64,000 bases of DNA from an uncultured Spirochaetaceae bacterium. Lineage in GTDB: Bacteria > Spirochaetota > Spirochaetia > Treponematales > Treponemataceae. The stretch covers positions 1 through 64,000 of the forward strand of contig CADANN010000002.1 of assembly GCA_902789325.1 (NCBI GenBank), written 5' to 3'. The position numbers and the translations under genes were made by a program. Under the pieces are notes generated by a model. It was not told the DNA's origin. It did not search any database and saw nothing but the letters and a program-made list of their open reading frames with translations. Shown here one piece after another: positions 1 through 64,000 of this stretch (positions are counted from its first letter, which is position 1; every line of letters begins with the position of its first letter).

Positions 1-747
1 TACATCAATATCTTTAATTCGCTTGTTTTTCTCAGTGATTTTTGCAAGACCTTTATCTTCTTTCAAAATGAAGGTGTAGCCGATGAATGGCGACACTGAC
101 AAAACATTTCCGAAATTAACAGCCCTACCATCAATTGCATAACCTTGCGGAATGCAGTCAAAATCTGCCTGAAGACCTGCAAAAGCTTTTCCTGGTCCGA
201 TTCTGTGAGCAAATGCTGCCCGCGCAATGACTCCGACATTTACAAATGGTGAAATAAATTTTCTGTTATCAGTTGTAAGGGAATCTTTATAAGTCTGGTC
301 GCCCAAAATACAAGAAATGTTAACTCCAGCGGAAATATCAAGACTGTCGATTACTTCTGTAGTTTTGTGGATTGCAAAACTATACTTTGCCATGAGTGGA
401 ATTTGAAGGACTGGATACTGAAGATGGATTACACCGTTTCCAAATTCAACGCCATCAGAAGTCAGATAATTAAGCTGAACATTTTTGAATCTGATTCCTC
501 CAACCACAGAAAACTCTTGTGTCAAAACAAGATCTGCAGTTATTGCCCCACCGGCGGTTATGTAATCCGGGATATTTCCAAAATCATCCCAGACAAACTT
601 ATTTTCCTGAATCTGTTTTCCAAGGAGACAATTTGAGAGTCCGGCATCCAGCTCGAAGTTCACGTTATAACCAAATGCGAACAGAGAAGTACAGGATGCG
701 AGTAAAATAATTACGATTGATGTATATATCTTTTTTGGTGTCTTCAA
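1..747 (-). CDS. Outer-membrane beta-barrel-like protein, partial (3' end beyond window)
   Basis: An open frame of 249 codons runs without a stop from a TTG at 747 to the left edge, so the C-terminus is missing. TTG is chosen because AGGAG lies 7 nt upstream and no ATG precedes the signal peptide. The N-terminus (MKTPKKIYTSIVIILLASC, then LFAFGYN) looks like a signal peptide. The rest alternates short hydrophobic and polar strands with many Gly and aromatic residues, as in small outer-membrane barrels. The family was not identified; the barrel is inferred from pattern only. It lies 15 nt after the large lipoprotein gene on the same strand, so it is probably the next cistron of the CIS operon. 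A plain periplasmic protein is the alternative. Confidence 0.6.
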   Translation of the reverse strand, partial: MKTPKKIYTSIVIILLASCTSLFAFGYNVNFELDAGLSNCLLGKQIQENKFVWDDFGNIPDYITAGGAITADLVLTQEFSVVGGIRFKNVQLNYLTSDGVEFGNGVIHLQYPVLQIPLMAKYSFAIHKTTEVIDSLDISAGVNISCILGDQTYKDSLTTDNRKFISPFVNVGVIARAAFAHRIGPGKAFAGLQADFDCIPQGYAIDGRAVNFGNVLSVSPFIGYTFILKEDKGLAKITEKNKRIKDIDV

Positions 748-762
748 TTGTTAGCTCCTGTT

Positions 763-3700
763 TTAATTTCCTTGTTGTTGATTTTGATTATTGTTGTCTT
801 GGTTAGGTCTTGAAATAGGAATTGAATATTCGATACCATTTTTTGTTATTTGTATTGTAGCGACATGATCGAATATATTTGTGAAATAATCCCACCTTTT
901 TTCTAATTGCACATTATTTTCAGCAAAAAATTTAACGTTATTGCTATAAAATAAAACATGAAAGGCTTCTCTTTTTTTAAGATTATTATCATAAGTAAAC
1001 TCTATATAATAACTATTATTTTCAGTGTACGTTACTCCTTGACTCGGTCTTGCAGGATATAGATTTACAGGAACACTATGCTCTGGTAATTCAGTTCTAT
1101 TCCATGAAATAGTTACTCTTTTAGGATTGTCTAAAAGACTCAATATTTCACTTACATCATTGTATGTAATATTTATATTCTCATTACCTTCACAAGATAA
1201 AGAGAATTCACCATCCGTTTGTTCAGAAATTGGATCTAAAGATGTATCAAAGAATTTTCGTATTCTTATAGGACTTATTGCTAATTGTTTTTTAATGTTA
1301 TCGTCATCTGCCAGATATGTTTGAAAAATTATATTATTATTATCTACATTATTGTTATTATCTACACAAACTAATCCAGTAACGAAATCCTCAAATAATT
1401 CGATTTCGTAATTTCCAACTTGCCCATCTATATCTTCTATGGAACCAGGTATAGTAAGATAATATTTTTGGTTATCATCATTCTTACTAAGACTTACTTT
1501 TATTGGTTCATTAGTATTAAAATTAGTTTGGTCTGGAAGTTCAGAATTTTCAATTTTAAAATTATCATGAGAAAATCCTAACTCATCTTTGAAACTGAAT
1601 TTTACATTCGTATACAAATCTTTACTTTTTAATAAATTGTCTCGATCATTATCATTTATAGTAATAGGTTCGAGAATTTTAATACCATTGATTTCGGCTT
1701 CAGCTTTTGATGCTCCGTCTTCATATTTTACCTTAAAACCATTTTCTTTATCATTTAATGAAAAATGTAAATAATTTAGTTTATCCCCTGTTACTTCTTG
1801 TTCTACACCGGTGAAATATGTCACAGATGCTTTAAAATAGTTATTAAGATTATAAGAATTATTTTTTGATTCTATTTTACTTCTTATAAAATAATACTTA
1901 TTATCCGGATTCTCTTTTGTAAAATCAGGATTCCTTATAACTTTTAAACTTTTAATTGTATCCAAATTTTGTAATGAAGTATAATCTGCTACTACATAAT
2001 CTCCTCTTGTAACATCGTCTTCAAAAGCTGCACTTTGTACGGTTTCATAATGAATTTTTACCATATTTTGAGATTTGACTAATTGGTAATTAATACTATT
2101 GTAATTTACAGCCGCAGTTTTGAATTCATTACCAGAAATTTCGTAAGTCTGACCATCTTTATAAATAATATTATATTTTGTAGTATCCCAGGTTAAAGAT
2201 TCTGCAAAGTCATTAGAATCGAATGCTATCTTATTATTATCCTTTTTATTATCCATAGTAATTTTTTGAGGAAGCGGAGGGATAATAAATATTACAGGGG
2301 TATTTGACGCACCGTCAACATTTTCTTCAAAACACTCATACTTTCCCAAAATACTATTCTGACCATCATTAAATATTGCATAGACAGAACCATACCATTT
2401 TTCATCAGTTTTATATTTTTTATTTGTTTGCTCAAAATAAACAATTACTTTTTCATACTCTGAGAGAGTTAATTCAGGCTCATAACCACTTTCATACACC
2501 TTATGTATTTCAAACAATAATTGATATTGTTCATTAGTATAACTGTTTCCTTTGCGCAAATTAATAATTCTTTGATTTGGACTAATTCTTAATGCAATTG
2601 GTTTATTTTCATACACATTTACCCAAATAGATGGTTTATATATGAAATCATCTTTTTTAAAAAGTATTATTACTTCTTCTGATTTTGGTTTTGTAAAGAC
2701 ATCTGAAGAAATAGTAAAATATTCTGAAGTTTCTTCCCCATATTCATAAATTTCTGTGTTACCATCTGAAGTTGTTACTTTTATTGTTAATCCTTGTGGG
2801 TCAAAGGTTTGCCCAACAGAATATTTTGTTGTTGGATATTTCGTTATTTCTGCATTTATAATTTTGGGTTTTCCTACGTATATTTTTCCAGTACATGAAT
2901 GTAGATCATCTTCCTTTTCTTTATAGAAACTAATATTTACTTCATATTCTACTACTGAATCCTCTGATGCAGCCAATTTACTATAGAAATCATCATATTT
3001 TCCATTTCTTATATTCTCATCAGCAAATTCAAAATTACAATATTCATTTGGAATTGTAACTTTTGTATTATCATTATCAGAATAAGTTGCTGTTACTGTC
3101 CAGGTTCCATATTTTTCATCGGAAGGTTTTGCTCCAAGTGGTAAATAATCCTTTTCTTCAGGATTATTTTTCCACTCTGCAACAACTTCTGTTATATAAG
3201 CATCTGTTACAAATATATCAAAATCACATTTAGCTTCAGCTTTATCTCCTGATTCATAATCAAAAAATGAAGATCTTGCTTTTATAGTAACTTTTTTATT
3301 TGCTTCACTTAAAACAGGATCTCCGCCTTCTAAGTAAAAACCTGTCGATTCTTTATCAATAACTTTACCTATAGAACCATCACTTAAGGTTTCTCTAAAT
3401 ACATATTGATTTATATCAAATGGTTCATTTACATTATATATTAGTTTTGGTGTAGAATCTGGATCTAAACACATTCCAGTTTGATATGCATTTAAAATCT
3501 TAATATTTATAGGTTCTGTTTGAACATCATCCAGATAAATTACAATTTTATAATCTCCCGGGTCTAACTCTTTAATATCTGGATTCCTAAATGAATTTTC
3601 GAAATTTATATCGTCAGCAGAGAATATTTTATATGTATAATGTTCTGGTTTAACTTCTACATATGCTGATACTCCATATTTTGCTTCAACTACCAAACCA

Positions 3701-4356
3701 GTTAAATCCAATGATTCATTATGTGTATATATTGTTTTAGTTGGATTACTAAAAATTATTAAATTTGAAACTGTATTTGGGAATACAAGAATGTCATATT
3801 TAACTGGTTCCAAATCTTTATACGTGATTGTAACTTCTTTTCCAGTTATGTTTGCCATTTCTGTGTAAAAACCTGAAATTGTGTAATTTGGAAAGTCTAT
3901 TACATCAAAATTCCCTGATTCGTATTTAGCACTAACAATTATATCATCTGGATTGAATGCTTCATGTAATAAATAATTTCGTTTTTGTATATCTACAATA
4001 ATTCCAACTATACAATCATTTTGAAATTTAATATTATAAGTATCTTTAAATCCTTCATATAATACTGTTATTGGAATATCTTCATCTATTACTATTTCTT
4101 CTTCAGTTTTTGGAAATCCATCAAAATCTACATAACGGGGGTCAATTTCTTTTATTGTATTATCTGAATAGTATCCATATATTTTCACACCATCAGAATT
4201 GAAGGCCTGTGATTTTAGGTATTCTAATTTTGCCATAGACGCATCAACTTTTATATTTTGAAGTGTACAGGTGCGCTTTATATCTTCCACTTCCATTTCA
4301 CATGCAGTGAGGAAAATTAATAGGAAAATAGTGAATACAAAAGACAATTTTTTCAT
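763..4356 (-). CDS. Large Ig-repeat (Big_3-like) lipoprotein, 1197 aa
   Basis: The N-terminus MKKLSFVFTIFLLIFLTAC is a lipoprotein signal with lipobox LTAC, so the mature protein should be lipidated at Cys19 and exported. Repeated modules of about 80 residues follow the bacterial Ig-like (Big_3) pattern, for example QAFNSDGVKIYGYYSDN near residue 50 and QTFDPQGLTIKVTTSDGN near 515; at least four are readable. The C-terminus is Asn/Gln-rich. There is no catalytic motif, so a surface or periplasmic binding or stalk role is inferred. It starts 27 nt after the AAA+ ATPase gene with a strong GGAGG site, which suggests co-transcription with the CIS. It is more AT-rich than the structural genes upstream, like the cargo genes of the right operon. 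Confidence 0.8.
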   Translation of the reverse strand: MKKLSFVFTIFLLIFLTACEMEVEDIKRTCTLQNIKVDASMAKLEYLKSQAFNSDGVKIYGYYSDNTIKEIDPRYVDFDGFPKTEEEIVIDEDIPITVLYEGFKDTYNIKFQNDCIVGIIVDIQKRNYLLHEAFNPDDIIVSAKYESGNFDVIDFPNYTISGFYTEMANITGKEVTITYKDLEPVKYDILVFPNTVSNLIIFSNPTKTIYTHNESLDLTGLVVEAKYGVSAYVEVKPEHYTYKIFSADDINFENSFRNPDIKELDPGDYKIVIYLDDVQTEPINIKILNAYQTGMCLDPDSTPKLIYNVNEPFDINQYVFRETLSDGSIGKVIDKESTGFYLEGGDPVLSEANKKVTIKARSSFFDYESGDKAEAKCDFDIFVTDAYITEVVAEWKNNPEEKDYLPLGAKPSDEKYGTWTVTATYSDNDNTKVTIPNEYCNFEFADENIRNGKYDDFYSKLAASEDSVVEYEVNISFYKEKEDDLHSCTGKIYVGKPKIINAEITKYPTTKYSVGQTFDPQGLTIKVTTSDGNTEIYEYGEETSEYFTISSDVFTKPKSEEVIILFKKDDFIYKPSIWVNVYENKPIALRISPNQRIINLRKGNSYTNEQYQLLFEIHKVYESGYEPELTLSEYEKVIVYFEQTNKKYKTDEKWYGSVYAIFNDGQNSILGKYECFEENVDGASNTPVIFIIPPLPQKITMDNKKDNNKIAFDSNDFAESLTWDTTKYNIIYKDGQTYEISGNEFKTAAVNYNSINYQLVKSQNMVKIHYETVQSAAFEDDVTRGDYVVADYTSLQNLDTIKSLKVIRNPDFTKENPDNKYYFIRSKIESKNNSYNLNNYFKASVTYFTGVEQEVTGDKLNYLHFSLNDKENGFKVKYEDGASKAEAEINGIKILEPITINDNDRDNLLKSKDLYTNVKFSFKDELGFSHDNFKIENSELPDQTNFNTNEPIKVSLSKNDDNQKYYLTIPGSIEDIDGQVGNYEIELFEDFVTGLVCVDNNNNVDNNNIIFQTYLADDDNIKKQLAISPIRIRKFFDTSLDPISEQTDGEFSLSCEGNENINITYNDVSEILSLLDNPKRVTISWNRTELPEHSVPVNLYPARPSQGVTYTENNSYYIEFTYDNNLKKREAFHVLFYSNNVKFFAENNVQLEKRWDYFTNIFDHVATIQITKNGIEYSIPISRPNQDNNNQNQQQGN

Positions 4357-4383
4357 AAAAGACCTCCGTTTTTTTATTTTTTT

Positions 4384-5910
4384 TTACATTTCAAGTTTGC
4401 GTATTGCAGCGCTTTCTGTTTCCCATTCTATGCTGCTGGCTTTTTTTGCACGGATTTTAGCCCATTCTCTGGTTCCTTTTATCTGCTCTTCCATTGTCTG
4501 AGAAAGAGGAATCATTGAACGGATTGTATTTTCTACATAGGTCTGGTTGATGTCTTCGTTGTTGTCGAAAGCATCGTACAGGGCACTTACGATAATTTCT
4601 TCAATTTCGGAACCGCTAAAGCCGATGGCTGCGTCTGAAAGTTTTTCAAGATCAAAGTCTTCTGTTTTGCGGTGACGTTTTTCAAGATGGATTTTAAAGA
4701 TTTCTTTGCGTTCTTCTCTTGAAGGAAGGTCTACAAAGAAGATTTCATCAAAACGTCCTTTACGTAAAAGTTCCGGCGGAAGCTGACTTACATTGTTACA
4801 GGTAGCTACAACAAAGACAGGAGTCTTTTTTTCCTGGAGCCAGGTAAGGAAGGTTCCGAATACACGTGCTGTTGTACCACCGTCTGTCTGACCGCTTGAG
4901 CCAAGTCCGCTGAAGCCTTTTTCCATTTCATCAAGCCAGAGAATTGAAGGGGCAATGCTTTCTGCTGTCTGAATTGCACGGCGAACATTTTCTTCTGAGC
5001 TACCTACAAGACTTGAGAAAACTTTACCTACATCGAGTTTAAGAAGAGGAAGCTGCCACATGCTGCTGATTGCCTTTGCAGTAAGTGACTTACCACAACC
5101 TGGAATACCAAGCAAAAGAATTCCTCTTGGTTCCGGCAAACCAAAGTCGCGTGCTTCTGGAGTAAATGCTTTGCCTCGTTTGTTGAGCCATTTTTTAAGC
5201 TCATCAAGACCACCTACTCCTTTCATATTTTCATTTACGTGACAGTATTCAAGTACTCCTGATTTTCTGATTATCTGTTCCTTTTCTGAAAGAATAATCT
5301 TCATGTCAAAATCGCCGGTCTGTACAAGAGATTTTGCAAATACGTTTTCTGCTTCTTCTGCAGTAAGACCAAGAGCTGCCTCGGTTACCTTCTGGAACAA
5401 GGCAGGATTTTTTGAAATTTCAAGTTTATTGATGTCGCCGATGCTAGCTGCAATATTTTTTACAATTTCTGCAATTTCTTCTTTTCCCGGAAGGTTGTAG
5501 TCGATTACTGAAAATTCCTTTTCAAGTTCAACTGGTACCTTTAACACCGGAGAAACAAAGATTACATTCTTCATTGATGTTTTTAATGAATGTGCTACAT
5601 CGCGAAGTTTTCTTACAACGACAGGTTCATTCAGATATGGATGATAATCTTTCATCACAAAAATTCCGTTTACATCGGCCTGCAAAATATATTCAAGAAC
5701 CTTAATCGGATCTTTAAAATCGGAAAGCAATGAGCCATCCGGAGTTTCAAGACCATTGGTTATGCTCCATTTGAAAAGCTGTTTTTTACGGTTTTCGGTA
5801 ATGCGAGCAAGCTCTTCATCTACGCGGCCTTCTTCAAATGACACTACGTAAATAAGCGGATATCTTGCTCTGATTAATGTTTCGATTGTAATTCCTGAAT
5901 TGTTTTTCAC
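4384..5910 (-). CDS. Ycf46-type AAA+ ATPase of the CIS locus
   Basis: This is a 508-residue protein. The N-terminal part begins with [17 protein letters not shown], the hallmark of the cyanobacterial/plastid Ycf46 family. The C-terminal half is an AAA+ domain with Walker A GIPGCGKS near residue 267, Walker B ILWLDEM near 322, and an arginine-finger region [11 protein letters not shown] near 390. In eCIS loci an AAA+ ATPase (Afp15 type) is a core gene thought to act in assembly or disassembly, and this protein fills that slot. It lies 2 nt after the radical SAM gene. Its resemblance to Ycf46 rather than to the usual Afp15 matters because DUF1257/Ycf35 and DUF2997, partners of Ycf46 in cyanobacteria, are encoded in the same locus. 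The function of Ycf46 itself is poorly known. Confidence 0.85.
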
Positions 5911-5912
5911 TT

Positions 5913-6455
5913 TTATGCCTCTATAAATCCTGTTATTGTAATTTTTCCGTTTTCTTCTATTATAATCTCTGCGTCTTGTGAGTATTCTTCACGTTCTGTA
6001 AGATTATTTATGATAATTCCAGCCTTTAATTCCAAAAATCGCTGATTTCCAGAACCTGCCCATTTACAGGAAGACGGATAATCTTTCATATATGGGCCGT
6101 CAATTAAATAATCACAAAACATCAGAGTATCATGATGCTCGTAAAGTAACTTTTCGTATAAATAGCCTGAATAAACGAGAGTGTTTAAATTCTTTTCTTT
6201 TGCAAGCTCCAGAAGTTTTTTTAATTCACTACTCTGATCAAAAGGCTCTCCTCCGCTTACAGTTAGTCCATCAACTGCTTCACAATCTATCTGGGCAATA
6301 ATCTGTTCTGGAGTTAATTCAATTCCACCGTTGAGTGAATGCGCAGCTTTATTAAAACAGTTTTCACAATGCAAACTGCAGCCTTGAACCCATACAACGG
6401 CTCTGTTTCCGGGACCATTTACTTTTGATTCCTTCAAAATCGAATTAATACGCAT
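5913..6455 (-). CDS. Radical SAM enzyme, NrdG-like single-domain
   Basis: The protein has the radical SAM cysteine triad as CSLHCENC (CxxxCxxC) about 24 residues in, preceded by the GNRAVVWVQG motif of NrdG-type activases, and a GG(E)P-like SGGEPFD motif that contacts SAM. It is about 180 aa, close to the minimal NrdG activase fold. No anaerobic ribonucleotide reductase (nrdD) is adjacent. The gene overlaps the hub gene upstream and lies 2 nt before the Ycf46-type ATPase gene, so it belongs to the CIS operon. I prefer the ATG at 6455, overlapping the upstream stop as TGATG, with AGGA 10 nt before it; a GTG at 6461 is possible but only 4 nt from that site. The substrate is unknown; it may modify a CIS component or simply be electron-transfer-like. 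Confidence 0.8.
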   Translation of the reverse strand: MRINSILKESKVNGPGNRAVVWVQGCSLHCENCFNKAAHSLNGGIELTPEQIIAQIDCEAVDGLTVSGGEPFDQSSELKKLLELAKEKNLNTLVYSGYLYEKLLYEHHDTLMFCDYLIDGPYMKDYPSSCKWAGSGNQRFLELKAGIIINNLTEREEYSQDAEIIIEENGKITITGFIEA

Positions 6456-7504
6456 CAGCACATATTCCTTTTTAATGTGAAGCTTGTTGTATAACCGTTT
6501 ACATTATTAAATTCATGTAAAACTGAATCGGTTATGTAATCGCCGCTAAACTCATCGCCTACATATTTGATGCTTACGGTCATTCCAGGAAGCAATTTGT
6601 AAGTTCCTTCTGCCTTGCCTCTGGCTGTCATAAATAAATAGGAATTTCTTTGAAGACTTCCCAATGCAACATTTTTTGCATCATCTTCATCGAGCATAGT
6701 TTCATCAATTATGTTATTTACCCATTTACCATTTCCGCCTTTTGAACAGGAAGTCCAGTCGTTTGAACCACCAACCTTCTTGGAAATATCTCCGATGTTC
6801 GCATTTCCGGCAAAGCCTTCGCACTTTAAGGCATCCCAGCCAACACTATTACAATCTGAGATTAATTCTGAAATATCTTTTACAGGGAAGAAGGATATTA
6901 AACTTTTTCCCCATTCAAAAATAACTTCATCACTTTTTACCTCAATTGAATCTTTTACGTAAATCTTACTTCCGTAAGCATATACATCTTTACCGTAGCG
7001 GGCTGCTGCTTTCATCAGAAAATCATAATCTGATATACCTTCAACACTCTTAAAGATTTGACTTGCTCCAAAAGAATCAATTTCTGCTGTAAGAGAATAA
7101 TTTTCTATTATGTCTTTTATTGCATCACTGCAGGTTTTATTCTCATAAGATATGAAATGATTACCGTGCTTAAGTTTATATAAAGCATTGCAGCCACGAA
7201 CTTCTACCATTTCGTGTCCGAACTCTTCGAAGCGACCTGCAAAAGCAGTTATTTCTCCGTCGAAAACTTCTTCTACATCATCTTTATAACCAAGATGAAT
7301 TGAAATCTGGCTTTCAAGAGAAAAAGTTCCAAGTTCGAGTAACTTTTCTGCAGAGGTATCAAACAGCAGGGAAAATGTTCCCACACCATTTAATCTGTCA
7401 TTTACAACTATCTTTTTAAGAGCCCCTTCATGTTTTGTATCAAGACGCTTTCCATCTACATATACAATCCATACCGGGGTTAATGTTTTGTTTTCATCAG
7501 ACAT
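6455..7504 (-). CDS. Baseplate hub, phage late control gpD / gp27-like
   Basis: This 349-residue protein matches the phage protein D/VgrG N-terminal hub family (gp27 fold). Typical segments are WIVYVDGKRL at the start, then a Tudor-like beta-rich domain, DIIENYSL and GISDYDFLMKAAARYG, and a C-terminal GMTVSIKYVGDEFSGDYI segment. It would form the trimeric hub that joins the tube to the spike. In Afp-type eCIS the hub and spike are fused in one protein (Afp8). Here the hub stands alone and the gp5-like spikes are encoded in the divergent operon. It is preceded by the LysM protein gene and overlaps the radical SAM gene. Confidence 0.85.
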   Translation of the reverse strand: MSDENKTLTPVWIVYVDGKRLDTKHEGALKKIVVNDRLNGVGTFSLLFDTSAEKLLELGTFSLESQISIHLGYKDDVEEVFDGEITAFAGRFEEFGHEMVEVRGCNALYKLKHGNHFISYENKTCSDAIKDIIENYSLTAEIDSFGASQIFKSVEGISDYDFLMKAAARYGKDVYAYGSKIYVKDSIEVKSDEVIFEWGKSLISFFPVKDISELISDCNSVGWDALKCEGFAGNANIGDISKKVGGSNDWTSCSKGGNGKWVNNIIDETMLDEDDAKNVALGSLQRNSYLFMTARGKAEGTYKLLPGMTVSIKYVGDEFSGDYITDSVLHEFNNVNGYTTSFTLKRNMC

Positions 7505-7528
7505 TTTTTACTCCTGAATAAGGACTCA

Positions 7529-8149
7529 TTAATACAATGGAGGTAATTCTACAATTGTTCCTGCAGAAATATTTTCTGGATCGTCAATATTATTGGCGTC
7601 TGCAATTACTCTCCATTTAGAGCTGTCGTTATATTCTCTTGCTGCTAATGAAGACAATGTTTCTCCTTCACGCAAAGCCATTCGTTTTGTATGGTCAGCA
7701 GATTCACGTCTTGTGTTTGAAAGCTGTGTGGCTGCAGTTGCATATTCCTTAAACACAACTTTACAGATTGCTCTAAGAGGAGTTCCGTCATTAGAGAAAA
7801 GAGTAAAGCGCTGAACAAGGTCTTCGAGTACACAGTCAAAGCTAAGGCTTCCCCAGCTGAAACGAAGAATTGGAGGTCTGTGCTCCTGAGCGTTTACAAG
7901 CATAAGCTCTTCGATTTTAGTTGTGTAATCGCGTACATCAGTTTTTTCTTCTGATGTATCAAAGAACAATTCCATAGAAAGTCTTTTGCGCTCACCCATT
8001 GTAAACTGTACTGGAGGCGAATCCATTCCGAATACATTAATTTCTGACCATGGAGTTTTCTTTTCAATCACATACTCTTTTGGATTAAAAAGGACTTCAA
8101 TTTCATCATTTGTATCAACATTTGTGATAGTCGCTTTCTCTAATGCCAT
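7529..8149 (-). CDS. LysM-domain CIS baseplate protein (Afp7/gp53-like)
   Basis: The 206-residue protein has the N-terminal domain usual for eCIS LysM proteins (VLFNPKEYVIEK, then a beta-rich segment with LSMELFFDTSEE and LRFSWGSLSFDCVLED). It ends with a LysM domain (LREGETLSSLAAREYND to ISAGTIVELPPLY) of about 50 residues. In eCIS and T4 the equivalent protein sits at the sheath-tube-baseplate junction, so the LysM here is structural and need not bind peptidoglycan. It lies between the second tube gene and the hub gene, the same order as Afp5-Afp7-Afp8. Confidence 0.9.
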   Translation of the reverse strand: MALEKATITNVDTNDEIEVLFNPKEYVIEKKTPWSEINVFGMDSPPVQFTMGERKRLSMELFFDTSEEKTDVRDYTTKIEELMLVNAQEHRPPILRFSWGSLSFDCVLEDLVQRFTLFSNDGTPLRAICKVVFKEYATAATQLSNTRRESADHTKRMALREGETLSSLAAREYNDSSKWRVIADANNIDDPENISAGTIVELPPLY

Positions 8150-8167
8150 ACCTTTCTCCTAAGAAAA

Positions 8168-8608
8168 TCAGTTACCGTCTACTGACAGACCCTCGTGTGT
8201 AATTTCAATTCTTTCAACTGCATAGTCGCTGCCAAGATTGGTTTCCAGACGTGGACCAATCCAGCGGCACGGAAATGCTCTGAAAAAATTCCATCTTTTT
8301 AATTCATTGTTTTCTGTATCCTTCAGGATGATTGACCCATTTTTTCGTTCAATCTGTTTATCTTCCAGAACAGTTTCTTTATACCAGTTGAACAGAGCTT
8401 CATTATCCGTAATTCCCTTTTCGAGAATAAGGTTTGGATATCGTGTACGTCCATAGAACTTATGAGTGGTTGTGTTTAAGCCACCTTCTTCTATTTCGTA
8501 AACATAAGTCTCTGCTTCCAGTCCTTCACATTTCTGAAATCTGGCTGTTTCAATTCCATCGATTTCAACTGTGAATAAATAGGCAGAAATTTTTCCATCA
8601 TCACTCAT
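8168..8608 (-). CDS. CIS tube protein 2 (gp19-like; Afp5 position)
   Basis: This 146-residue phage tail-tube protein has segments YLFTVEIDGIETARFQKCEG, YGRTRYPNLILEKGIT and WFRAFPCRW-like FFRAFPCRWIGP, typical of the T4 gp19/Afp1 family. The ATG at 8608 is chosen because AGGAGGAA lies just upstream; an in-frame ATG further upstream would overlap the sheath gene and add a basic tail absent from the family. By position (after the longer sheath, before LysM) it matches Afp5, the tube adaptor ring next to the baseplate. Confidence 0.88.
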   Translation of the reverse strand: MSDDGKISAYLFTVEIDGIETARFQKCEGLEAETYVYEIEEGGLNTTTHKFYGRTRYPNLILEKGITDNEALFNWYKETVLEDKQIERKNGSIILKDTENNELKRWNFFRAFPCRWIGPRLETNLGSDYAVERIEITHEGLSVDGN

Positions 8609-8621
8609 TTTCTTCCTCCTT

Positions 8622-10370
8622 CTAATCCTCTTGGATATATACACTTGCTCCGTCTTTTTCCGCTGTAATAGTTACCTGGAAAAATTCTGCAGGTTTGACA
8701 ATTGCTATACCAACTTCAAAAGTCAGTATTCCATTATCAATATTTTCAATTGGATTTAATTCCTCATCACAACGTACATAAAACCCTTGTTCGGATGTAC
8801 TGCCGGCTAAATAACCTTTCATCCATAAATCAAGCAGAAAGCCCGAAACCTGTCTTACAAGGCGTTTTCTCAGGTTCTTATCATTAATCTCGAAAACCGC
8901 CCACTGAGTTCCCTGCTTTATTGCAGCGCTGATTCGTGAGAAGGTTCTACGCACACTTATATAGCGCCACTCATATTCTGGAGCAAGGGTTTTTGCACCC
9001 CAGATTTTTACACCTGAACCCGGAAAGTATTTAAGTATATTAACATTCTTGTCGTACAATAATTCAGTTTCAGATTGAGTTATTCTCTTGGAAAGCCCAA
9101 CTGCTCCCTGAACAATACAGTTTGCCGGCGCATGGAAGATTCCCCTTTCACTGTCTGTCATTCCAATGCATCCGCAGATTGCTCCTGATGGTGGCATTCT
9201 GATTGTTTTATACCCAGCGGCATCTAAAGGATCGATTACATTAATGTAGGGATAATAAATTGCAGCACTGTTTGTTTTTATACGGCCCGCGTATTCAATT
9301 GCCTGCTGAGTTGTAAAAGAATCCGGCATATCTAAAACTGCAAAACGATTTGGAAAACGTTCTGCCTGAGTTACCATTGCTTTTTGAACTGCTTCATAAG
9401 CTTTTATTCTTTCTTCCTGAGGTTTACCAGGCTGAGAAAGAATCCAATTTAAATCTGGAATAGCAATAAGAGAAATATCATCTCTGGATTCAAATGCGCC
9501 GAGTCCGGTAAACTCATTTATACCTTTGTAAAAGCCAATGAAATCTCCGGCAGTAAGATCTGCAACTCCGTCACATCCATTTTTTGCATACTCAGAAAAA
9601 ACCGGTTTAATCATTCCAACAGCATCATTGTTTGTAACTTTAAAAGTTCTGGAACGCTCGTTTATATAAGTTTCAAAATATCTTTCATTGTTTTTATTCA
9701 TTGAAAGATGCAGGTATGTCTCGTTCTTTTTATCTTTGTTAGAAATAATTGTTGAGAAAAATACCTTTCGCATTAGTACTTCCTGTTCATTTCCAACAAA
9801 CTTTTTAAGACTTTTAAGAGGATGTATATAAATGCGGTTATTTTCTATTTTCTCAATCTGGCGGCAAACTGGATTTCCATTTTTTAAATTGAAGTCAAGA
9901 ATATCTCCTTCTTCAAGGTTTTCAGAATTATCCAGTTCTACATATTCATAGTTTTCACCAATACCAATGATTTTTGAAGGAAGCTTTTCATATTCGTGCC
10001 AGAGTTTTACACAAATATAATTTCCCCAGGTACCAGGTGATAACGCCTTTAAGGTAACTGAACCTCTCTGGCATTCCAACTCAAGTTCAGCTTCCCTCAC
10101 TGATTCGTTATGAGCAACACGGGTTACTATACATTCTTTTCCACCACATTTGAAAAAACTGTATACAGATAAAGGAAGAACTCCGGCTGTGTCAAAACCT
10201 CCATAGATTTTTAAATACTCATCAAAACTTGTAATAAGCTCAGGAGCACCCACCGGACCTTTTTCTGAAATTCCGGCAAATGCACACAGGCAGCGAGTAT
10301 CTATTTGCAATGGATTGAGTGTATATTTCTGTTCAGAAACATATACTCCTGGCACAGTTAGCTTATTCAT
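8622..10370 (-). CDS. Contractile sheath protein 2 (long form, 582 aa)
   Basis: The start TVPGVYVSEQ and the first domain (AFAGISEKGPVGAPELITSF, FFKCGGKECIVTRV) are those of contractile tail sheath proteins. The conserved C-terminal sheath domain includes IWGAKTLAPEYEWRYISVRR and VFEINDKNLRKRLVRQVSGF. At 582 residues it is longer than the other sheath of this locus (410), with an extra inserted domain around residues 100-250. Afp-type systems carry several sheath paralogues, and the longer ones (Afp3/Afp4) sit near the baseplate; this gene lies next to the second tube and the LysM protein, as expected for that role. Confidence 0.92.
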   Translation of the reverse strand: MNKLTVPGVYVSEQKYTLNPLQIDTRCLCAFAGISEKGPVGAPELITSFDEYLKIYGGFDTAGVLPLSVYSFFKCGGKECIVTRVAHNESVREAELELECQRGSVTLKALSPGTWGNYICVKLWHEYEKLPSKIIGIGENYEYVELDNSENLEEGDILDFNLKNGNPVCRQIEKIENNRIYIHPLKSLKKFVGNEQEVLMRKVFFSTIISNKDKKNETYLHLSMNKNNERYFETYINERSRTFKVTNNDAVGMIKPVFSEYAKNGCDGVADLTAGDFIGFYKGINEFTGLGAFESRDDISLIAIPDLNWILSQPGKPQEERIKAYEAVQKAMVTQAERFPNRFAVLDMPDSFTTQQAIEYAGRIKTNSAAIYYPYINVIDPLDAAGYKTIRMPPSGAICGCIGMTDSERGIFHAPANCIVQGAVGLSKRITQSETELLYDKNVNILKYFPGSGVKIWGAKTLAPEYEWRYISVRRTFSRISAAIKQGTQWAVFEINDKNLRKRLVRQVSGFLLDLWMKGYLAGSTSEQGFYVRCDEELNPIENIDNGILTFEVGIAIVKPAEFFQVTITAEKDGASVYIQED

Positions 10371-10374
10371 TTTT

Positions 10375-11520
10375 TTATTCTTTCTTACTCTTATTTTTTT
10401 TCTTTTTGATATCCGGCAAATACTTGCAGAACGGACAATAATCCCAGGAATCCTTCATTCTGTTTCCGCATACAGGGCAACGTCTTTTTGTGATTCCCAT
10501 GGCATGTCGTTTTTTTATCTTGCTTAAAATCAGCAGAATAATTAAAACGATGATTAAAACAGCAACTACAACAATAATTGTAATCTGCAGCCATCTTGGA
10601 ACAGGAAGTTTTACAGCCAGGAAGGTCTTTTGTCCCTTGCCTTCTGAATCTCGTTCAATAACTGAAACTTCAAGCAGGTGGTAATTATTATCTGGCTTTA
10701 CGTTTTTAACTTTGTAGTTAATTACATAACACTTATTAATTATGTCGCGGATTGCTTTTACATTATCTGGAATTGCCTGAAGATTCTTGCTGTAAAAATA
10801 TGAACCAGAAGTGAGTTCTGAAATCTGATTCAAGGCACTAAGACCTGCTGAGCTGATTACTTTTATACCAACAGAATAAACCGGAATAGACTTTTCATTG
10901 AGAACGGCATCAAGCTGATCTTTTGAGAAACGGCTGTTCTGGTCACGTCCATCAGAAATGATGATTACAATTTTTCGTCTGGTTGATTTTGTTTCAAGTT
11001 TTCTGACAATGTTCAACAATGAATCATAGATTCTTGGCTGAACATCTGAAACTTCGATTGCATTAATTAATGAAGTGTCAATTTCTTCTTTCTGGCAGTT
11101 TTCGAAAATCGGAACAGCATCATCGCCGATTGTATACAAAGAAAGAGTTTCTCCCTTCTGCATATAATCGATAAACTGAATTACAGCGGTTTTCTGGAAA
11201 TCAAGAGGTTCTCCTTCCATAATACCGTTATTGGAAATGAGAATCGAATAATCTACAGGTTCTGTTTTCATGGAAAATGGATATACGTTCTGTTTTCCGT
11301 TTAATTCTTCACTGTCGATTCTGGTCATGAATAATCCAGGTGCCAGCCCTGTTACAATTTCATCATTGCTGTTTCTTACAGAAACAAAGGCTGTCATGTT
11401 TGGATACTGGTCTGAACAAACCTGATCAATTTTAATATTCAAGCTACCCTTTTCTGATTCCTGAGAAAACATAAGAAATGAGAAAAGTGAAATAATCAAA
11501 ACTAATAATTTCTTTTTCAT
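10375..11520 (-). CDS. Exported VWA-domain protein with TM and cytoplasmic zinc ribbon
   Basis: The order of parts is a signal peptide (KKLLVLIISLFSFLMFSQ), a von Willebrand A domain (DYSILISNNG near residue 90, IVIIISDGRD near 185), one transmembrane helix (ITIIVVVAVLIIVLIILL near 325) and a C-terminal zinc ribbon (CPVC then CPFC, 13 residues apart). This predicts a periplasmic VWA anchored in the inner membrane with a cytoplasmic Zn tail. The MIDAS DxSxS motif is incomplete (DYSIL). The ATG at 11520 is preferred because AGGA lies 8 nt upstream; an ATG at 11529 is possible. It lies between the FHA protein gene, which also carries a zinc ribbon, and the second sheath gene, so it may link the CIS to the envelope. 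That role is inferred. Confidence 0.75.
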   Translation of the reverse strand: MKKKLLVLIISLFSFLMFSQESEKGSLNIKIDQVCSDQYPNMTAFVSVRNSNDEIVTGLAPGLFMTRIDSEELNGKQNVYPFSMKTEPVDYSILISNNGIMEGEPLDFQKTAVIQFIDYMQKGETLSLYTIGDDAVPIFENCQKEEIDTSLINAIEVSDVQPRIYDSLLNIVRKLETKSTRRKIVIIISDGRDQNSRFSKDQLDAVLNEKSIPVYSVGIKVISSAGLSALNQISELTSGSYFYSKNLQAIPDNVKAIRDIINKCYVINYKVKNVKPDNNYHLLEVSVIERDSEGKGQKTFLAVKLPVPRWLQITIIVVVAVLIIVLIILLILSKIKKRHAMGITKRRCPVCGNRMKDSWDYCPFCKYLPDIKKKKNKSKKE

Positions 11521-11530
11521 ATTTATCATC

Positions 11531-11899
11531 CTATAACAACTTTATCTTAAACTGCTTTGCACCAAGACTCAGAATATCTCCATCAATCAGCAAAGTTTTT
11601 ACACTGTCCACATTGTTTACCTTTACTGGACTTCCATTTCCCATATCAACTAACGAACATTCGTTATCAAAGATAGAAAGGTATGCATGCTGTCTTGCAA
11701 GCTCTGCATCGATAATGCGGATTTCACAATCTACAGCTGAACCAATAAATGATTTACCTTCATGAAGTGTATAACTTTTTTTCGGACTTCCATCTTCCTT
11801 AAGCTCAACAAGCCAGCCGGCAAGTGGCGCTATACAAACCGGACAAACCTTCCAGGAAGGGTCCATGATATGTCCTTCTTTACAATATTTATAATGCAT
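11531..11899 (-). CDS. FHA-domain protein with N-terminal zinc ribbon
   Basis: A small (122 aa) protein. The first 25 residues carry a zinc-binding pattern (C6, H10, then CPVC at 19-22). The rest is a forkhead-associated domain: SFIGSAVDCEIRI, ARQHAYLSI with the phosphothreonine-reading Arg/His cluster, and GSPVKVNN. FHA domains bind phosphothreonine and are known regulators or scaffolds of type VI secretion (Fha/TagH). No Ser/Thr kinase is encoded in the window, so the ligand is unknown. The gene is 10 nt behind its upstream neighbour and 10 nt ahead of the VWA protein start; the shared zinc ribbon suggests the two products work together. Confidence 0.85.
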   Translation of the reverse strand: MHYKYCKEGHIMDPSWKVCPVCIAPLAGWLVELKEDGSPKKSYTLHEGKSFIGSAVDCEIRIIDAELARQHAYLSIFDNECSLVDMGNGSPVKVNNVDSVKTLLIDGDILSLGAKQFKIKLL

Positions 11900-11908
11900 C
11901 TATTCCCC

Positions 11909-13429
11909 CTACAATAACTGATATACCCAGATTGTTCCTGAATTGTCTCTTCCCTTCTCTCCAATGTCGAACATCACCTCAGGCGTATATTCTGTAATTT
12001 CACCTTCATTTATTTTGAGGTAGATATTTCGCCAACGGTTCTTTGTATCAACTCCGTCTACATTCATTGTGAAATTATTCTTTCCCTGTAAGGTAACAGT
12101 AACTGCATAATTTCCCTGGTAGATATCTGTTCGTCGGATGATGAGTGTCTTTCTTCCCTTAACAATATTCTTAAGGTGGAATTTCATTGCACCACCAACC
12201 CAGCGCTTAATTGTGTCATAAACCAAAGTTCCATCAGGATAGTAGAAAGAATCTTTTACTGTTGACGGATGTTTTGTATTAATAAAGGTCAGGCGATGTG
12301 CTTCAATAGATTCTGCTGAGGCCATATTGATTGTATCAACAAGCGTGTATTTCTCTTCTTCGAAGAGGAGAACTCTAGGCATCTTGTAACTGATAAACTG
12401 AATATCATTACTTGTAACTTCTTTCTCAATAATTGTATTCTTTAAGCCGTCAATTATTTTTTTGTGCTCGCCTAAAATCAAATCTATTTCTTCGTATTTG
12501 TTGCTGTATTTTTTCAACAGCTCGCCGAGTGTATACATTGCATTGCGGGCATTTTCGTATTCTTCTTTTGTAGTGAAATTATAATTTTCATCTTCGTGTT
12601 CGCGTTCATAATCTGCAAGTTCAAAAAGCACTTCGTGATCAATATCAAAAAGAGGAGTCAATAAATGAATTACATCATCAAAGAAAACTCCTGCTGTCTG
12701 AATAATCATTTTTGAAGTCATTGCAACTGTGTACATGCTCTTAAGCGAAGCCAAGGGGAAAATCTCATTACATGATTTTGAAACACTGCAGGTGTATTCA
12801 AACAAATCAATCATAAGTTTTTCCAGATACATTGAAACACCGCGCTCAGTTCTTACAGCCCATGGTACAAAACGATAATCAAGAGCGTTTGGTCCCGGAT
12901 TTCTAAAGTCATCGCAATTTGCAATTTCGCTGATTCCTGTTCCTTCAGGATCTTCTAGTTTTACGCGTGCAAGTTCTACTGTGATATCAGGCTCTGTAAT
13001 TTCCTGAACAAGATCAACCTTTGCAGTTTCAAGCTTATACTGATATCCCTGCAAATCTATATTTTCAGAGTTCTGAAAGAAATCTTGCAAAACTTCACTG
13101 TACTTAATTACAATGTGTATTGTGCATGGGTATGTATATTTTTTCGAATCGAAAACCAGTACCTGTGGTTCATATAAAAACAGCGGATTTCCCAAACCAT
13201 CAAAACACAAGCCGCGGCCAACAATAAATGTAACAAGACCACCTTTTGTTTTTTCTGCCTGTACGTGTAAAGAGTCTAGAAAATTTGGAACAATTCCATA
13301 GCCGTGGAAAAGCTTGTTGTAGAGTTTTTCTTTCCCAAAATGATAATCTTCAATCTTGTTCCAGTATTCAGGTCCAACCTGAAGGCCCGGGAAAAAGTTT
13401 GCTCTTTTATAGTTTTCTAATTCATCCAT
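11909..13429 (-). CDS. Conserved CIS baseplate-associated protein
   Basis: A 506-residue protein of unknown structure. Its N-terminus (NFFPGLQVGPEYWNKIEDYH then KLYNKLFHGYGIV) matches a motif I recognise from proteins encoded in many eCIS and phage-tail-like loci (consensus roughly FPGxxLxxxDFxxEQxYxxxKxRxHNRxLHGxGVV). The middle is largely helical and acidic (around residues 280-350), and the C-terminal 120 residues are beta-rich (LIIRRTDIYQGNYAVTVTLQ), possibly a carbohydrate-binding-like or tail-fibre-type fold. It lies between the gpI-like and FHA genes. It may be a peripheral baseplate component; no enzyme motif was seen. Confidence 0.6.
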   Translation of the reverse strand: MDELENYKRANFFPGLQVGPEYWNKIEDYHFGKEKLYNKLFHGYGIVPNFLDSLHVQAEKTKGGLVTFIVGRGLCFDGLGNPLFLYEPQVLVFDSKKYTYPCTIHIVIKYSEVLQDFFQNSENIDLQGYQYKLETAKVDLVQEITEPDITVELARVKLEDPEGTGISEIANCDDFRNPGPNALDYRFVPWAVRTERGVSMYLEKLMIDLFEYTCSVSKSCNEIFPLASLKSMYTVAMTSKMIIQTAGVFFDDVIHLLTPLFDIDHEVLFELADYEREHEDENYNFTTKEEYENARNAMYTLGELLKKYSNKYEEIDLILGEHKKIIDGLKNTIIEKEVTSNDIQFISYKMPRVLLFEEEKYTLVDTINMASAESIEAHRLTFINTKHPSTVKDSFYYPDGTLVYDTIKRWVGGAMKFHLKNIVKGRKTLIIRRTDIYQGNYAVTVTLQGKNNFTMNVDGVDTKNRWRNIYLKINEGEITEYTPEVMFDIGEKGRDNSGTIWVYQLL

Positions 13430-13440
13430 TTTTTTACCTC

Positions 13441-14235
13441 TTAAAGCGTCATTGTTGTGCTGACCGTAGTTTTGTTATTAATTACAGTTCGTTTTCTAGG
13501 TTTTACTTTTTTCTTCTTGAAGCAGATATAACAATCTGTGTTTACAGGTTTTTCCTGCTGCAACAAAAGTGAAAGTCTTTTGATAAGATTTTCATCAAAA
13601 TATTCTTTTTCAACCGGGAAGGAAACTGTGAATACACAGGAATCACCTTCTCTGTTAAAGATTCCGCTCGTTATGTTTGTATTTTCATAGATGTCGAGCC
13701 GAGAATACGGAACGTAGTTTTCAATAATTTCAGGTACAATTCCAGTAAGAATGTAAACATACACCTTAAGTCCAAGAATTGTTCCACGCAGTTTGAAAAG
13801 TGGAATTGCGTACTGAAGGAATAATCTTCTTTTTTCTTCTGTTCCTAAAAGCTCAACATTTATACCCAGCCAGTTTGCAAGCACCTGCAGAAAATCTGAA
13901 GGACAATGCATTGGTCGGAATAATTCGTTTATATTGTCTATCTTAATTGAAACATCATTCTGAAGATGCTGGAAAATCATAAGATAGCGGTTTAAAAAAT
14001 CATTTTCCTGATAATTAGATGGCAAATATCTGATTGCATTTTTTGAAGTTGCAAACAGCATAATTTTACCGTTAGTGAGCTTGCAGTCTGTAACAATAAA
14101 CCTTCTGTAGTCAGACTCCTGATATGTAATTTCTATATCAGTTTCGTTAAGCTGAGGATAGAGAGAGAAAAGTCTGTTTTTTGCGCTGAAAATATCAAGC
14201 CCTACGCAGGTTTGTCTGATTACGGCTGCATCCAA
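13441..14235 (-). CDS. Phage tail protein gpI-like baseplate protein (Afp12-type)
   Basis: A 264-residue protein containing the phage-tail-protein (TIGR02242/gpI-type) core: PMHCPSDFLQVLANWLGI, EEKRRLFLQYAIPLFKLRGT and LGLKVYVYILTGIVPEI. In eCIS this family is a wedge/baseplate component that interacts with the gpJ-like protein. It ends with a basic tail (KKKKVKPRKRT). It abuts the DUF1257 gene (0 nt apart) and precedes the conserved baseplate-associated gene. Confidence 0.8.
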   Translation of the reverse strand: MDAAVIRQTCVGLDIFSAKNRLFSLYPQLNETDIEITYQESDYRRFIVTDCKLTNGKIMLFATSKNAIRYLPSNYQENDFLNRYLMIFQHLQNDVSIKIDNINELFRPMHCPSDFLQVLANWLGINVELLGTEEKRRLFLQYAIPLFKLRGTILGLKVYVYILTGIVPEIIENYVPYSRLDIYENTNITSGIFNREGDSCVFTVSFPVEKEYFDENLIKRLSLLLQQEKPVNTDCYICFKKKKVKPRKRTVINNKTTVSTTMTL

Positions 14236-14643
14236 TTAAGCCCACCTCCTTACTGTAAGGTGGATATTATTCTTGGTATCTTCATCTTCCTGAACAACTG
14301 AATAGCCTAAATCTTTTACTTTATCCATGATTGTTTCATAGGCATATTGGCGCGTAATTTTGTTTAAGATTTCGTCCTGTTTAAGACCAGTAAAAGTTTC
14401 AATTGCCCACCAGTCTGCAACAAACTCATAGTTATTTTCTTTCTTACGGATTCCAATACTGTATTTGCAGCCAGTTTTGATTTCGAAAATACAGTCTTCA
14501 ATTTCTTCGCCCTTGCCATAGCCTTGGAGTGTAAGGCGTTCGTTTTCTTCCGCCTCAACATATTTCATATCAAGTGCTTCCAGAGCTTTTTTTAAACATT
14601 CGAGACTTTTTATTTTTGTATCTATTTTTGAAATATGTGACAT
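14236..14643 (-). CDS. DUF1257 / Ycf35-family protein
   Basis: The 135-residue product matches Ycf35 (DUF1257) over its length: MSHISKIDTKI, LKKALEALDMKY, YSIGIRKKENNYEFVADWW, then RQYAYETIMDKVKDLGY and a final LTVRRW. Ycf35 is conserved in cyanobacteria and red-algal plastids, where its function is unknown, and its gene lies near DUF2997 and 4Fe-4S ferredoxin genes. Here it is embedded between a lipoprotein gene and the gpI-like baseplate gene inside a CIS operon, with Ycf46-type and DUF2997 proteins in the same locus. It may be an assembly or regulatory factor acting with the ATPase; that is inference. Confidence 0.85.
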   Translation of the reverse strand: MSHISKIDTKIKSLECLKKALEALDMKYVEAEENERLTLQGYGKGEEIEDCIFEIKTGCKYSIGIRKKENNYEFVADWWAIETFTGLKQDEILNKITRQYAYETIMDKVKDLGYSVVQEDEDTKNNIHLTVRRWA

Positions 14644-14646
14644 TTT

Positions 14647-15084
14647 TTATTCCTCTTTTTCCTTTTGTCCAATTTGTACACGTATGAATGCGTTATTTGG
14701 AATTTTCTTAGTAACACTTTCTATACGGCAGGTAACAAATCCATTTGTAACAGCAACAATTTTGAAAGTACCAATGATTTCTCCAAAATCAGCAGCAGGA
14801 GAGATTTCTCCTGTTACACCTTTTTCAAGACCTGTTTTGATATCTCCAACTTTTGCAAGAATTTCGGATTGAACACCGTTCTCTAAAGTAATTTCGAGAA
14901 CACGCATTACACCGTAAATCGGTTCATATAAAACCTTCTTTTTAAGCTGTACATTTTTTGGCAGCGGCGTAATCTCTGCAATAACAAGCGGATCTTCTGC
15001 CACAACTTCTTTTGAAGCACATCCAGAAAAAAGAAATATACCGAAGACAAAAAATGCAAGTATTATTTTTCTAAGAGTTTCCAT
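14647..15084 (-). CDS. Small lipoprotein in the CIS operon
   Basis: The N-terminus ends in lipobox FSGC at Cys22, so a 145-residue precursor yields a lipidated periplasmic or outer-membrane protein. The mature part begins with an acidic linker, then about 100 beta-rich residues (GVMRVLEITLENGVQ, IGTFKIVAVTNGFVTCRIES) and an RVQIGQ ending. That ending resembles a small beta-barrel of the kind seen in FlgT C-terminal regions, but I am not confident of a family. Its start overlaps the end of the preceding secreted-protein gene by 22 nt, so the two are translationally coupled. A lipoprotein inside a CIS operon is unusual and recalls TssJ of type VI secretion. Confidence 0.75.
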   Translation of the reverse strand: METLRKIILAFFVFGIFLFSGCASKEVVAEDPLVIAEITPLPKNVQLKKKVLYEPIYGVMRVLEITLENGVQSEILAKVGDIKTGLEKGVTGEISPAADFGEIIGTFKIVAVTNGFVTCRIESVTKKIPNNAFIRVQIGQKEKEE

Positions 15085-16361
15085 ACACGTTCTCCATCCT
15101 TTCCTCTGAATATCCAGTTTCTATCATCAAGAAACAGAAAAAAGCTTCTGTACAAGTTTCCATTTATATCAGTTGTTTTTGATTTATCTTTGACTGAAAC
15201 AGAAGCATCTGGTTTGAGATAATCGCCAGTGTAAATAAAATGTTTACCTTTAGGCAAAACACATTTTTCCAGTCTATCCCAGCCAAGAAAAATATTATTT
15301 ATGAATAAGCCCTGTCCCGGAGTTTTTATATCTGGAACAACGCCATACTGGTCAGCGCCAAAAATAGATTCAGCTAATGAATAAATTACATTGTGATAAG
15401 AGTCCCACAAGCCTGCCATTGAAAAATCCGGATTAAAGAATTTTACTTCTTTGATTATCCTGTCTGTTTTGGCATCGTGTAAGGTTATATGAAAAATATT
15501 AATCTGGTCTGTGAGCTGAACACGACCACTGATTACATAATCTGCAAATTCATAAGTGTTGTATTTTGTATTTACATATTGATTCAAATCGATTGCTGAT
15601 ACAGCCTGAACCATTTCGGTTGTATAAAGAAGATATGAAAACAATCGGCTGAACATATCGTCTTCCGGTTTAATTGTAATTCCATCCTGTTCAATAAAGC
15701 TTGAAGGAATATAGTCAAACTCTCCGGTAGACTGTCCGATATAAGTTCTGCTTTCGAGAACAAAAGGTTTTACAATGATTTTCTGTTTTTTACCGGTTTC
15801 AAATAATTTTGATTCTACGATTGAGTTATATTCAACTAACATTGCGCTTAGCGCTTCTGTCATAGTAGACAAATTAGGAATAGTTCTTACAACTGTAATC
15901 GGGAATCCGTTATCAGAGAATCTGTAAAAAGAAAGTATAAGTACGTAGCCATCGCTGGATTTTAAAATGAAAGGCTGACACACACCTGAAATAAGACATG
16001 GATAGCGCTCATCTGCTAATTCGTATATAAAGTCTTTTACATTACGAGCTTTATCAATTCCATATTTTTGAATCAGATATTTATCAAGAGAGACAGGTTT
16101 CATTTTATCTGTATTTACCATGGCTCTATAAATTTTATTCTGATATTCTTCTGCGATATAAGAAGGAATTACAGAAGTTGAATTTGTCTGGAGCATAATG
16201 AATCCAGGCACTAATTCAGAAAGAGCATCGTATCTTTCCTGAATTGGAATTTCAGGTTCACTGTTAATATAAGCCTGAATATCTTCTAAACCGGCAGCAA
16301 AAGATATGCTACAAATTAATAGAGAAAAGAAAAATGAAATTATTTTTTTTATCTTAAACAT
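15063..16361 (-). CDS. Secreted protein of unknown family in the CIS operon
   Basis: The 432-residue precursor begins with a signal peptide (IISFFFSLLICSISFAAG). The body has a helical first third, a beta-rich middle (KIIVKPFVLESRTYIGQ, DYVISGRVQLTD) and a C-terminal stretch that resembles a PEGA-type Ig fold (GLFINNIFLGWD to LPKGKHFIYTGDY). No catalytic motif was found. It is coupled to the following lipoprotein gene and lies 45 nt after the tube gene. The pair is the best candidate for a periplasmic or envelope docking module of this CIS. Confidence 0.65.
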   Translation of the reverse strand: MFKIKKIISFFFSLLICSISFAAGLEDIQAYINSEPEIPIQERYDALSELVPGFIMLQTNSTSVIPSYIAEEYQNKIYRAMVNTDKMKPVSLDKYLIQKYGIDKARNVKDFIYELADERYPCLISGVCQPFILKSSDGYVLILSFYRFSDNGFPITVVRTIPNLSTMTEALSAMLVEYNSIVESKLFETGKKQKIIVKPFVLESRTYIGQSTGEFDYIPSSFIEQDGITIKPEDDMFSRLFSYLLYTTEMVQAVSAIDLNQYVNTKYNTYEFADYVISGRVQLTDQINIFHITLHDAKTDRIIKEVKFFNPDFSMAGLWDSYHNVIYSLAESIFGADQYGVVPDIKTPGQGLFINNIFLGWDRLEKCVLPKGKHFIYTGDYLKPDASVSVKDKSKTTDINGNLYRSFFLFLDDRNWIFRGKDGERVWKLLEK

Positions 16362-16406
16362 TTATACACACTCCAATGCCACCAGTTTTTTCTAGAAGAT
16401 TAAGTA

Positions 16407-16835
16407 CTATGACCAATCAGCGTTTTCGTAAACCAAAGAAATTGTTTCCTGAATTACTCCAGATTCCTGGCTTCCGAGATCAGACATAGTCCATCCACAT
16501 GGAACGCAGTTGTAAAGGTTGCGTCTCTGAATTTCAGATACGCCGTCGCGATCCATAAATACGATTGAAACAGATTTCTGTTCCGGATTTCCTCTTTCAA
16601 CAGTCTTCCACCACTCTTTGAGCACCTTGTCACGAGGGTCTGCGTTACGTACGAGCTTTACAGTGTCATACTTAACTTTTCCGACTACTTTACGAGGATT
16701 CTTATCCATACCGCCCATATCATCTGACACTTCGGCAGTAGCTCCAAGTCCTGAAATTGATACGAAGTTACCGTAATCAATTCCATCTACTTCAACTTTG
16801 AAGTAGGCTTTGGTGGTTGGTAAATAATCAGCCAT
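16407..16835 (-). CDS. CIS inner tube protein 1 (Afp1/gp19-like)
   Basis: A 142-residue phage tail tube protein: AYFKVEVDGIDYGNFVSISG, KVKYDTVKLVRNADP, NLYNCVPCGWTMSDLGSQES and ETISLVYENADW are family signatures. As the partner of the shorter sheath it is probably the main tube subunit that polymerises through the tail. It has an AAAAGGAGA ribosome site close to the ATG. A perfect 10-bp hairpin lies just upstream of that site in the spacer after the sheath gene, which may stabilise this message for high expression. Confidence 0.92.
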   Translation of the reverse strand: MADYLPTTKAYFKVEVDGIDYGNFVSISGLGATAEVSDDMGGMDKNPRKVVGKVKYDTVKLVRNADPRDKVLKEWWKTVERGNPEQKSVSIVFMDRDGVSEIQRRNLYNCVPCGWTMSDLGSQESGVIQETISLVYENADWS

Positions 16836-16849
16836 CTTTTTCTCCTTTT

Positions 16850-16873
16850 GATTTTATTCATAAGAATAAAATC
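16850..16873 (-). promoter_or_regulatory. Intercistronic hairpin between sheath 1 and tube 1
   Basis: GATTTTATTC (16850-16859) and GAATAAAATC (16864-16873) are perfect inverted repeats around a 4-nt loop. The hairpin lies in the 46-nt spacer and ends immediately before the tube ribosome-binding site. No U-run follows on the transcribed strand, so a terminator is unlikely. Protection of the tube mRNA 5' end or differential expression is inferred. Confidence 0.5.
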
Positions 16874-16881
16874 AACGTTTT

Positions 16882-18114
16882 TTATTCGTCTCCAAGAGTT
16901 TTCTGAGAAACTCTGAATACTACAAATTCAGCAGGCTTAGCAGGTGCCAAACCAATTTCAATTACTACATATCCGGCATCAATTGATTCAGGTGGGTTCA
17001 ATTCGTCATCACAACGAACATAGAATGCTTCTTCTGGAGAATCTCCAAACAAAGCTCCGCTCTTCCAGATGTTCAAAAGGAATGCTGTAATATTTCGTGT
17101 AATCTTCTTCCACAAATCTCTTGTATTAGGTTCAAATACAACCCAGTTAGTACCATTCTGAAGAGCCTGCTCAACCATACAGAACAAACGTCTTACGTTT
17201 ACATAGCGCCATTCTGGATTTGAACTGATTGTACGTGCACCCCATACGCGGATACCACGTCCTGGGAAATCGCGGATACAGTTAATACCCTTAGGGTTCA
17301 AAAGTTCCTGTTCTGCATCAGTGAGGTTATACTTCAAGCCGAGAGCTGTCTTAAACAATTCGTTAGCAGGAGCTTTATGACAACCACGTGTTCCATCAAC
17401 ACGACCATAAATACCGCAGACACCTCCAGAAGGTGGAGCAAAAATATTCTTGTCTGCAACCATGTCGTACATCTGTACCCAAGGGAAATAGTAAGCACCC
17501 ATGATTGAATCGCGAGGCATTGGCATTGTATCGATACCAGCTTCAAGAGTTTCTGGTGAATCGAGAACTGCAAAGCGGAAGCGGTTCTTTTCACAGTGAG
17601 TAAGAATGGCATCCTGAGCAGCAGGATCTGTTACACCAGGTGCACAAACAATAGAAATATCCTGAATCTCATCGAAGAGTGGCAAACCAGATTTCTTTCC
17701 AACACCTTCATCTTTACCGATGATAAGTTTTGCAATGTTATCAGGATTCTTAACTTCGTAAGCTTCTTCTGCAGCAGGTTTATCACCTTCTTTTGCAGCA
17801 GCCTTGTCGCCTTCCTTAGCAGGTGCATCAGCTTTCTTAGCAACCTTTGCAGGTTCTGCAAGGTTGTTGATGTAACACTTTGTACCTCCGTTCTGGAAGA
17901 ACTGATAAACTCCATGTGCAAGCCATCCACCAGCATGTAAGCCACCGAACAACTTGGTATACTGAGTCCAGTTTGTTACAAGTACTGCTTGATTAATAGG
18001 ACCTTTCTCGGCAATTCCAAGAAAACCAACAATGTTAGTAGCTCCAGCTTCAATTGGCTTTGAGCCACTTTCAATTTCTTCGACATAAACACCAGGTGTC
18101 TGATAGTTTGGCAT
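16882..18114 (-). CDS. Contractile sheath protein 1 (main sheath, 410 aa)
   Basis: Sheath signatures are YQTPGVYVEEIESGSKPIEA, FLGIAEKGPINQAVLVTNW and, in the conserved C-terminal domain, VWGARTISSNPEWRYVNVRR. The length fits an Afp2-type main sheath. Residues about 87-115 are an unusual low-complexity linker of Lys, Ala, Glu and Gly-Asp-Lys repeats (two copies of AKEGDK), placed where other sheaths carry an exposed variable domain. It has a strong AAAGGAGGAA ribosome site and directly precedes the main tube gene. Confidence 0.93.
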   Translation of the reverse strand: MPNYQTPGVYVEEIESGSKPIEAGATNIVGFLGIAEKGPINQAVLVTNWTQYTKLFGGLHAGGWLAHGVYQFFQNGGTKCYINNLAEPAKVAKKADAPAKEGDKAAAKEGDKPAAEEAYEVKNPDNIAKLIIGKDEGVGKKSGLPLFDEIQDISIVCAPGVTDPAAQDAILTHCEKNRFRFAVLDSPETLEAGIDTMPMPRDSIMGAYYFPWVQMYDMVADKNIFAPPSGGVCGIYGRVDGTRGCHKAPANELFKTALGLKYNLTDAEQELLNPKGINCIRDFPGRGIRVWGARTISSNPEWRYVNVRRLFCMVEQALQNGTNWVVFEPNTRDLWKKITRNITAFLLNIWKSGALFGDSPEEAFYVRCDDELNPPESIDAGYVVIEIGLAPAKPAEFVVFRVSQKTLGDE

Positions 18115-18152
18115 TTATTCCTCCTTTTTTATAATCACTTTTAAATGATTTA

Positions 18153-18671
18153 TTATTTGTTATTAATTTGTTTAGCACCAAGCTCTTTCTTTTCAACACG
18201 TACAAAGCTTTCACCCTTGAGTGAATTCAGTTGTACCTCAACTCTATAATCAAGATAAAAGGAATCAGTAAATCCACAGGTAGAATCCCTTCTTACGATT
18301 GGTTCTAAAATGAATTTATTGATTTCATTACCATGCCAGTTATATTCACCACATTCGTAAACAGTGTGGTCTTTAAAGAACACTGCAACATAACCAAACA
18401 GCGAAAGCTTATCTTCAAGTTCCGGGGCAAAAATAGATACTCTTAAGCGCATTTCGTACATTGCAGGAACTTCGTATCTCTGTTCATCAACAATTATTCG
18501 CTGACCAGTTTTATCATTTGTTGTCTGGAAAATATCTGTAACGTTAAACTGAATTTGATTTTCTGCTTTATCTTTTGAGATTTCGTTAACAATAGAGAAT
18601 GGAATATCTGATGCAGTCGATAAACTTTGTTTGAGAGCTTGAATTACGTATTTGAAAATATCCGACTGCAT
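18153..18671 (-). CDS. Putative CIS tail cap/terminator (Afp16/DUF4255-like)
   Basis: A 172-residue protein whose position (next to sheath 1) and features suit the DUF4255/Pvc16 cap family, which ends tube and sheath growth. It has a helical N-terminus (DIFKYVIQALKQSL), a central VPAMYEMRLRVSIFAPE segment, then a helix containing LFGYVAVFFKDH. The similarity is by pattern and modest. It lies 5 nt from the gpJ-like gene. An alternative is a small baseplate adaptor. Confidence 0.5.
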   Translation of the reverse strand: MQSDIFKYVIQALKQSLSTASDIPFSIVNEISKDKAENQIQFNVTDIFQTTNDKTGQRIIVDEQRYEVPAMYEMRLRVSIFAPELEDKLSLFGYVAVFFKDHTVYECGEYNWHGNEINKFILEPIVRRDSTCGFTDSFYLDYRVEVQLNSLKGESFVRVEKKELGAKQINNK

Positions 18672-18676
18672 AACAT

Positions 18677-21631
18677 CTACCTCTTTTCAATAATTACGTT
18701 TTTTAAGAATGGAAGCTCATCATCACGAAGCAGTATTTTTTCAACCACTACATCCGCATCTAAATCAAAAACTTCTACCGAATTGATGGAAAGAATCTCG
18801 TTAATTTTTTCCAGTTGCTTCATAACCATACCCATGGTTACTTCTTTTCCGAACTCCCAGCCAGAACCGTTATCACCTTCAAGACAATCAAAATTCCGTC
18901 TCAAACATTCTTCAATACGAGCCTTAGTTTTTCCTTCATCAAGGACATCGCTCTTAAAGGTTATTGTAAGTGTAATATTGAACTCTTTGTAAACCGGTGC
19001 CTGAACACATAAAGGAGTTCCTACAAGTTTTCTGTCATCAAGATATTCTTTTACTCTGCGTATTAATTCTCTTGAAGGAAGCAGTTTTACATCGTAGCCT
19101 ACTCCTGCAGGACGAGCCGGAATAATTACCGTGCAAACTTCATTTTTTGCATTGCGCTTTTTAAGGCAGTATGATCGACCAACACTTGCCGAAGCTTCAC
19201 GCGCCAGCCATTGAAAGTCTTCTGCAGTAACTGCACGCTGAAGACTCTTAAATGCGCCCGCTGCACGGCTCTTAAGGTTATCTACAGTTTCCATATCTGC
19301 GCCGCCTTCTGCCGGAAACGGATTTGTACAGCCAGAAATAAACGGAATACTTTGAATCAAGCCCTGTAATGTATTTCTTGCAACATTACCAACTGTTCCG
19401 CCTCCAGTGTGATATGACTTCATAAGAATATTAAACTTACCCTTAGGAGGATTAACACCTTTTACGCCATCACCAAAAAGGATTCTTCCGTTTGAATAAT
19501 CAATTACATAGTGTCTTGAAAAAGCATTAGATGAATAAAAATTTTCTACCTCTGTATATCTAACCCAGACACCGTCATCCTTTTCAAAATAAGGTTCTGT
19601 ACCACAATCTTTTTTAATAATTTCCAGTTCATTAGCTGAAGGGATTGATTTTTCATTTACATATAAAACAGAGCCTTTAAGAATGTCCTTATGGGCAACA
19701 AAGAGAGACTGTCCTGGAGCTCCTGTACCAGAACCTATTATTTCATTTTCATAAGTCTTTTCATTTTTTGCATAAACACAATTTAAAAGGATATCCTGAA
19801 TAAAAGGTCTGTTTTCAAAACTGCCGGAAAGTAAAGTCACTCTGAGCCAGTAAAGTTTTTTTCCAAATTCTTCAACAGGGCTCATATCTTCCGGTATCAC
19901 CATGTCTACAAAACCAGACTGATGGAATGAATCAGTATTATCGCTTACAGAAAGCGCAGTCCACTTTTCACCGTTGAAGTATTCCCACTGAAGGTTAATC
20001 ATTCTTGGGGCAGCTGTATTAATAAGAGCATCATTACGGAAATCTTTAAATACATTCTGCTCAAGCTGATTTACAGTTTCATCCATTCGGAAATAAATTG
20101 AAGCATCGCCCACCGGTAAACAGTTACTTAAACCAATATACAAAGAAGGCAGCTGACTTTCGTTTACATCGAACAAAGTAATTTCTTTATCTTCCTTACC
20201 TTTTACAAAAGCTGGAATATTTTTCCATACAAAATTACTATAGGTATTGCATCTTTGTGGTGGAAGTTTAAGAGACTCATATTTGATTCGTATTTTTGCA
20301 ATTTCTGGACTCTGAACTTTTGATGTAAAATGCCAGATCCAGTTGTCCTTATCATCTTTTACATATTCACCGCCAATGGCAAAATCTTTTGTAATAAGAC
20401 GAACGCGAATCCAGTAATGTTCTTCGTTATTTACATTTACAACAGAAAGTTTTTCTGGAATTGTGAAAGATACTGTACCAGACTGTTTAAGGTCAAAAGT
20501 TCCGTCAATAAAATTATCATCAGAATTTAATTTAACCCAGTCATTGCCATTCCAGTACTCATACACAAAAGTGGCATTTTTATTTTCTTCCTGATTGATA
20601 TAGGTTTCACTAAAAAAGTATGTAATCTCAGCCTTGGTATTTTTATTTCTGAAAATATCATCAGCGCAGATATAAAAGCATTCGTTATACAAAGGATTAT
20701 CTGAGAACATATTGAACGAGGTATTCATATCAATAAGTTCATATTTAGCCTCGTAATTAGCAAGACATGCATCTGGCGAAAATCCCATTCCACCAAAAAT
20801 AGTTTTTAACGAAATGCCTTTTGCAGAAAGCGCATTTTTATCTGATGGTATATCAGTAAGAATACCACGAATCCATAATCCTTCTTTTCCGTTTACTTCT
20901 ACAGGCTGAATTGGAATACCACCGTTGAAATAAATTGTATTATCTTTTTCGTGAAGATTATTTACAGAAGATGAAGTTATAAGATTAGTCCACTTTTCTC
21001 CATCCCAGAATTCCCAGAACATATGTTTTACAAGTTCTGCATTTACAGAAGTTATTTCCTGAATTGGAGTAATTGAAAGCTGAATGTAATGTTCGTTTTC
21101 AAGATACTTAAAAGAATCAGACATTACATATAAAGCATGTTCAATTTCATTCTTAGAATCAAAAATATAGAAACCATTTAATTTTTCTGATTCAACATTT
21201 TCATTCCAGTTTTCTTTATATTTATTTACACAGCTTAAAAGTTTGGCATTACTAACACGAATATTTTTTTCAGTTTCAAAAACAATATCATCAGCATCAC
21301 TAACAACAGCTGCAATTTGAGTTCCAGTTTTAATTTCGATATTTTTGGAAACTCCTTCAACAGGGAAAAATTGAATGATTGCTCTAGCACTTTGAGGAGT
21401 AACGAGAGAAAGCCCCATTAATTCAAGAAGAGAAAGATAAGTTTTATCCGGAACCTTATTCAATCTGTAAATAGTCATTTCCGTCATCCACGAAAATAAC
21501 TCCAGTAAAGTAATACCAGGATCAGACGTATTATGATTAGTCCATTCAGGGCAATAGCGAGGAATTAATCTTAGAGCTTCATTAAAAATGTCATCGAACG
21601 TTCTATCGTCCAAATTGATTTTGGGAATCAC
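18677..21631 (-). CDS. Baseplate assembly protein J-like (Afp11-type), 984 aa
   Basis: The N-terminus (RLIPRYCPEWTNHNTSDPGI then LLELFSWMTEMTIYRLNKVP) is the hallmark of the putative baseplate assembly protein family TIGR02243. The C-terminal part (GGGTVGNVARNTL, then AVTAEDFQWLAREAS and LIRRVKEYLDDRKLVGT) is the gpJ/gp6 wedge core. Large beta-rich insertions fill residues 150-600. It forms the baseplate wedge that connects hub and sheath initiation. Its start overlaps the gp25 gene by 29 nt, so the two are coupled. Confidence 0.9.
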   Translation of the reverse strand: MIPKINLDDRTFDDIFNEALRLIPRYCPEWTNHNTSDPGITLLELFSWMTEMTIYRLNKVPDKTYLSLLELMGLSLVTPQSARAIIQFFPVEGVSKNIEIKTGTQIAAVVSDADDIVFETEKNIRVSNAKLLSCVNKYKENWNENVESEKLNGFYIFDSKNEIEHALYVMSDSFKYLENEHYIQLSITPIQEITSVNAELVKHMFWEFWDGEKWTNLITSSSVNNLHEKDNTIYFNGGIPIQPVEVNGKEGLWIRGILTDIPSDKNALSAKGISLKTIFGGMGFSPDACLANYEAKYELIDMNTSFNMFSDNPLYNECFYICADDIFRNKNTKAEITYFFSETYINQEENKNATFVYEYWNGNDWVKLNSDDNFIDGTFDLKQSGTVSFTIPEKLSVVNVNNEEHYWIRVRLITKDFAIGGEYVKDDKDNWIWHFTSKVQSPEIAKIRIKYESLKLPPQRCNTYSNFVWKNIPAFVKGKEDKEITLFDVNESQLPSLYIGLSNCLPVGDASIYFRMDETVNQLEQNVFKDFRNDALINTAAPRMINLQWEYFNGEKWTALSVSDNTDSFHQSGFVDMVIPEDMSPVEEFGKKLYWLRVTLLSGSFENRPFIQDILLNCVYAKNEKTYENEIIGSGTGAPGQSLFVAHKDILKGSVLYVNEKSIPSANELEIIKKDCGTEPYFEKDDGVWVRYTEVENFYSSNAFSRHYVIDYSNGRILFGDGVKGVNPPKGKFNILMKSYHTGGGTVGNVARNTLQGLIQSIPFISGCTNPFPAEGGADMETVDNLKSRAAGAFKSLQRAVTAEDFQWLAREASASVGRSYCLKKRNAKNEVCTVIIPARPAGVGYDVKLLPSRELIRRVKEYLDDRKLVGTPLCVQAPVYKEFNITLTITFKSDVLDEGKTKARIEECLRRNFDCLEGDNGSGWEFGKEVTMGMVMKQLEKINEILSINSVEVFDLDADVVVEKILLRDDELPFLKNVIIEKR

Positions 21632-22025
21632 TTTCGCCTCTCTCCAAATAAAATGGATAAACCATGTTAAAAAAAGTGTTTACCGAGCGTATTTCATAAT
21701 CGATAGAAATATTAATCTTAACGGGATTATCCGGATCAGGTTCTCCCGTTACAGATTTAAGAATTACGCGTGGCTCCCATTTAACAATGGCTTCTTCAAT
21801 GTAATGAATAGCAAGTGAAATTGTTCTTGAAGAATTTGGAAAGAAAATGATTTCGTTAATTTTACATCCGAAATCCGGATGCATTACTCTCTCTCCCGGA
21901 GTTGTGTTGAGAATAATCCTGATAGACTCTTCAATACTTTTTTCAAAACTGGAGGTTGCAATTTTACCATGGACATCTATTTCCACAGGAAACTTCCAAC
22001 CTTTTCCAAGTATATTTCTATTCAT
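21603..22025 (-). CDS. GPW/gp25 family baseplate protein (Afp9)
   Basis: A 140-residue gp25 family protein with the diagnostic segments SIRIILNTTPGERVMHPDFG and an AIVKWEPRVILKSV strand pattern. gp25 is a universal CIS component that seeds sheath assembly at the baseplate. It is the first gene of the leftward operon. The C-terminus (SDSQNQFGR) overlaps the gpJ-like gene start. Confidence 0.93.
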   Translation of the reverse strand: MNRNILGKGWKFPVEIDVHGKIATSSFEKSIEESIRIILNTTPGERVMHPDFGCKINEIIFFPNSSRTISLAIHYIEEAIVKWEPRVILKSVTGEPDPDNPVKINISIDYEIRSVNTFFNMVYPFYLERGESDSQNQFGR

Positions 22026-22085
22026 ACTTTTTTTCTTAATCAGTTTTTGTTTTTTTTGGTAACACCAATTTGTATTTTGAAAATT

Positions 22086-22114
22086 AGGTTAAACTGACAA
22101 GTGTAATAAGTCAA
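22086..22114 (-). promoter_or_regulatory. Predicted sigma-70 promoter of the leftward CIS operon
   Basis: On the minus strand TTGACT (22114-22109) and TAACCT (22091-22086) are separated by 17 nt. Transcription would begin near 22,078, giving a leader of about 50 nt before the gp25 ATG. The -35 box is good and the -10 box is weak, which fits a promoter needing an activator. Confidence 0.45.
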
Positions 22115-22134
22115 CAAAAACCAGTTAAAAAAAA

Positions 22135-22254
22135 TGTCATAATTGTCACAAATTTAAAATCAGCACAATTGTGACATTTATGACATCAATTGTGACAATT
22201 ATGACATCGATTTGTGACAATTATGACGTGTTTTATGACCTCAGAATTTTGACA
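22135..22254. repeat. Phased TGAC(A) half-site array in the divergent control region
   Basis: The 16-mer TGTGACAATTATGACA occurs at 22191-22206, with near copies at 22170-22185 and 22213-22228 and an inverted copy at 22135-22150. Within this span TGAC half-sites on the plus strand start at 22172, 22181, 22193, 22202, 22215, 22224, 22236 and 22250. The spacings alternate near 9 and 12 nt, so pairs repeat every 21-22 nt, two turns of the helix. This is the layout of a cooperative operator for a dimeric DNA-binding protein acting on both operons. No regulator gene is evident in the CIS locus. Confidence 0.75.
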
Positions 22255-22276
22255 TTTCGCCATTTCATTTTATAAT
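22249..22276 (+). promoter_or_regulatory. Near-consensus sigma-70 promoter of the rightward CIS operon
   Basis: TTGACA (22249-22254) and TATAAT (22271-22276), both consensus, are separated by 16 nt. Transcription is expected near 22,283, with a leader of about 29 nt and a GGAGA ribosome site before the DUF2997 ATG. The -35 box overlaps the last TGACA half-site of the array, so a protein bound there could block or recruit polymerase. Confidence 0.75.
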
Positions 22277-22311
22277 CACAAATAAAACAAAAAAAGTTTT
22301 GGAGAAATTTT

Positions 22312-22524
22312 ATGGCAAAAAAACAAGAGCTCGAAATTTCAATTACAGCAGAAGGTGAAGTTTCAATAAATGTAATTGGTACAAAAGGAAAAAAGTGCCT
22401 GGACCTTACAAAAGATTTTGAAGAAGCAATTGGAATTGTAACTGAAAGAGAAACAAAACCTTCATTTTATGAAAACGAAGAATCATCATCATACATTCAT
22501 ACAGGACTAAACGGAAATGAGTAA
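22312..22524 (+). CDS. DUF2997-family small protein
   Basis: The 70-residue protein matches DUF2997: ELEISITAEGEVSINVIGTK, then GKKCLDLTKDFEEAIG and a Y/F-E ending region (PSFYENEE). DUF2997 proteins are encoded beside DUF1257 (Ycf35) in cyanobacteria and other bacteria; their function is unknown. Here it is the first gene of the rightward CIS operon, while the DUF1257 gene is in the opposite operon. The end overlaps the next gene by 8 nt, so they are coupled. The invariant-looking single Cys in GKKCLDL could be a ligand or modification site. Confidence 0.85.
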   Translation: MAKKQELEISITAEGEVSINVIGTKGKKCLDLTKDFEEAIGIVTERETKPSFYENEESSSYIHTGLNGNE

Positions 22525-22888
22525 CCAGATAACCTTTTACTTACCGCTTGGTCTGAATATAGATGGCACAATACACAAGCGCGGAAAAATGCATCTTACA
22601 ACAACACTGGATGAGCTTAAAGTTCAGGAAGCCGAAGAGGTTGCAATGAACTCTCGCTACAGAGATATTCTTTTACTTGCGAGTGTAATAGATGAAATTG
22701 GTGATATTAAAGATGTAACAAAAGAAACAATCATGAATCTTTATGAAGCTGATTTCTTATTTCTTCAGCTTCTATATAAACAGGTAAACGGAGAAAGTTC
22801 TCTGATTACTACGCAATGCCCAAGCTGCGGTAAAGATTTTCAATTTGCACTTGCAGATCTTTACTCAGATGAAAGTCGTATTAAATAG
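22517..22888 (+). CDS. Small eCIS tail-assembly-type protein with CxxC knuckle, copy 1
   Basis: A 123-residue protein: ITFYLPLGLNIDGTIHKRGK, then YRDILLLASVIDEIGDIKDV, a helix LYEADFLFLQLLYKQVNG, and a terminal CPSCGKDFQFAL zinc knuckle. This layout recurs in a family I associate with eCIS loci and phage tail assembly chaperones. A paralogue lies at 24035-24409. Only one CxxC pair is present, so zinc binding would need a partner or dimer. It follows DUF2997 with an 8-nt overlap. Confidence 0.65.
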   Translation: MSNQITFYLPLGLNIDGTIHKRGKMHLTTTLDELKVQEAEEVAMNSRYRDILLLASVIDEIGDIKDVTKETIMNLYEADFLFLQLLYKQVNGESSLITTQCPSCGKDFQFALADLYSDESRIK

Positions 22889-22906
22889 AAAAAAAGGAAA
22901 GAGTTT

Positions 22907-23608
22907 ATGGCAATCTATAATTATTCAAACAAAGATATAATTCAAATAGATTTTCAAACAGGCAGCTTTACTGATGCAAGCATTACAAACTCAGATTTAG
23001 ACGGTCTTTCAAGCAGCTGTATTCACTGGAGCAAAACTGAAATACGAGATTCTAATTGTAATGACGCTCTGTTTATAGAAACAAATCTTTCTGATTGTAC
23101 TTTTTCCCGTTCAAGTTTTATTAATTCTCAATTTTCAAAATGCAATCTTTTAAATAATAATCTTCAGGGACTAAGCCTCATAAAAGTTAAAATCTTAAAT
23201 TCAAAATTAAAACGAACTGTATTCGAAGCCTGCACTATGCAGCGGGCACAATTCAAAAACACAATTATCGATTCATCTACTATTAAAGATATAGAAGGAA
23301 TTTTTGCAAGTTTTTCAAATACTATTTTTATCAATTGTTATTTTGAATTAACTTACGGAAACGGCATGAATGGTTTTTCCTCTGCCCTCTTTGAAAACTG
23401 TATCTTCTATAATTGTACTTTTTCAGGATATCCGCTTAGAGGTGCAAAAATAGATCACTGTACCTTTATTGCCTGCGGTGGAGAAATTACAGATGAAATA
23501 GAAGCAGACAATTCTTATGGTCTGCCACGCATTCCTGTTCCCGCAACTATTCCGCTTACAGATTATAATGCCGCAAATAATTTAATAAACGAGGTTTCAA
23601 ATGGCTAA
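22907..23608 (+). CDS. Pentapeptide-repeat-like protein
   Basis: A 233-residue protein. From residue 20 to about 190 hydrophobic and polar residues recur every five positions (for example SNCNDALFIETNLSDCTFSR, SQFSKCNLLNN, NCTFSGYPLRGAKIDHC), as in pentapeptide-repeat right-handed beta-helices. The repeats favour C/S-x-F/L rather than the strict A(D/N)LXX form. The C-terminus is proline-rich (LPRIPVPATIPLTDYN). It may form a needle or adaptor near the spike. Its end overlaps the next gene by 8 nt. Confidence 0.6.
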   Translation: MAIYNYSNKDIIQIDFQTGSFTDASITNSDLDGLSSSCIHWSKTEIRDSNCNDALFIETNLSDCTFSRSSFINSQFSKCNLLNNNLQGLSLIKVKILNSKLKRTVFEACTMQRAQFKNTIIDSSTIKDIEGIFASFSNTIFINCYFELTYGNGMNGFSSALFENCIFYNCTFSGYPLRGAKIDHCTFIACGGEITDEIEADNSYGLPRIPVPATIPLTDYNAANNLINEVSNG

Positions 23609-24032
23609 AGCAGAACAAATACGCTCTTGTATAGCAAATATGGACAGTGAAGTTGTAAAAGACGCTCTTTCAATTATTCTTGCAAAAGAACCGCAGCAAT
23701 CAAGCCTTGCTGCAAAAACTGAAATTGCTTCAAACTATAAGAACTTTGCCCAGGCAATTCTTGCCCTTAAAAAGCAGTATAAGTTTCCCGAATTAAATCT
23801 TTTTACTGTGGAAGCAGACCTTGTTTATGTAACTGCAGGCGATAGACGTGTGTTACTTACTGATAGAGAGGAATTACTTAAAAACTCAGTTCCTCCAAAG
23901 AGACCTGATGATCTGGATATTCCAACAGATGAATTGGAAAAACAAGAAAGTAATTCAAATGAAGATTCTGTTGAAAATGCATTTGAACCAATTAAAAATA
24001 ATGAGAGTCGATTCTCTCACCTGGAGCTTTAG
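23601..24032 (+). CDS. Hypothetical protein of the CIS right operon
   Basis: I do not recognise this 143-residue protein. It begins with a helical domain (SEVVKDALSIILAKEP, NYKNFAQAILALKKQYKFPE), then a small beta segment (LVYVTAGDRRVLLTDREELL), and ends in an acidic, probably disordered tail of 45 residues. It overlaps the pentapeptide-repeat gene and lies 2 nt before the next gene, so it is part of the operon. The order suggests a chaperone or adaptor role, without direct evidence. Confidence 0.6.
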   Translation: MAKAEQIRSCIANMDSEVVKDALSIILAKEPQQSSLAAKTEIASNYKNFAQAILALKKQYKFPELNLFTVEADLVYVTAGDRRVLLTDREELLKNSVPPKRPDDLDIPTDELEKQESNSNEDSVENAFEPIKNNESRFSHLEL

Positions 24033-24034
24033 TT

Positions 24035-24409
24035 ATGCAGCAGATAAGAACAGAGTTTAGATTTACATTACCAAAAGGTACAGGAATAAAAACTGAAAAT
24101 GGACGCAAAGTAACCGGCATAATGCGGCTTGTAAAAGTCAGCGATATTGTTGGAATTGAACGAGACAGCACCGTACAAAAAAACTCAGGCGCTTTTTATA
24201 TTGTTCTGTTAGCAAAAGTAATTACCTCTCTTGGTGCGGAACGAAATATAAACCGAAACACTATTGAAAAAATGCATCCTGTTGATTTTGCATTTCTTGT
24301 AGATTTCATGCATGAAATAAATCATCAGGTAATAAAAAAGATTCCACTGAAATGTCCAAACTGTAATACGGAATATTACGGGGAGTTTGAACAACTGGGG
24401 GAAGCATAA
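24035..24409 (+). CDS. Small eCIS tail-assembly-type protein with CxxC knuckle, copy 2
   Basis: A 124-residue paralogue of the protein at 22517: FRFTLPKGTGI, GIMRLVKVSDIVGIER, FYIVLLAKVITSLGAER, and a terminal CPNCNTEYYGEFEQLGEA knuckle. The last codons read through a run of five G (24397-24401) to a TAA at 24407-24409. The -1 frame from that G-run stays open to 24624 and encodes a DUF6760-like domain. The product may therefore exist in a short and a frameshifted long form, like the gpG/gpGT chaperones of phage lambda. Confidence 0.7.
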   Translation: MQQIRTEFRFTLPKGTGIKTENGRKVTGIMRLVKVSDIVGIERDSTVQKNSGAFYIVLLAKVITSLGAERNINRNTIEKMHPVDFAFLVDFMHEINHQVIKKIPLKCPNCNTEYYGEFEQLGEA

Positions 24410-24443
24410 GCCGCCCCCAGAATGAAATATTTCAGGAGGCGGC
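24395..24443 (+). promoter_or_regulatory. Nested inverted repeats at the frameshift candidate
   Basis: CTGGGGG (24395-24401) pairs with CCCCCAG (24414-24420). A second, mutually exclusive stem pairs GCCGCC (24410-24415) with GGCGGC (24438-24443) around an internal 12-nt palindrome TGAAATATTTCA. The second stem starts 8 nt after the G-run, the spacing usual for stimulators of -1 frameshifting. No poly-T follows, so it is not a terminator. Confidence 0.5.
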
Positions 24444-24624
24444 AGACCTTGCATATTATTTCCACTGGCCGAGAACGGAAATAATGGCGATGACTGGAAA
24501 AGAAAGAAGTATCTGGCTGCAGCAGATAAAGCGAATACATGGTTATCAAAAGCAGCAGCGAGATAGCGAAGCGGCGGCTCAATTGAATTATCTTATGGAA
24601 TATAATTCAGGTGAGATGATTTAA
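24397..24624 (+). CDS. DUF6760-like polypeptide without a normal start (possible -1 frameshift product)
   Basis: In this frame the conserved sequence EIFQEAADLAYYFHWPRTEI then TGKERSIWLQQIKRI matches the DUF6760 family of small eCIS proteins (typical core: EVAYLAYHFHWPxxEIxxLxHxERRRWVxEI). The frame is open from 24391 to the TAA at 24622-24624. The first ATG is at 24484, inside the conserved core, so an ATG start would give a truncated 46-residue protein. Expression of the whole domain needs either a -1 shift in the G-run shared with the upstream gene, or an ATA start at 24406 overlapping the upstream stop. A base missing from or added to the G-run in the assembly would also explain it. The start given here is the G-run. 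Confidence 0.6.
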   Translation, partial: GGSISRPQNEIFQEAADLAYYFHWPRTEIMAMTGKERSIWLQQIKRIHGYQKQQRDSEAAAQLNYLMEYNSGEMI

Positions 24625-24645
24625 GTAAAAGTATAAGGAAAAAAA

Positions 24646-25281
24646 ATGTTAGATAATCTTTTCTTCATGGCGAAAGTTTCAGATAACCAGGATGAAGATA
24701 AATTAGGAAGAATCCGTATTACGTACACAAATGAAAATGAAGTTGTATCCAGTTGGGTTCCATATTTGTCTTCACTAACAGGAGACGGTACCGGCGTTTC
24801 ATGTCTTCCAGATGTTGATGATCAGGTTCTTGTAATTTCACTTGATATTCATAAAACAAAATTAGTAGCGCTCGGCGCAGTATGGAGCGAAGTTGCAGCT
24901 CCTCCAGAAACAGGTGAAAACAGCGATGCAGATTTGAACCAGGATGGAAAGAATTCTCTGAGCTTTATTAAAACAAAAGCAGAAAACATGATTATCCTGG
25001 ATGATACAGATGGAAAAGAAAAACTCCAGATTATACAGAATAAAACCAACAGCAGAATTGAGTTTATAGCAGAAGATAAAAAGCTTTCAATTACAACTGA
25101 TGAAGAAATTGATTTGGCAGCAACAAAAGATCTCTGCCTTAACGCGGAGAATATGACTTTTGAAGCAGAAAAAGAGTTCAATGTTTCTTGCGAAAATTAT
25201 CAGGTAAAAGCAAGTAAGGAAATCAAGATAGAAGCAGACAAAGACATGACCTTAAAAGGTTCTGGAATAGCTCTGAATTAA
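24646..25281 (+). CDS. gp5-like spike protein (baseplate protein V type), short
   Basis: A 211-residue protein. Residues 5-90 form the OB-fold of the gp5/VgrG spike family (FFMAKVSDNQDEDKLGRIRI, then SWVPYLSSLTGDGTGVSCLP). Residues 110-211 form a beta-helix needle with short repeats (AATKDLCLNAENMTFEAEKE, KEIKIEADKDMTLKGSGI). No lysozyme domain is present. It would trimerise below the gpD-like hub. A second, longer spike gene follows 21 nt later. The ribosome site is AAGGAAAA. Confidence 0.85.
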   Translation: MLDNLFFMAKVSDNQDEDKLGRIRITYTNENEVVSSWVPYLSSLTGDGTGVSCLPDVDDQVLVISLDIHKTKLVALGAVWSEVAAPPETGENSDADLNQDGKNSLSFIKTKAENMIILDDTDGKEKLQIIQNKTNSRIEFIAEDKKLSITTDEEIDLAATKDLCLNAENMTFEAEKEFNVSCENYQVKASKEIKIEADKDMTLKGSGIALN

Positions 25282-25302
25282 AAATATGTCAGGTAAAAAA
25301 GT

Positions 25303-27456
25303 ATGATAGATTTGAATAAGGAAATTGAAAAACTTCTCGAACGTCATCCCGATCCAAGAGACCCGGCAGGTGTTTCTGCATTCTATGAAAAGCAGTACCG
25401 TGCAAGTTGTCCCCCAACCTACGGAATTGTCGTAGACAACAAGGACCCGGACTGTCTCGGTCGTCTAAAGCTGACGCTTCCGTTAGTCGGGCCTAATGCT
25501 GTAACACCGTGGTATCAGGTGCTTGGTCACAACAGAAAGAATTCTGCCGGCTGGTGGGTACTTCCTGATATCGGAACCCAGGTAGTTGTCTGCTTTCCTT
25601 ATGGAAACTATTCGCAGGGAATAATCCTTGGCTGCTTATACGACCAGAAGCACAAGCCGCCTGAGCATTCTACCGATGACCCGACAAAAAGTTATCTTAT
25701 TCAAACTAAAAAGCACAGAATAGAAATTATTGATGAAGACGGCAAAGAAGAAATAAGGTTCGAAGCGGCCGAAGGACAAATGCGTGCAATCCTCGGTTCT
25801 AAAGGCATCGAGCTTGTAAACGAACTTGACGGCGGCATAGAAGTAAACTGCAAGAAACTGAACCTAAAAGGAAAGAACATTAACCTTAAGTGCGAAAAAG
25901 ACTTTTCAATAAAAACAGATGGAAATGTATCTTTTAAGGAGAAAGGTAAGTTTACACTAACAAGCGACAAAGAAATAAAAGTTAAAGGTAAAAAAATAAA
26001 AATGAGCGGCTCAAAGGGAGTTGCCGCCGAAGGCAAACAGATTGCCGTAGAGGACGACAAAGTAATGGGTATGGATACCCATATCATGGTTGTCCCTGCC
26101 GGTAACTCAACTGCCAACGTACCACTCCCTCACCCTTTCATCGGAAAACTCAAAGACAAGCTTGCAAAAGACGTAACAATCAAAGACAAAAAATGTGCAA
26201 TGAAAGACAGTGTTGCAAAACACGACGACAGTATGCACATGCAGCTGCCAGGTACAATCAAGTTCCAGAAGAATCCGAAGAAAGAAGGAAAAGTCACAGG
26301 CGGTACTTCTAGCAAAGTTAAGATTGAAGGAAAAGAAGCCGCCGTTATTGGAAGCCAGGTTTCAACCTGTAACGACATGGGCATGCAGAATAACTCTACA
26401 ATCATTGCCATGGGCGCAAGCATTCCTATGCCGGCAATCATTAATCCAAAGAACACAGAAGAATGGAAACGCGAGCGTGACGAAGCCGAAAAGAAAGAAC
26501 CAAAGTTCAGCAGCGTAAAATGGGCTAGCACCAGCGTTAAGGAAGGTGAAGAAGTCAAACTCACAGCAAGCGTACAGGACATCGACGACGGCAACATGGT
26601 GACATTGCAAGTGTTCCGCGAAGGCAAAGGCCCGGAAGACAGCCTGCCACTCGCAAAGTTCCCGCTGACAGTAAAGAGCGGAAGCGTTTCCGCAAAGTGG
26701 CTCTACCGCGCTGATCAGAGCGAGATGCCGCCAGACAGCGACCCTAAGTTTATTTTCAGTGCTCACTGTGCATGGTGTAATTTTGAAAAGAGTTCAAACT
26801 CACTCGAAGTAAAGCTTGTAAGACCTGAGATCAAGAAAGCTGAATGGCAGGACTCAGAAGGCAGCAGCACTAGCAAAGGGCTTGTTGGAGAAACACTGAA
26901 GCTTCATGCCGAAACAAAAGACATGGAAGGCGGCGTCACCTTCATGATTATGGATGATAAGAAACGCGTAGTCGCAACACTTGGGGCAGAGATACAAGGA
27001 GATAAAGCTGATGCAGAGTGGACCTACCACTGGGATGGAATTCCGCTTAAGGAAAAGCCAAAGTTTAAGTTTGAAGTCCGCGGGAACAGATGTAAGAAGG
27101 TGGAATCTGGGGATGTGGAGATTAGTGGAAAGATAGATGTTCAATTTGTTGATTATGATGAAAATGCAATCACAAATACAAAATATACGCTTTTCAGAAA
27201 TGACGAAGAAGAAGATTCAGGTAATCTTGATAAAGGTGTTCTTGAAAAAGAAGATTTAATTCCTGCAAATTATAGTTTATTACTTGAATATGATGAAAAT
27301 GAATTAGATGACTCAAAAGATGCTGTTGAAAAAAAAGAAGATTCATTAGTAACAATTCTTACAGAAGAAAAATATGGATATGAAAAAATTGAGATTTCAT
27401 GTGAAAAACCAGTAAGAATTTATTTCACAAAAGATGATGATGAAGTTTCGGAGTAA
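25303..27456 (+). CDS. Spike-PAAR fusion with C-terminal Ig-like domains
   Basis: The order of parts in 717 residues is: a gp5 OB-fold (YGIVVDNKDPDCLGRLKLTL, WWVLPDIGTQVVVCFPYGNY) at 35-115; a beta-helix at 130-245; a PAAR/DUF4150-like tip module (VVPAGNSTANVPLPHPFIGK, then GKEAAVIGSQVSTCND) at 255-385; two Ig-like modules (SVKWASTSVKEGEEVKLTA, EIKKAEWQDSEGSSTSKGLV) at 395-610; and a transthyretin-like module at 620-715. This combines the roles of Afp8 spike and Afp10 tip. The DNA is near 48% GC to about 27,130 and then drops sharply to the level of the AT-rich cargo gene, inside the coding frame. It is 3 nt from the M23 gene, which suggests that the C-terminal extension carries that cargo. 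Confidence 0.85.
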   Translation: MIDLNKEIEKLLERHPDPRDPAGVSAFYEKQYRASCPPTYGIVVDNKDPDCLGRLKLTLPLVGPNAVTPWYQVLGHNRKNSAGWWVLPDIGTQVVVCFPYGNYSQGIILGCLYDQKHKPPEHSTDDPTKSYLIQTKKHRIEIIDEDGKEEIRFEAAEGQMRAILGSKGIELVNELDGGIEVNCKKLNLKGKNINLKCEKDFSIKTDGNVSFKEKGKFTLTSDKEIKVKGKKIKMSGSKGVAAEGKQIAVEDDKVMGMDTHIMVVPAGNSTANVPLPHPFIGKLKDKLAKDVTIKDKKCAMKDSVAKHDDSMHMQLPGTIKFQKNPKKEGKVTGGTSSKVKIEGKEAAVIGSQVSTCNDMGMQNNSTIIAMGASIPMPAIINPKNTEEWKRERDEAEKKEPKFSSVKWASTSVKEGEEVKLTASVQDIDDGNMVTLQVFREGKGPEDSLPLAKFPLTVKSGSVSAKWLYRADQSEMPPDSDPKFIFSAHCAWCNFEKSSNSLEVKLVRPEIKKAEWQDSEGSSTSKGLVGETLKLHAETKDMEGGVTFMIMDDKKRVVATLGAEIQGDKADAEWTYHWDGIPLKEKPKFKFEVRGNRCKKVESGDVEISGKIDVQFVDYDENAITNTKYTLFRNDEEEDSGNLDKGVLEKEDLIPANYSLLLEYDENELDDSKDAVEKKEDSLVTILTEEKYGYEKIEISCEKPVRIYFTKDDDEVSE

Positions 27457-27459
27457 TAT

Positions 27460-30400
27460 ATGGATTTAGATTTTTTTGGTATTAAAAATGACAGCTTTAT
27501 TTCTCACATACAAGCGTTACGAGGATATTATCCAATAAATCAGAAAGGCAGATGGCATAGTGGAATTCATATCACTTCTTTTAATAATGAAAAAAATGGC
27601 TTTTGTCCAATAAGAAATCCTTTGTCGGGTAAAATTTTAGCTTGTAATTTAAACTTCGATGGAAAGAAAAAAGATAATTATTTTTTGCTGAAAAATAATC
27701 TTTTAATTCCGACGAAAGATGGCAATGAGAAAATTGATTTTTATTCCTTAATTACACATCTATCAGATTATTCTTTTTTTGAAAAATTAAGAGAAAAAAA
27801 TATTTTTATTGACTTAGAAGACGAAGAAAAAAATAGACTATTTGAGCAACCTGAATTACCATTTTGTTATAGAGCTGTTGTAAAAACAGATTTAGAAAAT
27901 TGTAAATATTTTGAAATTCCTTCAATTGGATATCTTTCAGAATTTTCTGAAATATATGTTAATAGGAATGGAACAAAAATTGGAAAAAATGGAACTACAT
28001 CTCTTTGTCTACCTGAAATGAATGTTAAATATTTATCCAATCCATCAAATTGTAAATTGTTCGAAAATTTTCAAACTGAATTATTTACTATTGATAAAAA
28101 TTCTGAATTAGAATGTAAAGGAAATAATACTTACAATGTAAATTCATTGAATCTAACAAGAAATGATACTATTGAAAAAAAATATGGATTTGTAGAAGTC
28201 AATCCTAAAAATATTACAAATAATGGTTGGTGTAGTCGAAAAGATTGTAATAATGTTTATTATTCAATTTTAGAAAATCTTTTACCAGTTTTTTCAAAAA
28301 TGTATTTGGTTAAAGAAAATTTAAGTTCAACAATTTCAGCTGTATTATCTTCTATTAATAACAGTATTTCTACAAAACAAAAACAACTTGAAGAACTAAG
28401 AAGAATGACAATAGAATCGTCCTATGTTAGAAGTGTTGAAAAAGACTTGGACCAATTAAGAGATGATTTTAAACAGATGTCATTAATTAAAAATGCTTAT
28501 ACGGATAAAGGTCTCTTAATAATTTATGGTCCGAGTGCTATCGAAAATAAGGTTACATCAAGAATAGGTATCAAGGTAACAATTGAAAAGAAAAATGCAT
28601 CAGCTATATATATTGTTACCTCTCATTTATTTACATGTTATGATAAACAAACATATGAATTTAAAAATTTATTAAAAAAATATGAAATTCCGTTTTTTGA
28701 TGCTTTTGAAAAATGTTATAGCTTGAAAGAAGAGAAAATTCCGAATCCATTATCATTACAAATGCAACAAAAAGTTCCAAATAAAACAATAGATTTACAA
28801 AGAGGTGTTATTTCAGACAGTTCTTTTGAATGCTATGAATGCAGACTGCATTTAGTTCAAGGATCAAAAACAAATTATTCATTAGAACTAAATATTCCAG
28901 ATGAAAAACTTTTCTATAAGACAACTATAGGCTCTCTGAAAAATTCCGCTTGCGGATCAGAAAATAAGTCTTATGTATATGCTACAAAAGAATTAACAAA
29001 GACTTATAATGACAATTACTATACAAAATATTATCAACCATCAATAGATTGGGTTTCTAAGGAGTATGAGGTATTAAACTTTGAAGAAGTGATAAACGAT
29101 TACAATATGAAAGAAGATGAAGATGACATATTATGTAAAATTTCATATGGATATGTACCTATTTGTAAAAGTAAATTAAATATTCAAATAAAAAGAAGAG
29201 TTAATAATTCAAAAGAAATTTCCACTAATGATGACATAATAGGAATGTCTTTAGATAAAAATACACTACTATCATATATGGGAAAAGAGGATTTTATTGA
29301 TTGGAGTGTTTTTTTTACAGATAATATTCTTTCTTTAAAATCTGATTTATGGAAAGTTAATATAAAACAAACGGACAATGTTTTATGTGAAAAAAGAAAA
29401 GGAAGACAAAAGCTATACACAACCTTTTTACCTATAAATACAACTGTTGAATTAGAAGAAGGAACAGACGTAAATGGATATAAAAAAATTGAAAAACTTT
29501 CCTTTATTGTATATGCATATGCTAACAATGATATAAATTTAAAAAATAACATTTGTCAGGATACAATAAACAAAATATTTTTTTATGGCACTCAAATATG
29601 GATAAAAGATAAAAAATTAGAATTTTTCAAAAACTATGAATATAAGGGAAACACAATAAATACATTAACAAAATACAATGAACAAAATCCAGGTTGCAAA
29701 ATAGCAAACAAAGGAGATGAAAATTATCTTAAATTAGAATCATTCTTAAATTTGTTTATTTTAGGGCAAGATGGAATTTTCGGAAAAAAATTTGATAATG
29801 TACAAGGTGATACATATAAAGAATGTATTCTAACTTATTCAGCCGATGATATATGTAATAAACTTGGAATAAAAGGTCCAATATATATTTTGGAAAAAAA
29901 TTTACAATACTTGCCTAAGTCTACAACTTTAAGTAAAGGTGGGTTGTTTGATTTATATTCAGATGATAGTGATGAAACTATAAACTGTAATTTACCAATA
30001 CCAATTTCGTTTGAATATAAGAAGGATAAAATTCCTTTAGAAAACTCAAAATATATTTTTGACTATGAAAATGAAAAGTATCAAATAAGTGATACTGATT
30101 TCTTAAATTATTCTCATAATTATATTGAAGAATATTTTGATAGTTTGATTAATCTTAATTTTAAGGATGATAAAAAAGAGCCCTTCGTATCTACTAAAAA
30201 TTGTCCTGCCGATAATTTAGCATGTAAATTAAAAGAACTAAAAGAAGAGTTAATTGAAAAAGACTTTTTTAAGGATAAAAAATTATTATCACCGGATAGC
30301 AATCTTTTATATGAGCAGGATGTTTATAATACAATTATCAATGATTTTAATTCTAAAATTGTAGCATTACATCCTTTAGAAATGTCTGAAAATGATCATA

Positions 30401-31224
30401 AAAATATTCAAAACTTACTCATTAATCATTGGAAGGTTCCTGAGTGGAAAGAAGATTTAAATGATGTATACAAGGATTTAAGTAAGACATTTACGAAGAA
30501 AAATGAGTTTTCTTCTAACTCTAATCAATTTTATTTTGTATATCCTCCAGAATTTCTCAATAAAATGTCCGAATTAAAATTATTAGAATTCAATCCATAT
30601 GCAGGAAAGACAATTAATACATCAATAACAACTCGTAGTGGTGTAATAAAAAATTATTCTGAAGATGTTAAGAGTAATCCTGGTTTTGCTCCATATATTG
30701 GTTCGAATAAAACTGATTTTGAAGGTTATGCTATACCTACAGGAACATTTAATGATGATTATTCAAAATATAACACAAACTATACAGAGTATTATCATGA
30801 TGGTGTTGATTTTGGTGCAGCTGAAGGAACTGAAATAAAATCGCTTATATTTGGAGTTGTACGATGGTTTACTCAAAACGGAAATGGAAAAACAGGAAAT
30901 AACGGTGGAACTGGTTATGGTAATATGCTTTTTATTGAGAATTCTGATCAAAGTAAGGTGTATGTTTTATGCCATGTTTTGCCAGAGTTGTGGAGTAAAG
31001 ATACTGTAATTAATAAACAGATTTATCCAAACATGACTGTTGCGAAAGTTGGTAATATTGGAAACAGTTCTGGTCCTCATTTGCATTTGACTGTTGTTGA
31101 TTGTAAATGGACAGATTTGTGTCAATCCGATGAAATAACATTTAACTATGAAAACTTTCGCAAATTTAATTATAAACGAATAGATCCTTTTGATAATGAG
31201 ATATATTGGAAGTTACCAAAATAA
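27460..31224 (+). CDS. Giant M23-family metallopeptidase, candidate CIS effector
   Basis: A 1254-residue protein with no signal peptide. The C-terminal 150 residues form an M23 (LytM-type) peptidase with zinc ligands HDGVD near 1113 and HLH near 1207, and the usual GNIGNSSGPHLHL segment. M23 enzymes cut peptidoglycan cross-links. Near the N-terminus GRWHSGIHI followed by PIRNPLSGKIL looks like a degenerate M23 entry motif. The middle 900 residues are unrecognised, rich in Asn, Lys and Tyr, with a coiled segment near 300-335. It starts 3 nt after the spike-PAAR gene, so it is probably loaded on that spike. Very low GC suggests acquisition. Delivery to other bacteria, or local wall opening for tail passage, are both possible. 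Confidence 0.75.
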   Translation: MDLDFFGIKNDSFISHIQALRGYYPINQKGRWHSGIHITSFNNEKNGFCPIRNPLSGKILACNLNFDGKKKDNYFLLKNNLLIPTKDGNEKIDFYSLITHLSDYSFFEKLREKNIFIDLEDEEKNRLFEQPELPFCYRAVVKTDLENCKYFEIPSIGYLSEFSEIYVNRNGTKIGKNGTTSLCLPEMNVKYLSNPSNCKLFENFQTELFTIDKNSELECKGNNTYNVNSLNLTRNDTIEKKYGFVEVNPKNITNNGWCSRKDCNNVYYSILENLLPVFSKMYLVKENLSSTISAVLSSINNSISTKQKQLEELRRMTIESSYVRSVEKDLDQLRDDFKQMSLIKNAYTDKGLLIIYGPSAIENKVTSRIGIKVTIEKKNASAIYIVTSHLFTCYDKQTYEFKNLLKKYEIPFFDAFEKCYSLKEEKIPNPLSLQMQQKVPNKTIDLQRGVISDSSFECYECRLHLVQGSKTNYSLELNIPDEKLFYKTTIGSLKNSACGSENKSYVYATKELTKTYNDNYYTKYYQPSIDWVSKEYEVLNFEEVINDYNMKEDEDDILCKISYGYVPICKSKLNIQIKRRVNNSKEISTNDDIIGMSLDKNTLLSYMGKEDFIDWSVFFTDNILSLKSDLWKVNIKQTDNVLCEKRKGRQKLYTTFLPINTTVELEEGTDVNGYKKIEKLSFIVYAYANNDINLKNNICQDTINKIFFYGTQIWIKDKKLEFFKNYEYKGNTINTLTKYNEQNPGCKIANKGDENYLKLESFLNLFILGQDGIFGKKFDNVQGDTYKECILTYSADDICNKLGIKGPIYILEKNLQYLPKSTTLSKGGLFDLYSDDSDETINCNLPIPISFEYKKDKIPLENSKYIFDYENEKYQISDTDFLNYSHNYIEEYFDSLINLNFKDDKKEPFVSTKNCPADNLACKLKELKEELIEKDFFKDKKLLSPDSNLLYEQDVYNTIINDFNSKIVALHPLEMSENDHKNIQNLLINHWKVPEWKEDLNDVYKDLSKTFTKKNEFSSNSNQFYFVYPPEFLNKMSELKLLEFNPYAGKTINTSITTRSGVIKNYSEDVKSNPGFAPYIGSNKTDFEGYAIPTGTFNDDYSKYNTNYTEYYHDGVDFGAAEGTEIKSLIFGVVRWFTQNGNGKTGNNGGTGYGNMLFIENSDQSKVYVLCHVLPELWSKDTVINKQIYPNMTVAKVGNIGNSSGPHLHLTVVDCKWTDLCQSDEITFNYENFRKFNYKRIDPFDNEIYWKLPK

Positions 31225-31239
31225 TTATGGAGATTTTTT

Positions 31240-32349
31240 ATGAAAAGACTTATTTTATTTTTATTATTCCTTTTAAATATAGCATTTGCTTATAGTCAAG
31301 AATATTCTTGGAAAACAAATAAGAATGGGTATTATTATAAATATGACAAAAGTACAATTTATTATTATTCCCAAAGTAATCAGCCTTATGAAAAAGATAT
31401 GAATGTTAACATATTCGCTTATAAATTTTTGCATGACGGCTCTGATAAGGTTATTGGTTTAGTCGATGAAACAGAAAATTTATTTATTGATTTTGATGAT
31501 CTAAGTTTTACAAACTTTTCAACATATCTTCCAGAAAAATTGCTAAAAGGTGAATGGATTCATTCATATTATTTTGATGCATTAAAAGCTAAGGATCCTG
31601 AAATAATTTTACAGAATGAACCATGGTGGGATGAAAGAAAAGGCTGGAAACCTGATCCATATGGAGAATATCCTTTGTCATGGGGTGAAGAATTTCAATA
31701 TAATTATGGTGCATATTATTTTACTAAATTTACATTTTCCAATGGACATGTATATTACTATATTGATAAAATCCAAAAAAAAGATGAATATTATTACATA
31801 ACTTCAAAAAGAAGGGATTCAAAAGAATTCGATGAAAAAGATCGAAAAGAATATTCAATGTCTTCAGATTATAAAAAAATACAAAATTTTTCAGAAATTG
31901 ATTTAATCATAAAACTAGATGGCGAATATATCGATGTTTATCTGAATTCGATTGATAATTATTTGGGAACCTATTGTTATGCAAATTCGGAAACAGTGCG
32001 TGAACTTTGGCATTTTGCTCGAATTACAGATAATTTTACTGTGAATTATAATAATGTTAGATATCCCCGCCACGCCGATGGTTCTTGTGACTACGACGGA
32101 AGCAAAAATATTAAAACTCAAACAGCAATATCTACATCTTCAAAAAATGGTAAAACAGACAAAACAATGACTGTCTCTGAAAACCTAAAACTCCGCTCAG
32201 GCGAAGCCACCTCTACACAAGTCCTAACAATAATGTCCGCTGGTACAAAAGTAAAAATCCTTGAACTAGGCAAAGCCGAAACAATCGATGGCATTTCCTC
32301 AAAGTTGAAGTTCAAGCAAATGCCAAAGACCGTGACGGTAAACCAATAA
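31240..32349 (+). CDS. Secreted SH3-domain protein 1, candidate immunity protein (frameshifted C-end)
   Basis: The 369-residue precursor has a signal peptide (LILFLLFLLNIAFAYSQ). The body is Tyr/Asp-rich and unrecognised, with an ADGSCDYDGSK linker near 282. It ends in a bacterial SH3 domain (ENLKLRSGEATSTQ to GTKVKILELGKAETIDGIS). After ISS the frame breaks: the usual SH3 ending, here KVEVQANAKDRDGK to GWCYGGYLK, is intact in another frame down to the TAA at 32391-32393, so the product instead ends in 15 unrelated residues. It follows the M23 gene by 15 nt. A periplasmic protein beside a peptidoglycan hydrolase lacking a signal suggests immunity; that is inferred. Confidence 0.65.
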   Translation: MKRLILFLLFLLNIAFAYSQEYSWKTNKNGYYYKYDKSTIYYYSQSNQPYEKDMNVNIFAYKFLHDGSDKVIGLVDETENLFIDFDDLSFTNFSTYLPEKLLKGEWIHSYYFDALKAKDPEIILQNEPWWDERKGWKPDPYGEYPLSWGEEFQYNYGAYYFTKFTFSNGHVYYYIDKIQKKDEYYYITSKRRDSKEFDEKDRKEYSMSSDYKKIQNFSEIDLIIKLDGEYIDVYLNSIDNYLGTYCYANSETVRELWHFARITDNFTVNYNNVRYPRHADGSCDYDGSKNIKTQTAISTSSKNGKTDKTMTVSENLKLRSGEATSTQVLTIMSAGTKVKILELGKAETIDGISSKLKFKQMPKTVTVNQ

Positions 32350-32405
32350 AAGCTGGCACAGTCGGCTGGTGTTACGGCGGATATCTTAAGTAATTTTATG
32401 GCCGG
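32161..32405 (+). repeat. SH3-tail cassette, copy 1
   Basis: About 245 nt encoding the SH3 tail is nearly identical to 34167-34414, while the 5' parts of the two host genes are only distantly alike. The cassette is clearly richer in GC than the AT-rich DNA before it. Both copies share a frame break after the ATTTCCTCA codons; copy 2 has three extra bases (TAA) there. This pattern fits gene conversion or reuse of a conserved 3' cassette. Confidence 0.8.
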
Positions 32406-33276
32406 TTATAAATACTGGCTTTTTTTGTTTATAACTGCTTTGTCAGACAAATCAGTTATAAATATTCCTGATGAAAATTTTGATAAACAAAAAAATAGCA
32501 TAAATATGTTTTCCAAAATGAAAAAAGTATTCAGTGAAAATTTATTTGCATTTTACAATCCTATTTGTTTTTTGGATAAATTAGATAAAGCTGGATTATT
32601 TGAGTTTAATCCATATTTGATTTTAAATACACTCAAAACTTCATATGATTCCTACTATAAAAATCAAAAACAACCCAGGATTTATGCCTTATAATATCAC
32701 ATACACTGAAGCCAATAGGTATTCAACAATGATTAGTCAGGTATTTAATACCCCAAATAATTCAGGAAGTTATTATCATGAAGGTGTTGATATTTCTGTA
32801 GAATGGAAAGAAGGAATTCCTATAAAATCATTAATTAATGGAGAAGTAGTTTATTCAAATGATCAAAGCGATTGGACATATGGAAGATTTATTGTTATAA
32901 AAGCAAATAATAAATATAAGGGTTACAATATTTTTTATTTACTTGGTCACCTTGATAGAAATAAAAAAATAGTTGAAAAAAACAACCCGTTTATCCAGGA
33001 ATGACAGTTGGATATGTTGGTAATACAGGTCATTGTACTTCTGGAAGTGTTGATATGAAAGGCCCTGGATTTAAAAAAGAACGAGCAACAGGAATGGGAC
33101 GACATTTACATTTGGAAGTTTTTGAAACGAAAAAGAATAATTTTGAAAATTCTTTTATAATAGATATATCCAAAACTGATCCCAAAAAGAAAGTAGCAGT
33201 TCTATACGAAAACGCACCTATTGTAAATCCTTTTAATTTTGAAGAACCATATATAAAAGGACTAATGGAGGTTTAA
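32398..33276 (+). pseudogene. Decayed M23 peptidase gene, broken in three frames
   Basis: Three overlapping frames together encode the C-terminal part of an M23 peptidase like that at 27460. The first (to 32694) holds KAGLFEFNPY, matching LKLLEFNPYAG of the intact gene. The second (32645-33004) holds NNPGFMPY and the zinc-ligand motif YYHEGVDIS. The third (33001-33276) holds VGYVGNTGHCTSG and the HLHLEVF ligand motif. Frame changes lie near 32,670 (in a CAACCCAGG stretch) and near 32,985 (AACAACCCG). The large N-terminal part of the intact protein is absent. The catalytic residues survive but are split. It sits before a second SH3 protein gene, repeating the M23-SH3 order. Confidence 0.75.
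32401..32427 (+). terminator. Rho-independent terminator after SH3 protein 1
   Basis: GCCGGTTA and TACTGGC form a short stem with a G-U pair, followed by TTTTTTT. It lies directly after the ancestral stop at 32391-32393 and matches the terminator after copy 2 in place and sequence, so it probably travels with the cassette. Confidence 0.65.
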
Positions 33277-33278
33277 TA

Positions 33279-34310
33279 ATGAAAAAAAAAATTATATTAG
33301 TAATTATTTTTTTATTTTCTTTCACATTTTTCTTTGCAGAAACATTTGATATTATAATAAATAAAGATACTTATTATGTTGATGAAATTAATAATAATTT
33401 AGAAAGACTTAAAAAAGAAACATTTATCACTGTTAACTGTGATAATGCTGAAATTTCAAGATCCAATAATGATGAGGAGGGAACAGAGGCTTTATTGTAC
33501 ATAGATGAAAAAGGAATATATCTAAAAGATATTTTCGTAAATAATAATAGTGAGTGTTTACCAAAAGGCATTATAGGCACAACTTACACAATGAATTATT
33601 ATCTAGAAGACATTTTTAATAAAGAAATTCCCGCTAAATTATTTGAACATGAGCCATATCTTATTGATTTTTGGAATAGAGAAATTCGAAATGATGGAGA
33701 ATATTACAGAGACTTCTTTTTTCCATATTCACTTAAATTTTTTAATTATTTTTATATCGAAGATGAAGTTTTTTATTCTCCATATACTAGAAATCCCCTG
33801 TTTATTAAAAATATAGAAAAAACAGATAATGAATTTATTATTTATATCATTCCAATGACATATAGCAAAAATACTCTTCCAATTTATAATAATGTTATAG
33901 ATTCAAAAAAAATTAATAAATTAATTTTTAAATTCGATGGTGATTATTTATTTATATATAAAAATAATAAATTAATTTTTAAACTAGTAAAGACAAATGA
34001 AGATACTTTATTTCAAATACGAAATTTTTATTTAAATAAACAATATGATATATCTAAAATAATGTGGCCAAAATACGCTGACGGCTCCTGTGATTACGAC
34101 GGCAGTAAAACAACAGCGACAATTCAAACTGGGAAAGTAGCATCTTCAACAAACGTTACTCAAAACAAAACAATGACTGTCTCCGAAAACCTCAAACTCC
34201 GCTCAGGTGAAGCCACCTCTACACAAGTCCTAACAATAATGTCCGCTGGTACAAAAGTAAAAATCCTTGAACTAGGCAAAGCCGAAACAATCGATGGCAT
34301 TTCCTCATAA
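33279..34310 (+). CDS. Secreted SH3-domain protein 2, candidate immunity protein (truncated SH3)
   Basis: A 343-residue precursor with signal peptide (IILVIIFLFSFTFFFAET), a divergent AT-rich body, the same ADGSCDYDGSK linker and the same SH3 start as the protein at 31240. The frame stops at a TAA right after GISS; the rest of the SH3 domain (KVEVQANAKDRDGK to GWCYGGYLK) is still readable in another frame to 34402. It follows the decayed M23 gene by 2 nt with a GGAGG ribosome site. If the M23-SH3 order reflects toxin and immunity, this is an orphan immunity gene kept after its toxin decayed. Confidence 0.65.
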   Translation: MKKKIILVIIFLFSFTFFFAETFDIIINKDTYYVDEINNNLERLKKETFITVNCDNAEISRSNNDEEGTEALLYIDEKGIYLKDIFVNNNSECLPKGIIGTTYTMNYYLEDIFNKEIPAKLFEHEPYLIDFWNREIRNDGEYYRDFFFPYSLKFFNYFYIEDEVFYSPYTRNPLFIKNIEKTDNEFIIYIIPMTYSKNTLPIYNNVIDSKKINKLIFKFDGDYLFIYKNNKLIFKLVKTNEDTLFQIRNFYLNKQYDISKIMWPKYADGSCDYDGSKTTATIQTGKVASSTNVTQNKTMTVSENLKLRSGEATSTQVLTIMSAGTKVKILELGKAETIDGISS

Positions 34311-34414
34311 AAGTTGAAGTTCAAGCAAATGCCAAAGACCGCGACGGTAAAACAATAAAAGCTAGCACTGTCGGCTGGTGTTACGGCGGATATCTTAAGT
34401 AATTTAATGGCCGG
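34167..34414 (+). repeat. SH3-tail cassette, copy 2
   Basis: This is the second copy of the near-identical SH3-tail cassette described at 32161. It keeps the shared frame break and has a TAA immediately after the ATTTCCTCA codons. The remaining SH3 codons continue in another frame to a TAA at 34400-34402. Confidence 0.8.
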
Positions 34415-34434
34415 ATAATTAATCCGGCTTTTTT
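34410..34434 (+). terminator. Rho-independent terminator ending the cargo region
   Basis: GCCGGAT (34410-34416) and ATCCGGC (34422-34428) form a perfect 7-bp stem with a 5-nt loop, followed by TTTTTT. It closes the rightward transcription unit before the convergent DUF4874/DUF4832 gene. Confidence 0.88.
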
Positions 34435-34454
34435 ATATCACTAATCCAATTTTT

Positions 34455-36047
34455 TTATTTAGTAATTTCTCCAATTTTGGTAGCTTTCAACTCAGCATTC
34501 CAAAGATTTTTGTTTGCCAGTTGAATTGGATAATTTCCATCGAAATCTGAAATTTTTAGATATATGGTATAACTACCTTCCGGTAGTTTTGCTGTATTCA
34601 AAATGAATGTTTTTTCTTTTCCATCAAATAAGAGATTTGGATCTTTCTTTTCATAAACAATCTTGCCATCCTTTTCAAACAGTATCGACATCATCTTTTT
34701 TCTATGATATGGCAAATTTGCAAAACCATTATTTTCAAAGGTCAGATTTATATCCAGTTCAGAAAGATTTTCAGGATATTCAAAAACGACATCTTTTACA
34801 ATATAACGATATCCCATATGCTTTATCAAATAACTAAAGGCTGATTCATCGTTATAGTTAAATTTATTTAAACCACGGAACACAGATTCTTTATAACCAA
34901 TATTCAAAACTGAAAGATGATTCGTAAACATCTCTTTCATAGAAGCACAATTGCCCTCTTTTAAATTATAATTTCCAATTAATTCACCGCCATATGGAGT
35001 GTGATCTGTAAAGGCTTTAATAAACTCTGTTTCCTGCTCACGATTTATTGTAAAAGTTCCTGTATCCATATCAGATCCAAGATAACCGTCATTATAAAGT
35101 CCAAGTCTGTAAAATTCTTTATTTGATGCAGCTGGAGTAAATAATTCCGGGACAGTTTCGCCATCAAAATTGAAATCACTGGTTCTTCGTTTTATATAAT
35201 CATAAATAAATCTAGGCTGGCGAACTAAGAGCGGAAGGTCACAATTATTGGCTTCAAGTTCCTTTGTAAATTTTCGCATAATAAGTACAAGATATCCGTT
35301 TTCAATATATCCATCATTTTTATCTGGAGTTGAATCAAGCTCTAATTCAAAATCATAATTATACTTTTCGAACTCAGCTTTAGTTATATTTTTTGAATAA
35401 GTTGTAAAGTTCATTTCTCCCCAAGGACCAACCATTCCACACTGAATACCAGTTATTACCTGTTCATAGTCCTTAACAGCCGCACAGATATCTTCAATGT
35501 GTGTTAAAATCAAGCTGAAATCTTCAGGTTCAACATCACGAGACTCTCCATCTCCTTCAAAATCTGGATCATATCCAAATCTAATTAAAGCAGTTTTTCC
35601 TGCTACTCTAATCTGATTCAAAACATCTTTGATTTCATCAACCGGAAGATGAACCCTTTCACCATCCAGTATTTCAATTCCACCATTTCTTGTTGAAAAA
35701 GCACTTATATCAAATTCAATCAGCAGCTGATCAAATTTTGCAGTATAAAGCAGATCATTTTTTTCTGGATACACACCATCTGTACAAATTGGATTATGTT
35801 TTTCTAATCGACTTTTATAACCGTCTCCTATTGTTATTCCATCTTTTGTAACAATTGCCTTTACTACACTATAAAATCCCATATCTGGATTAAAGATAAC
35901 TTCGCCAGAATCCTGAAATTCACAATTCGAATGAACTTTCCTGATTGCCACATCTCTTCTTTCAGACTCTTTCTTCTTTTGAAGTGAAGCACTACAAGCC
36001 AATAGCATTGATGAACACATTAAAAAAGTAAAAATTTTCTTAAGCAT
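34455..36047 (-). CDS. DUF4874/DUF4832 lipoprotein
   Basis: The 530-residue precursor has lipobox LLAC at Cys18. The first half matches DUF4874 (FNPDMGFYS, then IRFGYDPDFEGD and GMVGPWGEMN), a TIM-barrel-like glycosidase-related fold. The second half matches DUF4832 (RLGLYNDGYLGSDMDTGTF, then a beta-sandwich C-terminus). This pair is common in gut bacteria and is presumed to act on polysaccharide, although activity is not established. It is convergent with the CIS cargo operon and divergent from the xylanase gene, so it is probably outside the CIS locus. Confidence 0.8.
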   Translation of the reverse strand: MLKKIFTFLMCSSMLLACSASLQKKKESERRDVAIRKVHSNCEFQDSGEVIFNPDMGFYSVVKAIVTKDGITIGDGYKSRLEKHNPICTDGVYPEKNDLLYTAKFDQLLIEFDISAFSTRNGGIEILDGERVHLPVDEIKDVLNQIRVAGKTALIRFGYDPDFEGDGESRDVEPEDFSLILTHIEDICAAVKDYEQVITGIQCGMVGPWGEMNFTTYSKNITKAEFEKYNYDFELELDSTPDKNDGYIENGYLVLIMRKFTKELEANNCDLPLLVRQPRFIYDYIKRRTSDFNFDGETVPELFTPAASNKEFYRLGLYNDGYLGSDMDTGTFTINREQETEFIKAFTDHTPYGGELIGNYNLKEGNCASMKEMFTNHLSVLNIGYKESVFRGLNKFNYNDESAFSYLIKHMGYRYIVKDVVFEYPENLSELDINLTFENNGFANLPYHRKKMMSILFEKDGKIVYEKKDPNLLFDGKEKTFILNTAKLPEGSYTIYLKISDFDGNYPIQLANKNLWNAELKATKIGEITK

Positions 36048-36218
36048 ATATAACCTCGCTATTTTTTATAACTGCTGAAATAATGCAGTCATATTAAATA
36101 ATAGGTGAAATCCCCTAAGGTTACAAAAGTTATAAGAAAATCCTATTAAAAAGAATCCCCTATTTATTCAAATCAAATGATAATTTATGCTAATAAAGAT
36201 GATTTTTTGGAGGAATAT

Positions 36219-37538
36219 ATGAAAAACAAAATCTCAAGAAACATTTTTCTTCTTGCAGTAGTTTTTGCTACTTTTAGTTCTTTTGCCTTTGCTGCAGATT
36301 CAAAGGACTGGCTTGATCCGTCTGTTCCATCTTTCTGTAAAACTTATGAAAAGTATTTTGAACATGTAGGTTTTGCAGTTGAATACGGAAACTTTGGTGC
36401 TAACTGGGGGACTAAGCAGGAACTTTATTATGAGGATGTTCAGAAAGGCCTCGCAAAGCATGCTAACCAGATTACTATGGGAAATGAGTTTAAGCCTCAG
36501 TTTGTAATGGCCTGGTGGGGAAACACTCCTTCTACAAATGGAACTTTTACAGCTTCTAATGGCGTTACAATTAAAACTCCGGCTCTGAACGGACTTCAGC
36601 GTATTGATGACATTCTTGCTATCTGTAAGAAAAATGGTCTTAAAATGCGTGGTCACACACTCGGCTGGCATTCTCAGACTGAAGATGGATTCTTCTGCAA
36701 GGATTATGATAAATCAAAAAGTCTTGTAAGCCGTGACGAAATGGAAGCTCGCCTTGAATGGTATATTAAAACTGTTCTTGAACGCGTTGCTAACTGGGAA
36801 AAGAAAAACAATAACGGCCAACACATTATCTGGGCCTGGGACGTATTTAATGAAGCAACTCCTGATGGTGGTTCTAACTGGCTCCGCACTGATGGTTCTA
36901 AATGGTATTCAGTTTATAAAAACGGAGACTTCCTTGTTGATGCCTTCAAATATGCAAACAAATATGCTCCAAAAGATGTAAAACTTGTTTACAATGATTA
37001 CGGCGGAATCTATGGAACTTCTACAAGCGACAAACATGAAAAACAGCTTCGTGTAGTTGATCTTATTCTTTCTCATAAAGATGATGCAGTTCTCCCTACT
37101 CGCCTTGATGCTATGGGACTTCAATCTCACCACAGCATAAAGAACTCAGCTGCTGCTGTAGAAAAAGAAATTACTGATTTTATTGCCAAAGGTCTTGATG
37201 TTCAGATTACTGAGCTTGATATCGGTACCTGGAACAACTACAACAAGGAAAAGGACCTTTTAGGCGTAAGCGGTAAACAGTTCAACAGTCTGGCCGATGC
37301 TTATAAAGCATACTTCCAGGTTTACATCAAAAACCGAAAGACTGATTCAAAGCATGGTGTTGAAAGTATTACCGTTTGGGGACTTAATGATGAAAACACC
37401 TGGCTCAATATGGAATATCAGAAGAAGTGGCTTGGTAACTGTACACAGTACCCACTTCTTTTTGTAAAGCCTGATGCAAAGAAATGGTCATACCAGACAA
37501 AACCAGCATTCTATGCTGTAATTGATGCAGCCAACTGA
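36219..37538 (+). CDS. Secreted GH10 endo-1,4-beta-xylanase
   Basis: The precursor (439 aa from ATG 36219) has a signal peptide ending FAFAAD. GH10 signatures are clear: GHTLGWHSQ, the acid/base Glu in WDVFNEATPDGG near residue 212, NDYGG, and the nucleophile Glu in QITELDIG near 331, then VWGLNDENTWL. It hydrolyses internal xylan linkages outside the cytoplasm. No separate carbohydrate-binding module is seen. The start at 36219 is chosen because GGAGG lies 6 nt upstream; an upstream in-frame ATG at 36177 would bury the signal peptide. Its stop is adjacent to the rodA stop on the other strand. The 171 nt before the gene contain two CCCCTA motifs but no convincing promoter. Confidence 0.95.
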   Translation: MKNKISRNIFLLAVVFATFSSFAFAADSKDWLDPSVPSFCKTYEKYFEHVGFAVEYGNFGANWGTKQELYYEDVQKGLAKHANQITMGNEFKPQFVMAWWGNTPSTNGTFTASNGVTIKTPALNGLQRIDDILAICKKNGLKMRGHTLGWHSQTEDGFFCKDYDKSKSLVSRDEMEARLEWYIKTVLERVANWEKKNNNGQHIIWAWDVFNEATPDGGSNWLRTDGSKWYSVYKNGDFLVDAFKYANKYAPKDVKLVYNDYGGIYGTSTSDKHEKQLRVVDLILSHKDDAVLPTRLDAMGLQSHHSIKNSAAAVEKEITDFIAKGLDVQITELDIGTWNNYNKEKDLLGVSGKQFNSLADAYKAYFQVYIKNRKTDSKHGVESITVWGLNDENTWLNMEYQKKWLGNCTQYPLLFVKPDAKKWSYQTKPAFYAVIDAAN

Positions 37539-38852
37539 TTATTTTAATTCTGCTTTACGGTAGTTCACATTCATTACAAGCCCTATGCAGGTCATAGCGG
37601 TAAGCAGTGATGAACCACCGTAAGACAAGAACAACAGCGGAATACCTGTAATAGGCATTATTCCCATAACCATTCCAACATTAATAAAGAAGTGGAACGA
37701 GAACATTCCAAGAATTCCTGAACAGATATATGAACCATAACGGTTTACACATTTTCGAATAATATAAAGTATTTTCAAAAGAATTATAAAATACAGAGAA
37801 TAAACAAGCATACCGCCAAGGAAGCCAAACTCTTCAGATAGAATACTGAAAATAAAGTCTGTACTCTGCTGAGGCAAAAAGCGGTAATGACTCTGAGTTC
37901 CCATCAGATAGCCCTGACCAACAACACCACCAGCACCAATAGCAACTTTAGACTGAATGATATTCCAACCGGCTCCCAAAGGATCCTTATTTGGATTCAT
38001 AAAGATAATAAGACGTTTAATCTGATATTCCTTAAGAACCTTACCAAGAATAAGTGAAAAAACAAGAGCCATTGCAATAATCGATGTAAAGTAAATAATC
38101 CAGTGAATATAGCGTGGACCATGCAAATATCTGCGGATTACATAACCTAAAAGCGTAATAATCAAAAAGGCGAATATCAAAATCATTCGCAGACGCATAT
38201 TAGTTAAGATTGAAATTACAGCCAGAGGAGTTGCAGCAATTTCCGAGTTCCATACAGGAAGAATCGCAAAAAAGATTGTAAATACACCGAACAGTAAAAC
38301 ATAGCCAATGTATCTTATTGGAACCCCTGCAATAAAACACATTACAAAGTAAATTGGCAGATATACACTGGCAGTACCTAAGTCCGGCTGAAGAAGAATT
38401 AAGCCCATTGGAAGAAGCAGTACACCTGTTGCAAGGAAAAAGCGTCTAAGCTGATTTCCATTTGCAGTGTCATCAAGAATACGAGCAAGATACAAAATGT
38501 AAAATACTTTTCCAAATTCTGAAGGCTGAATTCCAAATTCACCAATACCAATCCAGCTCTTTGCACCATTTACGTAGCGGCCAAAAAGTCTGGTATAAAT
38601 CAATAGTAAAAGAAGTCCTAAAAAGGCATATATCGACAAAGATTCAAGTCGTCTGTAATCATAAACAGTCACAACAATCATAATTACAAAACCAATTGAT
38701 GCCCAGATAATCTGCTTTATATATTCGTTTGTAACCCGCACACCTTCTGAGTTTATGCTCGAAGAATAGATAAACATTACACCAAGAGCAACAAGGGTAA
38801 GGACAACAAGAATCAGAAGATAATCGAACATTGCAAAAAACTTATTTTTCAT
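37539..38852 (-). CDS. rodA: Rod-shape peptidoglycan polymerase RodA
   Basis: A 437-residue SEDS-family membrane protein with about ten transmembrane segments. It carries the family motifs (NGAKSWIGIGEFGIQPSEFGK, LLQPDLGTA, QSKVAIGAGGVVGQGY, FIFSILSEEFGF and LSYGGSSLLT). RodA polymerises lipid II during elongation together with PBP2 encoded just upstream. It is last in the mreB-mreC-mreD-mrdA-rodA operon, 10 nt after mrdA. Confidence 0.95.
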   Translation of the reverse strand: MKNKFFAMFDYLLILVVLTLVALGVMFIYSSSINSEGVRVTNEYIKQIIWASIGFVIMIVVTVYDYRRLESLSIYAFLGLLLLLIYTRLFGRYVNGAKSWIGIGEFGIQPSEFGKVFYILYLARILDDTANGNQLRRFFLATGVLLLPMGLILLQPDLGTASVYLPIYFVMCFIAGVPIRYIGYVLLFGVFTIFFAILPVWNSEIAATPLAVISILTNMRLRMILIFAFLIITLLGYVIRRYLHGPRYIHWIIYFTSIIAMALVFSLILGKVLKEYQIKRLIIFMNPNKDPLGAGWNIIQSKVAIGAGGVVGQGYLMGTQSHYRFLPQQSTDFIFSILSEEFGFLGGMLVYSLYFIILLKILYIIRKCVNRYGSYICSGILGMFSFHFFINVGMVMGIMPITGIPLLFLSYGGSSLLTAMTCIGLVMNVNYRKAELK

Positions 38853-38862
38853 TCTCCCTCTC

Positions 38863-40752
38863 CTATTCCTGTCTACCGCGGCTCTTTGTCAGATATTCAA
38901 AGCCAAGTTCTTTTGTTGCTTCTGCACAATTCTGATGAGCAAATATTCCCTGAATAATAATGTTTGTAGCGTAAGGGGCCCACCATTCCCAGGTATTGCA
39001 GGCTTCTACAATTGTGGCAACACACACGCGGTCTTCCGGAGGTGCATCATAAGGAGCATAAGCAACAAGCCATGAGTGCCAGCTCTGATTTTCTTTTCTG
39101 CTGCTGTATGGTTCAACTTCGGCTGTACCAGTTTTACAGGCAATCTGAACAATCTTATTATGCATTGGATATTGCGGTGTACCGTCTGTAACTGTATAGC
39201 GCATTGCATCCTGAATCTGCTTCCATACTTCCTTATCGATTGTAGATTCCGTAAGAACTTGACGCTTTACTTCTTGGATTACTTCGCCGGTTACAGGGTC
39301 TCGAACTTCCTTCAAAAGATGAGGCTTATAAATAACACCTTCATTAGAAACCATGGCTACCATATTTGCAAGCTGAAGCGGAGTTGCTTCCATATAGCCC
39401 TGACCAATTGAGCAGGACATTGTATCTCCACCAAGCCATTTTTCGTGATACTTCTTTTCCTTCCATTCAGCAGTTGGAACAAGACCGGCAACCTGGCTTG
39501 GTAAATCAATCTGAGAACTCTTACCAAAACCAAACTCGCGGGCATAAGAAGCAATTTTTTCAATACCAAGATAGTCACGACCAACAGTCCAGTAATAAAC
39601 GTCACAAGACTGAGCCATAGCGTTTTTCAAATCAAGCCAGCCGTGGCCAGGTTCATGAACGTGACAGTGGAAACGGCGGCCACCATAAATCATTACACCC
39701 TTACACTCAATTGCCTTGCTTGCAGGGAAAGCATTTTCCTGAAGCATTGCTGCAGACATAATGATTTTGAAAGTAGAAGCCGGTGGATAAGAAACCTGTA
39801 CTGCTCGGTTCAAAAGAGGTTTTGTTGTATCATTTACAAGCTTTGCGTATTCCTTACCAGCATCATCAGAGCTGAAAATATTTGAATCATAATAAGGGTA
39901 TGAAACCATTGCCAGAACTTCACCAGTTGCAGGCTTAAGTACAACAGAAGCGCCAACACGGTTTCCGAGAGCTTCTTCAACAAGCTTTTGAATATCGCTG
40001 TCGATAGTGAGCACAAGGCTCTTTCCCATTTCCGGCGGTTCAACAATAGGAGTATCAGAAATGATTCGGCCATGAACATCTACTGTAGACATTTCGCGGC
40101 CTTCTTTACCCTGAAGCAGCGAATCATACTGCTTTTCAATTCCGGTTTTACCAACGATACTTGTTTTTTTGTATCCCTGATTATAGAGAACCGTCATTTC
40201 GTCCTGGTTGATATCACCAACGTATCCAACAATATGAGACATTGATCCTGTATGCTGATAGTTGCGGGTTGGTTTAGAAACCCAGGAAACACCGGGAAGG
40301 TCAATTTTGTTCTCTGCTATATTAGAAATAACTGTAAAGGGCACGTTCGATTTTACCTGGAAGGTAGAATAAGAACGGCGCATATTTTTAGGAATCTTTT
40401 TATCAATATCTGATTTGTTGATTCCAAGATAATGAGCAAGCTTGAGAGTAACTGTGTCGTAGCGGTCCTTAGGAATTTCACCAGGAGTAACTTCAACCGC
40501 AAAAGAATCTGTATTGATTACAATTGGAAGTAAAGCATTGCGGTCAAAAATCTCACCACGCTGTGCAGAAATCACTGTAATCTGGCTCGAAATTCGCTGC
40601 GACTGTGAACGGTAATGCTCACCCTGTACAATCTGCATGGAAAACAGACGATAGGCATACAGAATAAAGAAAATCACAAGTATGATGAGAAGGATGAAGA
40701 TTTTCGCGCCTTTGGTAAGCCTGTCCTCTGAATTAATCATTATCGATTGCAT
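38863..40752 (-). CDS. mrdA: Penicillin-binding protein 2 (class B transpeptidase)
   Basis: A 629-residue protein with one N-terminal transmembrane helix (IFILLIILVIFFILYAYRLF), a dimerisation domain (RGEIFDRNALLPIVIN) and a transpeptidase domain with SxxK as PPASTFK near 322, SCD near 385 and KTGTAE near 537. It cross-links peptidoglycan in the elongasome with RodA. A tryptophan-rich insert (WLVAYAPYDAPPEDR, WEWWAPYAT) near the C-end is normal for spirochaete PBP2. The start overlaps mreD by 20 nt. Confidence 0.95.
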   Translation of the reverse strand: MQSIMINSEDRLTKGAKIFILLIILVIFFILYAYRLFSMQIVQGEHYRSQSQRISSQITVISAQRGEIFDRNALLPIVINTDSFAVEVTPGEIPKDRYDTVTLKLAHYLGINKSDIDKKIPKNMRRSYSTFQVKSNVPFTVISNIAENKIDLPGVSWVSKPTRNYQHTGSMSHIVGYVGDINQDEMTVLYNQGYKKTSIVGKTGIEKQYDSLLQGKEGREMSTVDVHGRIISDTPIVEPPEMGKSLVLTIDSDIQKLVEEALGNRVGASVVLKPATGEVLAMVSYPYYDSNIFSSDDAGKEYAKLVNDTTKPLLNRAVQVSYPPASTFKIIMSAAMLQENAFPASKAIECKGVMIYGGRRFHCHVHEPGHGWLDLKNAMAQSCDVYYWTVGRDYLGIEKIASYAREFGFGKSSQIDLPSQVAGLVPTAEWKEKKYHEKWLGGDTMSCSIGQGYMEATPLQLANMVAMVSNEGVIYKPHLLKEVRDPVTGEVIQEVKRQVLTESTIDKEVWKQIQDAMRYTVTDGTPQYPMHNKIVQIACKTGTAEVEPYSSRKENQSWHSWLVAYAPYDAPPEDRVCVATIVEACNTWEWWAPYATNIIIQGIFAHQNCAEATKELGFEYLTKSRGRQE

Positions 40753-41257
40753 CCTTTATAGACTTAATTGCGAGCGATTTTCTAAAGAAACCTAAAAACT
40801 TGAAAATGAACGGAGAAAGCAGAACATTCTCTATGAATTCAAAAAGAAAATCATGTGAAATAATTCCGGCAATGTAAATATGAACATTCGGAAATAAAAG
40901 CCCAAGAAGTTCTACCATAAGAGTTTTGGCAATAGTTCCAATACCAACACAAAGCATTGGAAGAATGAAGCCAGAAATAATTACATTCTTTGCAAAAAAG
41001 CCATATACATAGCCGATTATTGTGCGGAACAAACAGTTAAAACCAAATGGAATTCCAGTAATAAAATCCAGAAGAAGACCAGAAATAAAACCAGTAGTTT
41101 CCCCTACTACTTTTCCGTTTAAAAGTGAAAAATAGATAGAACAGATTAAAACTAGGTCCGGAACAATATAAATAAAAGATATATTTGAGAGAATTGAAGA
41201 TTCGATAATTACTGCACACAAAAGAATAAAAGTGCTTACTAAAATTGATTTTGTCAT
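40733..41257 (-). CDS. mreD: Rod-shape determining protein MreD
   Basis: A 174-residue membrane protein with five or six predicted helices, in the canonical mreC-mreD-mrdA position. Segments such as GKVVGETTGFISGLLLDFIT and the NVLLSPFIFKFL ending fit the MreD family. It links MreC to the elongasome membrane complex. It overlaps mrdA and follows mreC by 12 nt. Confidence 0.9.
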   Translation of the reverse strand: MTKSILVSTFILLCAVIIESSILSNISFIYIVPDLVLICSIYFSLLNGKVVGETTGFISGLLLDFITGIPFGFNCLFRTIIGYVYGFFAKNVIISGFILPMLCVGIGTIAKTLMVELLGLLFPNVHIYIAGIISHDFLFEFIENVLLSPFIFKFLGFFRKSLAIKSIKDAIDND

Positions 41258-41269
41258 TCTATTCTCCCC

Positions 41270-42136
41270 TTAATCTGCCTTTCTGTCATTGAGTTCTTTT
41301 TGATTTACAACAACTACATTTTCAAGTCTTGCAAAATCGATAATAGGAATAAGCTCTATATTAAGCGAAGAGTTATAATCAAGTGTTGTAATTTTTGAAA
41401 TTGTACCGATTGCAATATCGCGCATGTAATTATCGTTTTCGCCGGAAGTAACTACAATATCCCCATAGCTCAATTCGTCTACAACTGATTTTCGAATATA
41501 CTGCATGAGCAATGGTTGCTCCTGACTTCCAAGTCCATTTACAAGACCGAGGTCGCGCGAGTTTTGAATACGTGCAGAAACAATATTATTGATATTATAA
41601 ATCGGCATAATCTGGCTGGTAAAAGTTCCAACCTGAACAACCTTACCAACAAGGCCCTGATTACCATTCTGGAAAGCAATTACCGGCATATTCTTTCTGA
41701 TGCCGTTTACACTTCCTTTGTCGATTGTAAGGTATGTAAAGGCATTGTCCAAATCGCGGGCAATAATTTGTGCCGGAATGTTTTTTTCATCAAGGGATAC
41801 TGCAAAATCCAGCTGCTCTTTAAGTCGTGCATTTTCCTTTCGGATATCTGCATTTGAGCGCTGCATTTCTTCGTAGTTTTCCAGTTTGATTACAAGGTCG
41901 TTATAATCTTTTTTGAGTTTTCTAAGTTCACCTACGGCATTAAAAGTATTTACAATGCCGTCTGTAACAAAGTGTACGCCCTTGTCGAGGGAAGAAAATA
42001 CAGAAAAACCAATCTGCTTAAAATTCAATACAAACCCGCCGGAACTGAAGGCAAGCATCAGTCCACCGGCGAGAAGATAAATTACGAGAAGGAATTCCGC
42101 AAATTTAATTTTGAAAGAAAAATTTGGCTTTCGCAT
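41270..42136 (-). CDS. mreC: Rod-shape determining protein MreC
   Basis: A 288-residue bitopic protein: an N-terminal transmembrane helix (FLLVIYLLAGGLMLAFSSGG), a coiled coil (residues 65-110, ending ARLKEQLDF), then the beta-rich MreC domain (AYLTIDKGSVNGIRKNMPVI-like FTYLTIDKGSVNGIRKNMPV, and GLVGKVVQVG). It organises the periplasmic side of the elongasome. It lies 26 nt after mreB. Confidence 0.93.
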   Translation of the reverse strand: MRKPNFSFKIKFAEFLLVIYLLAGGLMLAFSSGGFVLNFKQIGFSVFSSLDKGVHFVTDGIVNTFNAVGELRKLKKDYNDLVIKLENYEEMQRSNADIRKENARLKEQLDFAVSLDEKNIPAQIIARDLDNAFTYLTIDKGSVNGIRKNMPVIAFQNGNQGLVGKVVQVGTFTSQIMPIYNINNIVSARIQNSRDLGLVNGLGSQEQPLLMQYIRKSVVDELSYGDIVVTSGENDNYMRDIAIGTISKITTLDYNSSLNIELIPIIDFARLENVVVVNQKELNDRKAD

Positions 42137-42162
42137 AAGTACCCACCCGAGGAAAGCTCAAA

Positions 42163-43200
42163 TTAGTCGTTCAGACTGTCGTAAATTGTGCGTTCAGAAT
42201 ACATATCCTTGAACAGGCCGAATGCTTTACCAGCACCAAGGGCAACACATTCAAGAGGTTTTTCTACGAGAATAACAGGTACACCAGTTTCCTTTGAAAC
42301 AAGCTTTGGAAGCTCACGGAGCATTGAACCACCACCTGTCATAACGATACCGCGTTCAATAATATCTGAAGCAAGCTCTGGAGGTGTTTCTGAAAGTACA
42401 GACTTAATTTCTTCAACGATTTTTGTTACAGGTTCTTTGAGGGCTTCACGAACTTCTACGCTGTCAATTTCGAGGCGGCGTGGAAGACCTGTAATAGCGT
42501 CTGTACCTTTAAGCTCCATCTTTTCGATTGTCTTTTCTGGAGCGGCATTACCAATCTGAATCTTAAGACGTTCAGCAGCTGGCTGACCAATAATAAGGTT
42601 ATGAACACTCTTTACGTGTTTTACGATTGCTTCATCGAACTTGTCTCCACCAACGCGGATTGAGTGAGTTACAACCATACCACCAAGTGAGATTACAGAG
42701 ATTTCTGCAGTACCACCACCGATATCACAGATCATGTGTCCAGCTGGTTCAAAAATTGGGATATCTGCACCAATAGCAGCGGCGCGGCTTTCCTCGATTA
42801 CTTCAACTTCCTTAGCTCCAGCCTTCATTGCAGCTTCAATTACAGCACGGCGTTCTACATCAGTTACACAAGAAGGAATACCAATCTTCATACGAACAGA
42901 TTTGAACAACTGATGGCGTGGGATAATTTTAGAGATGAAGTATTTAATCATCTTTTCTGTAGAATCGATATCTGCAATTACACCGTCAGCAAGTGGACGG
43001 ATAGCCATAATGTTTCCAGGAGTTTTATCAAGCATTCGCTTAGCTTCTGCACCTACGGCAACAATTCTTTTTGTACCCTTTTCAACAGCAATAACAGAAG
43101 GCTCGTCAATAACGATTCCTTTGTCACGTACATAAATCAAAGTATTACAGGTTCCTAAATCAATACCAATATCTGTTGAAAAACTATCAAAAAAACCCAT
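42163..43200 (-). CDS. mreB: Actin-like cell-shape protein MreB
   Basis: A 345-residue actin-fold ATPase with phosphate-1 motif [14 protein letters not shown], phosphate-2 motif [16 protein letters not shown] and adenosine motif [14 protein letters not shown]. It forms membrane filaments that position the elongasome. It is the first cistron of mreBCD-mrdA-rodA. The gene is preceded by a TPR protein gene after 29 nt, so transcription may start upstream. Confidence 0.97.
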
Positions 43201-43229
43201 CTATTTCCTCCCGGTTCCTTTTTTACTAA

Positions 43230-44186
43230 TTAATTTTCTGACATTTTCTGCAGGGCTCCAGGGTGATTTACCTGAATCTTAAGGGCTTTACGCCACTCAG
43301 AACGGGCCTTCACAATATTACCCTGCTTCTCATATATTACACCAATTCCATAATGTGCGTCAGCAGAATTTTCGTTTTTTTTCAAAACATTATCAAATTC
43401 TGCCTGTGCAGCTTCATAATCTTCTTTATCTATATATATAGTTCCAAGAAGATTTTCACTTTTTATTATTATATCTTCATTATCGCTATTTTTAACGATT
43501 CTGAATAGATATTGTTCTGCAGCATTAAGTTCTTTTGCCTTATAATACTGTTCGGCAATAGCTAAAAGCAGTGTATCTGACTCACGTACAAGAAGAGCCT
43601 CTGTAAAGGCCGCAATGCTTTCCATTGTCATTCCAAGTGAAGCATAACTAAGGCCAAGATATTCAGCTATATCATCTGCTTCATATCCATTTTCTTTTGC
43701 AAGCAACAGATATTTTACTGCTAAATCTGCATAGTAATGAGTTGTAATTGTGTTCTTATAAAAATAGGCACGCCCCAGCATATACTGGAGCTGTGGAATA
43801 AGAGATTTGTCTGCCTCATAAAGGGCAATTCGAATATTATTTATACAGTCATCAAGATAAGACTGTGCCTGCTGTGTATCTGTCTGAGATTGTGCAAGAA
43901 AAAAGCATGCATAACTGTAGTATGTAAGGGCTGTATTATTATATGTATCATTCTGAAGAAAGGCCTTTGAAAGTTCGTAGACTTTCTGATAATCGTATTC
44001 TGACCAGGCTTCTTTTATTGTTTTTATTGAGATTCTACCAGACTGATATTTTTTGATTCCCCAAATTGTAGTTAAGGTAATTGCAGATAAAGCGATAACA
44101 ACCAGCCCTGCGCGAATAGAATTGCGCAGAAAATGACTTTTCTTTTTAGCGTAGCTGCTGTTTTCAATATTGTAATTCGCTTTCAC
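43230..44186 (-). CDS. Membrane-anchored TPR protein
   Basis: A GTG at 44186 is chosen, giving 318 residues. An open frame reaching 44297 would overlap the RNase P RNA gene and add an unlikely N-terminus. A transmembrane helix (RAGLVVIALSAITLTTIWGI) near residue 25 is followed by at least four tetratricopeptide repeats (for example YEAAQAEFDNVLKKNENSAD then HYGIGVIYEKQGNIVKARSE). It is probably anchored in the inner membrane with periplasmic TPRs. Position between rnpB and mreB is the same, from memory, in other treponemes, which suggests a cell-envelope role. The partner is unknown. Confidence 0.8.
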   Translation of the reverse strand: MKANYNIENSSYAKKKSHFLRNSIRAGLVVIALSAITLTTIWGIKKYQSGRISIKTIKEAWSEYDYQKVYELSKAFLQNDTYNNTALTYYSYACFFLAQSQTDTQQAQSYLDDCINNIRIALYEADKSLIPQLQYMLGRAYFYKNTITTHYYADLAVKYLLLAKENGYEADDIAEYLGLSYASLGMTMESIAAFTEALLVRESDTLLLAIAEQYYKAKELNAAEQYLFRIVKNSDNEDIIIKSENLLGTIYIDKEDYEAAQAEFDNVLKKNENSADAHYGIGVIYEKQGNIVKARSEWRKALKIQVNHPGALQKMSEN

Positions 44187-44228
44187 TTCCCCACCACTTT
44201 TACAATACTTTTTTATAATTATAAAAAA

Positions 44229-44662
44229 ACAGATGGAACGGTAAGCCGGGTTCTGTTCTCCACTTTTCTGTAAAAACAAAAAAGCAGGCATAACCATCTA
44301 TCCGCACTGAATGTTACCATTCAGCTCCAGCGATTTACCCGCAGTATTGCTCGGAATAACATAACTGCTGCTTAATCTTGCTCCGAATGAGGTTTACAAG
44401 CCAGCCCTGTTACCAGAACTGCGGTAGTCTCTTACACTGCCTTTTCACCCTTACCTGATCGTACGCAAGCGCAAAATCAGGCGGTACAATTTCTGTTGCA
44501 CTATCTGTCACTCACTGGGCTATACAGAACTACAAGAAGTAGAACTATAGCTGCCAGTTTGTGCCCGGTTATTACCCGGCATTCTTTCCGAAGGAGCCCG
44601 GACTTTCTCTCATTACAAGCCGCTGTCATCAGCAGCCTGTACCACGGTTATATTCCATCTGT
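44229..44662 (-). ncRNA. rnpB: RNase P RNA
   Basis: On the minus strand the 5' region contains GAGAGAAAGTCCGGGCTCC (conserved CR-I) and the 3' region contains ACAGAACCCGGCTTA (conserved CR-V). The ends pair as ACAGATGGAA (5', at 44662-44653) with TTCCATCTGT (3', at 44238-44229), the P1 helix, which fixes both ends to give about 434 nt. A T-run follows the 3' end and may terminate transcription. It is the catalytic RNA that matures tRNA 5' ends. It lies between the zinc-ribbon gene and the TPR gene on the same strand. Confidence 0.95.
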
Positions 44663-44690
44663 TATTAAAAACAAATTAGTTGACGAGGGG

Positions 44691-45668
44691 TTACTCTTCA
44701 TCCTCGTTATCATCATCTTCGTCGTCTGAATCTTCATCGTCTTCGTCTTCAGCATCTTCTGAATCTTCATCATCGATTTCGTCTTCATCGTCGAATTCTG
44801 ACTTGATTTCTTCGTCTTCGTCTTCTCTTTCTTCTGAATCTTCATCTTCGAAGTCTTCATCGAGACCTGCAAGGCTACCTGCAACACCCATGTCAAAGTA
44901 GTCTTCCTGCTGATCTTCGCTTACTTCTTCGTAATAAAGGATACGGCTGCAGTATGGACAGAAGTTGATATCTTCACCTTCGCGAACTTCGTTTGCAAAG
45001 TTTGCAGGAAGAATCATATGACAACCTGAACATACACCGTTGCGAACAGATACAATACCTTCTGAATTGCGCTGAATGATTCTCTGGAACTTGAAGAGGA
45101 TTTCCTGTGCTTTAAGTTCAGCATTTTCTTCAGCTGAATAAATCATATTGATGTTCTTTGTAACTTTGTCTTCTTCTACCTTGAGCTTAGCAAGCTTTTC
45201 ATCGTAAGAAGTAAGTTCTTTGTTCAAAGAATCGCGGCTTGAATTAAGTTCGCTTTCCTGGAATTTGATAAGTTCTTCAGAGTTCTTAAGTCTTTCGTTG
45301 AGTTCTGCAAGGTCTTTTTCTTCGTGCTGAAGATCTTTACGAACCTGCTCCTCAAGAAGTTTTGCCTCTGTAATCTGTTTTTCGAGGGCTTCGTATTCTC
45401 GATGAGTTGTAGAGTTAGCAACACCTTTTTCGCCTTCTTCACGAGACTTAACTGCTTCTTCGAGCTGAGCCTTAAGCTGTGTTACTTTTTCCTGAGTTGC
45501 ATCATAATTAGATTTCTGCTCAATAAATTCTTTCTGAGTTTTAGCAAGCAGATCTTCCTGATTGCTGAGCTGTTTTGGAGCATCGCTCTTTTTTCCTTCC
45601 AGCTCGTATTTCTGTACGAGAATCTCCTGCAAAGATTTAAGATTCTCAAAAACTTCTGTTGTTACCAT
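44691..45668 (-). CDS. Coiled-coil C4-type zinc-ribbon protein with acidic tail
   Basis: A 325-residue protein: a long antiparallel coiled coil (residues 1-180), then a C4 zinc ribbon (CSGCHMILPANF to FCPYCSRIL), as in the CT398/DUF164 zinc-ribbon family. It ends in about 75 residues that are almost all Asp, Glu and Ser. The family is thought to act in nucleic-acid or flagellar/secretion contexts, without a settled function. The acidic tail is longer than I expect for the family and is encoded by low-complexity GAT/GAA repeats. It follows rpoD by 47 nt. Confidence 0.8.
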   Translation of the reverse strand: MVTTEVFENLKSLQEILVQKYELEGKKSDAPKQLSNQEDLLAKTQKEFIEQKSNYDATQEKVTQLKAQLEEAVKSREEGEKGVANSTTHREYEALEKQITEAKLLEEQVRKDLQHEEKDLAELNERLKNSEELIKFQESELNSSRDSLNKELTSYDEKLAKLKVEEDKVTKNINMIYSAEENAELKAQEILFKFQRIIQRNSEGIVSVRNGVCSGCHMILPANFANEVREGEDINFCPYCSRILYYEEVSEDQQEDYFDMGVAGSLAGLDEDFEDEDSEEREDEDEEIKSEFDDEDEIDDEDSEDAEDEDDEDSDDEDDDNEDEE

Positions 45669-45715
45669 TATGGTTCCTCAATAAAAAATATCTAGTTATT
45701 TTATAACAAATTTTG

Positions 45716-47605
45716 TTAAGTTTCAATATAATCACGCAGACCGTTAGCGCGGCGTGGGTGACGAAGTCTTCTCAAAGCCTTTGCTTCAATCTGACGGATA
45801 CGTTCACGTGTTACATCAAAGTAAAGACCAACCTCTTCCAAAGTAAGAGAATAACCGTCTTCAAGACCAAAGCGCATCTTAAGAACTTCCTGCTCACGTG
45901 GTGGCAGTGTGTTCAAAACAGTACGCAACTGTTCCTGAAGCAAAGTAAAGGCAGTCTGTGTTGCTGGATTCTCTACTTCCTTGTCTTCGATGAAGTCTCC
46001 CAAGATTGAGTCTTCTTCCTCACCGATTGGAGTTTCAAGAGAAATTGGCTCGCGGGCAACATTCTTAACCTGCTTTACACGTGCCAATGGCCAGCCAAGC
46101 TGTTGTGCAATCTCGTCATCTGTTGGTTCACGACCAAGCTTCTGCATAAGCTGACGACTTTCGCGAACAACCTTATTAATCTGTTCAATCATATGAACAG
46201 GAACACGGATTGTACGAGCCTGGTCAGAAATTGAACGTGTAATAGCCTGACGAATCCACCAGGTAGCGTATGTAGAAAACTTAAATCCCTTGCGGTATTC
46301 AAACTTTTCTACGGCTTTAATCAAACCAATGTTTCCTTCCTGAACAAGGTCAAAGAAGTGAAGACCACGGTTTGTATATTTCTTAGCGATAGAAACTACA
46401 AGGCGAAGGTTAGCGTTGATAAGGCGGTTCTTAGCCTTTTCCATCATCAAACGGCCGTATTCAATGTCTTTAGCCATCTTGAGAATCTGTTCAACATCGT
46501 TTTCGAATTCAAATTCGAGTTTATGGAGCTTTCTTTCAATCTTCTGAATCTGAGTGTAAATCTCGCGGATTTCATCAGCACTCATATTCAATTCCTGTTC
46601 AAGCTTTGTTGCCTGTGAACGGATTGAAATTTTACGACCAAGACTGCGAAGTTCTGAAGGGTTCGAGATACGAAGTTCCTTCATCTTCTTTTCCTGTTTC
46701 TGATGATAGTCTTCAATCTTTATTGTAGCATCACGATATTTCTGAGTGAACTTTTCAAGTTCTTCAGTCTGAATATCAACCTTCTGGAGTTCTGGAATAA
46801 TTTTCTTACGGAGTTCAACAAGCTGTGGATTATCAAAAATTGCACTAGACTGCTCAGCTTCAAAAAGCTGCTTCTTAAGAGCCATATACTGCTTCATTTC
46901 TGGGAGGACAGGTTTAATGTGTTCACCATAGAAGCTCTTGAGACGGCGTTTATCTGCCATTTCTTCATTGATTTCTTTACGTGTTTTTCCAGGCTCGTGG
47001 ATATCTATGCGGGTAAAAGCCTTCTGTGCAATTGCGAAAAATTCCGGAATCATAATTCCAGAGCTTTTGATTACATCTTTAATAATATTGTTACCCTGCT
47101 CCATTGTCTTAGAAAGTTCAACTTCCTGCTCAGCAGTAAGAAGATTTTCCTTACCAATTTCGCGGAGGTAAAGACGAATCGGGTCATCTACGCTGGAATC
47201 TTTATCTGAATTAACGAGACGATTTTTTGATGCGGCGAGCTTCTTTTCTGCCTGTTCGATTTCGGCAGTTTCATCATCGCCACCAACGTCATCATCCTCG
47301 TCATCAAGCATGATTCCGTCATCATCTTCGTCGTCTACCAGTTCATCTTCCGGCACATCATCTACACCGACAATGTCTGTTTCAACAGGTTCTCTGTTAA
47401 TATCTTTCAGTTGCTTGAGAACAGGTTCCATCAATTCGTCTGAATTAACAAATTCCTGTCCGAGATATTCAATTACATCATCCCATGTAATGAACCGTTT
47501 TGATTTTGCAAACTCAACCAGTTTAGCTATTGCAGGGTTGCTCATTACCAGAGCTTCGCTGCTTTTTTCGTCCATAGAAGTATTCACTACTTTTTCCCTA
47601 AGCAT
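45716..47605 (-). CDS. rpoD: Primary sigma factor RpoD
   Basis: A 629-residue sigma-70. Region 1.1 is followed by a very acidic segment ([16 protein letters not shown] near 95-115). Region 1.2 has [20 protein letters not shown], region 2 has [20 protein letters not shown] and [13 protein letters not shown], and region 4 has [15 protein letters not shown] and [20 protein letters not shown]. It directs RNA polymerase to housekeeping promoters of the TTGACA/TATAAT type seen in this window. The start overlaps dnaG by 19 nt; an internal ATG at 47575 is an alternative. Confidence 0.97.
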
Positions 47606-49404
47606 TGTACCTGCTTATCAAGTTCCAGTTTTTCGGCCAGAAGTGCATTTAATTGATTCTGATCATCTTGGGTTACTACAGTATATTCTCGGATTCGCTG
47701 CAATAATTTATTACGCTGGGCATCAAGTTTGTTTCTTTTTACCAAATTTACCGTGTCTTGGACTATGACACTTACTTTTTCACTCTGATAGACACCAGAC
47801 GAAATAGATTCAGTTATAAGCCGAATCAGATTTTCATCATCACAACGACTAAGGATATCCCTTATAGTAAAGATTTTCTCAACAAAGCATTCTTCCAGTA
47901 CCTTATATAACTTTCTGGCTGCCGGATTAGTAAAATCTTGTTCAGTGAGCTTTGTGCGAAGAACCTCGAATTGGTTCAAGTCGGCGGTAACAGCAATTAA
48001 CCCTCTCAATTCAGCATCGAGCTTAACTTGTGTTCCTTGTTCTGTTTGATTATTATTTTGCCGGATATTCGCGCGTTCGCGGGCCTGACTACGATTATTA
48101 AAATCCCTTTTTACAGCCTCCGGTTTAAGATTGAATGCCTGGCTCAACTGTTCCAAGCATGATTCTTTTTGAATGTCAGACTGAAGCGCGTCCACATACT
48201 GAAAAAACTCCAGTGCAGCCTTTGTTTTACCCTCAGGAGTGTCCGTAGGGTATTTTTCACCTAGTCTAAATATCAAATAATCACTATCTAATATAGCGTT
48301 TTTAACCTGAGCAGTCAAGTTATCCGCACCGAATTTCAGCATAATTTCTGCAGGGTCTTTTCCGCCTTTTAATCTGATGATTTTTACTGTAAGGTCGTGT
48401 TCGCGGCAAAGCTTTATCGCCTTCCACGTAGCCTGCATGCCCGCGCCATCCGAATCAAAGGAAAGATAAACAGTACCACCCGCAACAAAGCCGGAAATCA
48501 TTTTTATATGCTCTTCTGTGAGCGCTGTTCCAAGAGTCGCAACTGCATAATCCAGCCCACACTGATGATATGCAATTACATCCATATTTCCTTCGCAGAA
48601 GATAATTGATTTTTTTTCACGGATAGAATTCTTTGCAAAGCTGAAACCAAACAAAGTTTCGCGCTTTTTGAATTGAGGAAGGTCACCGGAATTAAGATAC
48701 TTTCTCTGAGATTCATCTGCAGGAGGAATTACACGCCCGCCGAAAGCAACAACCTGCCCTCTGCGGTTAAAAATCGGAAACATCAGACGGTCCGAGAAAA
48801 ATGAATATTCCGGGTATTTCTGACTAAAAAGTCCTGACTTAGCAAGAAATTCTGCACTGAAATTCTTACTTCTCAAAAACTGAAAAAGCCATCTGCGGTC
48901 AGCAGGCGCATAACCAAGTTTAAACTTTTCGATTGTTTCTTTTGTGAGTCCGCGTTTACTTACGTACTCAAGCGCTTTCTGCCCCTGAGGAGTTTCCATC
49001 AAAAAATAATGGAACATTGAAGCGGTACGTTCGTAAAGTTCAATATATTGTTCGGCTTCGTTAGTTTTCTGTTTATTTGGATCTGGTTTATAACCATCCT
49101 GATATTTGATTTGAATGCCAGCTTTTTTCGCAAGGGCTTCAAGAGTGTCTGGATAGGAAAGCTTTTCCATCTCCATTATAAAATTTACAACATTGCCGCC
49201 CTTATGACAGCCAAAGCAGTGATAAAACTTTTTGTCTGCATCGACATGAAACGAGGCTGTTTTTTCTCCATGAAAGGGACAGCAGCCCCACCAGTCGTTT
49301 GCACCGCGGCGCTCGAGCTTTGTATACTCACCTACAGTTGCAACAATATCTGTTGTATTGAGGATTGCTTCAATTGTTTCATTTGAAATAAAACCGCCAG
49401 CCAC
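47587..49404 (-). CDS. dnaG: DNA primase DnaG
   Basis: A 605-residue primase: N-terminal CHC2 zinc finger ([14 protein letters not shown], then [13 protein letters not shown]), catalytic core with [15 protein letters not shown] and the TOPRIM acidic motifs ([30 protein letters not shown]), and a helical C-terminal helicase-binding region. It makes RNA primers for replication. The dnaG-rpoD order is the classical macromolecular-synthesis operon arrangement. Confidence 0.97.
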
Positions 49405-49415
49405 TTTTACCTGCC

Positions 49416-50477
49416 CTATTTTTTATTTGATTTTGTATAGAGATTGTGGCTCTGAACATGCTCATCAAAATTAGTTGTAAAAATATGTTTTCCAGCAGCA
49501 GGATCTACAATCTGGAAAAAGTAATAATTTGTTTTTGGAGTGTCTGCACTTGCACGAAGAGCTACCATGCCAGGATTTGAAATTGGTCCTGGAGGAAGAC
49601 CTGCCCACTTATATGTGTTATATGGATTGTCGATTTTTGTATCTTCAATAAGGATTCGCTCCGGATGAGGACGACCTTCAATTTCTGTGAGAATATATTC
49701 AACAGTAGCACAAGAATAAAGCCCAATATTTCTGCGGAGACGGTTTTTGAAAACACTTGCTATAAGAGGAGCTTCAGATTCAATACGATATTCGCGTTCA
49801 ACAATTGAAGCAAGAATTACAGCCTGATACAAATCTGCTGCATTCATAGCTGCTAAAGTTGGAATCTCCTGAATTTTTGCATAAAAGTTTTCTATCATGA
49901 TTTTTGCAACAGATTCGGCTGTCATTCCTACAGTCAAAAAATATGTATCAGGGAAAAGAAAGCCTTCGCAAGATTCACCGGCAATGCCATTTTTTTCAGC
50001 AAAATCTGCGCTCTTACAAACTGCAATAAATTCTTTTGCTGAGCAGATACGATTTTCTTCTAGTTCAGCTGCAATTTTAGAAATTGTAAGTCCTTCAGGT
50101 AAAGAAACCTTAATATATTCCTGTTGTCCGGAAGCAAGAATACTCTGAATCTGAATAATATTCATAGAAGGACTGATATAATAAATGCCGCTTCTAAGTA
50201 CAAAGGCTTCTTCATCAGAAGCTCTAAAAAGAACTTTCTTTAACGAAGGATAACGCGCAACATAATAAAAAAGCTTTGCATTTCGAATAAGACCTTTTTC
50301 TTTTAAAAGAGAAGCTGCACCAGAAACTGACATTCCGCTTGGAATTTCAATACGAACAGACTCTTCTTTTGTAGAACTTACCGGAGCTTTTATGTTTTTG
50401 ATAAATGCAAAACCAGCCGCAGCCAGAAGAACAAGCAGAACAATAAAAGCAATAAAACCAATTAATCGTTTTTTCAT
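49416..50477 (-). CDS. mltG: Endolytic murein transglycosylase MltG
   Basis: A 353-residue YceG-like protein with an N-terminal transmembrane helix (GFIAFIVLLVLLAAAGFAFI), a LysM-like subdomain and the catalytic domain with the Glu in LASIVEREYRIESEAPLIAS, followed by YNTYKWAGLPPGPISNPG. It cleaves nascent glycan strands to set their length. It lies 11 nt before dnaG and overlaps the small upstream gene by 4 nt. Confidence 0.95.
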   Translation of the reverse strand: MKKRLIGFIAFIVLLVLLAAAGFAFIKNIKAPVSSTKEESVRIEIPSGMSVSGAASLLKEKGLIRNAKLFYYVARYPSLKKVLFRASDEEAFVLRSGIYYISPSMNIIQIQSILASGQQEYIKVSLPEGLTISKIAAELEENRICSAKEFIAVCKSADFAEKNGIAGESCEGFLFPDTYFLTVGMTAESVAKIMIENFYAKIQEIPTLAAMNAADLYQAVILASIVEREYRIESEAPLIASVFKNRLRRNIGLYSCATVEYILTEIEGRPHPERILIEDTKIDNPYNTYKWAGLPPGPISNPGMVALRASADTPKTNYYFFQIVDPAAGKHIFTTNFDEHVQSHNLYTKSNKK

Positions 50478-50665
50478 GAGTAAAATCTTTTAACCTCTTC
50501 GAGAGACATACAGTTGTAAATGGAATCTTCGAGTGTTTTATACAACAACTCAAGGCCTTCTGGTAATTCTTCCTGTTTTTGTCTGAGGTATTTTGCAAGA
50601 ACAAAAACCTCTTTTTTAGAAAACGAATAATCCAGAATAGTTATATCTTCATTATCGACTATCAT
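50474..50665 (-). CDS. Small hypothetical protein coupled to mltG
   Basis: A 63-residue acidic, helical protein. It overlaps both neighbours by 4 nt (ATGA type), which argues that it is real and translated. No family was recognised; the sequence KKEVFVLAKYLRQKQEELPE suggests an amphipathic helix. Its conserved tight packing between the MBL-fold hydrolase gene and mltG suggests co-expression only. Confidence 0.65.
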   Translation of the reverse strand: MIVDNEDITILDYSFSKKEVFVLAKYLRQKQEELPEGLELLYKTLEDSIYNCMSLEEVKRFYS

Positions 50666-51594
50666 AAGACTATCTCTTGTGATTCCTTAGCCAGATAAAC
50701 TTCTATATCAGAATGATTTATATACTGAGCATACCAGCGGGCAGCTTCAAGTATTGAATTCAATTTTTTATCATCATAAGCAGGTTCATGATGGAAGAGA
50801 TAAACCTTTTTGATTCCCCAGTAAACCGCAAAATCAATTGCATAACAGAAAGAAGAATGGCCCCAGTTTTCCTTGCGATAAACTTCTTCGACAGTGTATT
50901 GTGAATCAATTACAATTACATCTGCATTACGGAAAACACCTTCGCCGTCTGTTGAATTCTGATAATCTGTAGTCTTTAATTCAACGTCGGTTGCATAAAC
51001 AAATTTCTTTCCGTCGTATTCAAAAGAAAATGCAAAAGCGTCTCCCGGATGGCGCATTTTATGTGAATTAACTTTTATGCCGTCAAGTTCAAACTCTTCA
51101 TCAACATAAATACGATTAAAGCCGATATTTCTTGCCAGAGTTTTTCCTACAGAAGGAGGACTATAAGGTTCTCTTACCTGATCCCAGAAATAATCTTCTG
51201 CATGGTCAAAATGTGTATAAAATTCAAAACGACAGTTAGGATTATAAGCATGATCAAAAAAAGGAAAGCCCTGAATATGATCCCAGTGAAAATGAGATAA
51301 AAATACGTGATATTTATCCGGGCATTTTCTGGCCTTACCCATTGCCCTTAGGCCGGTTCCACCATCGAGAATAATATGTGTATCGTTATTTACAAGTTCA
51401 ACACAGGCTGTATTACCGCCTGCTGTTCCGAAAATCCAGGATGGAAGTGATGCAACAAATTTTGCTCTGGTTTCCGCATTTTCCAGGTCTGAAGGTTTTG
51501 CGCGCTGAATAGCTGCCATGATTTTTGATTGAACCTGTTGCGGTGATATTGGTGTAGGAACAGAACCCCTTACACCCCAGAAATTGATTGTCAC
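50662..51594 (-). CDS. Metallo-beta-lactamase-fold hydrolase
   Basis: A 310-residue MBL-fold protein: the start INFWGVRGSVPTP, the zinc-ligand motif HFHWDHIQGFPFF, a later Asp in YATDVELKT, and a terminal His in LFHHEPAYDD. These features fit the phosphodiesterase-like group (similar to cyclic-nucleotide phosphodiesterase class III/RNase Z-like enzymes). The substrate is unknown. It heads the mltG-dnaG-rpoD block, and the two tRNA genes lie upstream of it. Confidence 0.85.
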   Translation of the reverse strand: MTINFWGVRGSVPTPISPQQVQSKIMAAIQRAKPSDLENAETRAKFVASLPSWIFGTAGGNTACVELVNNDTHIILDGGTGLRAMGKARKCPDKYHVFLSHFHWDHIQGFPFFDHAYNPNCRFEFYTHFDHAEDYFWDQVREPYSPPSVGKTLARNIGFNRIYVDEEFELDGIKVNSHKMRHPGDAFAFSFEYDGKKFVYATDVELKTTDYQNSTDGEGVFRNADVIVIDSQYTVEEVYRKENWGHSSFCYAIDFAVYWGIKKVYLFHHEPAYDDKKLNSILEAARWYAQYINHSDIEVYLAKESQEIVL

Positions 51595-51716
51595 TTTTCC
51601 CCCTCTATATTTTTGTAATAAAAAATATCTTTATAAATTTACCCCATTAGAGAACTTTTGTCAAAAGATTATGAGTAAAAATAAGAAAAAAATTGGATGC
51701 TAAAGGCTGGTTAAAT

Positions 51717-51742
51717 AAAAAAAGAGTTAGAAATCTAACTCT
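51717..51742 (-). terminator. Rho-independent terminator of the tRNA unit
   Basis: On the minus strand AGAGTTAG and CTAACTCT form an 8-bp stem with an ATTT loop, followed by a T-run. It lies 9 nt after tRNA-Tyr. Confidence 0.88.
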
Positions 51743-51751
51743 TGGAACGAC

Positions 51752-51833
51752 TGGGGAGTAGAGGACTCGAACCTCTGGAGACGTTAGTCGAGGGATTTAC
51801 AGTCCCTTGCAATTGCCGCTATGCGAACTCCCC
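51752..51833 (-). tRNA. tRNA-Tyr (GTA)
   Basis: A class II tRNA of 82 nt. Acceptor stem GGGGAGT pairs with ACTCCCC, the anticodon loop is CTGTAAA (anticodon GTA), a long variable arm is present, and the T arm is AGAGGTTCGAGTCCTCT. The discriminator is A and the CCA end is not encoded. Confidence 0.95.
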
Positions 51834-51838
51834 ATTTA

Positions 51839-51911
51839 AGCTGCCTGTAGGATTTGGACCCACGACCCCGAGATTACAAATCACGTGCTCTACCAGCTGA
51901 GCTAAGGCAGC
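51839..51911 (-). tRNA. tRNA-Thr (TGT)
   Basis: A 73-nt tRNA. Acceptor stem GCTGCCT pairs with AGGCAGC, the D arm contains AGCTCAGCTGGTAGAGC, the anticodon loop is TTTGTAA (anticodon TGT), and the T arm contains GTGGGTCCAAATCCTAC. CCA is not encoded. It lies 5 nt before tRNA-Tyr on the same transcript. Confidence 0.95.
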
Positions 51912-51959
51912 AGATTTATTTGGTTTGTTACGTTCGTTGTTGTGTCGAACGTGAGTCTT

Positions 51960-51988
51960 ATATTATAGATTTATTGAAAAAGTGTCAA
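51960..51988 (-). promoter_or_regulatory. Promoter of the tRNA-Thr/tRNA-Tyr unit
   Basis: On the minus strand TTGACA (51988-51983) is followed after 17 nt by TAATAT (51965-51960), or after 15 nt by TATAAT. Transcription would start near 51,953, right at a perfect 7-bp hairpin (ACGTTCG 51930-51936 with CGAACGT 51946-51952) in the precursor leader. The -35 box ends 2 nt from the glgA stop codon. Confidence 0.7.
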
Positions 51989-51990
51989 TA

Positions 51991-53562
51991 TCAATCTTTA
52001 TTATTTTTTAAAATTTCTTTAAAAAATGGCAGATATTTTTTCTGAATGACATTCTTCCAAAGATACTCGTGATGTACGCTGTATGCCCCACTCTTTACCA
52101 TACGGGCAATCTGGCTTGGACGAAGCATCTTGAGCATGATTGCTTCTGTAAGCTTTGCTGTGAGAACTCCGGCTGTATTGCTTTCATAAAGGAATCCGGT
52201 GCGACCATCTTCAATTTTGTTTAAGCCGCCGGTTCTGTGAGCGATTGGAACAGTTCCGTAAACCTGTGCAATAAAGTCTTCGAGTCCGCAAGGTTCAAAA
52301 AAGCTTGGAAGAACAATAAAGTCGCTTACAGCAGTTGCAAGACGAACAACTGTCTGATTATAGCCGTTCATAAAGGTAACACGGCCAGGATATTTTTCTG
52401 TAAGGCGAACAATATCAATTTCGAGACGAGGTTCCCCCTGCCCTGCAAAAATAAATCTTACATCAGGGAAATTTTCAAGAATAGCAGGAACTGCGGCTGT
52501 AAGAATTGAAATACCCTTTTGAGTTGTAATGCGTCCGTGATATGCAATATAGATTTCTTTTGTATACTCTGTTGAACAGTCAAGCTTGCCGTACTTTTTA
52601 ATTCCGCCAGCCTTAAAGTTATCTGTATTTACGATGTTCTGAACAAAGAATTTACGGCATTTGAGTTTTCCATCCAGATCATTTTTTTCCGGCTCAAATT
52701 CAAATGGCAGCTTTGAAGCATCTTTTGATACCGGATTATAGCGGTCAAAATCAAAACCGTTTGTAATTCCTTTGATTTCGATATTTCGGGCTGCAAAAAT
52801 TGGAGCAAGACCTTCTGTCTCTTCTGCATTTGCAGGATTCAAAAGTTCCTTTGCATAATTTTCTGAAACTGTAGTAAGGTATGCACCAGAAACCGATGCT
52901 ACAAGGAACGGCTCGACAGCGCGTCCGTTCATAGACTTTTCGAGTAAAGGTGTAGAAAGTCCTGTATACCAGGCAGCCTCACCAATACTTGTAAAGCTAT
53001 GATGATAGAATGGACCTGCGTTATGAATTGTAACTACAGAATTAGTCTTTTTGAAGGCTTTTGAATTAGCAATAAATGCCGGAAGCATGGCAGTAGATGC
53101 ATCCTGACAATGTAAGATTTCCGGAATGTCTGAACGTGAAATTAATGAACCGTAAGCACAGACAGCTTTCTGGAAAAGTACATCCAGATAAAGAGCATCT
53201 AAATGGCCGGTGCCTTTTTTATGAGATGGATTTATTTTTTCTTCATTTTCGGTATAGGTATAAATTGCTTCTTTTTCTGCAAACAAAGGATGATTGATAA
53301 GAACTACATCAAAGTTTGAAGTGCTCTTTGCAGTTGTGTAGGTTACTTTTTCGCGTCGACCGCAAAGTTCAATTTCTGCAGCGGTTTCTACCTCATTAAA
53401 TTCAAAAAGTGAATCTAAACAGGTGCATTTATATACCGGGATAAAAAGAGTTGTTTTGTGCTTAAGGTCTGAAAATTCCTTGCACAAAGAAAAGGTTACG
53501 TTTTTTACGCCGCCGGCTTCTGCGATTCCGGCACATTCCATACTGACAATCCAAATCTTCAT
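51991..53562 (-). CDS. glgA: Glycogen/starch synthase-like glycosyltransferase (GT5)
   Basis: A 523-residue GT5-type enzyme. The N-terminal domain has IWIVSMECAGIAEAGGVKNV and VVTIHNAGPFYHH. The C-terminal domain has YHGRITTQKGISILTAAVPA, RFIFAGQGEPRLE and the LPSFFEPCGLEDFIAQVYGT donor-binding stretch, then TGGLN. It would add glucose from ADP- or UDP-glucose to glycogen in the cytoplasm. In the first loop the usual KxGGL lysine is replaced (EAGGVKN), so donor binding may differ from the E. coli enzyme. No other glycogen genes are adjacent. Confidence 0.85.
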   Translation of the reverse strand: MKIWIVSMECAGIAEAGGVKNVTFSLCKEFSDLKHKTTLFIPVYKCTCLDSLFEFNEVETAAEIELCGRREKVTYTTAKSTSNFDVVLINHPLFAEKEAIYTYTENEEKINPSHKKGTGHLDALYLDVLFQKAVCAYGSLISRSDIPEILHCQDASTAMLPAFIANSKAFKKTNSVVTIHNAGPFYHHSFTSIGEAAWYTGLSTPLLEKSMNGRAVEPFLVASVSGAYLTTVSENYAKELLNPANAEETEGLAPIFAARNIEIKGITNGFDFDRYNPVSKDASKLPFEFEPEKNDLDGKLKCRKFFVQNIVNTDNFKAGGIKKYGKLDCSTEYTKEIYIAYHGRITTQKGISILTAAVPAILENFPDVRFIFAGQGEPRLEIDIVRLTEKYPGRVTFMNGYNQTVVRLATAVSDFIVLPSFFEPCGLEDFIAQVYGTVPIAHRTGGLNKIEDGRTGFLYESNTAGVLTAKLTEAIMLKMLRPSQIARMVKSGAYSVHHEYLWKNVIQKKYLPFFKEILKNNKD

Positions 53563-53614
53563 AACTCTATTATCCCCCTAAAAATGAAGGTTGTCTATAA
53601 TTTTCTGTAAAGTA

Positions 53615-53688
53615 CGAGTGGTCAAGGCACGCTTCGCTCAAGGCCTTGACTCACTCGTTTTGGGGTGCACTTTATATTTTCGCACCCC
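53615..53688. repeat. Tandem palindromes between glgA and aroH
   Basis: CGAGTGGTCAAGGC (53615-53628) pairs with GCCTTGAC, one extra T, then CACTCG (53643-53657). A second stem pairs GGGGTGC (53662-53668) with GCACCCC (53682-53688) and runs into the last codons of the chorismate mutase gene. The element is richer in GC than its surroundings and looks like a REP-type repeat or attenuating structure after aroH; there is no T-run. Confidence 0.6.
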
Positions 53689-54064
53689 AATCCGGCCGTA
53701 ACTTCTCCGCTCCGTTCAGGTAAACATTCTTACGTTCCGGGATATTTCCATCAGGTGAATCTACATAAGTTGTTAAAAGTGCGCGGACAACAAATTTCAT
53801 TCCGCCGTCAATTTTTGCTTCCTGGCTGCAAAAAAGAGGAAACTTTGTTACATCCAGTCCGGCATCACCTTTACGGAGCGCTGTTGCCGGATTCAAAACT
53901 GTAATGTCATCTGTAATCGTAAACTGAAGAGAAACTATATCTTCTGCCTTTATATTATTGCGGGTAAATAGCTCGCAGCACATAAGGCACACATTTTCTG
54001 TAATGCTCTCTGCTGTATTTTCTACACAAACTGCTCCGCGTAAGGCTGTAAGGATTTTTGCCAT
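53672..54064 (-). CDS. aroH: Chorismate mutase, AroH type
   Basis: A 130-residue protein with the AroH-class pattern: LRGAVCVEN (Arg of the active site), EDIVSLQFTITDD, a CSQEAKIDGG segment (Cys and Glu that bind substrate), MKFVVRAL (catalytic Arg), and VYLNGAEKLRPD. It converts chorismate to prephenate for Phe/Tyr synthesis. The ATG at 54064 is preceded by AGGAGGAAAT and lies 1 nt past the upstream stop. A longer frame to 54112 would overlap that gene and add a non-conserved extension. Confidence 0.9.
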   Translation of the reverse strand: MAKILTALRGAVCVENTAESITENVCLMCCELFTRNNIKAEDIVSLQFTITDDITVLNPATALRKGDAGLDVTKFPLFCSQEAKIDGGMKFVVRALLTTYVDSPDGNIPERKNVYLNGAEKLRPDWGAKI

Positions 54065-54065
54065 T

Positions 54066-54761
54066 TTAAATTTCCTCCTGCAAAGGATCCGGCTGTGTAC
54101 GCTGCATATCATGAGCGCTCAGTTCATCCGGCTGCATATTCTGAATTTTTTTATACATTTTGTAGTCTGGAAGTTTAGAATTCTGAATTGAAAAAACAGA
54201 AACATCAATTTCCGGGAAATCTTTGTAAATCTGAATTCCTCGCAATATTTCTTCTCGGCGAAGAGATTCCGCACGAAAATCAGGATTATCCTGTGCCTTG
54301 GTAAGAATAAAATTGGCAGCATGTTGTGCTAAGGTTCCCGCAGCCCCTTCGAGATACGCGGTCAGGTCAGAATCATCAGTTATCTTATTAAGCTTCATAA
54401 GCTCAACAACTGCCTCTGGCGAAACTGTAAGCGAAATATCAAAGGTAAAGCTGTAATTAAAAAGCCCTTCTGCACCATAAATTGCTGCATACGCTTCGCC
54501 AGAAGGCAAAGCCCCGCTTATAGTTTTAACTGATTCAACAGGCTTAATATGAAAGGTTTTTAGAGTTGCATTTGTAGGAAGCAAAAACTGCCAGTGCCAG
54601 GCAAACTCTCCGTTTTGAACAGGTTTATCATCAATTCCGTTAGTCTTAGAAACTACAATTCCAATTGTATCGGGCTTAACGCGAAATTGAGTCCAGCCAA
54701 AGTAAAAAATTACCCCGGAAAAGATTGCGAGAATAAAAACACATGCCAGAAATTTCTTCAT
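54066..54761 (-). CDS. Membrane-anchored protein of unknown family, SPFH-like
   Basis: A 231-residue protein with one N-terminal transmembrane helix (FLACVFILAIFSGVIFYFGW). An early segment (VKPDTIGIVVSKTNGIDDKP then FAWHWQFLLPTNATL) resembles the first strands of SPFH/band-7 proteins. A helical stretch follows (residues 120-175), and the C-terminus is polar. The identification is tentative. The gene lies directly before aroH in one transcript. Confidence 0.55.
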   Translation of the reverse strand: MKKFLACVFILAIFSGVIFYFGWTQFRVKPDTIGIVVSKTNGIDDKPVQNGEFAWHWQFLLPTNATLKTFHIKPVESVKTISGALPSGEAYAAIYGAEGLFNYSFTFDISLTVSPEAVVELMKLNKITDDSDLTAYLEGAAGTLAQHAANFILTKAQDNPDFRAESLRREEILRGIQIYKDFPEIDVSVFSIQNSKLPDYKMYKKIQNMQPDELSAHDMQRTQPDPLQEEI

Positions 54762-54806
54762 AGACTTTTACCCAAATTATCAATATTATATTGATTTGTT
54801 ACATAC

Positions 54807-55181
54807 ATGGCAAACAAAATAGATTTTAAATACTCTAAAAAATTATTATCAAACACCCTCACCTATAAGTTTTCCATGACGCTGAATTTTGCCATTACAG
54901 TTTTCTGTGTTATTCTTATTGCGCTTTATATTATTGGGAATTATCAGAATTTTCAGGACGAAAACCAGCAGTGGATTCTTTCGGTACTATCGTTTGCCGC
55001 AATTTTTAACAGCCTTTTTTCGGTGCTGCTGATGGTTGAAACTACCATTAAAATTTTTACAGAAAAACACAAAATCAAAAATCTTATAAATCTTGTTATG
55101 CTGATTGCATCTGGAATTTTCTGCATTTTCTGTACAGGAACCTCGAATATCATAGGCTATCTTTCAGGAGGAATAAAATGA
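54807..55181 (+). CDS. Small integral membrane protein
   Basis: A 124-residue protein with three or four hydrophobic segments (FAITVFCVILIALYIIG, SVLSFAAIFNSLFSVLLMV, LVMLIASGIFCIFC). No family was recognised. It overlaps the CCA-adding enzyme gene by 4 nt (ATGA), so the two are translationally coupled. Confidence 0.65.
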   Translation: MANKIDFKYSKKLLSNTLTYKFSMTLNFAITVFCVILIALYIIGNYQNFQDENQQWILSVLSFAAIFNSLFSVLLMVETTIKIFTEKHKIKNLINLVMLIASGIFCIFCTGTSNIIGYLSGGIK

Positions 55182-56608
55182 TGACTAAAAAAATGAAACT
55201 CCCAGACTTACTGAAGGATTTTGGCAAGGTATTTTCAAATGCAGGATTTAAGGCTTACCTTGTTGGTGGTGCTGTACGCGACATGATTATGAAGGTTCCG
55301 GCTCACGACTGGGATGTTGCAACAAATGCCACTCCTCAGGATGTGATTAAACTTTTTAAGTTTGTTGTACCAACTGGAATTGAACACGGTACCGTTACGG
55401 TTCATTACAAAGGCACAGAAATAGAAGTTACAACCTTCCGCACAGAAGCAGGCTATTCCGACGGCCGCCACCCGGATTCTGTAAATTACGCAGCCACAAT
55501 CGAAGAAGACCTTGCCCGCCGCGATTTTACCATGAACGCGATTGCGGCTTCTCTTGAAGACGGAGTTATAGTAGATCCCTATGGCGGACAGGATGATATC
55601 AAAAAGAAGCTGATACGCACCGTTGGCGCTCCTCACGAACGCTTTATGGAAGACGGCTTACGCCCTGTACGTGCCTTAAGATTTGCCGCAAAACTTAATT
55701 TTAGTATAGAAAAAGATACATATTCAGAAATATTCAAGGAAGAAATTCAGAAAAAAGTTACCTCAATTTCAATTGAACGCTTTAGAGACGAGTTTGAAAA
55801 AATCATGAAAGCCCCGCTTCCATCAGTAGGCTTAAAAATGATGGAAGAAACTGGTATTCTCACACTCTTTATACCGGAATTCAGCGTATGTCGTGGCTGC
55901 GTACAGTCAGATTACAGAGCATTCCACAAGTTTGATGTATTAGACCATCTTTTTTATGCTTGTGACGGAGCTCCTGCCGACAAGCTGAATGTTCGTCTGG
56001 CTGCCCTTTTTCACGACATTGGAAAACCTGCCGCAAAAAAAATCATCAAAGAAACAGTATTGGATGGCGACAAAAACGATGGCAGCACAAAAGAAATTGA
56101 AACAATCACATTTTACAATCACGAATCCTTTAGTGAAAAGATTGCAGAAAAGATTCTTGTACGCCTGAGATTTCCTAACGAGACTGTACATAATGTCTGC
56201 CACCTGGTAAAAGAACACATGTTCCATTACGAACAAAGCTGGAGCGATTCAGCAGTTCGCCGTTTTATTGTACGAGTAAAGCCAGAGTGCCTGGAAGATC
56301 TCTACGACCTCCGCATTGCAGATATGTATGGAATGTATAATGAAAAGGTAGATGTCCGCTACAGTGCAAGCCTTGCCCTTTTGCAGGAGCTTGATGAGCG
56401 TGTACAAAAAGAACTGGAAAAGAAAACAGCACTTTCTCTTAAGTCGCTTGCGGTAAACGGACGCGATCTTATGGCAGAAGGAATTCCTTCTGGAAAAGAA
56501 CTCGGCCGCATTTTAAATGAACTTTTAGATTGCGTTATTGAGGATCCGGAAATGAATAAAAGAGAGATTCTTTTGGAGACTGCTAAAAAAATCAGCCGAA
56601 CTTCTTAA
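55178..56608 (+). CDS. cca: CCA tRNA nucleotidyltransferase / poly(A) polymerase family
   Basis: A 476-residue class II nucleotidyltransferase: GGAVRD, the catalytic DxD as HDWDVAT, FRTEAGYSDGRHPD, and the RRDFTMNAIA motif. The central head domain has RALRFAAKLNFSIE, and an HD domain follows (LAALFHDIGKPAAKK, then HESFSEKIAEKIL). It adds or repairs the tRNA 3' CCA end. This fits the two tRNA genes in the window, which do not encode CCA. The 3' end overlaps the response regulator gene on the other strand by 17 nt. Confidence 0.92.
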   Translation: MMTKKMKLPDLLKDFGKVFSNAGFKAYLVGGAVRDMIMKVPAHDWDVATNATPQDVIKLFKFVVPTGIEHGTVTVHYKGTEIEVTTFRTEAGYSDGRHPDSVNYAATIEEDLARRDFTMNAIAASLEDGVIVDPYGGQDDIKKKLIRTVGAPHERFMEDGLRPVRALRFAAKLNFSIEKDTYSEIFKEEIQKKVTSISIERFRDEFEKIMKAPLPSVGLKMMEETGILTLFIPEFSVCRGCVQSDYRAFHKFDVLDHLFYACDGAPADKLNVRLAALFHDIGKPAAKKIIKETVLDGDKNDGSTKEIETITFYNHESFSEKIAEKILVRLRFPNETVHNVCHLVKEHMFHYEQSWSDSAVRRFIVRVKPECLEDLYDLRIADMYGMYNEKVDVRYSASLALLQELDERVQKELEKKTALSLKSLAVNGRDLMAEGIPSGKELGRILNELLDCVIEDPEMNKREILLETAKKISRTS

Positions 56609-57209
56609 TCAGTTCTTCGTGGCCGCGGCAACCAGTTTTACCGTAAATGCGCGAAAGGTAATTTTCTACACTGCGCAAGGTAAGATTTAGTTCTGCGGCA
56701 ATTTTTTCGTTATCTTTGCGCTCAATAATCTTCTTGAAAATATTCTGTTCCTGGCGTGTAAGACTGTCCAGAAGATTTCTATAGGTAAAAAGAGAAGTTA
56801 CAAGGCTCTGCTGAACATAACTTCCACCGTTTACGACATCAGTTACGGCACGCAGCAACTCACCTTCCATGCTGTCTTTAGAAACAAAACCGAGCGCACC
56901 ATAATCGAGTGCAAGACTCAAAATACCAGGGTTTGTATACATAGAATGAACAACAACCTTTACAGTCGGATATTTTTCTTTTACTACTTTAAGAATATCA
57001 AGGCCACTGCACTCTCCAAGATTCAAATCAAGAATCAAAACATTAGGGAGATTTTCTGTCTGGGCAAGTTCAGCTAACTTTTCAATAGCTTCATCACGTT
57101 CAGAAGCAAAACCGCAGCAGTTGAAATTAGATTTTTCGCTAAAAAACTGTCTTATTCCGAGATTTGTAAGAGAATGATCTTCTACGACAAATATGCTTGT
57201 GTTTTTCAT
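56592..57209 (-). CDS. NarL/LuxR-type response regulator
   Basis: A 205-residue regulator from ATG 57209: receiver domain with acidic pocket (FVVEDHS), phospho-Asp in VLILDLNLGECSG, and Lys in GFVSKDSMEG. The C-terminal LuxR helix-turn-helix has LTRQEQNIFKKIIERKD and LRSVENYLSRIYGKTG. ATG 57209 is chosen because AGGA lies 7 nt upstream and the receiver begins at once. A GTG at 57293 overlapping the kinase stop would add 28 non-conserved residues. It pairs with the histidine kinase upstream. The target genes are unknown. Confidence 0.9.
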   Translation of the reverse strand: MKNTSIFVVEDHSLTNLGIRQFFSEKSNFNCCGFASERDEAIEKLAELAQTENLPNVLILDLNLGECSGLDILKVVKEKYPTVKVVVHSMYTNPGILSLALDYGALGFVSKDSMEGELLRAVTDVVNGGSYVQQSLVTSLFTYRNLLDSLTRQEQNIFKKIIERKDNEKIAAELNLTLRSVENYLSRIYGKTGCRGHEELIKKFG

Positions 57210-57289
57210 TTTTTTATCCTGATATTTTATATTAACAGAGTTTATTTGATTTGTAGAGAGTGACAACGCATAAATTTTCTGTGAATTTT

Positions 57290-58102
57290 TCACACTTTCT
57301 GTTTTATAAGAGTGATTTGAGTTCCTTCATCAGGATGCGAATCTATCTCAAGTTTCGCACCAATAAAGTCTGCACGCTCCCTCATTCCTACAAGGCCAAG
57401 ATGACTTCCGTCTGTACCGCGGGCTTCTCCCAGCTCTGAAACTTCAAACCCAATACCATCATCACTAATAAAAATATAAATGCCTTCCAGCTCACCTTCG
57501 TTTGCATTTCGCAAAAGAATAGTAACCTCACTAGCCTGTGCATGCTTAAGGATATTTGTGAGAGCTTCCTGCACAATTCTGTAGATATTCAGATTATCTT
57601 CTTCACTCAAAAAACTGGTATCAATTTTCTCGGGCATTGTAAGGCGGAATTCTATATCAGAATGTTCCTTAAAATTTTGAGAAAGATTCATTACATTTGC
57701 AGTAATATCGTTTCGAATTACATCTGGAGGTGCAAGGTTATAACTCATACTTCGAACCTGAGATAGAGTTTTTTCCAGAAGAGATGATATTGACGGTCCA
57801 AGTTCGGGATCTTTTTTATCATGAATCTTTTCGGAAAGAGAACGGCAATAACGCAAATCCTGTGCGATAGTGTCGTGTAGCTCGCGGGCAATTCTTGCAC
57901 GCTCTTCTTCCTGCCCCTTGATTGTAAAACGCAGATAACGGCTTGAGTTTTTAAGCCTTTTTTTGGATTTTAAATACTGAATGGCAAATAAGATAATCAG
58001 AATAATTGTAATAAAAAAGATAATGTCAAAAATTATAAAAAAAGTTGTATATTGATGAATTATTTCCTGTAATTTTTGAATTTCCTGCTGAGCATTCTGC
58101 AT
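57290..58102 (-). CDS. NarX/DesK-type sensor histidine kinase
   Basis: A 270-residue kinase with one transmembrane helix near the N-terminus (FIIFDIIFFITIILIILFA), a HisKA_3 dimerisation domain with the phospho-His in RARIARELHDTIAQDL, and an ATPase domain (IVQEALTNILKHAQAS, ISDDGIGFE, LGLVGMRERADFIG). It has almost no extracytoplasmic domain, so it may sense the membrane or a partner protein; the ECF-like membrane protein encoded 1 nt upstream is a candidate. The ATG at 58102 has GGAGG 9 nt upstream. Confidence 0.9.
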   Translation of the reverse strand: MQNAQQEIQKLQEIIHQYTTFFIIFDIIFFITIILIILFAIQYLKSKKRLKNSSRYLRFTIKGQEEERARIARELHDTIAQDLRYCRSLSEKIHDKKDPELGPSISSLLEKTLSQVRSMSYNLAPPDVIRNDITANVMNLSQNFKEHSDIEFRLTMPEKIDTSFLSEEDNLNIYRIVQEALTNILKHAQASEVTILLRNANEGELEGIYIFISDDGIGFEVSELGEARGTDGSHLGLVGMRERADFIGAKLEIDSHPDEGTQITLIKQKV

Positions 58103-58103
58103 A

Positions 58104-58712
58104 TTACAAGTCCTCCGGGGCACCTAAAAACTTTTCATAAAGCTTGTAAACTCCATAACCGGCAAAGGTTGTAACAAGACGATCAGTTATTGAAATAGGA
58201 ATCTGACCTAAAATGCAGGAAGCAAAAAGCCCAAACTTTTGAGAAACAAAGCCTTCCGTAAACTGCTTAATAGGAGCCATAGAATCAGGAATTTCAAAAT
58301 AAGAAAAGCGGATAAAATCTATAACCCCTCCAATAAAAACCGTTGCTAAAGAAGACAGAAGAGCAATCAGCAGAAGATACAGAATATTAATTTGAATACT
58401 TATCTGGAATTCCTGTTTCTTACGAGCAAAAGCCCAGGTTACAAGAACAATAGCAACACCGCATAAAGAAAAAAATATATTTGTAGGAGAAACAATTCCA
58501 CGGACTAAATAATTAAACGCAGTATCTACAAAATTAAATAAAAAGCCAACAATAAGGCCAGGAACAAGACCAAGATAGAAAACGATGGCAACAGTAAAAA
58601 TCGTGTCTAAAAATAAAGGAATATGAAGTACATCAAAGAAAAGCAGGCTGAATCCTAAATTTAAAATGATAGAAGCAATACAAAATAAAGCAATTTTACA
58701 TCGACGTTTCAT
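58104..58712 (-). CDS. ECF-transporter S-component-like membrane protein
   Basis: A 202-residue protein with five or six transmembrane helices (ALFCIASIILNLGFSLLFFD, IFTVAIVFYLGLVPGLIVGF, ILYLLLIALLSSLATVFIGG). The spacing and the conserved-looking region after helix 2 (GFLFNFVDTAFNYLVRG) resemble substrate-binding S components of energy-coupling-factor transporters. No ECF ATPase is adjacent. The ATG at 58712 is chosen; a longer frame would run into the divergent helicase gene. No ribosome site precedes this ATG, and a TATAAT lies 6 nt upstream, so the message may be leaderless. It is followed directly by the kinase gene and may share its regulation or act as its sensor. Confidence 0.65.
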   Translation of the reverse strand: MKRRCKIALFCIASIILNLGFSLLFFDVLHIPLFLDTIFTVAIVFYLGLVPGLIVGFLFNFVDTAFNYLVRGIVSPTNIFFSLCGVAIVLVTWAFARKKQEFQISIQINILYLLLIALLSSLATVFIGGVIDFIRFSYFEIPDSMAPIKQFTEGFVSQKFGLFASCILGQIPISITDRLVTTFAGYGVYKLYEKFLGAPEDL

Positions 58713-58718
58713 ATTATT

Positions 58719-58751
58719 ATTATAGTCTATTTTCCATAAATCTCCTATAAT
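58719..58751. promoter_or_regulatory. Divergent leaderless-type -10 elements
   Basis: TATAAT occurs on the plus strand at 58746-58751, 6 nt before the helicase ATG at 58758, and on the minus strand at 58724-58719, 6 nt before the membrane-protein ATG at 58712. Neither start codon has a ribosome-binding site. Clear -35 boxes are absent. The symmetry suggests leaderless transcripts in both directions. Confidence 0.45.
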
Positions 58752-58757
58752 TATTTT

Positions 58758-60974
58758 ATGAATCTGGAAGATTTGAACGAAGAACAGCGCCAAGCAGTTA
58801 CCACAACAGAAGGCTATGTACGAGTAATAGCCGGAGCCGGAAGTGGAAAAACCCGCGCACTCACCTACCGTTTTGCCTACCTCGTAAATGAAATTGGAAT
58901 TCTTCCTTCGCATATCTTGTGTGTGACCTTTACAAATAAAGCAGCCGCAGAAATGCGCAAACGAATCCGCGAGCTCACAGGCGACAACGACACAGGCTAC
59001 GTTTCTACCTTCCATGGATTTTGTGTAAGTGTTCTTCAGGAAGATTCAAATGCAGTAAGCTATCCAAAAAGCTTTCTTGTTCTGGACAATTCCGACATCA
59101 ACGCAATGCTCCAGATTATTTATGAAGAGCGCGGACTCACACTGCGGCAAATGACTTTTTCAAATGCCCGCGACATGATAGAAATCCGCAAGCTTTTCAA
59201 AGAGCCGCATTATTACGAAGACCTCATTACAATGTCGCTCGAACAAATCCATCAGAAATACCTCGCCGCGACTAAGCCTGACGACATAATTTTTTACGGC
59301 TATCTTTATCAGGAAAAAAAGTGCTTTGGATTGGATTACAATGACCTTCTCAAATTCGTGCTTTATATTTTCCAGACAAATGAAGCAATCCGCCAGAAGT
59401 GGCAGGAACGACTCGATTACATAATGATAGACGAGTTCCAGGACATAGACATGATTCAGTATGAAATGATGAAAGCCCTGTGTCCTTATCATAATAATCT
59501 CTTTGTAGTTGGAGATCCTGACCAGACAATTTATACCTGGCGCGGTGCAGATATCCGTTACCTGCTTGAGTTTGACAAAAAGTTTCCCGGCGTTCGTACA
59601 ATTATGATGAACAGAAACTATAGAAGTACTTCCGAAATATTAGCCGCCGCTAACAGCCTGATTGGAAAGAATAAGGGAAGAATTAAAAAGGATTTAGTAA
59701 AGGGAGAAGTCTCTCCCTCGCGCCAGCCCGCTTCGCGGTCTTCTGCTACCCTCTCTCCTAAGGGCTCCGCCCCTAAAACCCCGGCCTCATTGCCAACCTA
59801 CTACCACGCCGCGTCAGCAGAAGACGAAGCAGAGTATATCTATAAAAAAATCCGCGAACTTACCGCGCTTGGCTACGACTTAGGCGACATCGCAATTCTC
59901 TACCGCGCCCATTACATAAGCCGCGCAATAGAAGAAGTCTTCCAGCGCGAAAAACTCCCTTACACTTTAAATTCCGGTCTGCCATTTTTTGACCGCGCAG
60001 AAATTAAAGATGCACTCTCATACTTACGAATGGTAGCCTACAAAGACGACCTTTCATTTTTGCGAACTGTTAATCAGCCAAAAAGAAATGTCGGCGAAAG
60101 ACGAATTAAAGCTCTCAAAGAATATGTTGAACAAAACGGCGGTTCCCTTTATGACGCACTCAAAGTTTTAGTATGTGATCCGCTGTTTGCAAATACAACT
60201 GCCCAAAATTACATTGACCTCATAGAACGTTTTGCTGCAACTTACCATGGCCGCCAGATTTCAGAAGTATTCAGCCATATCATGAATCAGAGCGGTTACG
60301 AACTTACCTTACGAACGGAAGGTAGTCAGGAGCGGCTCGACAATCTTGCAGAACTCAAGCAGTCCATTTACGAATACGAAACATCTTGCGGCGAAGAGTG
60401 CACCCTCGAAAATTATTTAGCACACGCCGCCCTCTACACAAATGCCGACATCGCAACAACCAAAAACGCCATCCGCCTTATGACCGTGCACACAGCAAAA
60501 GGCCTTGAGTTCCCTGTTGTTTTTATTGCGGGGCTCAACGAAAACACCTTTCCAAGCAAAAAGACCGATACCCTCGAAGCAATGGAAGAAGAACGCCGTC
60601 TAGCCTTTGTAGCAGTGACTCGTGCACAAAAGCTCTTATACCTGACCGAGGCTGAAGGCTTCTCCCAGGTTTCCGGAAGTCGCTATCCATCCCGTTTTAT
60701 TTTTGACATTGAGCGGCCGCTGCTCAAATACGAGGTAGAACTTCCACAGCAGCTGATTGCTAAAACAAAACTTTACGTTCAGGAAAGCGAAACAAAACTG
60801 CAAAAAAAATCCGAGCTCGCAGGCCTCGCCAAAGGCGACACCGTTGAACACGGAATTCTCGGTCGCGGCATCGTCTTAGAAATTGACGAGACCGCCGGCA
60901 CTTATACAGTTCAGTTTGAAAAAACAGCAACGCCTCGAAAGATGTCTTTCAAAGCACCGCTCCGCCGTGTTTAA
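58758..60974 (+). CDS. pcrA: UvrD/PcrA-type DNA helicase with in-frame insertion
   Basis: A 738-residue superfamily 1A helicase: Q motif LNEEQRQAVTTTEG, motif I GAGSGKT, motif II IDEFQDID, motif III VGDPDQTIYTWRGAD, motif IV MNRNYRSTSEI, motif V VHTAKGLEFPVVF and motif VI RRLAFVAVTRAQK. It unwinds DNA in repair and replication restart. Residues about 317-347 are a Ser/Pro/Ala/Arg-rich insert with no family counterpart that I know, encoded by GC-rich palindromic DNA, yet the frame is kept. The C-terminal domain (GDTVEHGILGRGIVLEID) is the usual PcrA Tudor-like tail. Confidence 0.92.
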   Translation: MNLEDLNEEQRQAVTTTEGYVRVIAGAGSGKTRALTYRFAYLVNEIGILPSHILCVTFTNKAAAEMRKRIRELTGDNDTGYVSTFHGFCVSVLQEDSNAVSYPKSFLVLDNSDINAMLQIIYEERGLTLRQMTFSNARDMIEIRKLFKEPHYYEDLITMSLEQIHQKYLAATKPDDIIFYGYLYQEKKCFGLDYNDLLKFVLYIFQTNEAIRQKWQERLDYIMIDEFQDIDMIQYEMMKALCPYHNNLFVVGDPDQTIYTWRGADIRYLLEFDKKFPGVRTIMMNRNYRSTSEILAAANSLIGKNKGRIKKDLVKGEVSPSRQPASRSSATLSPKGSAPKTPASLPTYYHAASAEDEAEYIYKKIRELTALGYDLGDIAILYRAHYISRAIEEVFQREKLPYTLNSGLPFFDRAEIKDALSYLRMVAYKDDLSFLRTVNQPKRNVGERRIKALKEYVEQNGGSLYDALKVLVCDPLFANTTAQNYIDLIERFAATYHGRQISEVFSHIMNQSGYELTLRTEGSQERLDNLAELKQSIYEYETSCGEECTLENYLAHAALYTNADIATTKNAIRLMTVHTAKGLEFPVVFIAGLNENTFPSKKTDTLEAMEEERRLAFVAVTRAQKLLYLTEAEGFSQVSGSRYPSRFIFDIERPLLKYEVELPQQLIAKTKLYVQESETKLQKKSELAGLAKGDTVEHGILGRGIVLEIDETAGTYTVQFEKTATPRKMSFKAPLRRV
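59702..59790 (+). repeat. GC-rich palindromic element inserted in the helicase gene
   Basis: The span holds three inverted repeats: AGGGAGA/TCTCCCT (59701-59718), CCGC/GCGG around 59,730, and a longer imperfect one about AAGGGC and GCCCCT (59760-59775). Its composition differs from the flanking codons, and it encodes a low-complexity Ser/Pro/Arg peptide without a stop. It resembles palindromic elements that insert in frame in other bacteria (such as Rickettsia RPEs). Confidence 0.55.
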
Positions 60975-62821
60975 GCATAGTACTGCGCCTGGGCGTTCCA
61001 GAGTTCGCTGTACAGGCCGCCGTTCGACATAAGCTTATCGTGGCTTCCCTGTTCTATAATTTTTCCTTCATCAAAGACAATTATGTTGTCGCAGAAACGG
61101 CAGCTGCTCATTCGGTGGCTGATGTAAATTGAAGTTTTACCTTCCACCATCTGATCAAACCGCTGATAGATTTCGTATTCTGCAACCGGGTCCAGAGCTG
61201 ATGTCGGCTCATCCATAATTACAAAAGGTGCATCCTTATAAAGCGAACGGGCAATTGCAATTTTCTGTGCTTCGCCGCCGGAAATCTCAACACCATCTTC
61301 ATCATCATACTGATAAAGCGGAGTATCCAGACCTTTTTCCATTTTGGAAAGACGTTCTCCAAAGCCTGCATCTTCAAGACATTTTTTTGCACGTTCACAA
61401 TCATACTCATTACTACCCGAAACATTTTCACCAATCGGGAAACTGAACAGATTAAAATCCTGAAATACAATTGCAAAAAGCTTTGCGTATTCTTCGTTGT
61501 CGTAATAGCGGATATCTACACCATTAAGAAGAATCTGTCCTTCTGTTGGTTCATACAGGCGGCAGAGCAGTTTTATAAAGGTTGTCTTACCAGCACCGTT
61601 TTTTCCAACAACTGCATTTTTTGTTCCAAGTGTAATCTTTTGATTTACATGACGCAGTGCCCAGGTATCAGCATTTGCATACTTAAACGATACATCACGG
61701 AACTCAATTTCATAAACATTGTCATCTCGTTTTTCTGTTGGAATTGTTCCGTCGTAACGTTTATTCTGAATCTTCATATAATCATAGAAGAATGAAAGAT
61801 ACTGACTTTCCATTTTAAGACTGACAAAGTTAGCTGAAATGCCGGTAATACTTTCTACAAGTTTAGTATAACTTGAAACATACATAATACATTTACCTGT
61901 AGTGATTAATCCAAATACAGCTTTAAGACCAACATAGATATAACTTGCAAGCTGCATAAAGCACTGTGAAAATACCGGTACAATAGAAACCTTAACGTCT
62001 TTGTTTATCCAGGCATTACCTTCTGCTTCGAGTCTGTCGTTTGTTTCCTGAACTCTTTTAGTCATAAGCTTCTGCATTTTGTAAAGACGGATGTATTTAC
62101 CAATTGAGTAATCAAAAATCAGATTAAACCAGTAAGTAAAATATCTGTTATAGGAAACATTCTTTTCGAAAAATTCCATCTGAAGCTGTGATGCTTTTTT
62201 GTTTGTCTTGTAAGACATAAACACATGCACCGCAAGTACAATTACCATAATGCTAAAGCTGTACCACTTATTTAAGAAAAATCCGACTCCACTCAAAGTG
62301 CCAGTCTCTGACACAGCACGAGGAATAAACAAAGGGATAATAAGTACAAGCGAATAAACGATGGTTGCAATCTTTTCGATTAAGCCTGCAAGGTTATCTA
62401 TAAAGAGTCTGATATCTCCACCAGCTGTCATACCATCCTTTGCTTTTTTATACATATCAAGAGTTTCGTGCTTTTCAAGAATATCAAAATCAAGATCCAT
62501 TGTTTTATCAACGAGCATCTTATTTATCTTTTGAGTAAGTTCATGTTTTTTTACCCAATTGACCAATTCAAGCCCCCAGCGAATAAGCACAAGCACCGAA
62601 TCAAGACAAATCATTATGATTACATTTTTGAAAATTGATTCAAAGGAGTCGAGTCTGAAAAGTCCGTCCAGAATCAAACTTGAAAAATAAATCGAAACAA
62701 AAGGCTGACCAGCAGCAATCAGTTTTACAATAAAGACAAAGGTAATATAGCCGGGAACAATTTTGTGAGTAAGATTTAAAACCTTTGAAACTGTTCCGCG
62801 CATGTTTTCTTTAGTTTTCAT
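60971..62821 (-). CDS. ABC exporter half-transporter (TM-ATPase fusion) B
   Basis: Starting at ATG 62821 (GGAGG 7 nt upstream, overlapping the upstream stop), the protein has 616 residues. The N-terminal half has about six membrane segments. The C-terminal ATPase has Walker A VVGKNGAGKTTFIKL, Q-loop AIVFQDFN, signature EISGGEAQKIAIARSL, Walker B FVIMDEPTSALDP and H-loop YISHRMSS. It overlaps the partner transporter gene by 11 nt, so the two probably form a heterodimeric exporter. The substrate is not evident. It ends 4 nt inside the convergent helicase gene. Confidence 0.88.
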   Translation of the reverse strand: MKTKENMRGTVSKVLNLTHKIVPGYITFVFIVKLIAAGQPFVSIYFSSLILDGLFRLDSFESIFKNVIIMICLDSVLVLIRWGLELVNWVKKHELTQKINKMLVDKTMDLDFDILEKHETLDMYKKAKDGMTAGGDIRLFIDNLAGLIEKIATIVYSLVLIIPLFIPRAVSETGTLSGVGFFLNKWYSFSIMVIVLAVHVFMSYKTNKKASQLQMEFFEKNVSYNRYFTYWFNLIFDYSIGKYIRLYKMQKLMTKRVQETNDRLEAEGNAWINKDVKVSIVPVFSQCFMQLASYIYVGLKAVFGLITTGKCIMYVSSYTKLVESITGISANFVSLKMESQYLSFFYDYMKIQNKRYDGTIPTEKRDDNVYEIEFRDVSFKYANADTWALRHVNQKITLGTKNAVVGKNGAGKTTFIKLLCRLYEPTEGQILLNGVDIRYYDNEEYAKLFAIVFQDFNLFSFPIGENVSGSNEYDCERAKKCLEDAGFGERLSKMEKGLDTPLYQYDDEDGVEISGGEAQKIAIARSLYKDAPFVIMDEPTSALDPVAEYEIYQRFDQMVEGKTSIYISHRMSSCRFCDNIIVFDEGKIIEQGSHDKLMSNGGLYSELWNAQAQYYA

Positions 62822-64000
62822 TTGACGCCTCCTCTTTTGAAGTTTCTGCTTTGTAGTAATGACTCTGGATATCAAATATCTCGCGATACTTACCACCCTT
62901 TTTCATTAACTCGTCGTGACTGCCTTCTTCAACAATCTTACCGCCGTCAAGAAATAAAATGCGGTCACAGAATTTTGTACTTGCAAGTCTGTGCGAAATA
63001 AATACGGCAGTTTTTTTGTCTGCCATCTGGTTGTATTCTTCGTAAATGCGGCTTTCTGCAATCGGGTCAAGAGCACTTGTCGGTTCATCAAGAATGAGCA
63101 CAGGGCCGTCCTTGTACATTGCCTTAGCAAGAAGAAGCTTCTGAGTTTCACCTCCAGAAAGCACAACTCCCTTTTCATCGAGTGTCTGTGTAATATATGT
63201 TTCTTCCTTTTTGCTAAGTGTATTTACCTTTACAAGAAGCCCTGCCTTTTCAAGACAGTCGTGCAGTTTTTTACGATCAACATCTTCAGGTTCGCAGCCA
63301 CAGACATTTTCAGCAATAGAAAGAGCAATCGGCGAAGTATCCTGGAAAAGTACACTTATCATATCCTGATAATTTTCCAAACCGATATCGTTTATGTTCT
63401 TGCCGTCAATCAAAATCTGTCCGCTTGTTGGTGTGTACAGACCGCACAATAGTTTTACGATTGTTGTTTTACCAGCTCCGTTATTTCCTACTAACGCAAT
63501 TTTTTCATCAGCCTTAATTTTGAAACTAACGTTAGTTAGTACTGGCTTTTCGCTACCCTCGTAAGTAAAGCTGACATTCTGGAACTCGATGGAAGGAGCA
63601 TCACATTTTACGTCATTACCGGACTTAACCACAGTATCGTTATGCTCAAACACATCCTTCTGATTCATAAATTCATGATAATCATTAAACTGATGGCTCG
63701 CATCGCGCAGATTAGCAAAATGCAATGATACGTCATAAATATAAAATGAAAAGCCAGCTATAATGCCCAGATAAATTGTAAACGTAGCTGCATCAATCTG
63801 ACCAGTAAGAACCTTGTGAATTAAAAGAGTATACGCTAGCCAGTCGCGGGTACAATTAAAAGCAGTATCAGAAATAGTCGGGTAATACCATCTAAGCTGA
63901 TAGTTATAGCGGAACTTTTTGTAAATCCGTATCATCGAATCAAAATGATAATCAAAAAGTTTTTTCAGTCCAAAAATCCTGATGTCTTTACCAGCACTGA
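62811..64000 (-). CDS. ABC exporter half-transporter A, partial (5' end beyond window)
   Basis: The frame stays open through 63936-64000 (it reads AGKDIRIFGLKKLF there), so the start lies outside the window. The visible part has the last membrane segments and an ATPase domain: Walker A LVGNNGAGKTTIVKL, Q-loop SVLFQDTS, signature VLSGGETQKLLLAKAM, Walker B VLILDEPTSALDP and H-loop FISHRLAS. It is the upstream partner of the exporter at 60971, with close similarity between the two ATPase domains. Confidence 0.88.
   Translation of the reverse strand, partial: SAGKDIRIFGLKKLFDYHFDSMIRIYKKFRYNYQLRWYYPTISDTAFNCTRDWLAYTLLIHKVLTGQIDAATFTIYLGIIAGFSFYIYDVSLHFANLRDASHQFNDYHEFMNQKDVFEHNDTVVKSGNDVKCDAPSIEFQNVSFTYEGSEKPVLTNVSFKIKADEKIALVGNNGAGKTTIVKLLCGLYTPTSGQILIDGKNINDIGLENYQDMISVLFQDTSPIALSIAENVCGCEPEDVDRKKLHDCLEKAGLLVKVNTLSKKEETYITQTLDEKGVVLSGGETQKLLLAKAMYKDGPVLILDEPTSALDPIAESRIYEEYNQMADKKTAVFISHRLASTKFCDRILFLDGGKIVEEGSHDELMKKGGKYREIFDIQSHYYKAETSKEEASNEN

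Follow-up and report, generated by a model that had tools for sequence, protein, structure and literature searches.

The gap between the two divergent operons of a contractile injection system (CIS) in the 64,000-nt stretch of DNA analysed here (the window) carries four near-identical 16-nt repeat units, one facing the left operon and three the right. With a probability of about two in three, this array is an activator region through which a regulator of the P0003 type, a membrane-anchored family with a LuxR/NarL-type helix-turn-helix (HTH), would switch on both CIS operons. The array, its promoters and the first gene on either side are as follows.

21603–22025, minus strand: first gene of the left operon, baseplate wedge gp25-like (PF04965)
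22086–22114, minus strand: left promoter of the left CIS operon, TTGACT-17-TAACCT, with the weaker -10
22135–22150, minus strand: left unit, exact match to TGTGACAATTATGACA, heptamers TGTGACA and TATGACA head-to-tail, facing the left CIS operon
22170–22185, plus strand: right unit 3 (distal), TGTGACATTTATGACA, one mismatch to TGTGACAATTATGACA, absent in the sister species
22191–22206, plus strand: right unit 2, exact match to TGTGACAATTATGACA, absent in the sister species
22213–22228, plus strand: right unit 1 (proximal), TGTGACAATTATGACG, one mismatch to TGTGACAATTATGACA, conserved in the sister species
22234–22240, plus strand: weak heptamer TATGACC, profile score 5.8 against 11.9 for a full heptamer, not conserved in the sister species
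22249–22276, plus strand: right promoter of the right CIS operon, TTGACA-16-TATAAT, a perfect -35/-10 pair
22312–22524, plus strand: first gene of the right operon, DUF2997 protein

Repeat units and promoters between the CIS operons

Beyond the gp25-like gene, the left operon encodes baseplate J, sheath and tube proteins (PF19266, PF06841), and the right operon continues after the DUF2997 gene with baseplate-related and OB-fold/PAAR spike genes. An earlier note on this DNA had described eight forward TGAC half-sites between the operons, four near-identical 16-nt units with one inverted, and a period of 21–22 nt, and each of these was recovered. Specifically, forward TGAC motifs start at 22172, 22181, 22193, 22202, 22215, 22224, 22236 and 22250 (spacings 9, 12, 9, 13, 9, 12 and 14 nt), and inverted GTCA motifs at 22136 and 22145 bring the count to ten TGAC/GTCA per 120 nt. 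The right units are centred at 22177.5, 22198.5 and 22220.5, that is 21 and 22 bp apart, so that the three copies lie on one face of the DNA. The last TGAC falls within the right -35, also as described. The figure of eight half-sites holds in part, with six being full or nearly full heptamers; the seventh, TATGACC, is a weak match, and the eighth consists mainly of the -35 itself. The weak heptamer nevertheless keeps to the register, lying 21 bp downstream of where right unit 1 begins, and next to the -35 it is a possible low-affinity site.

The claim that the array exceeds chance was supported by the count of ten, the highest among the 120-nt stretches sampled in the window and reached in none of 20,000 first-order Markov simulations using the region's own dinucleotides (mean 2.6). 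The units are not scattered through the genome either. No fifth match to TGTGACAATTATGACA within three mismatches was found across the 64-kb window, and TGTGACANTTATGAC with 0–1 mismatch occurred in the 3.15-Mb assembly at no place besides the four array units; a slightly wider pattern returned one extra 1-mismatch site in the same genome, a palindrome. The intergenic region had no match in a phage collection, and a 17-nt motif searched against 2.9 million viral contigs was found in 13 contigs with one or two matches each. Single motif matches in three other genomes (G080, G421 and G081) were inside predicted ORFs. Matches to TGTGACATCTGTGACA in G419, G021, G431 and G476 were set aside as part of short tandem 9-mers of the CTGTGACAT type, which are often intergenic (L104, L107, L108, L113, L115, L116 and L119) and look unrelated to the CIS array.

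Sigma-70-like hexamer pairs with a spacer within 16–18 nt are present on both sides of the gap. Right unit 1 ends exactly 20 nt before the right -35, and the left -35 begins 20 nt after the left unit. The centre of the proximal unit is about 28 bp upstream of the first base of the -35, at about -62 from the expected transcription start, and on both sides the conserved units are entirely upstream of the -35, with none over a -10 or start. Fixed upstream spacing of this kind is typical of activators. An array that represses (silences) the CIS instead, a reading that overlaps with the choice of regulator, would suit the right promoter, which is already a perfect consensus, as perfect-consensus promoters often go with repression; some boxes of the wider regulon described below also abut a -10. 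The position of the conserved CIS units, upstream of both promoters and near -62, speaks against repression and makes it unlikely.

Conservation of the array in a sister species

The close relative used for comparison (the sister) is an uncultured Treponema MAG, CAMJNC010000001.1, whose baseplate J protein is 89% identical. The divergent CIS gap is kept in the sister and holds exactly two units, TGTGACAATTGTGACA, one facing each operon, with no further units in the sister genome except one 1-mismatch palindrome. The sister right promoter (TTGACT-16-TATAAT) is in the same place, and its left promoter has the same hexamers, spacing and gap as that of the window genome, giving a distance of 20 nt between proximal unit and -35 in all four promoters (two species, two sides). 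It is thus the 16-nt units, not the seventh half-site, that are conserved. At position 11, the four window units all have A and the two sister units both have G, indicating that left and right units changed together within each lineage.

The earlier note had named conservation of the syntenic gap as a check, and the units are indeed conserved at a fixed promoter distance in this close relative. In the more distant CIS relatives whose gap can be read (J proteins 52–70% identical) the units were absent, so that the wiring is lineage-specific. The CIS itself is rare in this group: of 394 genomes of the order searched for the J protein, 12 gave a match, which was weak in two, and of 59 genomes searched for the sheath only the window's own had it. 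The J protein had no relatives among the viral contigs. The two species carry the CIS at different chromosomal places. In the sister it adjoins a [175-aa, P0003]-pyrF locus (L067, G414:C1:66000-79736), and in the window genome it adjoins glycosidase and mre genes, the pyrF–regulator locus of that genome (L068, G000:C16) being on contig C16, which is without a CIS.

A period of 21–22 bp resembles that of replication iterons and TnsB-type end repeats, and the unit copy number differs between the two species, as might be expected if the repeats were a mobile-element end, an iteron or a chance expansion in place of a CIS control region. This is a barely credible reading, given that no transposase or Rep family was found among the window genes scanned with Pfam (part of the ORFs), that the two species agree in where the units lie and how far they are from both promoters, and that the same heptamer forms a regulon elsewhere.

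A shared heptamer and a candidate regulator family

Several Treponema genomes carry the heptamer TRTGACA in inverted boxes, TGTGACA-NN-TGTCACA (7-2-7), and the half-site is therefore common to a wider regulon and not private to the CIS. Inverted versions of the half-site, TGTGACANNTGTCACA, have three occurrences in the window genome, one in the sister and none in the five other relatives tested; for three of these four sites a plausible -35/-10 pair follows 20 nt downstream. Among 200 congeneric genomes few carry exact palindromes, and about half of these sites lie within approximately 1 kb of genes of one protein family. Matches to a looser box, RTGACRNNWGTCAY, were counted on both strands, so that a full palindrome counts twice, and exceeded the control in the window's own genome (21 vs 4), G162 (31 vs 6) and G192 (27 vs 8), compared with G001 (0 vs 8), G112 (0 vs 0) and G108 (0 vs 2). 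The excess was seen in genomes with the regulator subfamily described below and not in most of those without it. In a few instances this correspondence fails, as G014 and G427 have the subfamily yet little or no box excess, and G475 (84% complete) has many boxes with only a weak regulator-family match.

The genes beside the boxes include many predicted lipoproteins or secreted proteins as well as the regulators' own operons. Box pairs 32 bp apart recur, and the inverted boxes upstream of the regulators' own operons often form such a pair plus one box abutting the -10. This three-box layout was seen in L125 (786/818/922), on the reverse strand in L128 (793/825/897) and on the reverse strand in L068 (7746/7778/7818), and looks like an arrangement for activation plus negative feedback. 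A further 32-bp pair is present on the sister's CIS contig (G470:C1:33722 and 33754; L212 2223 and 2255), roughly 34 kb from the CIS intergenic array. A fixed box-to--10 distance was not supported across the wider regulon, where it varies between roughly 49 and 62 bp, unlike the fixed promoter distance that holds for the CIS promoters.

A heptamer profile was built from 42 palindromic boxes, all outside the CIS; TGAC was fixed by the search pattern, so that only the flanking positions are informative. The profile reads T-R-TGAC-A, with A 57 and G 27 at position 2, TATGACA thus being commoner in the regulon than TGTGACA. The CIS heptamers are at the top of the profile scores (TGTGACA 11.9; TATGACA 11.8 forward and -4.1 reverse). 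They are paired at 22170/22179, 22191/22200, 22213/22222 and 22135/22144 as 7-bp half-sites 2 bp apart, and are direct repeats, not inverted as in the regulon boxes. Since both heptamers of a CIS unit match the profile in the forward direction, the 7-2-7 spacing is kept in a head-to-tail form. Heptamers at 22170, 22179, 22191, 22200, 22213, 22222 and, weakly, 22234 occur at about one per helical turn up to the -35.

The family beside the boxes is typified by P0003, a 269-aa protein encoded directly downstream of the sister's CIS (L041:2117-2926), behind a 175-aa gene that has a box upstream of it. In P0003, about six hydrophobic stretches are accompanied by an HTH at the C terminus. The HTH profile of the family matches the structures of LuxR/NarL-type DesR (E 2.7e-6), VraR and GerE; searches of Pfam and NCBIfam with P0003 did not name the family and gave no GerE hit, only a weak Sigma70_r4_2 match. 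A recognition helix, SEGA(L/M)RNKLS, is common to eight homologues, seven of which have boxes within 1.5 kb, compared with 2 of the 35 homologues whose helix is different or missing, and a reversed-pattern control gave no matches near these homologues. The hypergeometric p for this association is about 1e-5, a value not corrected for relatedness among what are related, not independent, species. The one member with this helix and no box nearby is in G014:C10 (L127). The window genome encodes two paralogues with the same helix (G000:C16:10813-11586 and C16:15984-16757), and no family member was found on the window's CIS contig. The earlier note had stated that no regulator gene lies in the locus; this is correct for the CIS contig as regards this family, but a candidate can now be named, encoded on C16 and, in the sister, beside the CIS.

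Other DNA-binding proteins were weighed against this family. CRP class I sites are centred near -62 and read TGTGA-N6-TCACA, so that a CRP/FNR-type activator binding the units as degenerate versions of this site would account for the activator-like unit position; the palindromic regulon boxes fit the CRP motif, and a single base separates the sister unit from this motif. In all six CIS units, however, the right half is TGAC and not TCAC, so that they are not palindromic and the CRP palindrome is not matched, and in the regulon TATGACA outnumbers TGTGACA as the heptamer. A search for a dedicated canonical CRP/FNR protein found none: PF13545 matches in the window genome are partial (best 27.6 vs a cut-off of 27 bits, over 33 positions), and cNMP-binding proteins (PF00027 search) are present in each of the 14 genomes tested, whether these carry boxes or lack them, and have the same sizes in the box-less relatives. 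A CRP common to the genus would leave unexplained why the boxes are restricted to a few genomes and cluster beside NarL-type regulators, and we regard control by a CRP/FNR-type protein as very unlikely.

The array might also be read by another trans-acting regulator, such as the 175-aa partner of P0003, whose gene often comes before that of the regulator and may be relevant, or the response regulator of NarL type (56592-57293, GerE domain) that stands with a histidine kinase at 56592-58123 in the window, 34 kb from the array. As several regulators keep their boxes without an adjoining 175-aa gene (L126, L129, L077), and the response regulator differs in its recognition helix (TLRSVENYLSRIY) and is far from the CIS, this is distinctly improbable. 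LytTR/AgrA-type sites, which are 9-bp repeats with a 21-bp period, had been considered on spacing and were dropped, the heptamer and linked HTH being of NarL type.

Proposed mechanism and comparison with known systems

The reader of the array is most likely the membrane-anchored LuxR/NarL-type family of P0003. The array, its conservation, the promoter gaps, the heptamer in common and the link between regulators and boxes are seen in the sequences, and from them we infer binding, activation, signal and cooperativity as follows: the regulator would act on an envelope or membrane signal, occupy the array with roughly one monomer for each helical turn and bring RNA polymerase to both promoters, so that the CIS would be co-expressed with a regulon of lipoprotein and envelope genes. 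The suggestion of the earlier note that the array is a cooperative switch for the whole CIS is supported, as to the switch, by units that face each operon, stand 20 nt from each -35 and are conserved in the sister; its cooperative part is plausible from the 21–22 bp phasing. Several observations weigh against the P0003-type reading. In the window genome the regulator is encoded away from the CIS. The CIS heptamers run head-to-tail and the boxes linked to the regulators are inverted, so that a different paralogue or protein could read the CIS array. Further weak points are the exceptions given above (L127, G014, G427 and G475), the varying box-to--10 distance of the wider regulon and the common ancestry of the species counted. 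A wider account, which we put forward tentatively and at somewhat less than even odds, is that a membrane-embedded one-component NarL-type family of Treponema controls envelope lipoprotein genes via inverted 7-2-7 boxes and may have captured a sporadic CIS via head-to-tail arrays.

NarL prefers inverted heptamers 2 bp apart (7-2-7), bound as a dimer (PMC4549865), and NarL monomers are found on other heptamer arrangements (PMC2718512). The operators of E. coli NarL/NarP resemble the CIS units in having two 7-bp half-sites with a 2-bp gap, their proteins resemble the candidate regulator in the LuxR/NarL-type HTH, and the operators resemble the Treponema regulon boxes (TGTGACA-NN-TGTCACA) also in being inverted. 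The CIS units differ in that both heptamers point the same way and read TRTGACA, and the candidate regulator differs from NarL in being membrane-anchored and in showing no receiver domain. BvgA, also of the NarL family, places dimers every 22 bp on one DNA face with the proximal site abutting the -35 (PMC7250471). With its right units 21 and 22 bp apart on one DNA face, the CIS array may be comparable to the BvgA arrays at Bordetella promoters, although BvgA is a phosphorylated response regulator binding as head-to-head dimers and the CIS heptamers are head-to-tail. In the -35-abutting register of BvgA, the CIS has only the weak heptamer at 22234 and the sister no extra units; the 20-nt CIS gap to the -35 is room for one more such register.

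In the survey of Geller et al. (2021, PMC8213781), a GerE-domain gene flanks 25.8% of eCIS loci, so that a LuxR-type regulator beside a CIS, as in the sister, is already known, and NarL-type operators are classical. P0003 differs from these eCIS-adjacent regulators in lacking a GerE Pfam hit and in being membrane-anchored, and the passages of PMC8213781 consulted describe no operator. Literature searches returned nothing on the regulation of a Treponema CIS, and no description of the CIS operator, of its head-to-tail form or of the membrane-anchored family and the box that goes with it turned up in the literature and databases searched.

To our knowledge, what switches on contractile injection systems is largely unknown. 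Here the combination of a precise operator with a predicted family of regulators and a small predicted regulon makes CIS control directly testable. If the wider account above holds, production of the injection machine would be tied to the state of the cell envelope. The head-to-tail variant beside inverted regulon boxes also offers a test of how much heptamer orientation weighs for NarL-type proteins.

At its 3' end, the right operon carries two related secreted SH3-type proteins (region of 31240-32349, 32645-33004 and 33279-34310). Both SH3-type reading frames break off within the same conserved C-terminal stretch, and a peptidase M23-like fragment lies between the two broken frames. The SH3-type forms of the sister are longer and open, at 834 and 383 aa.
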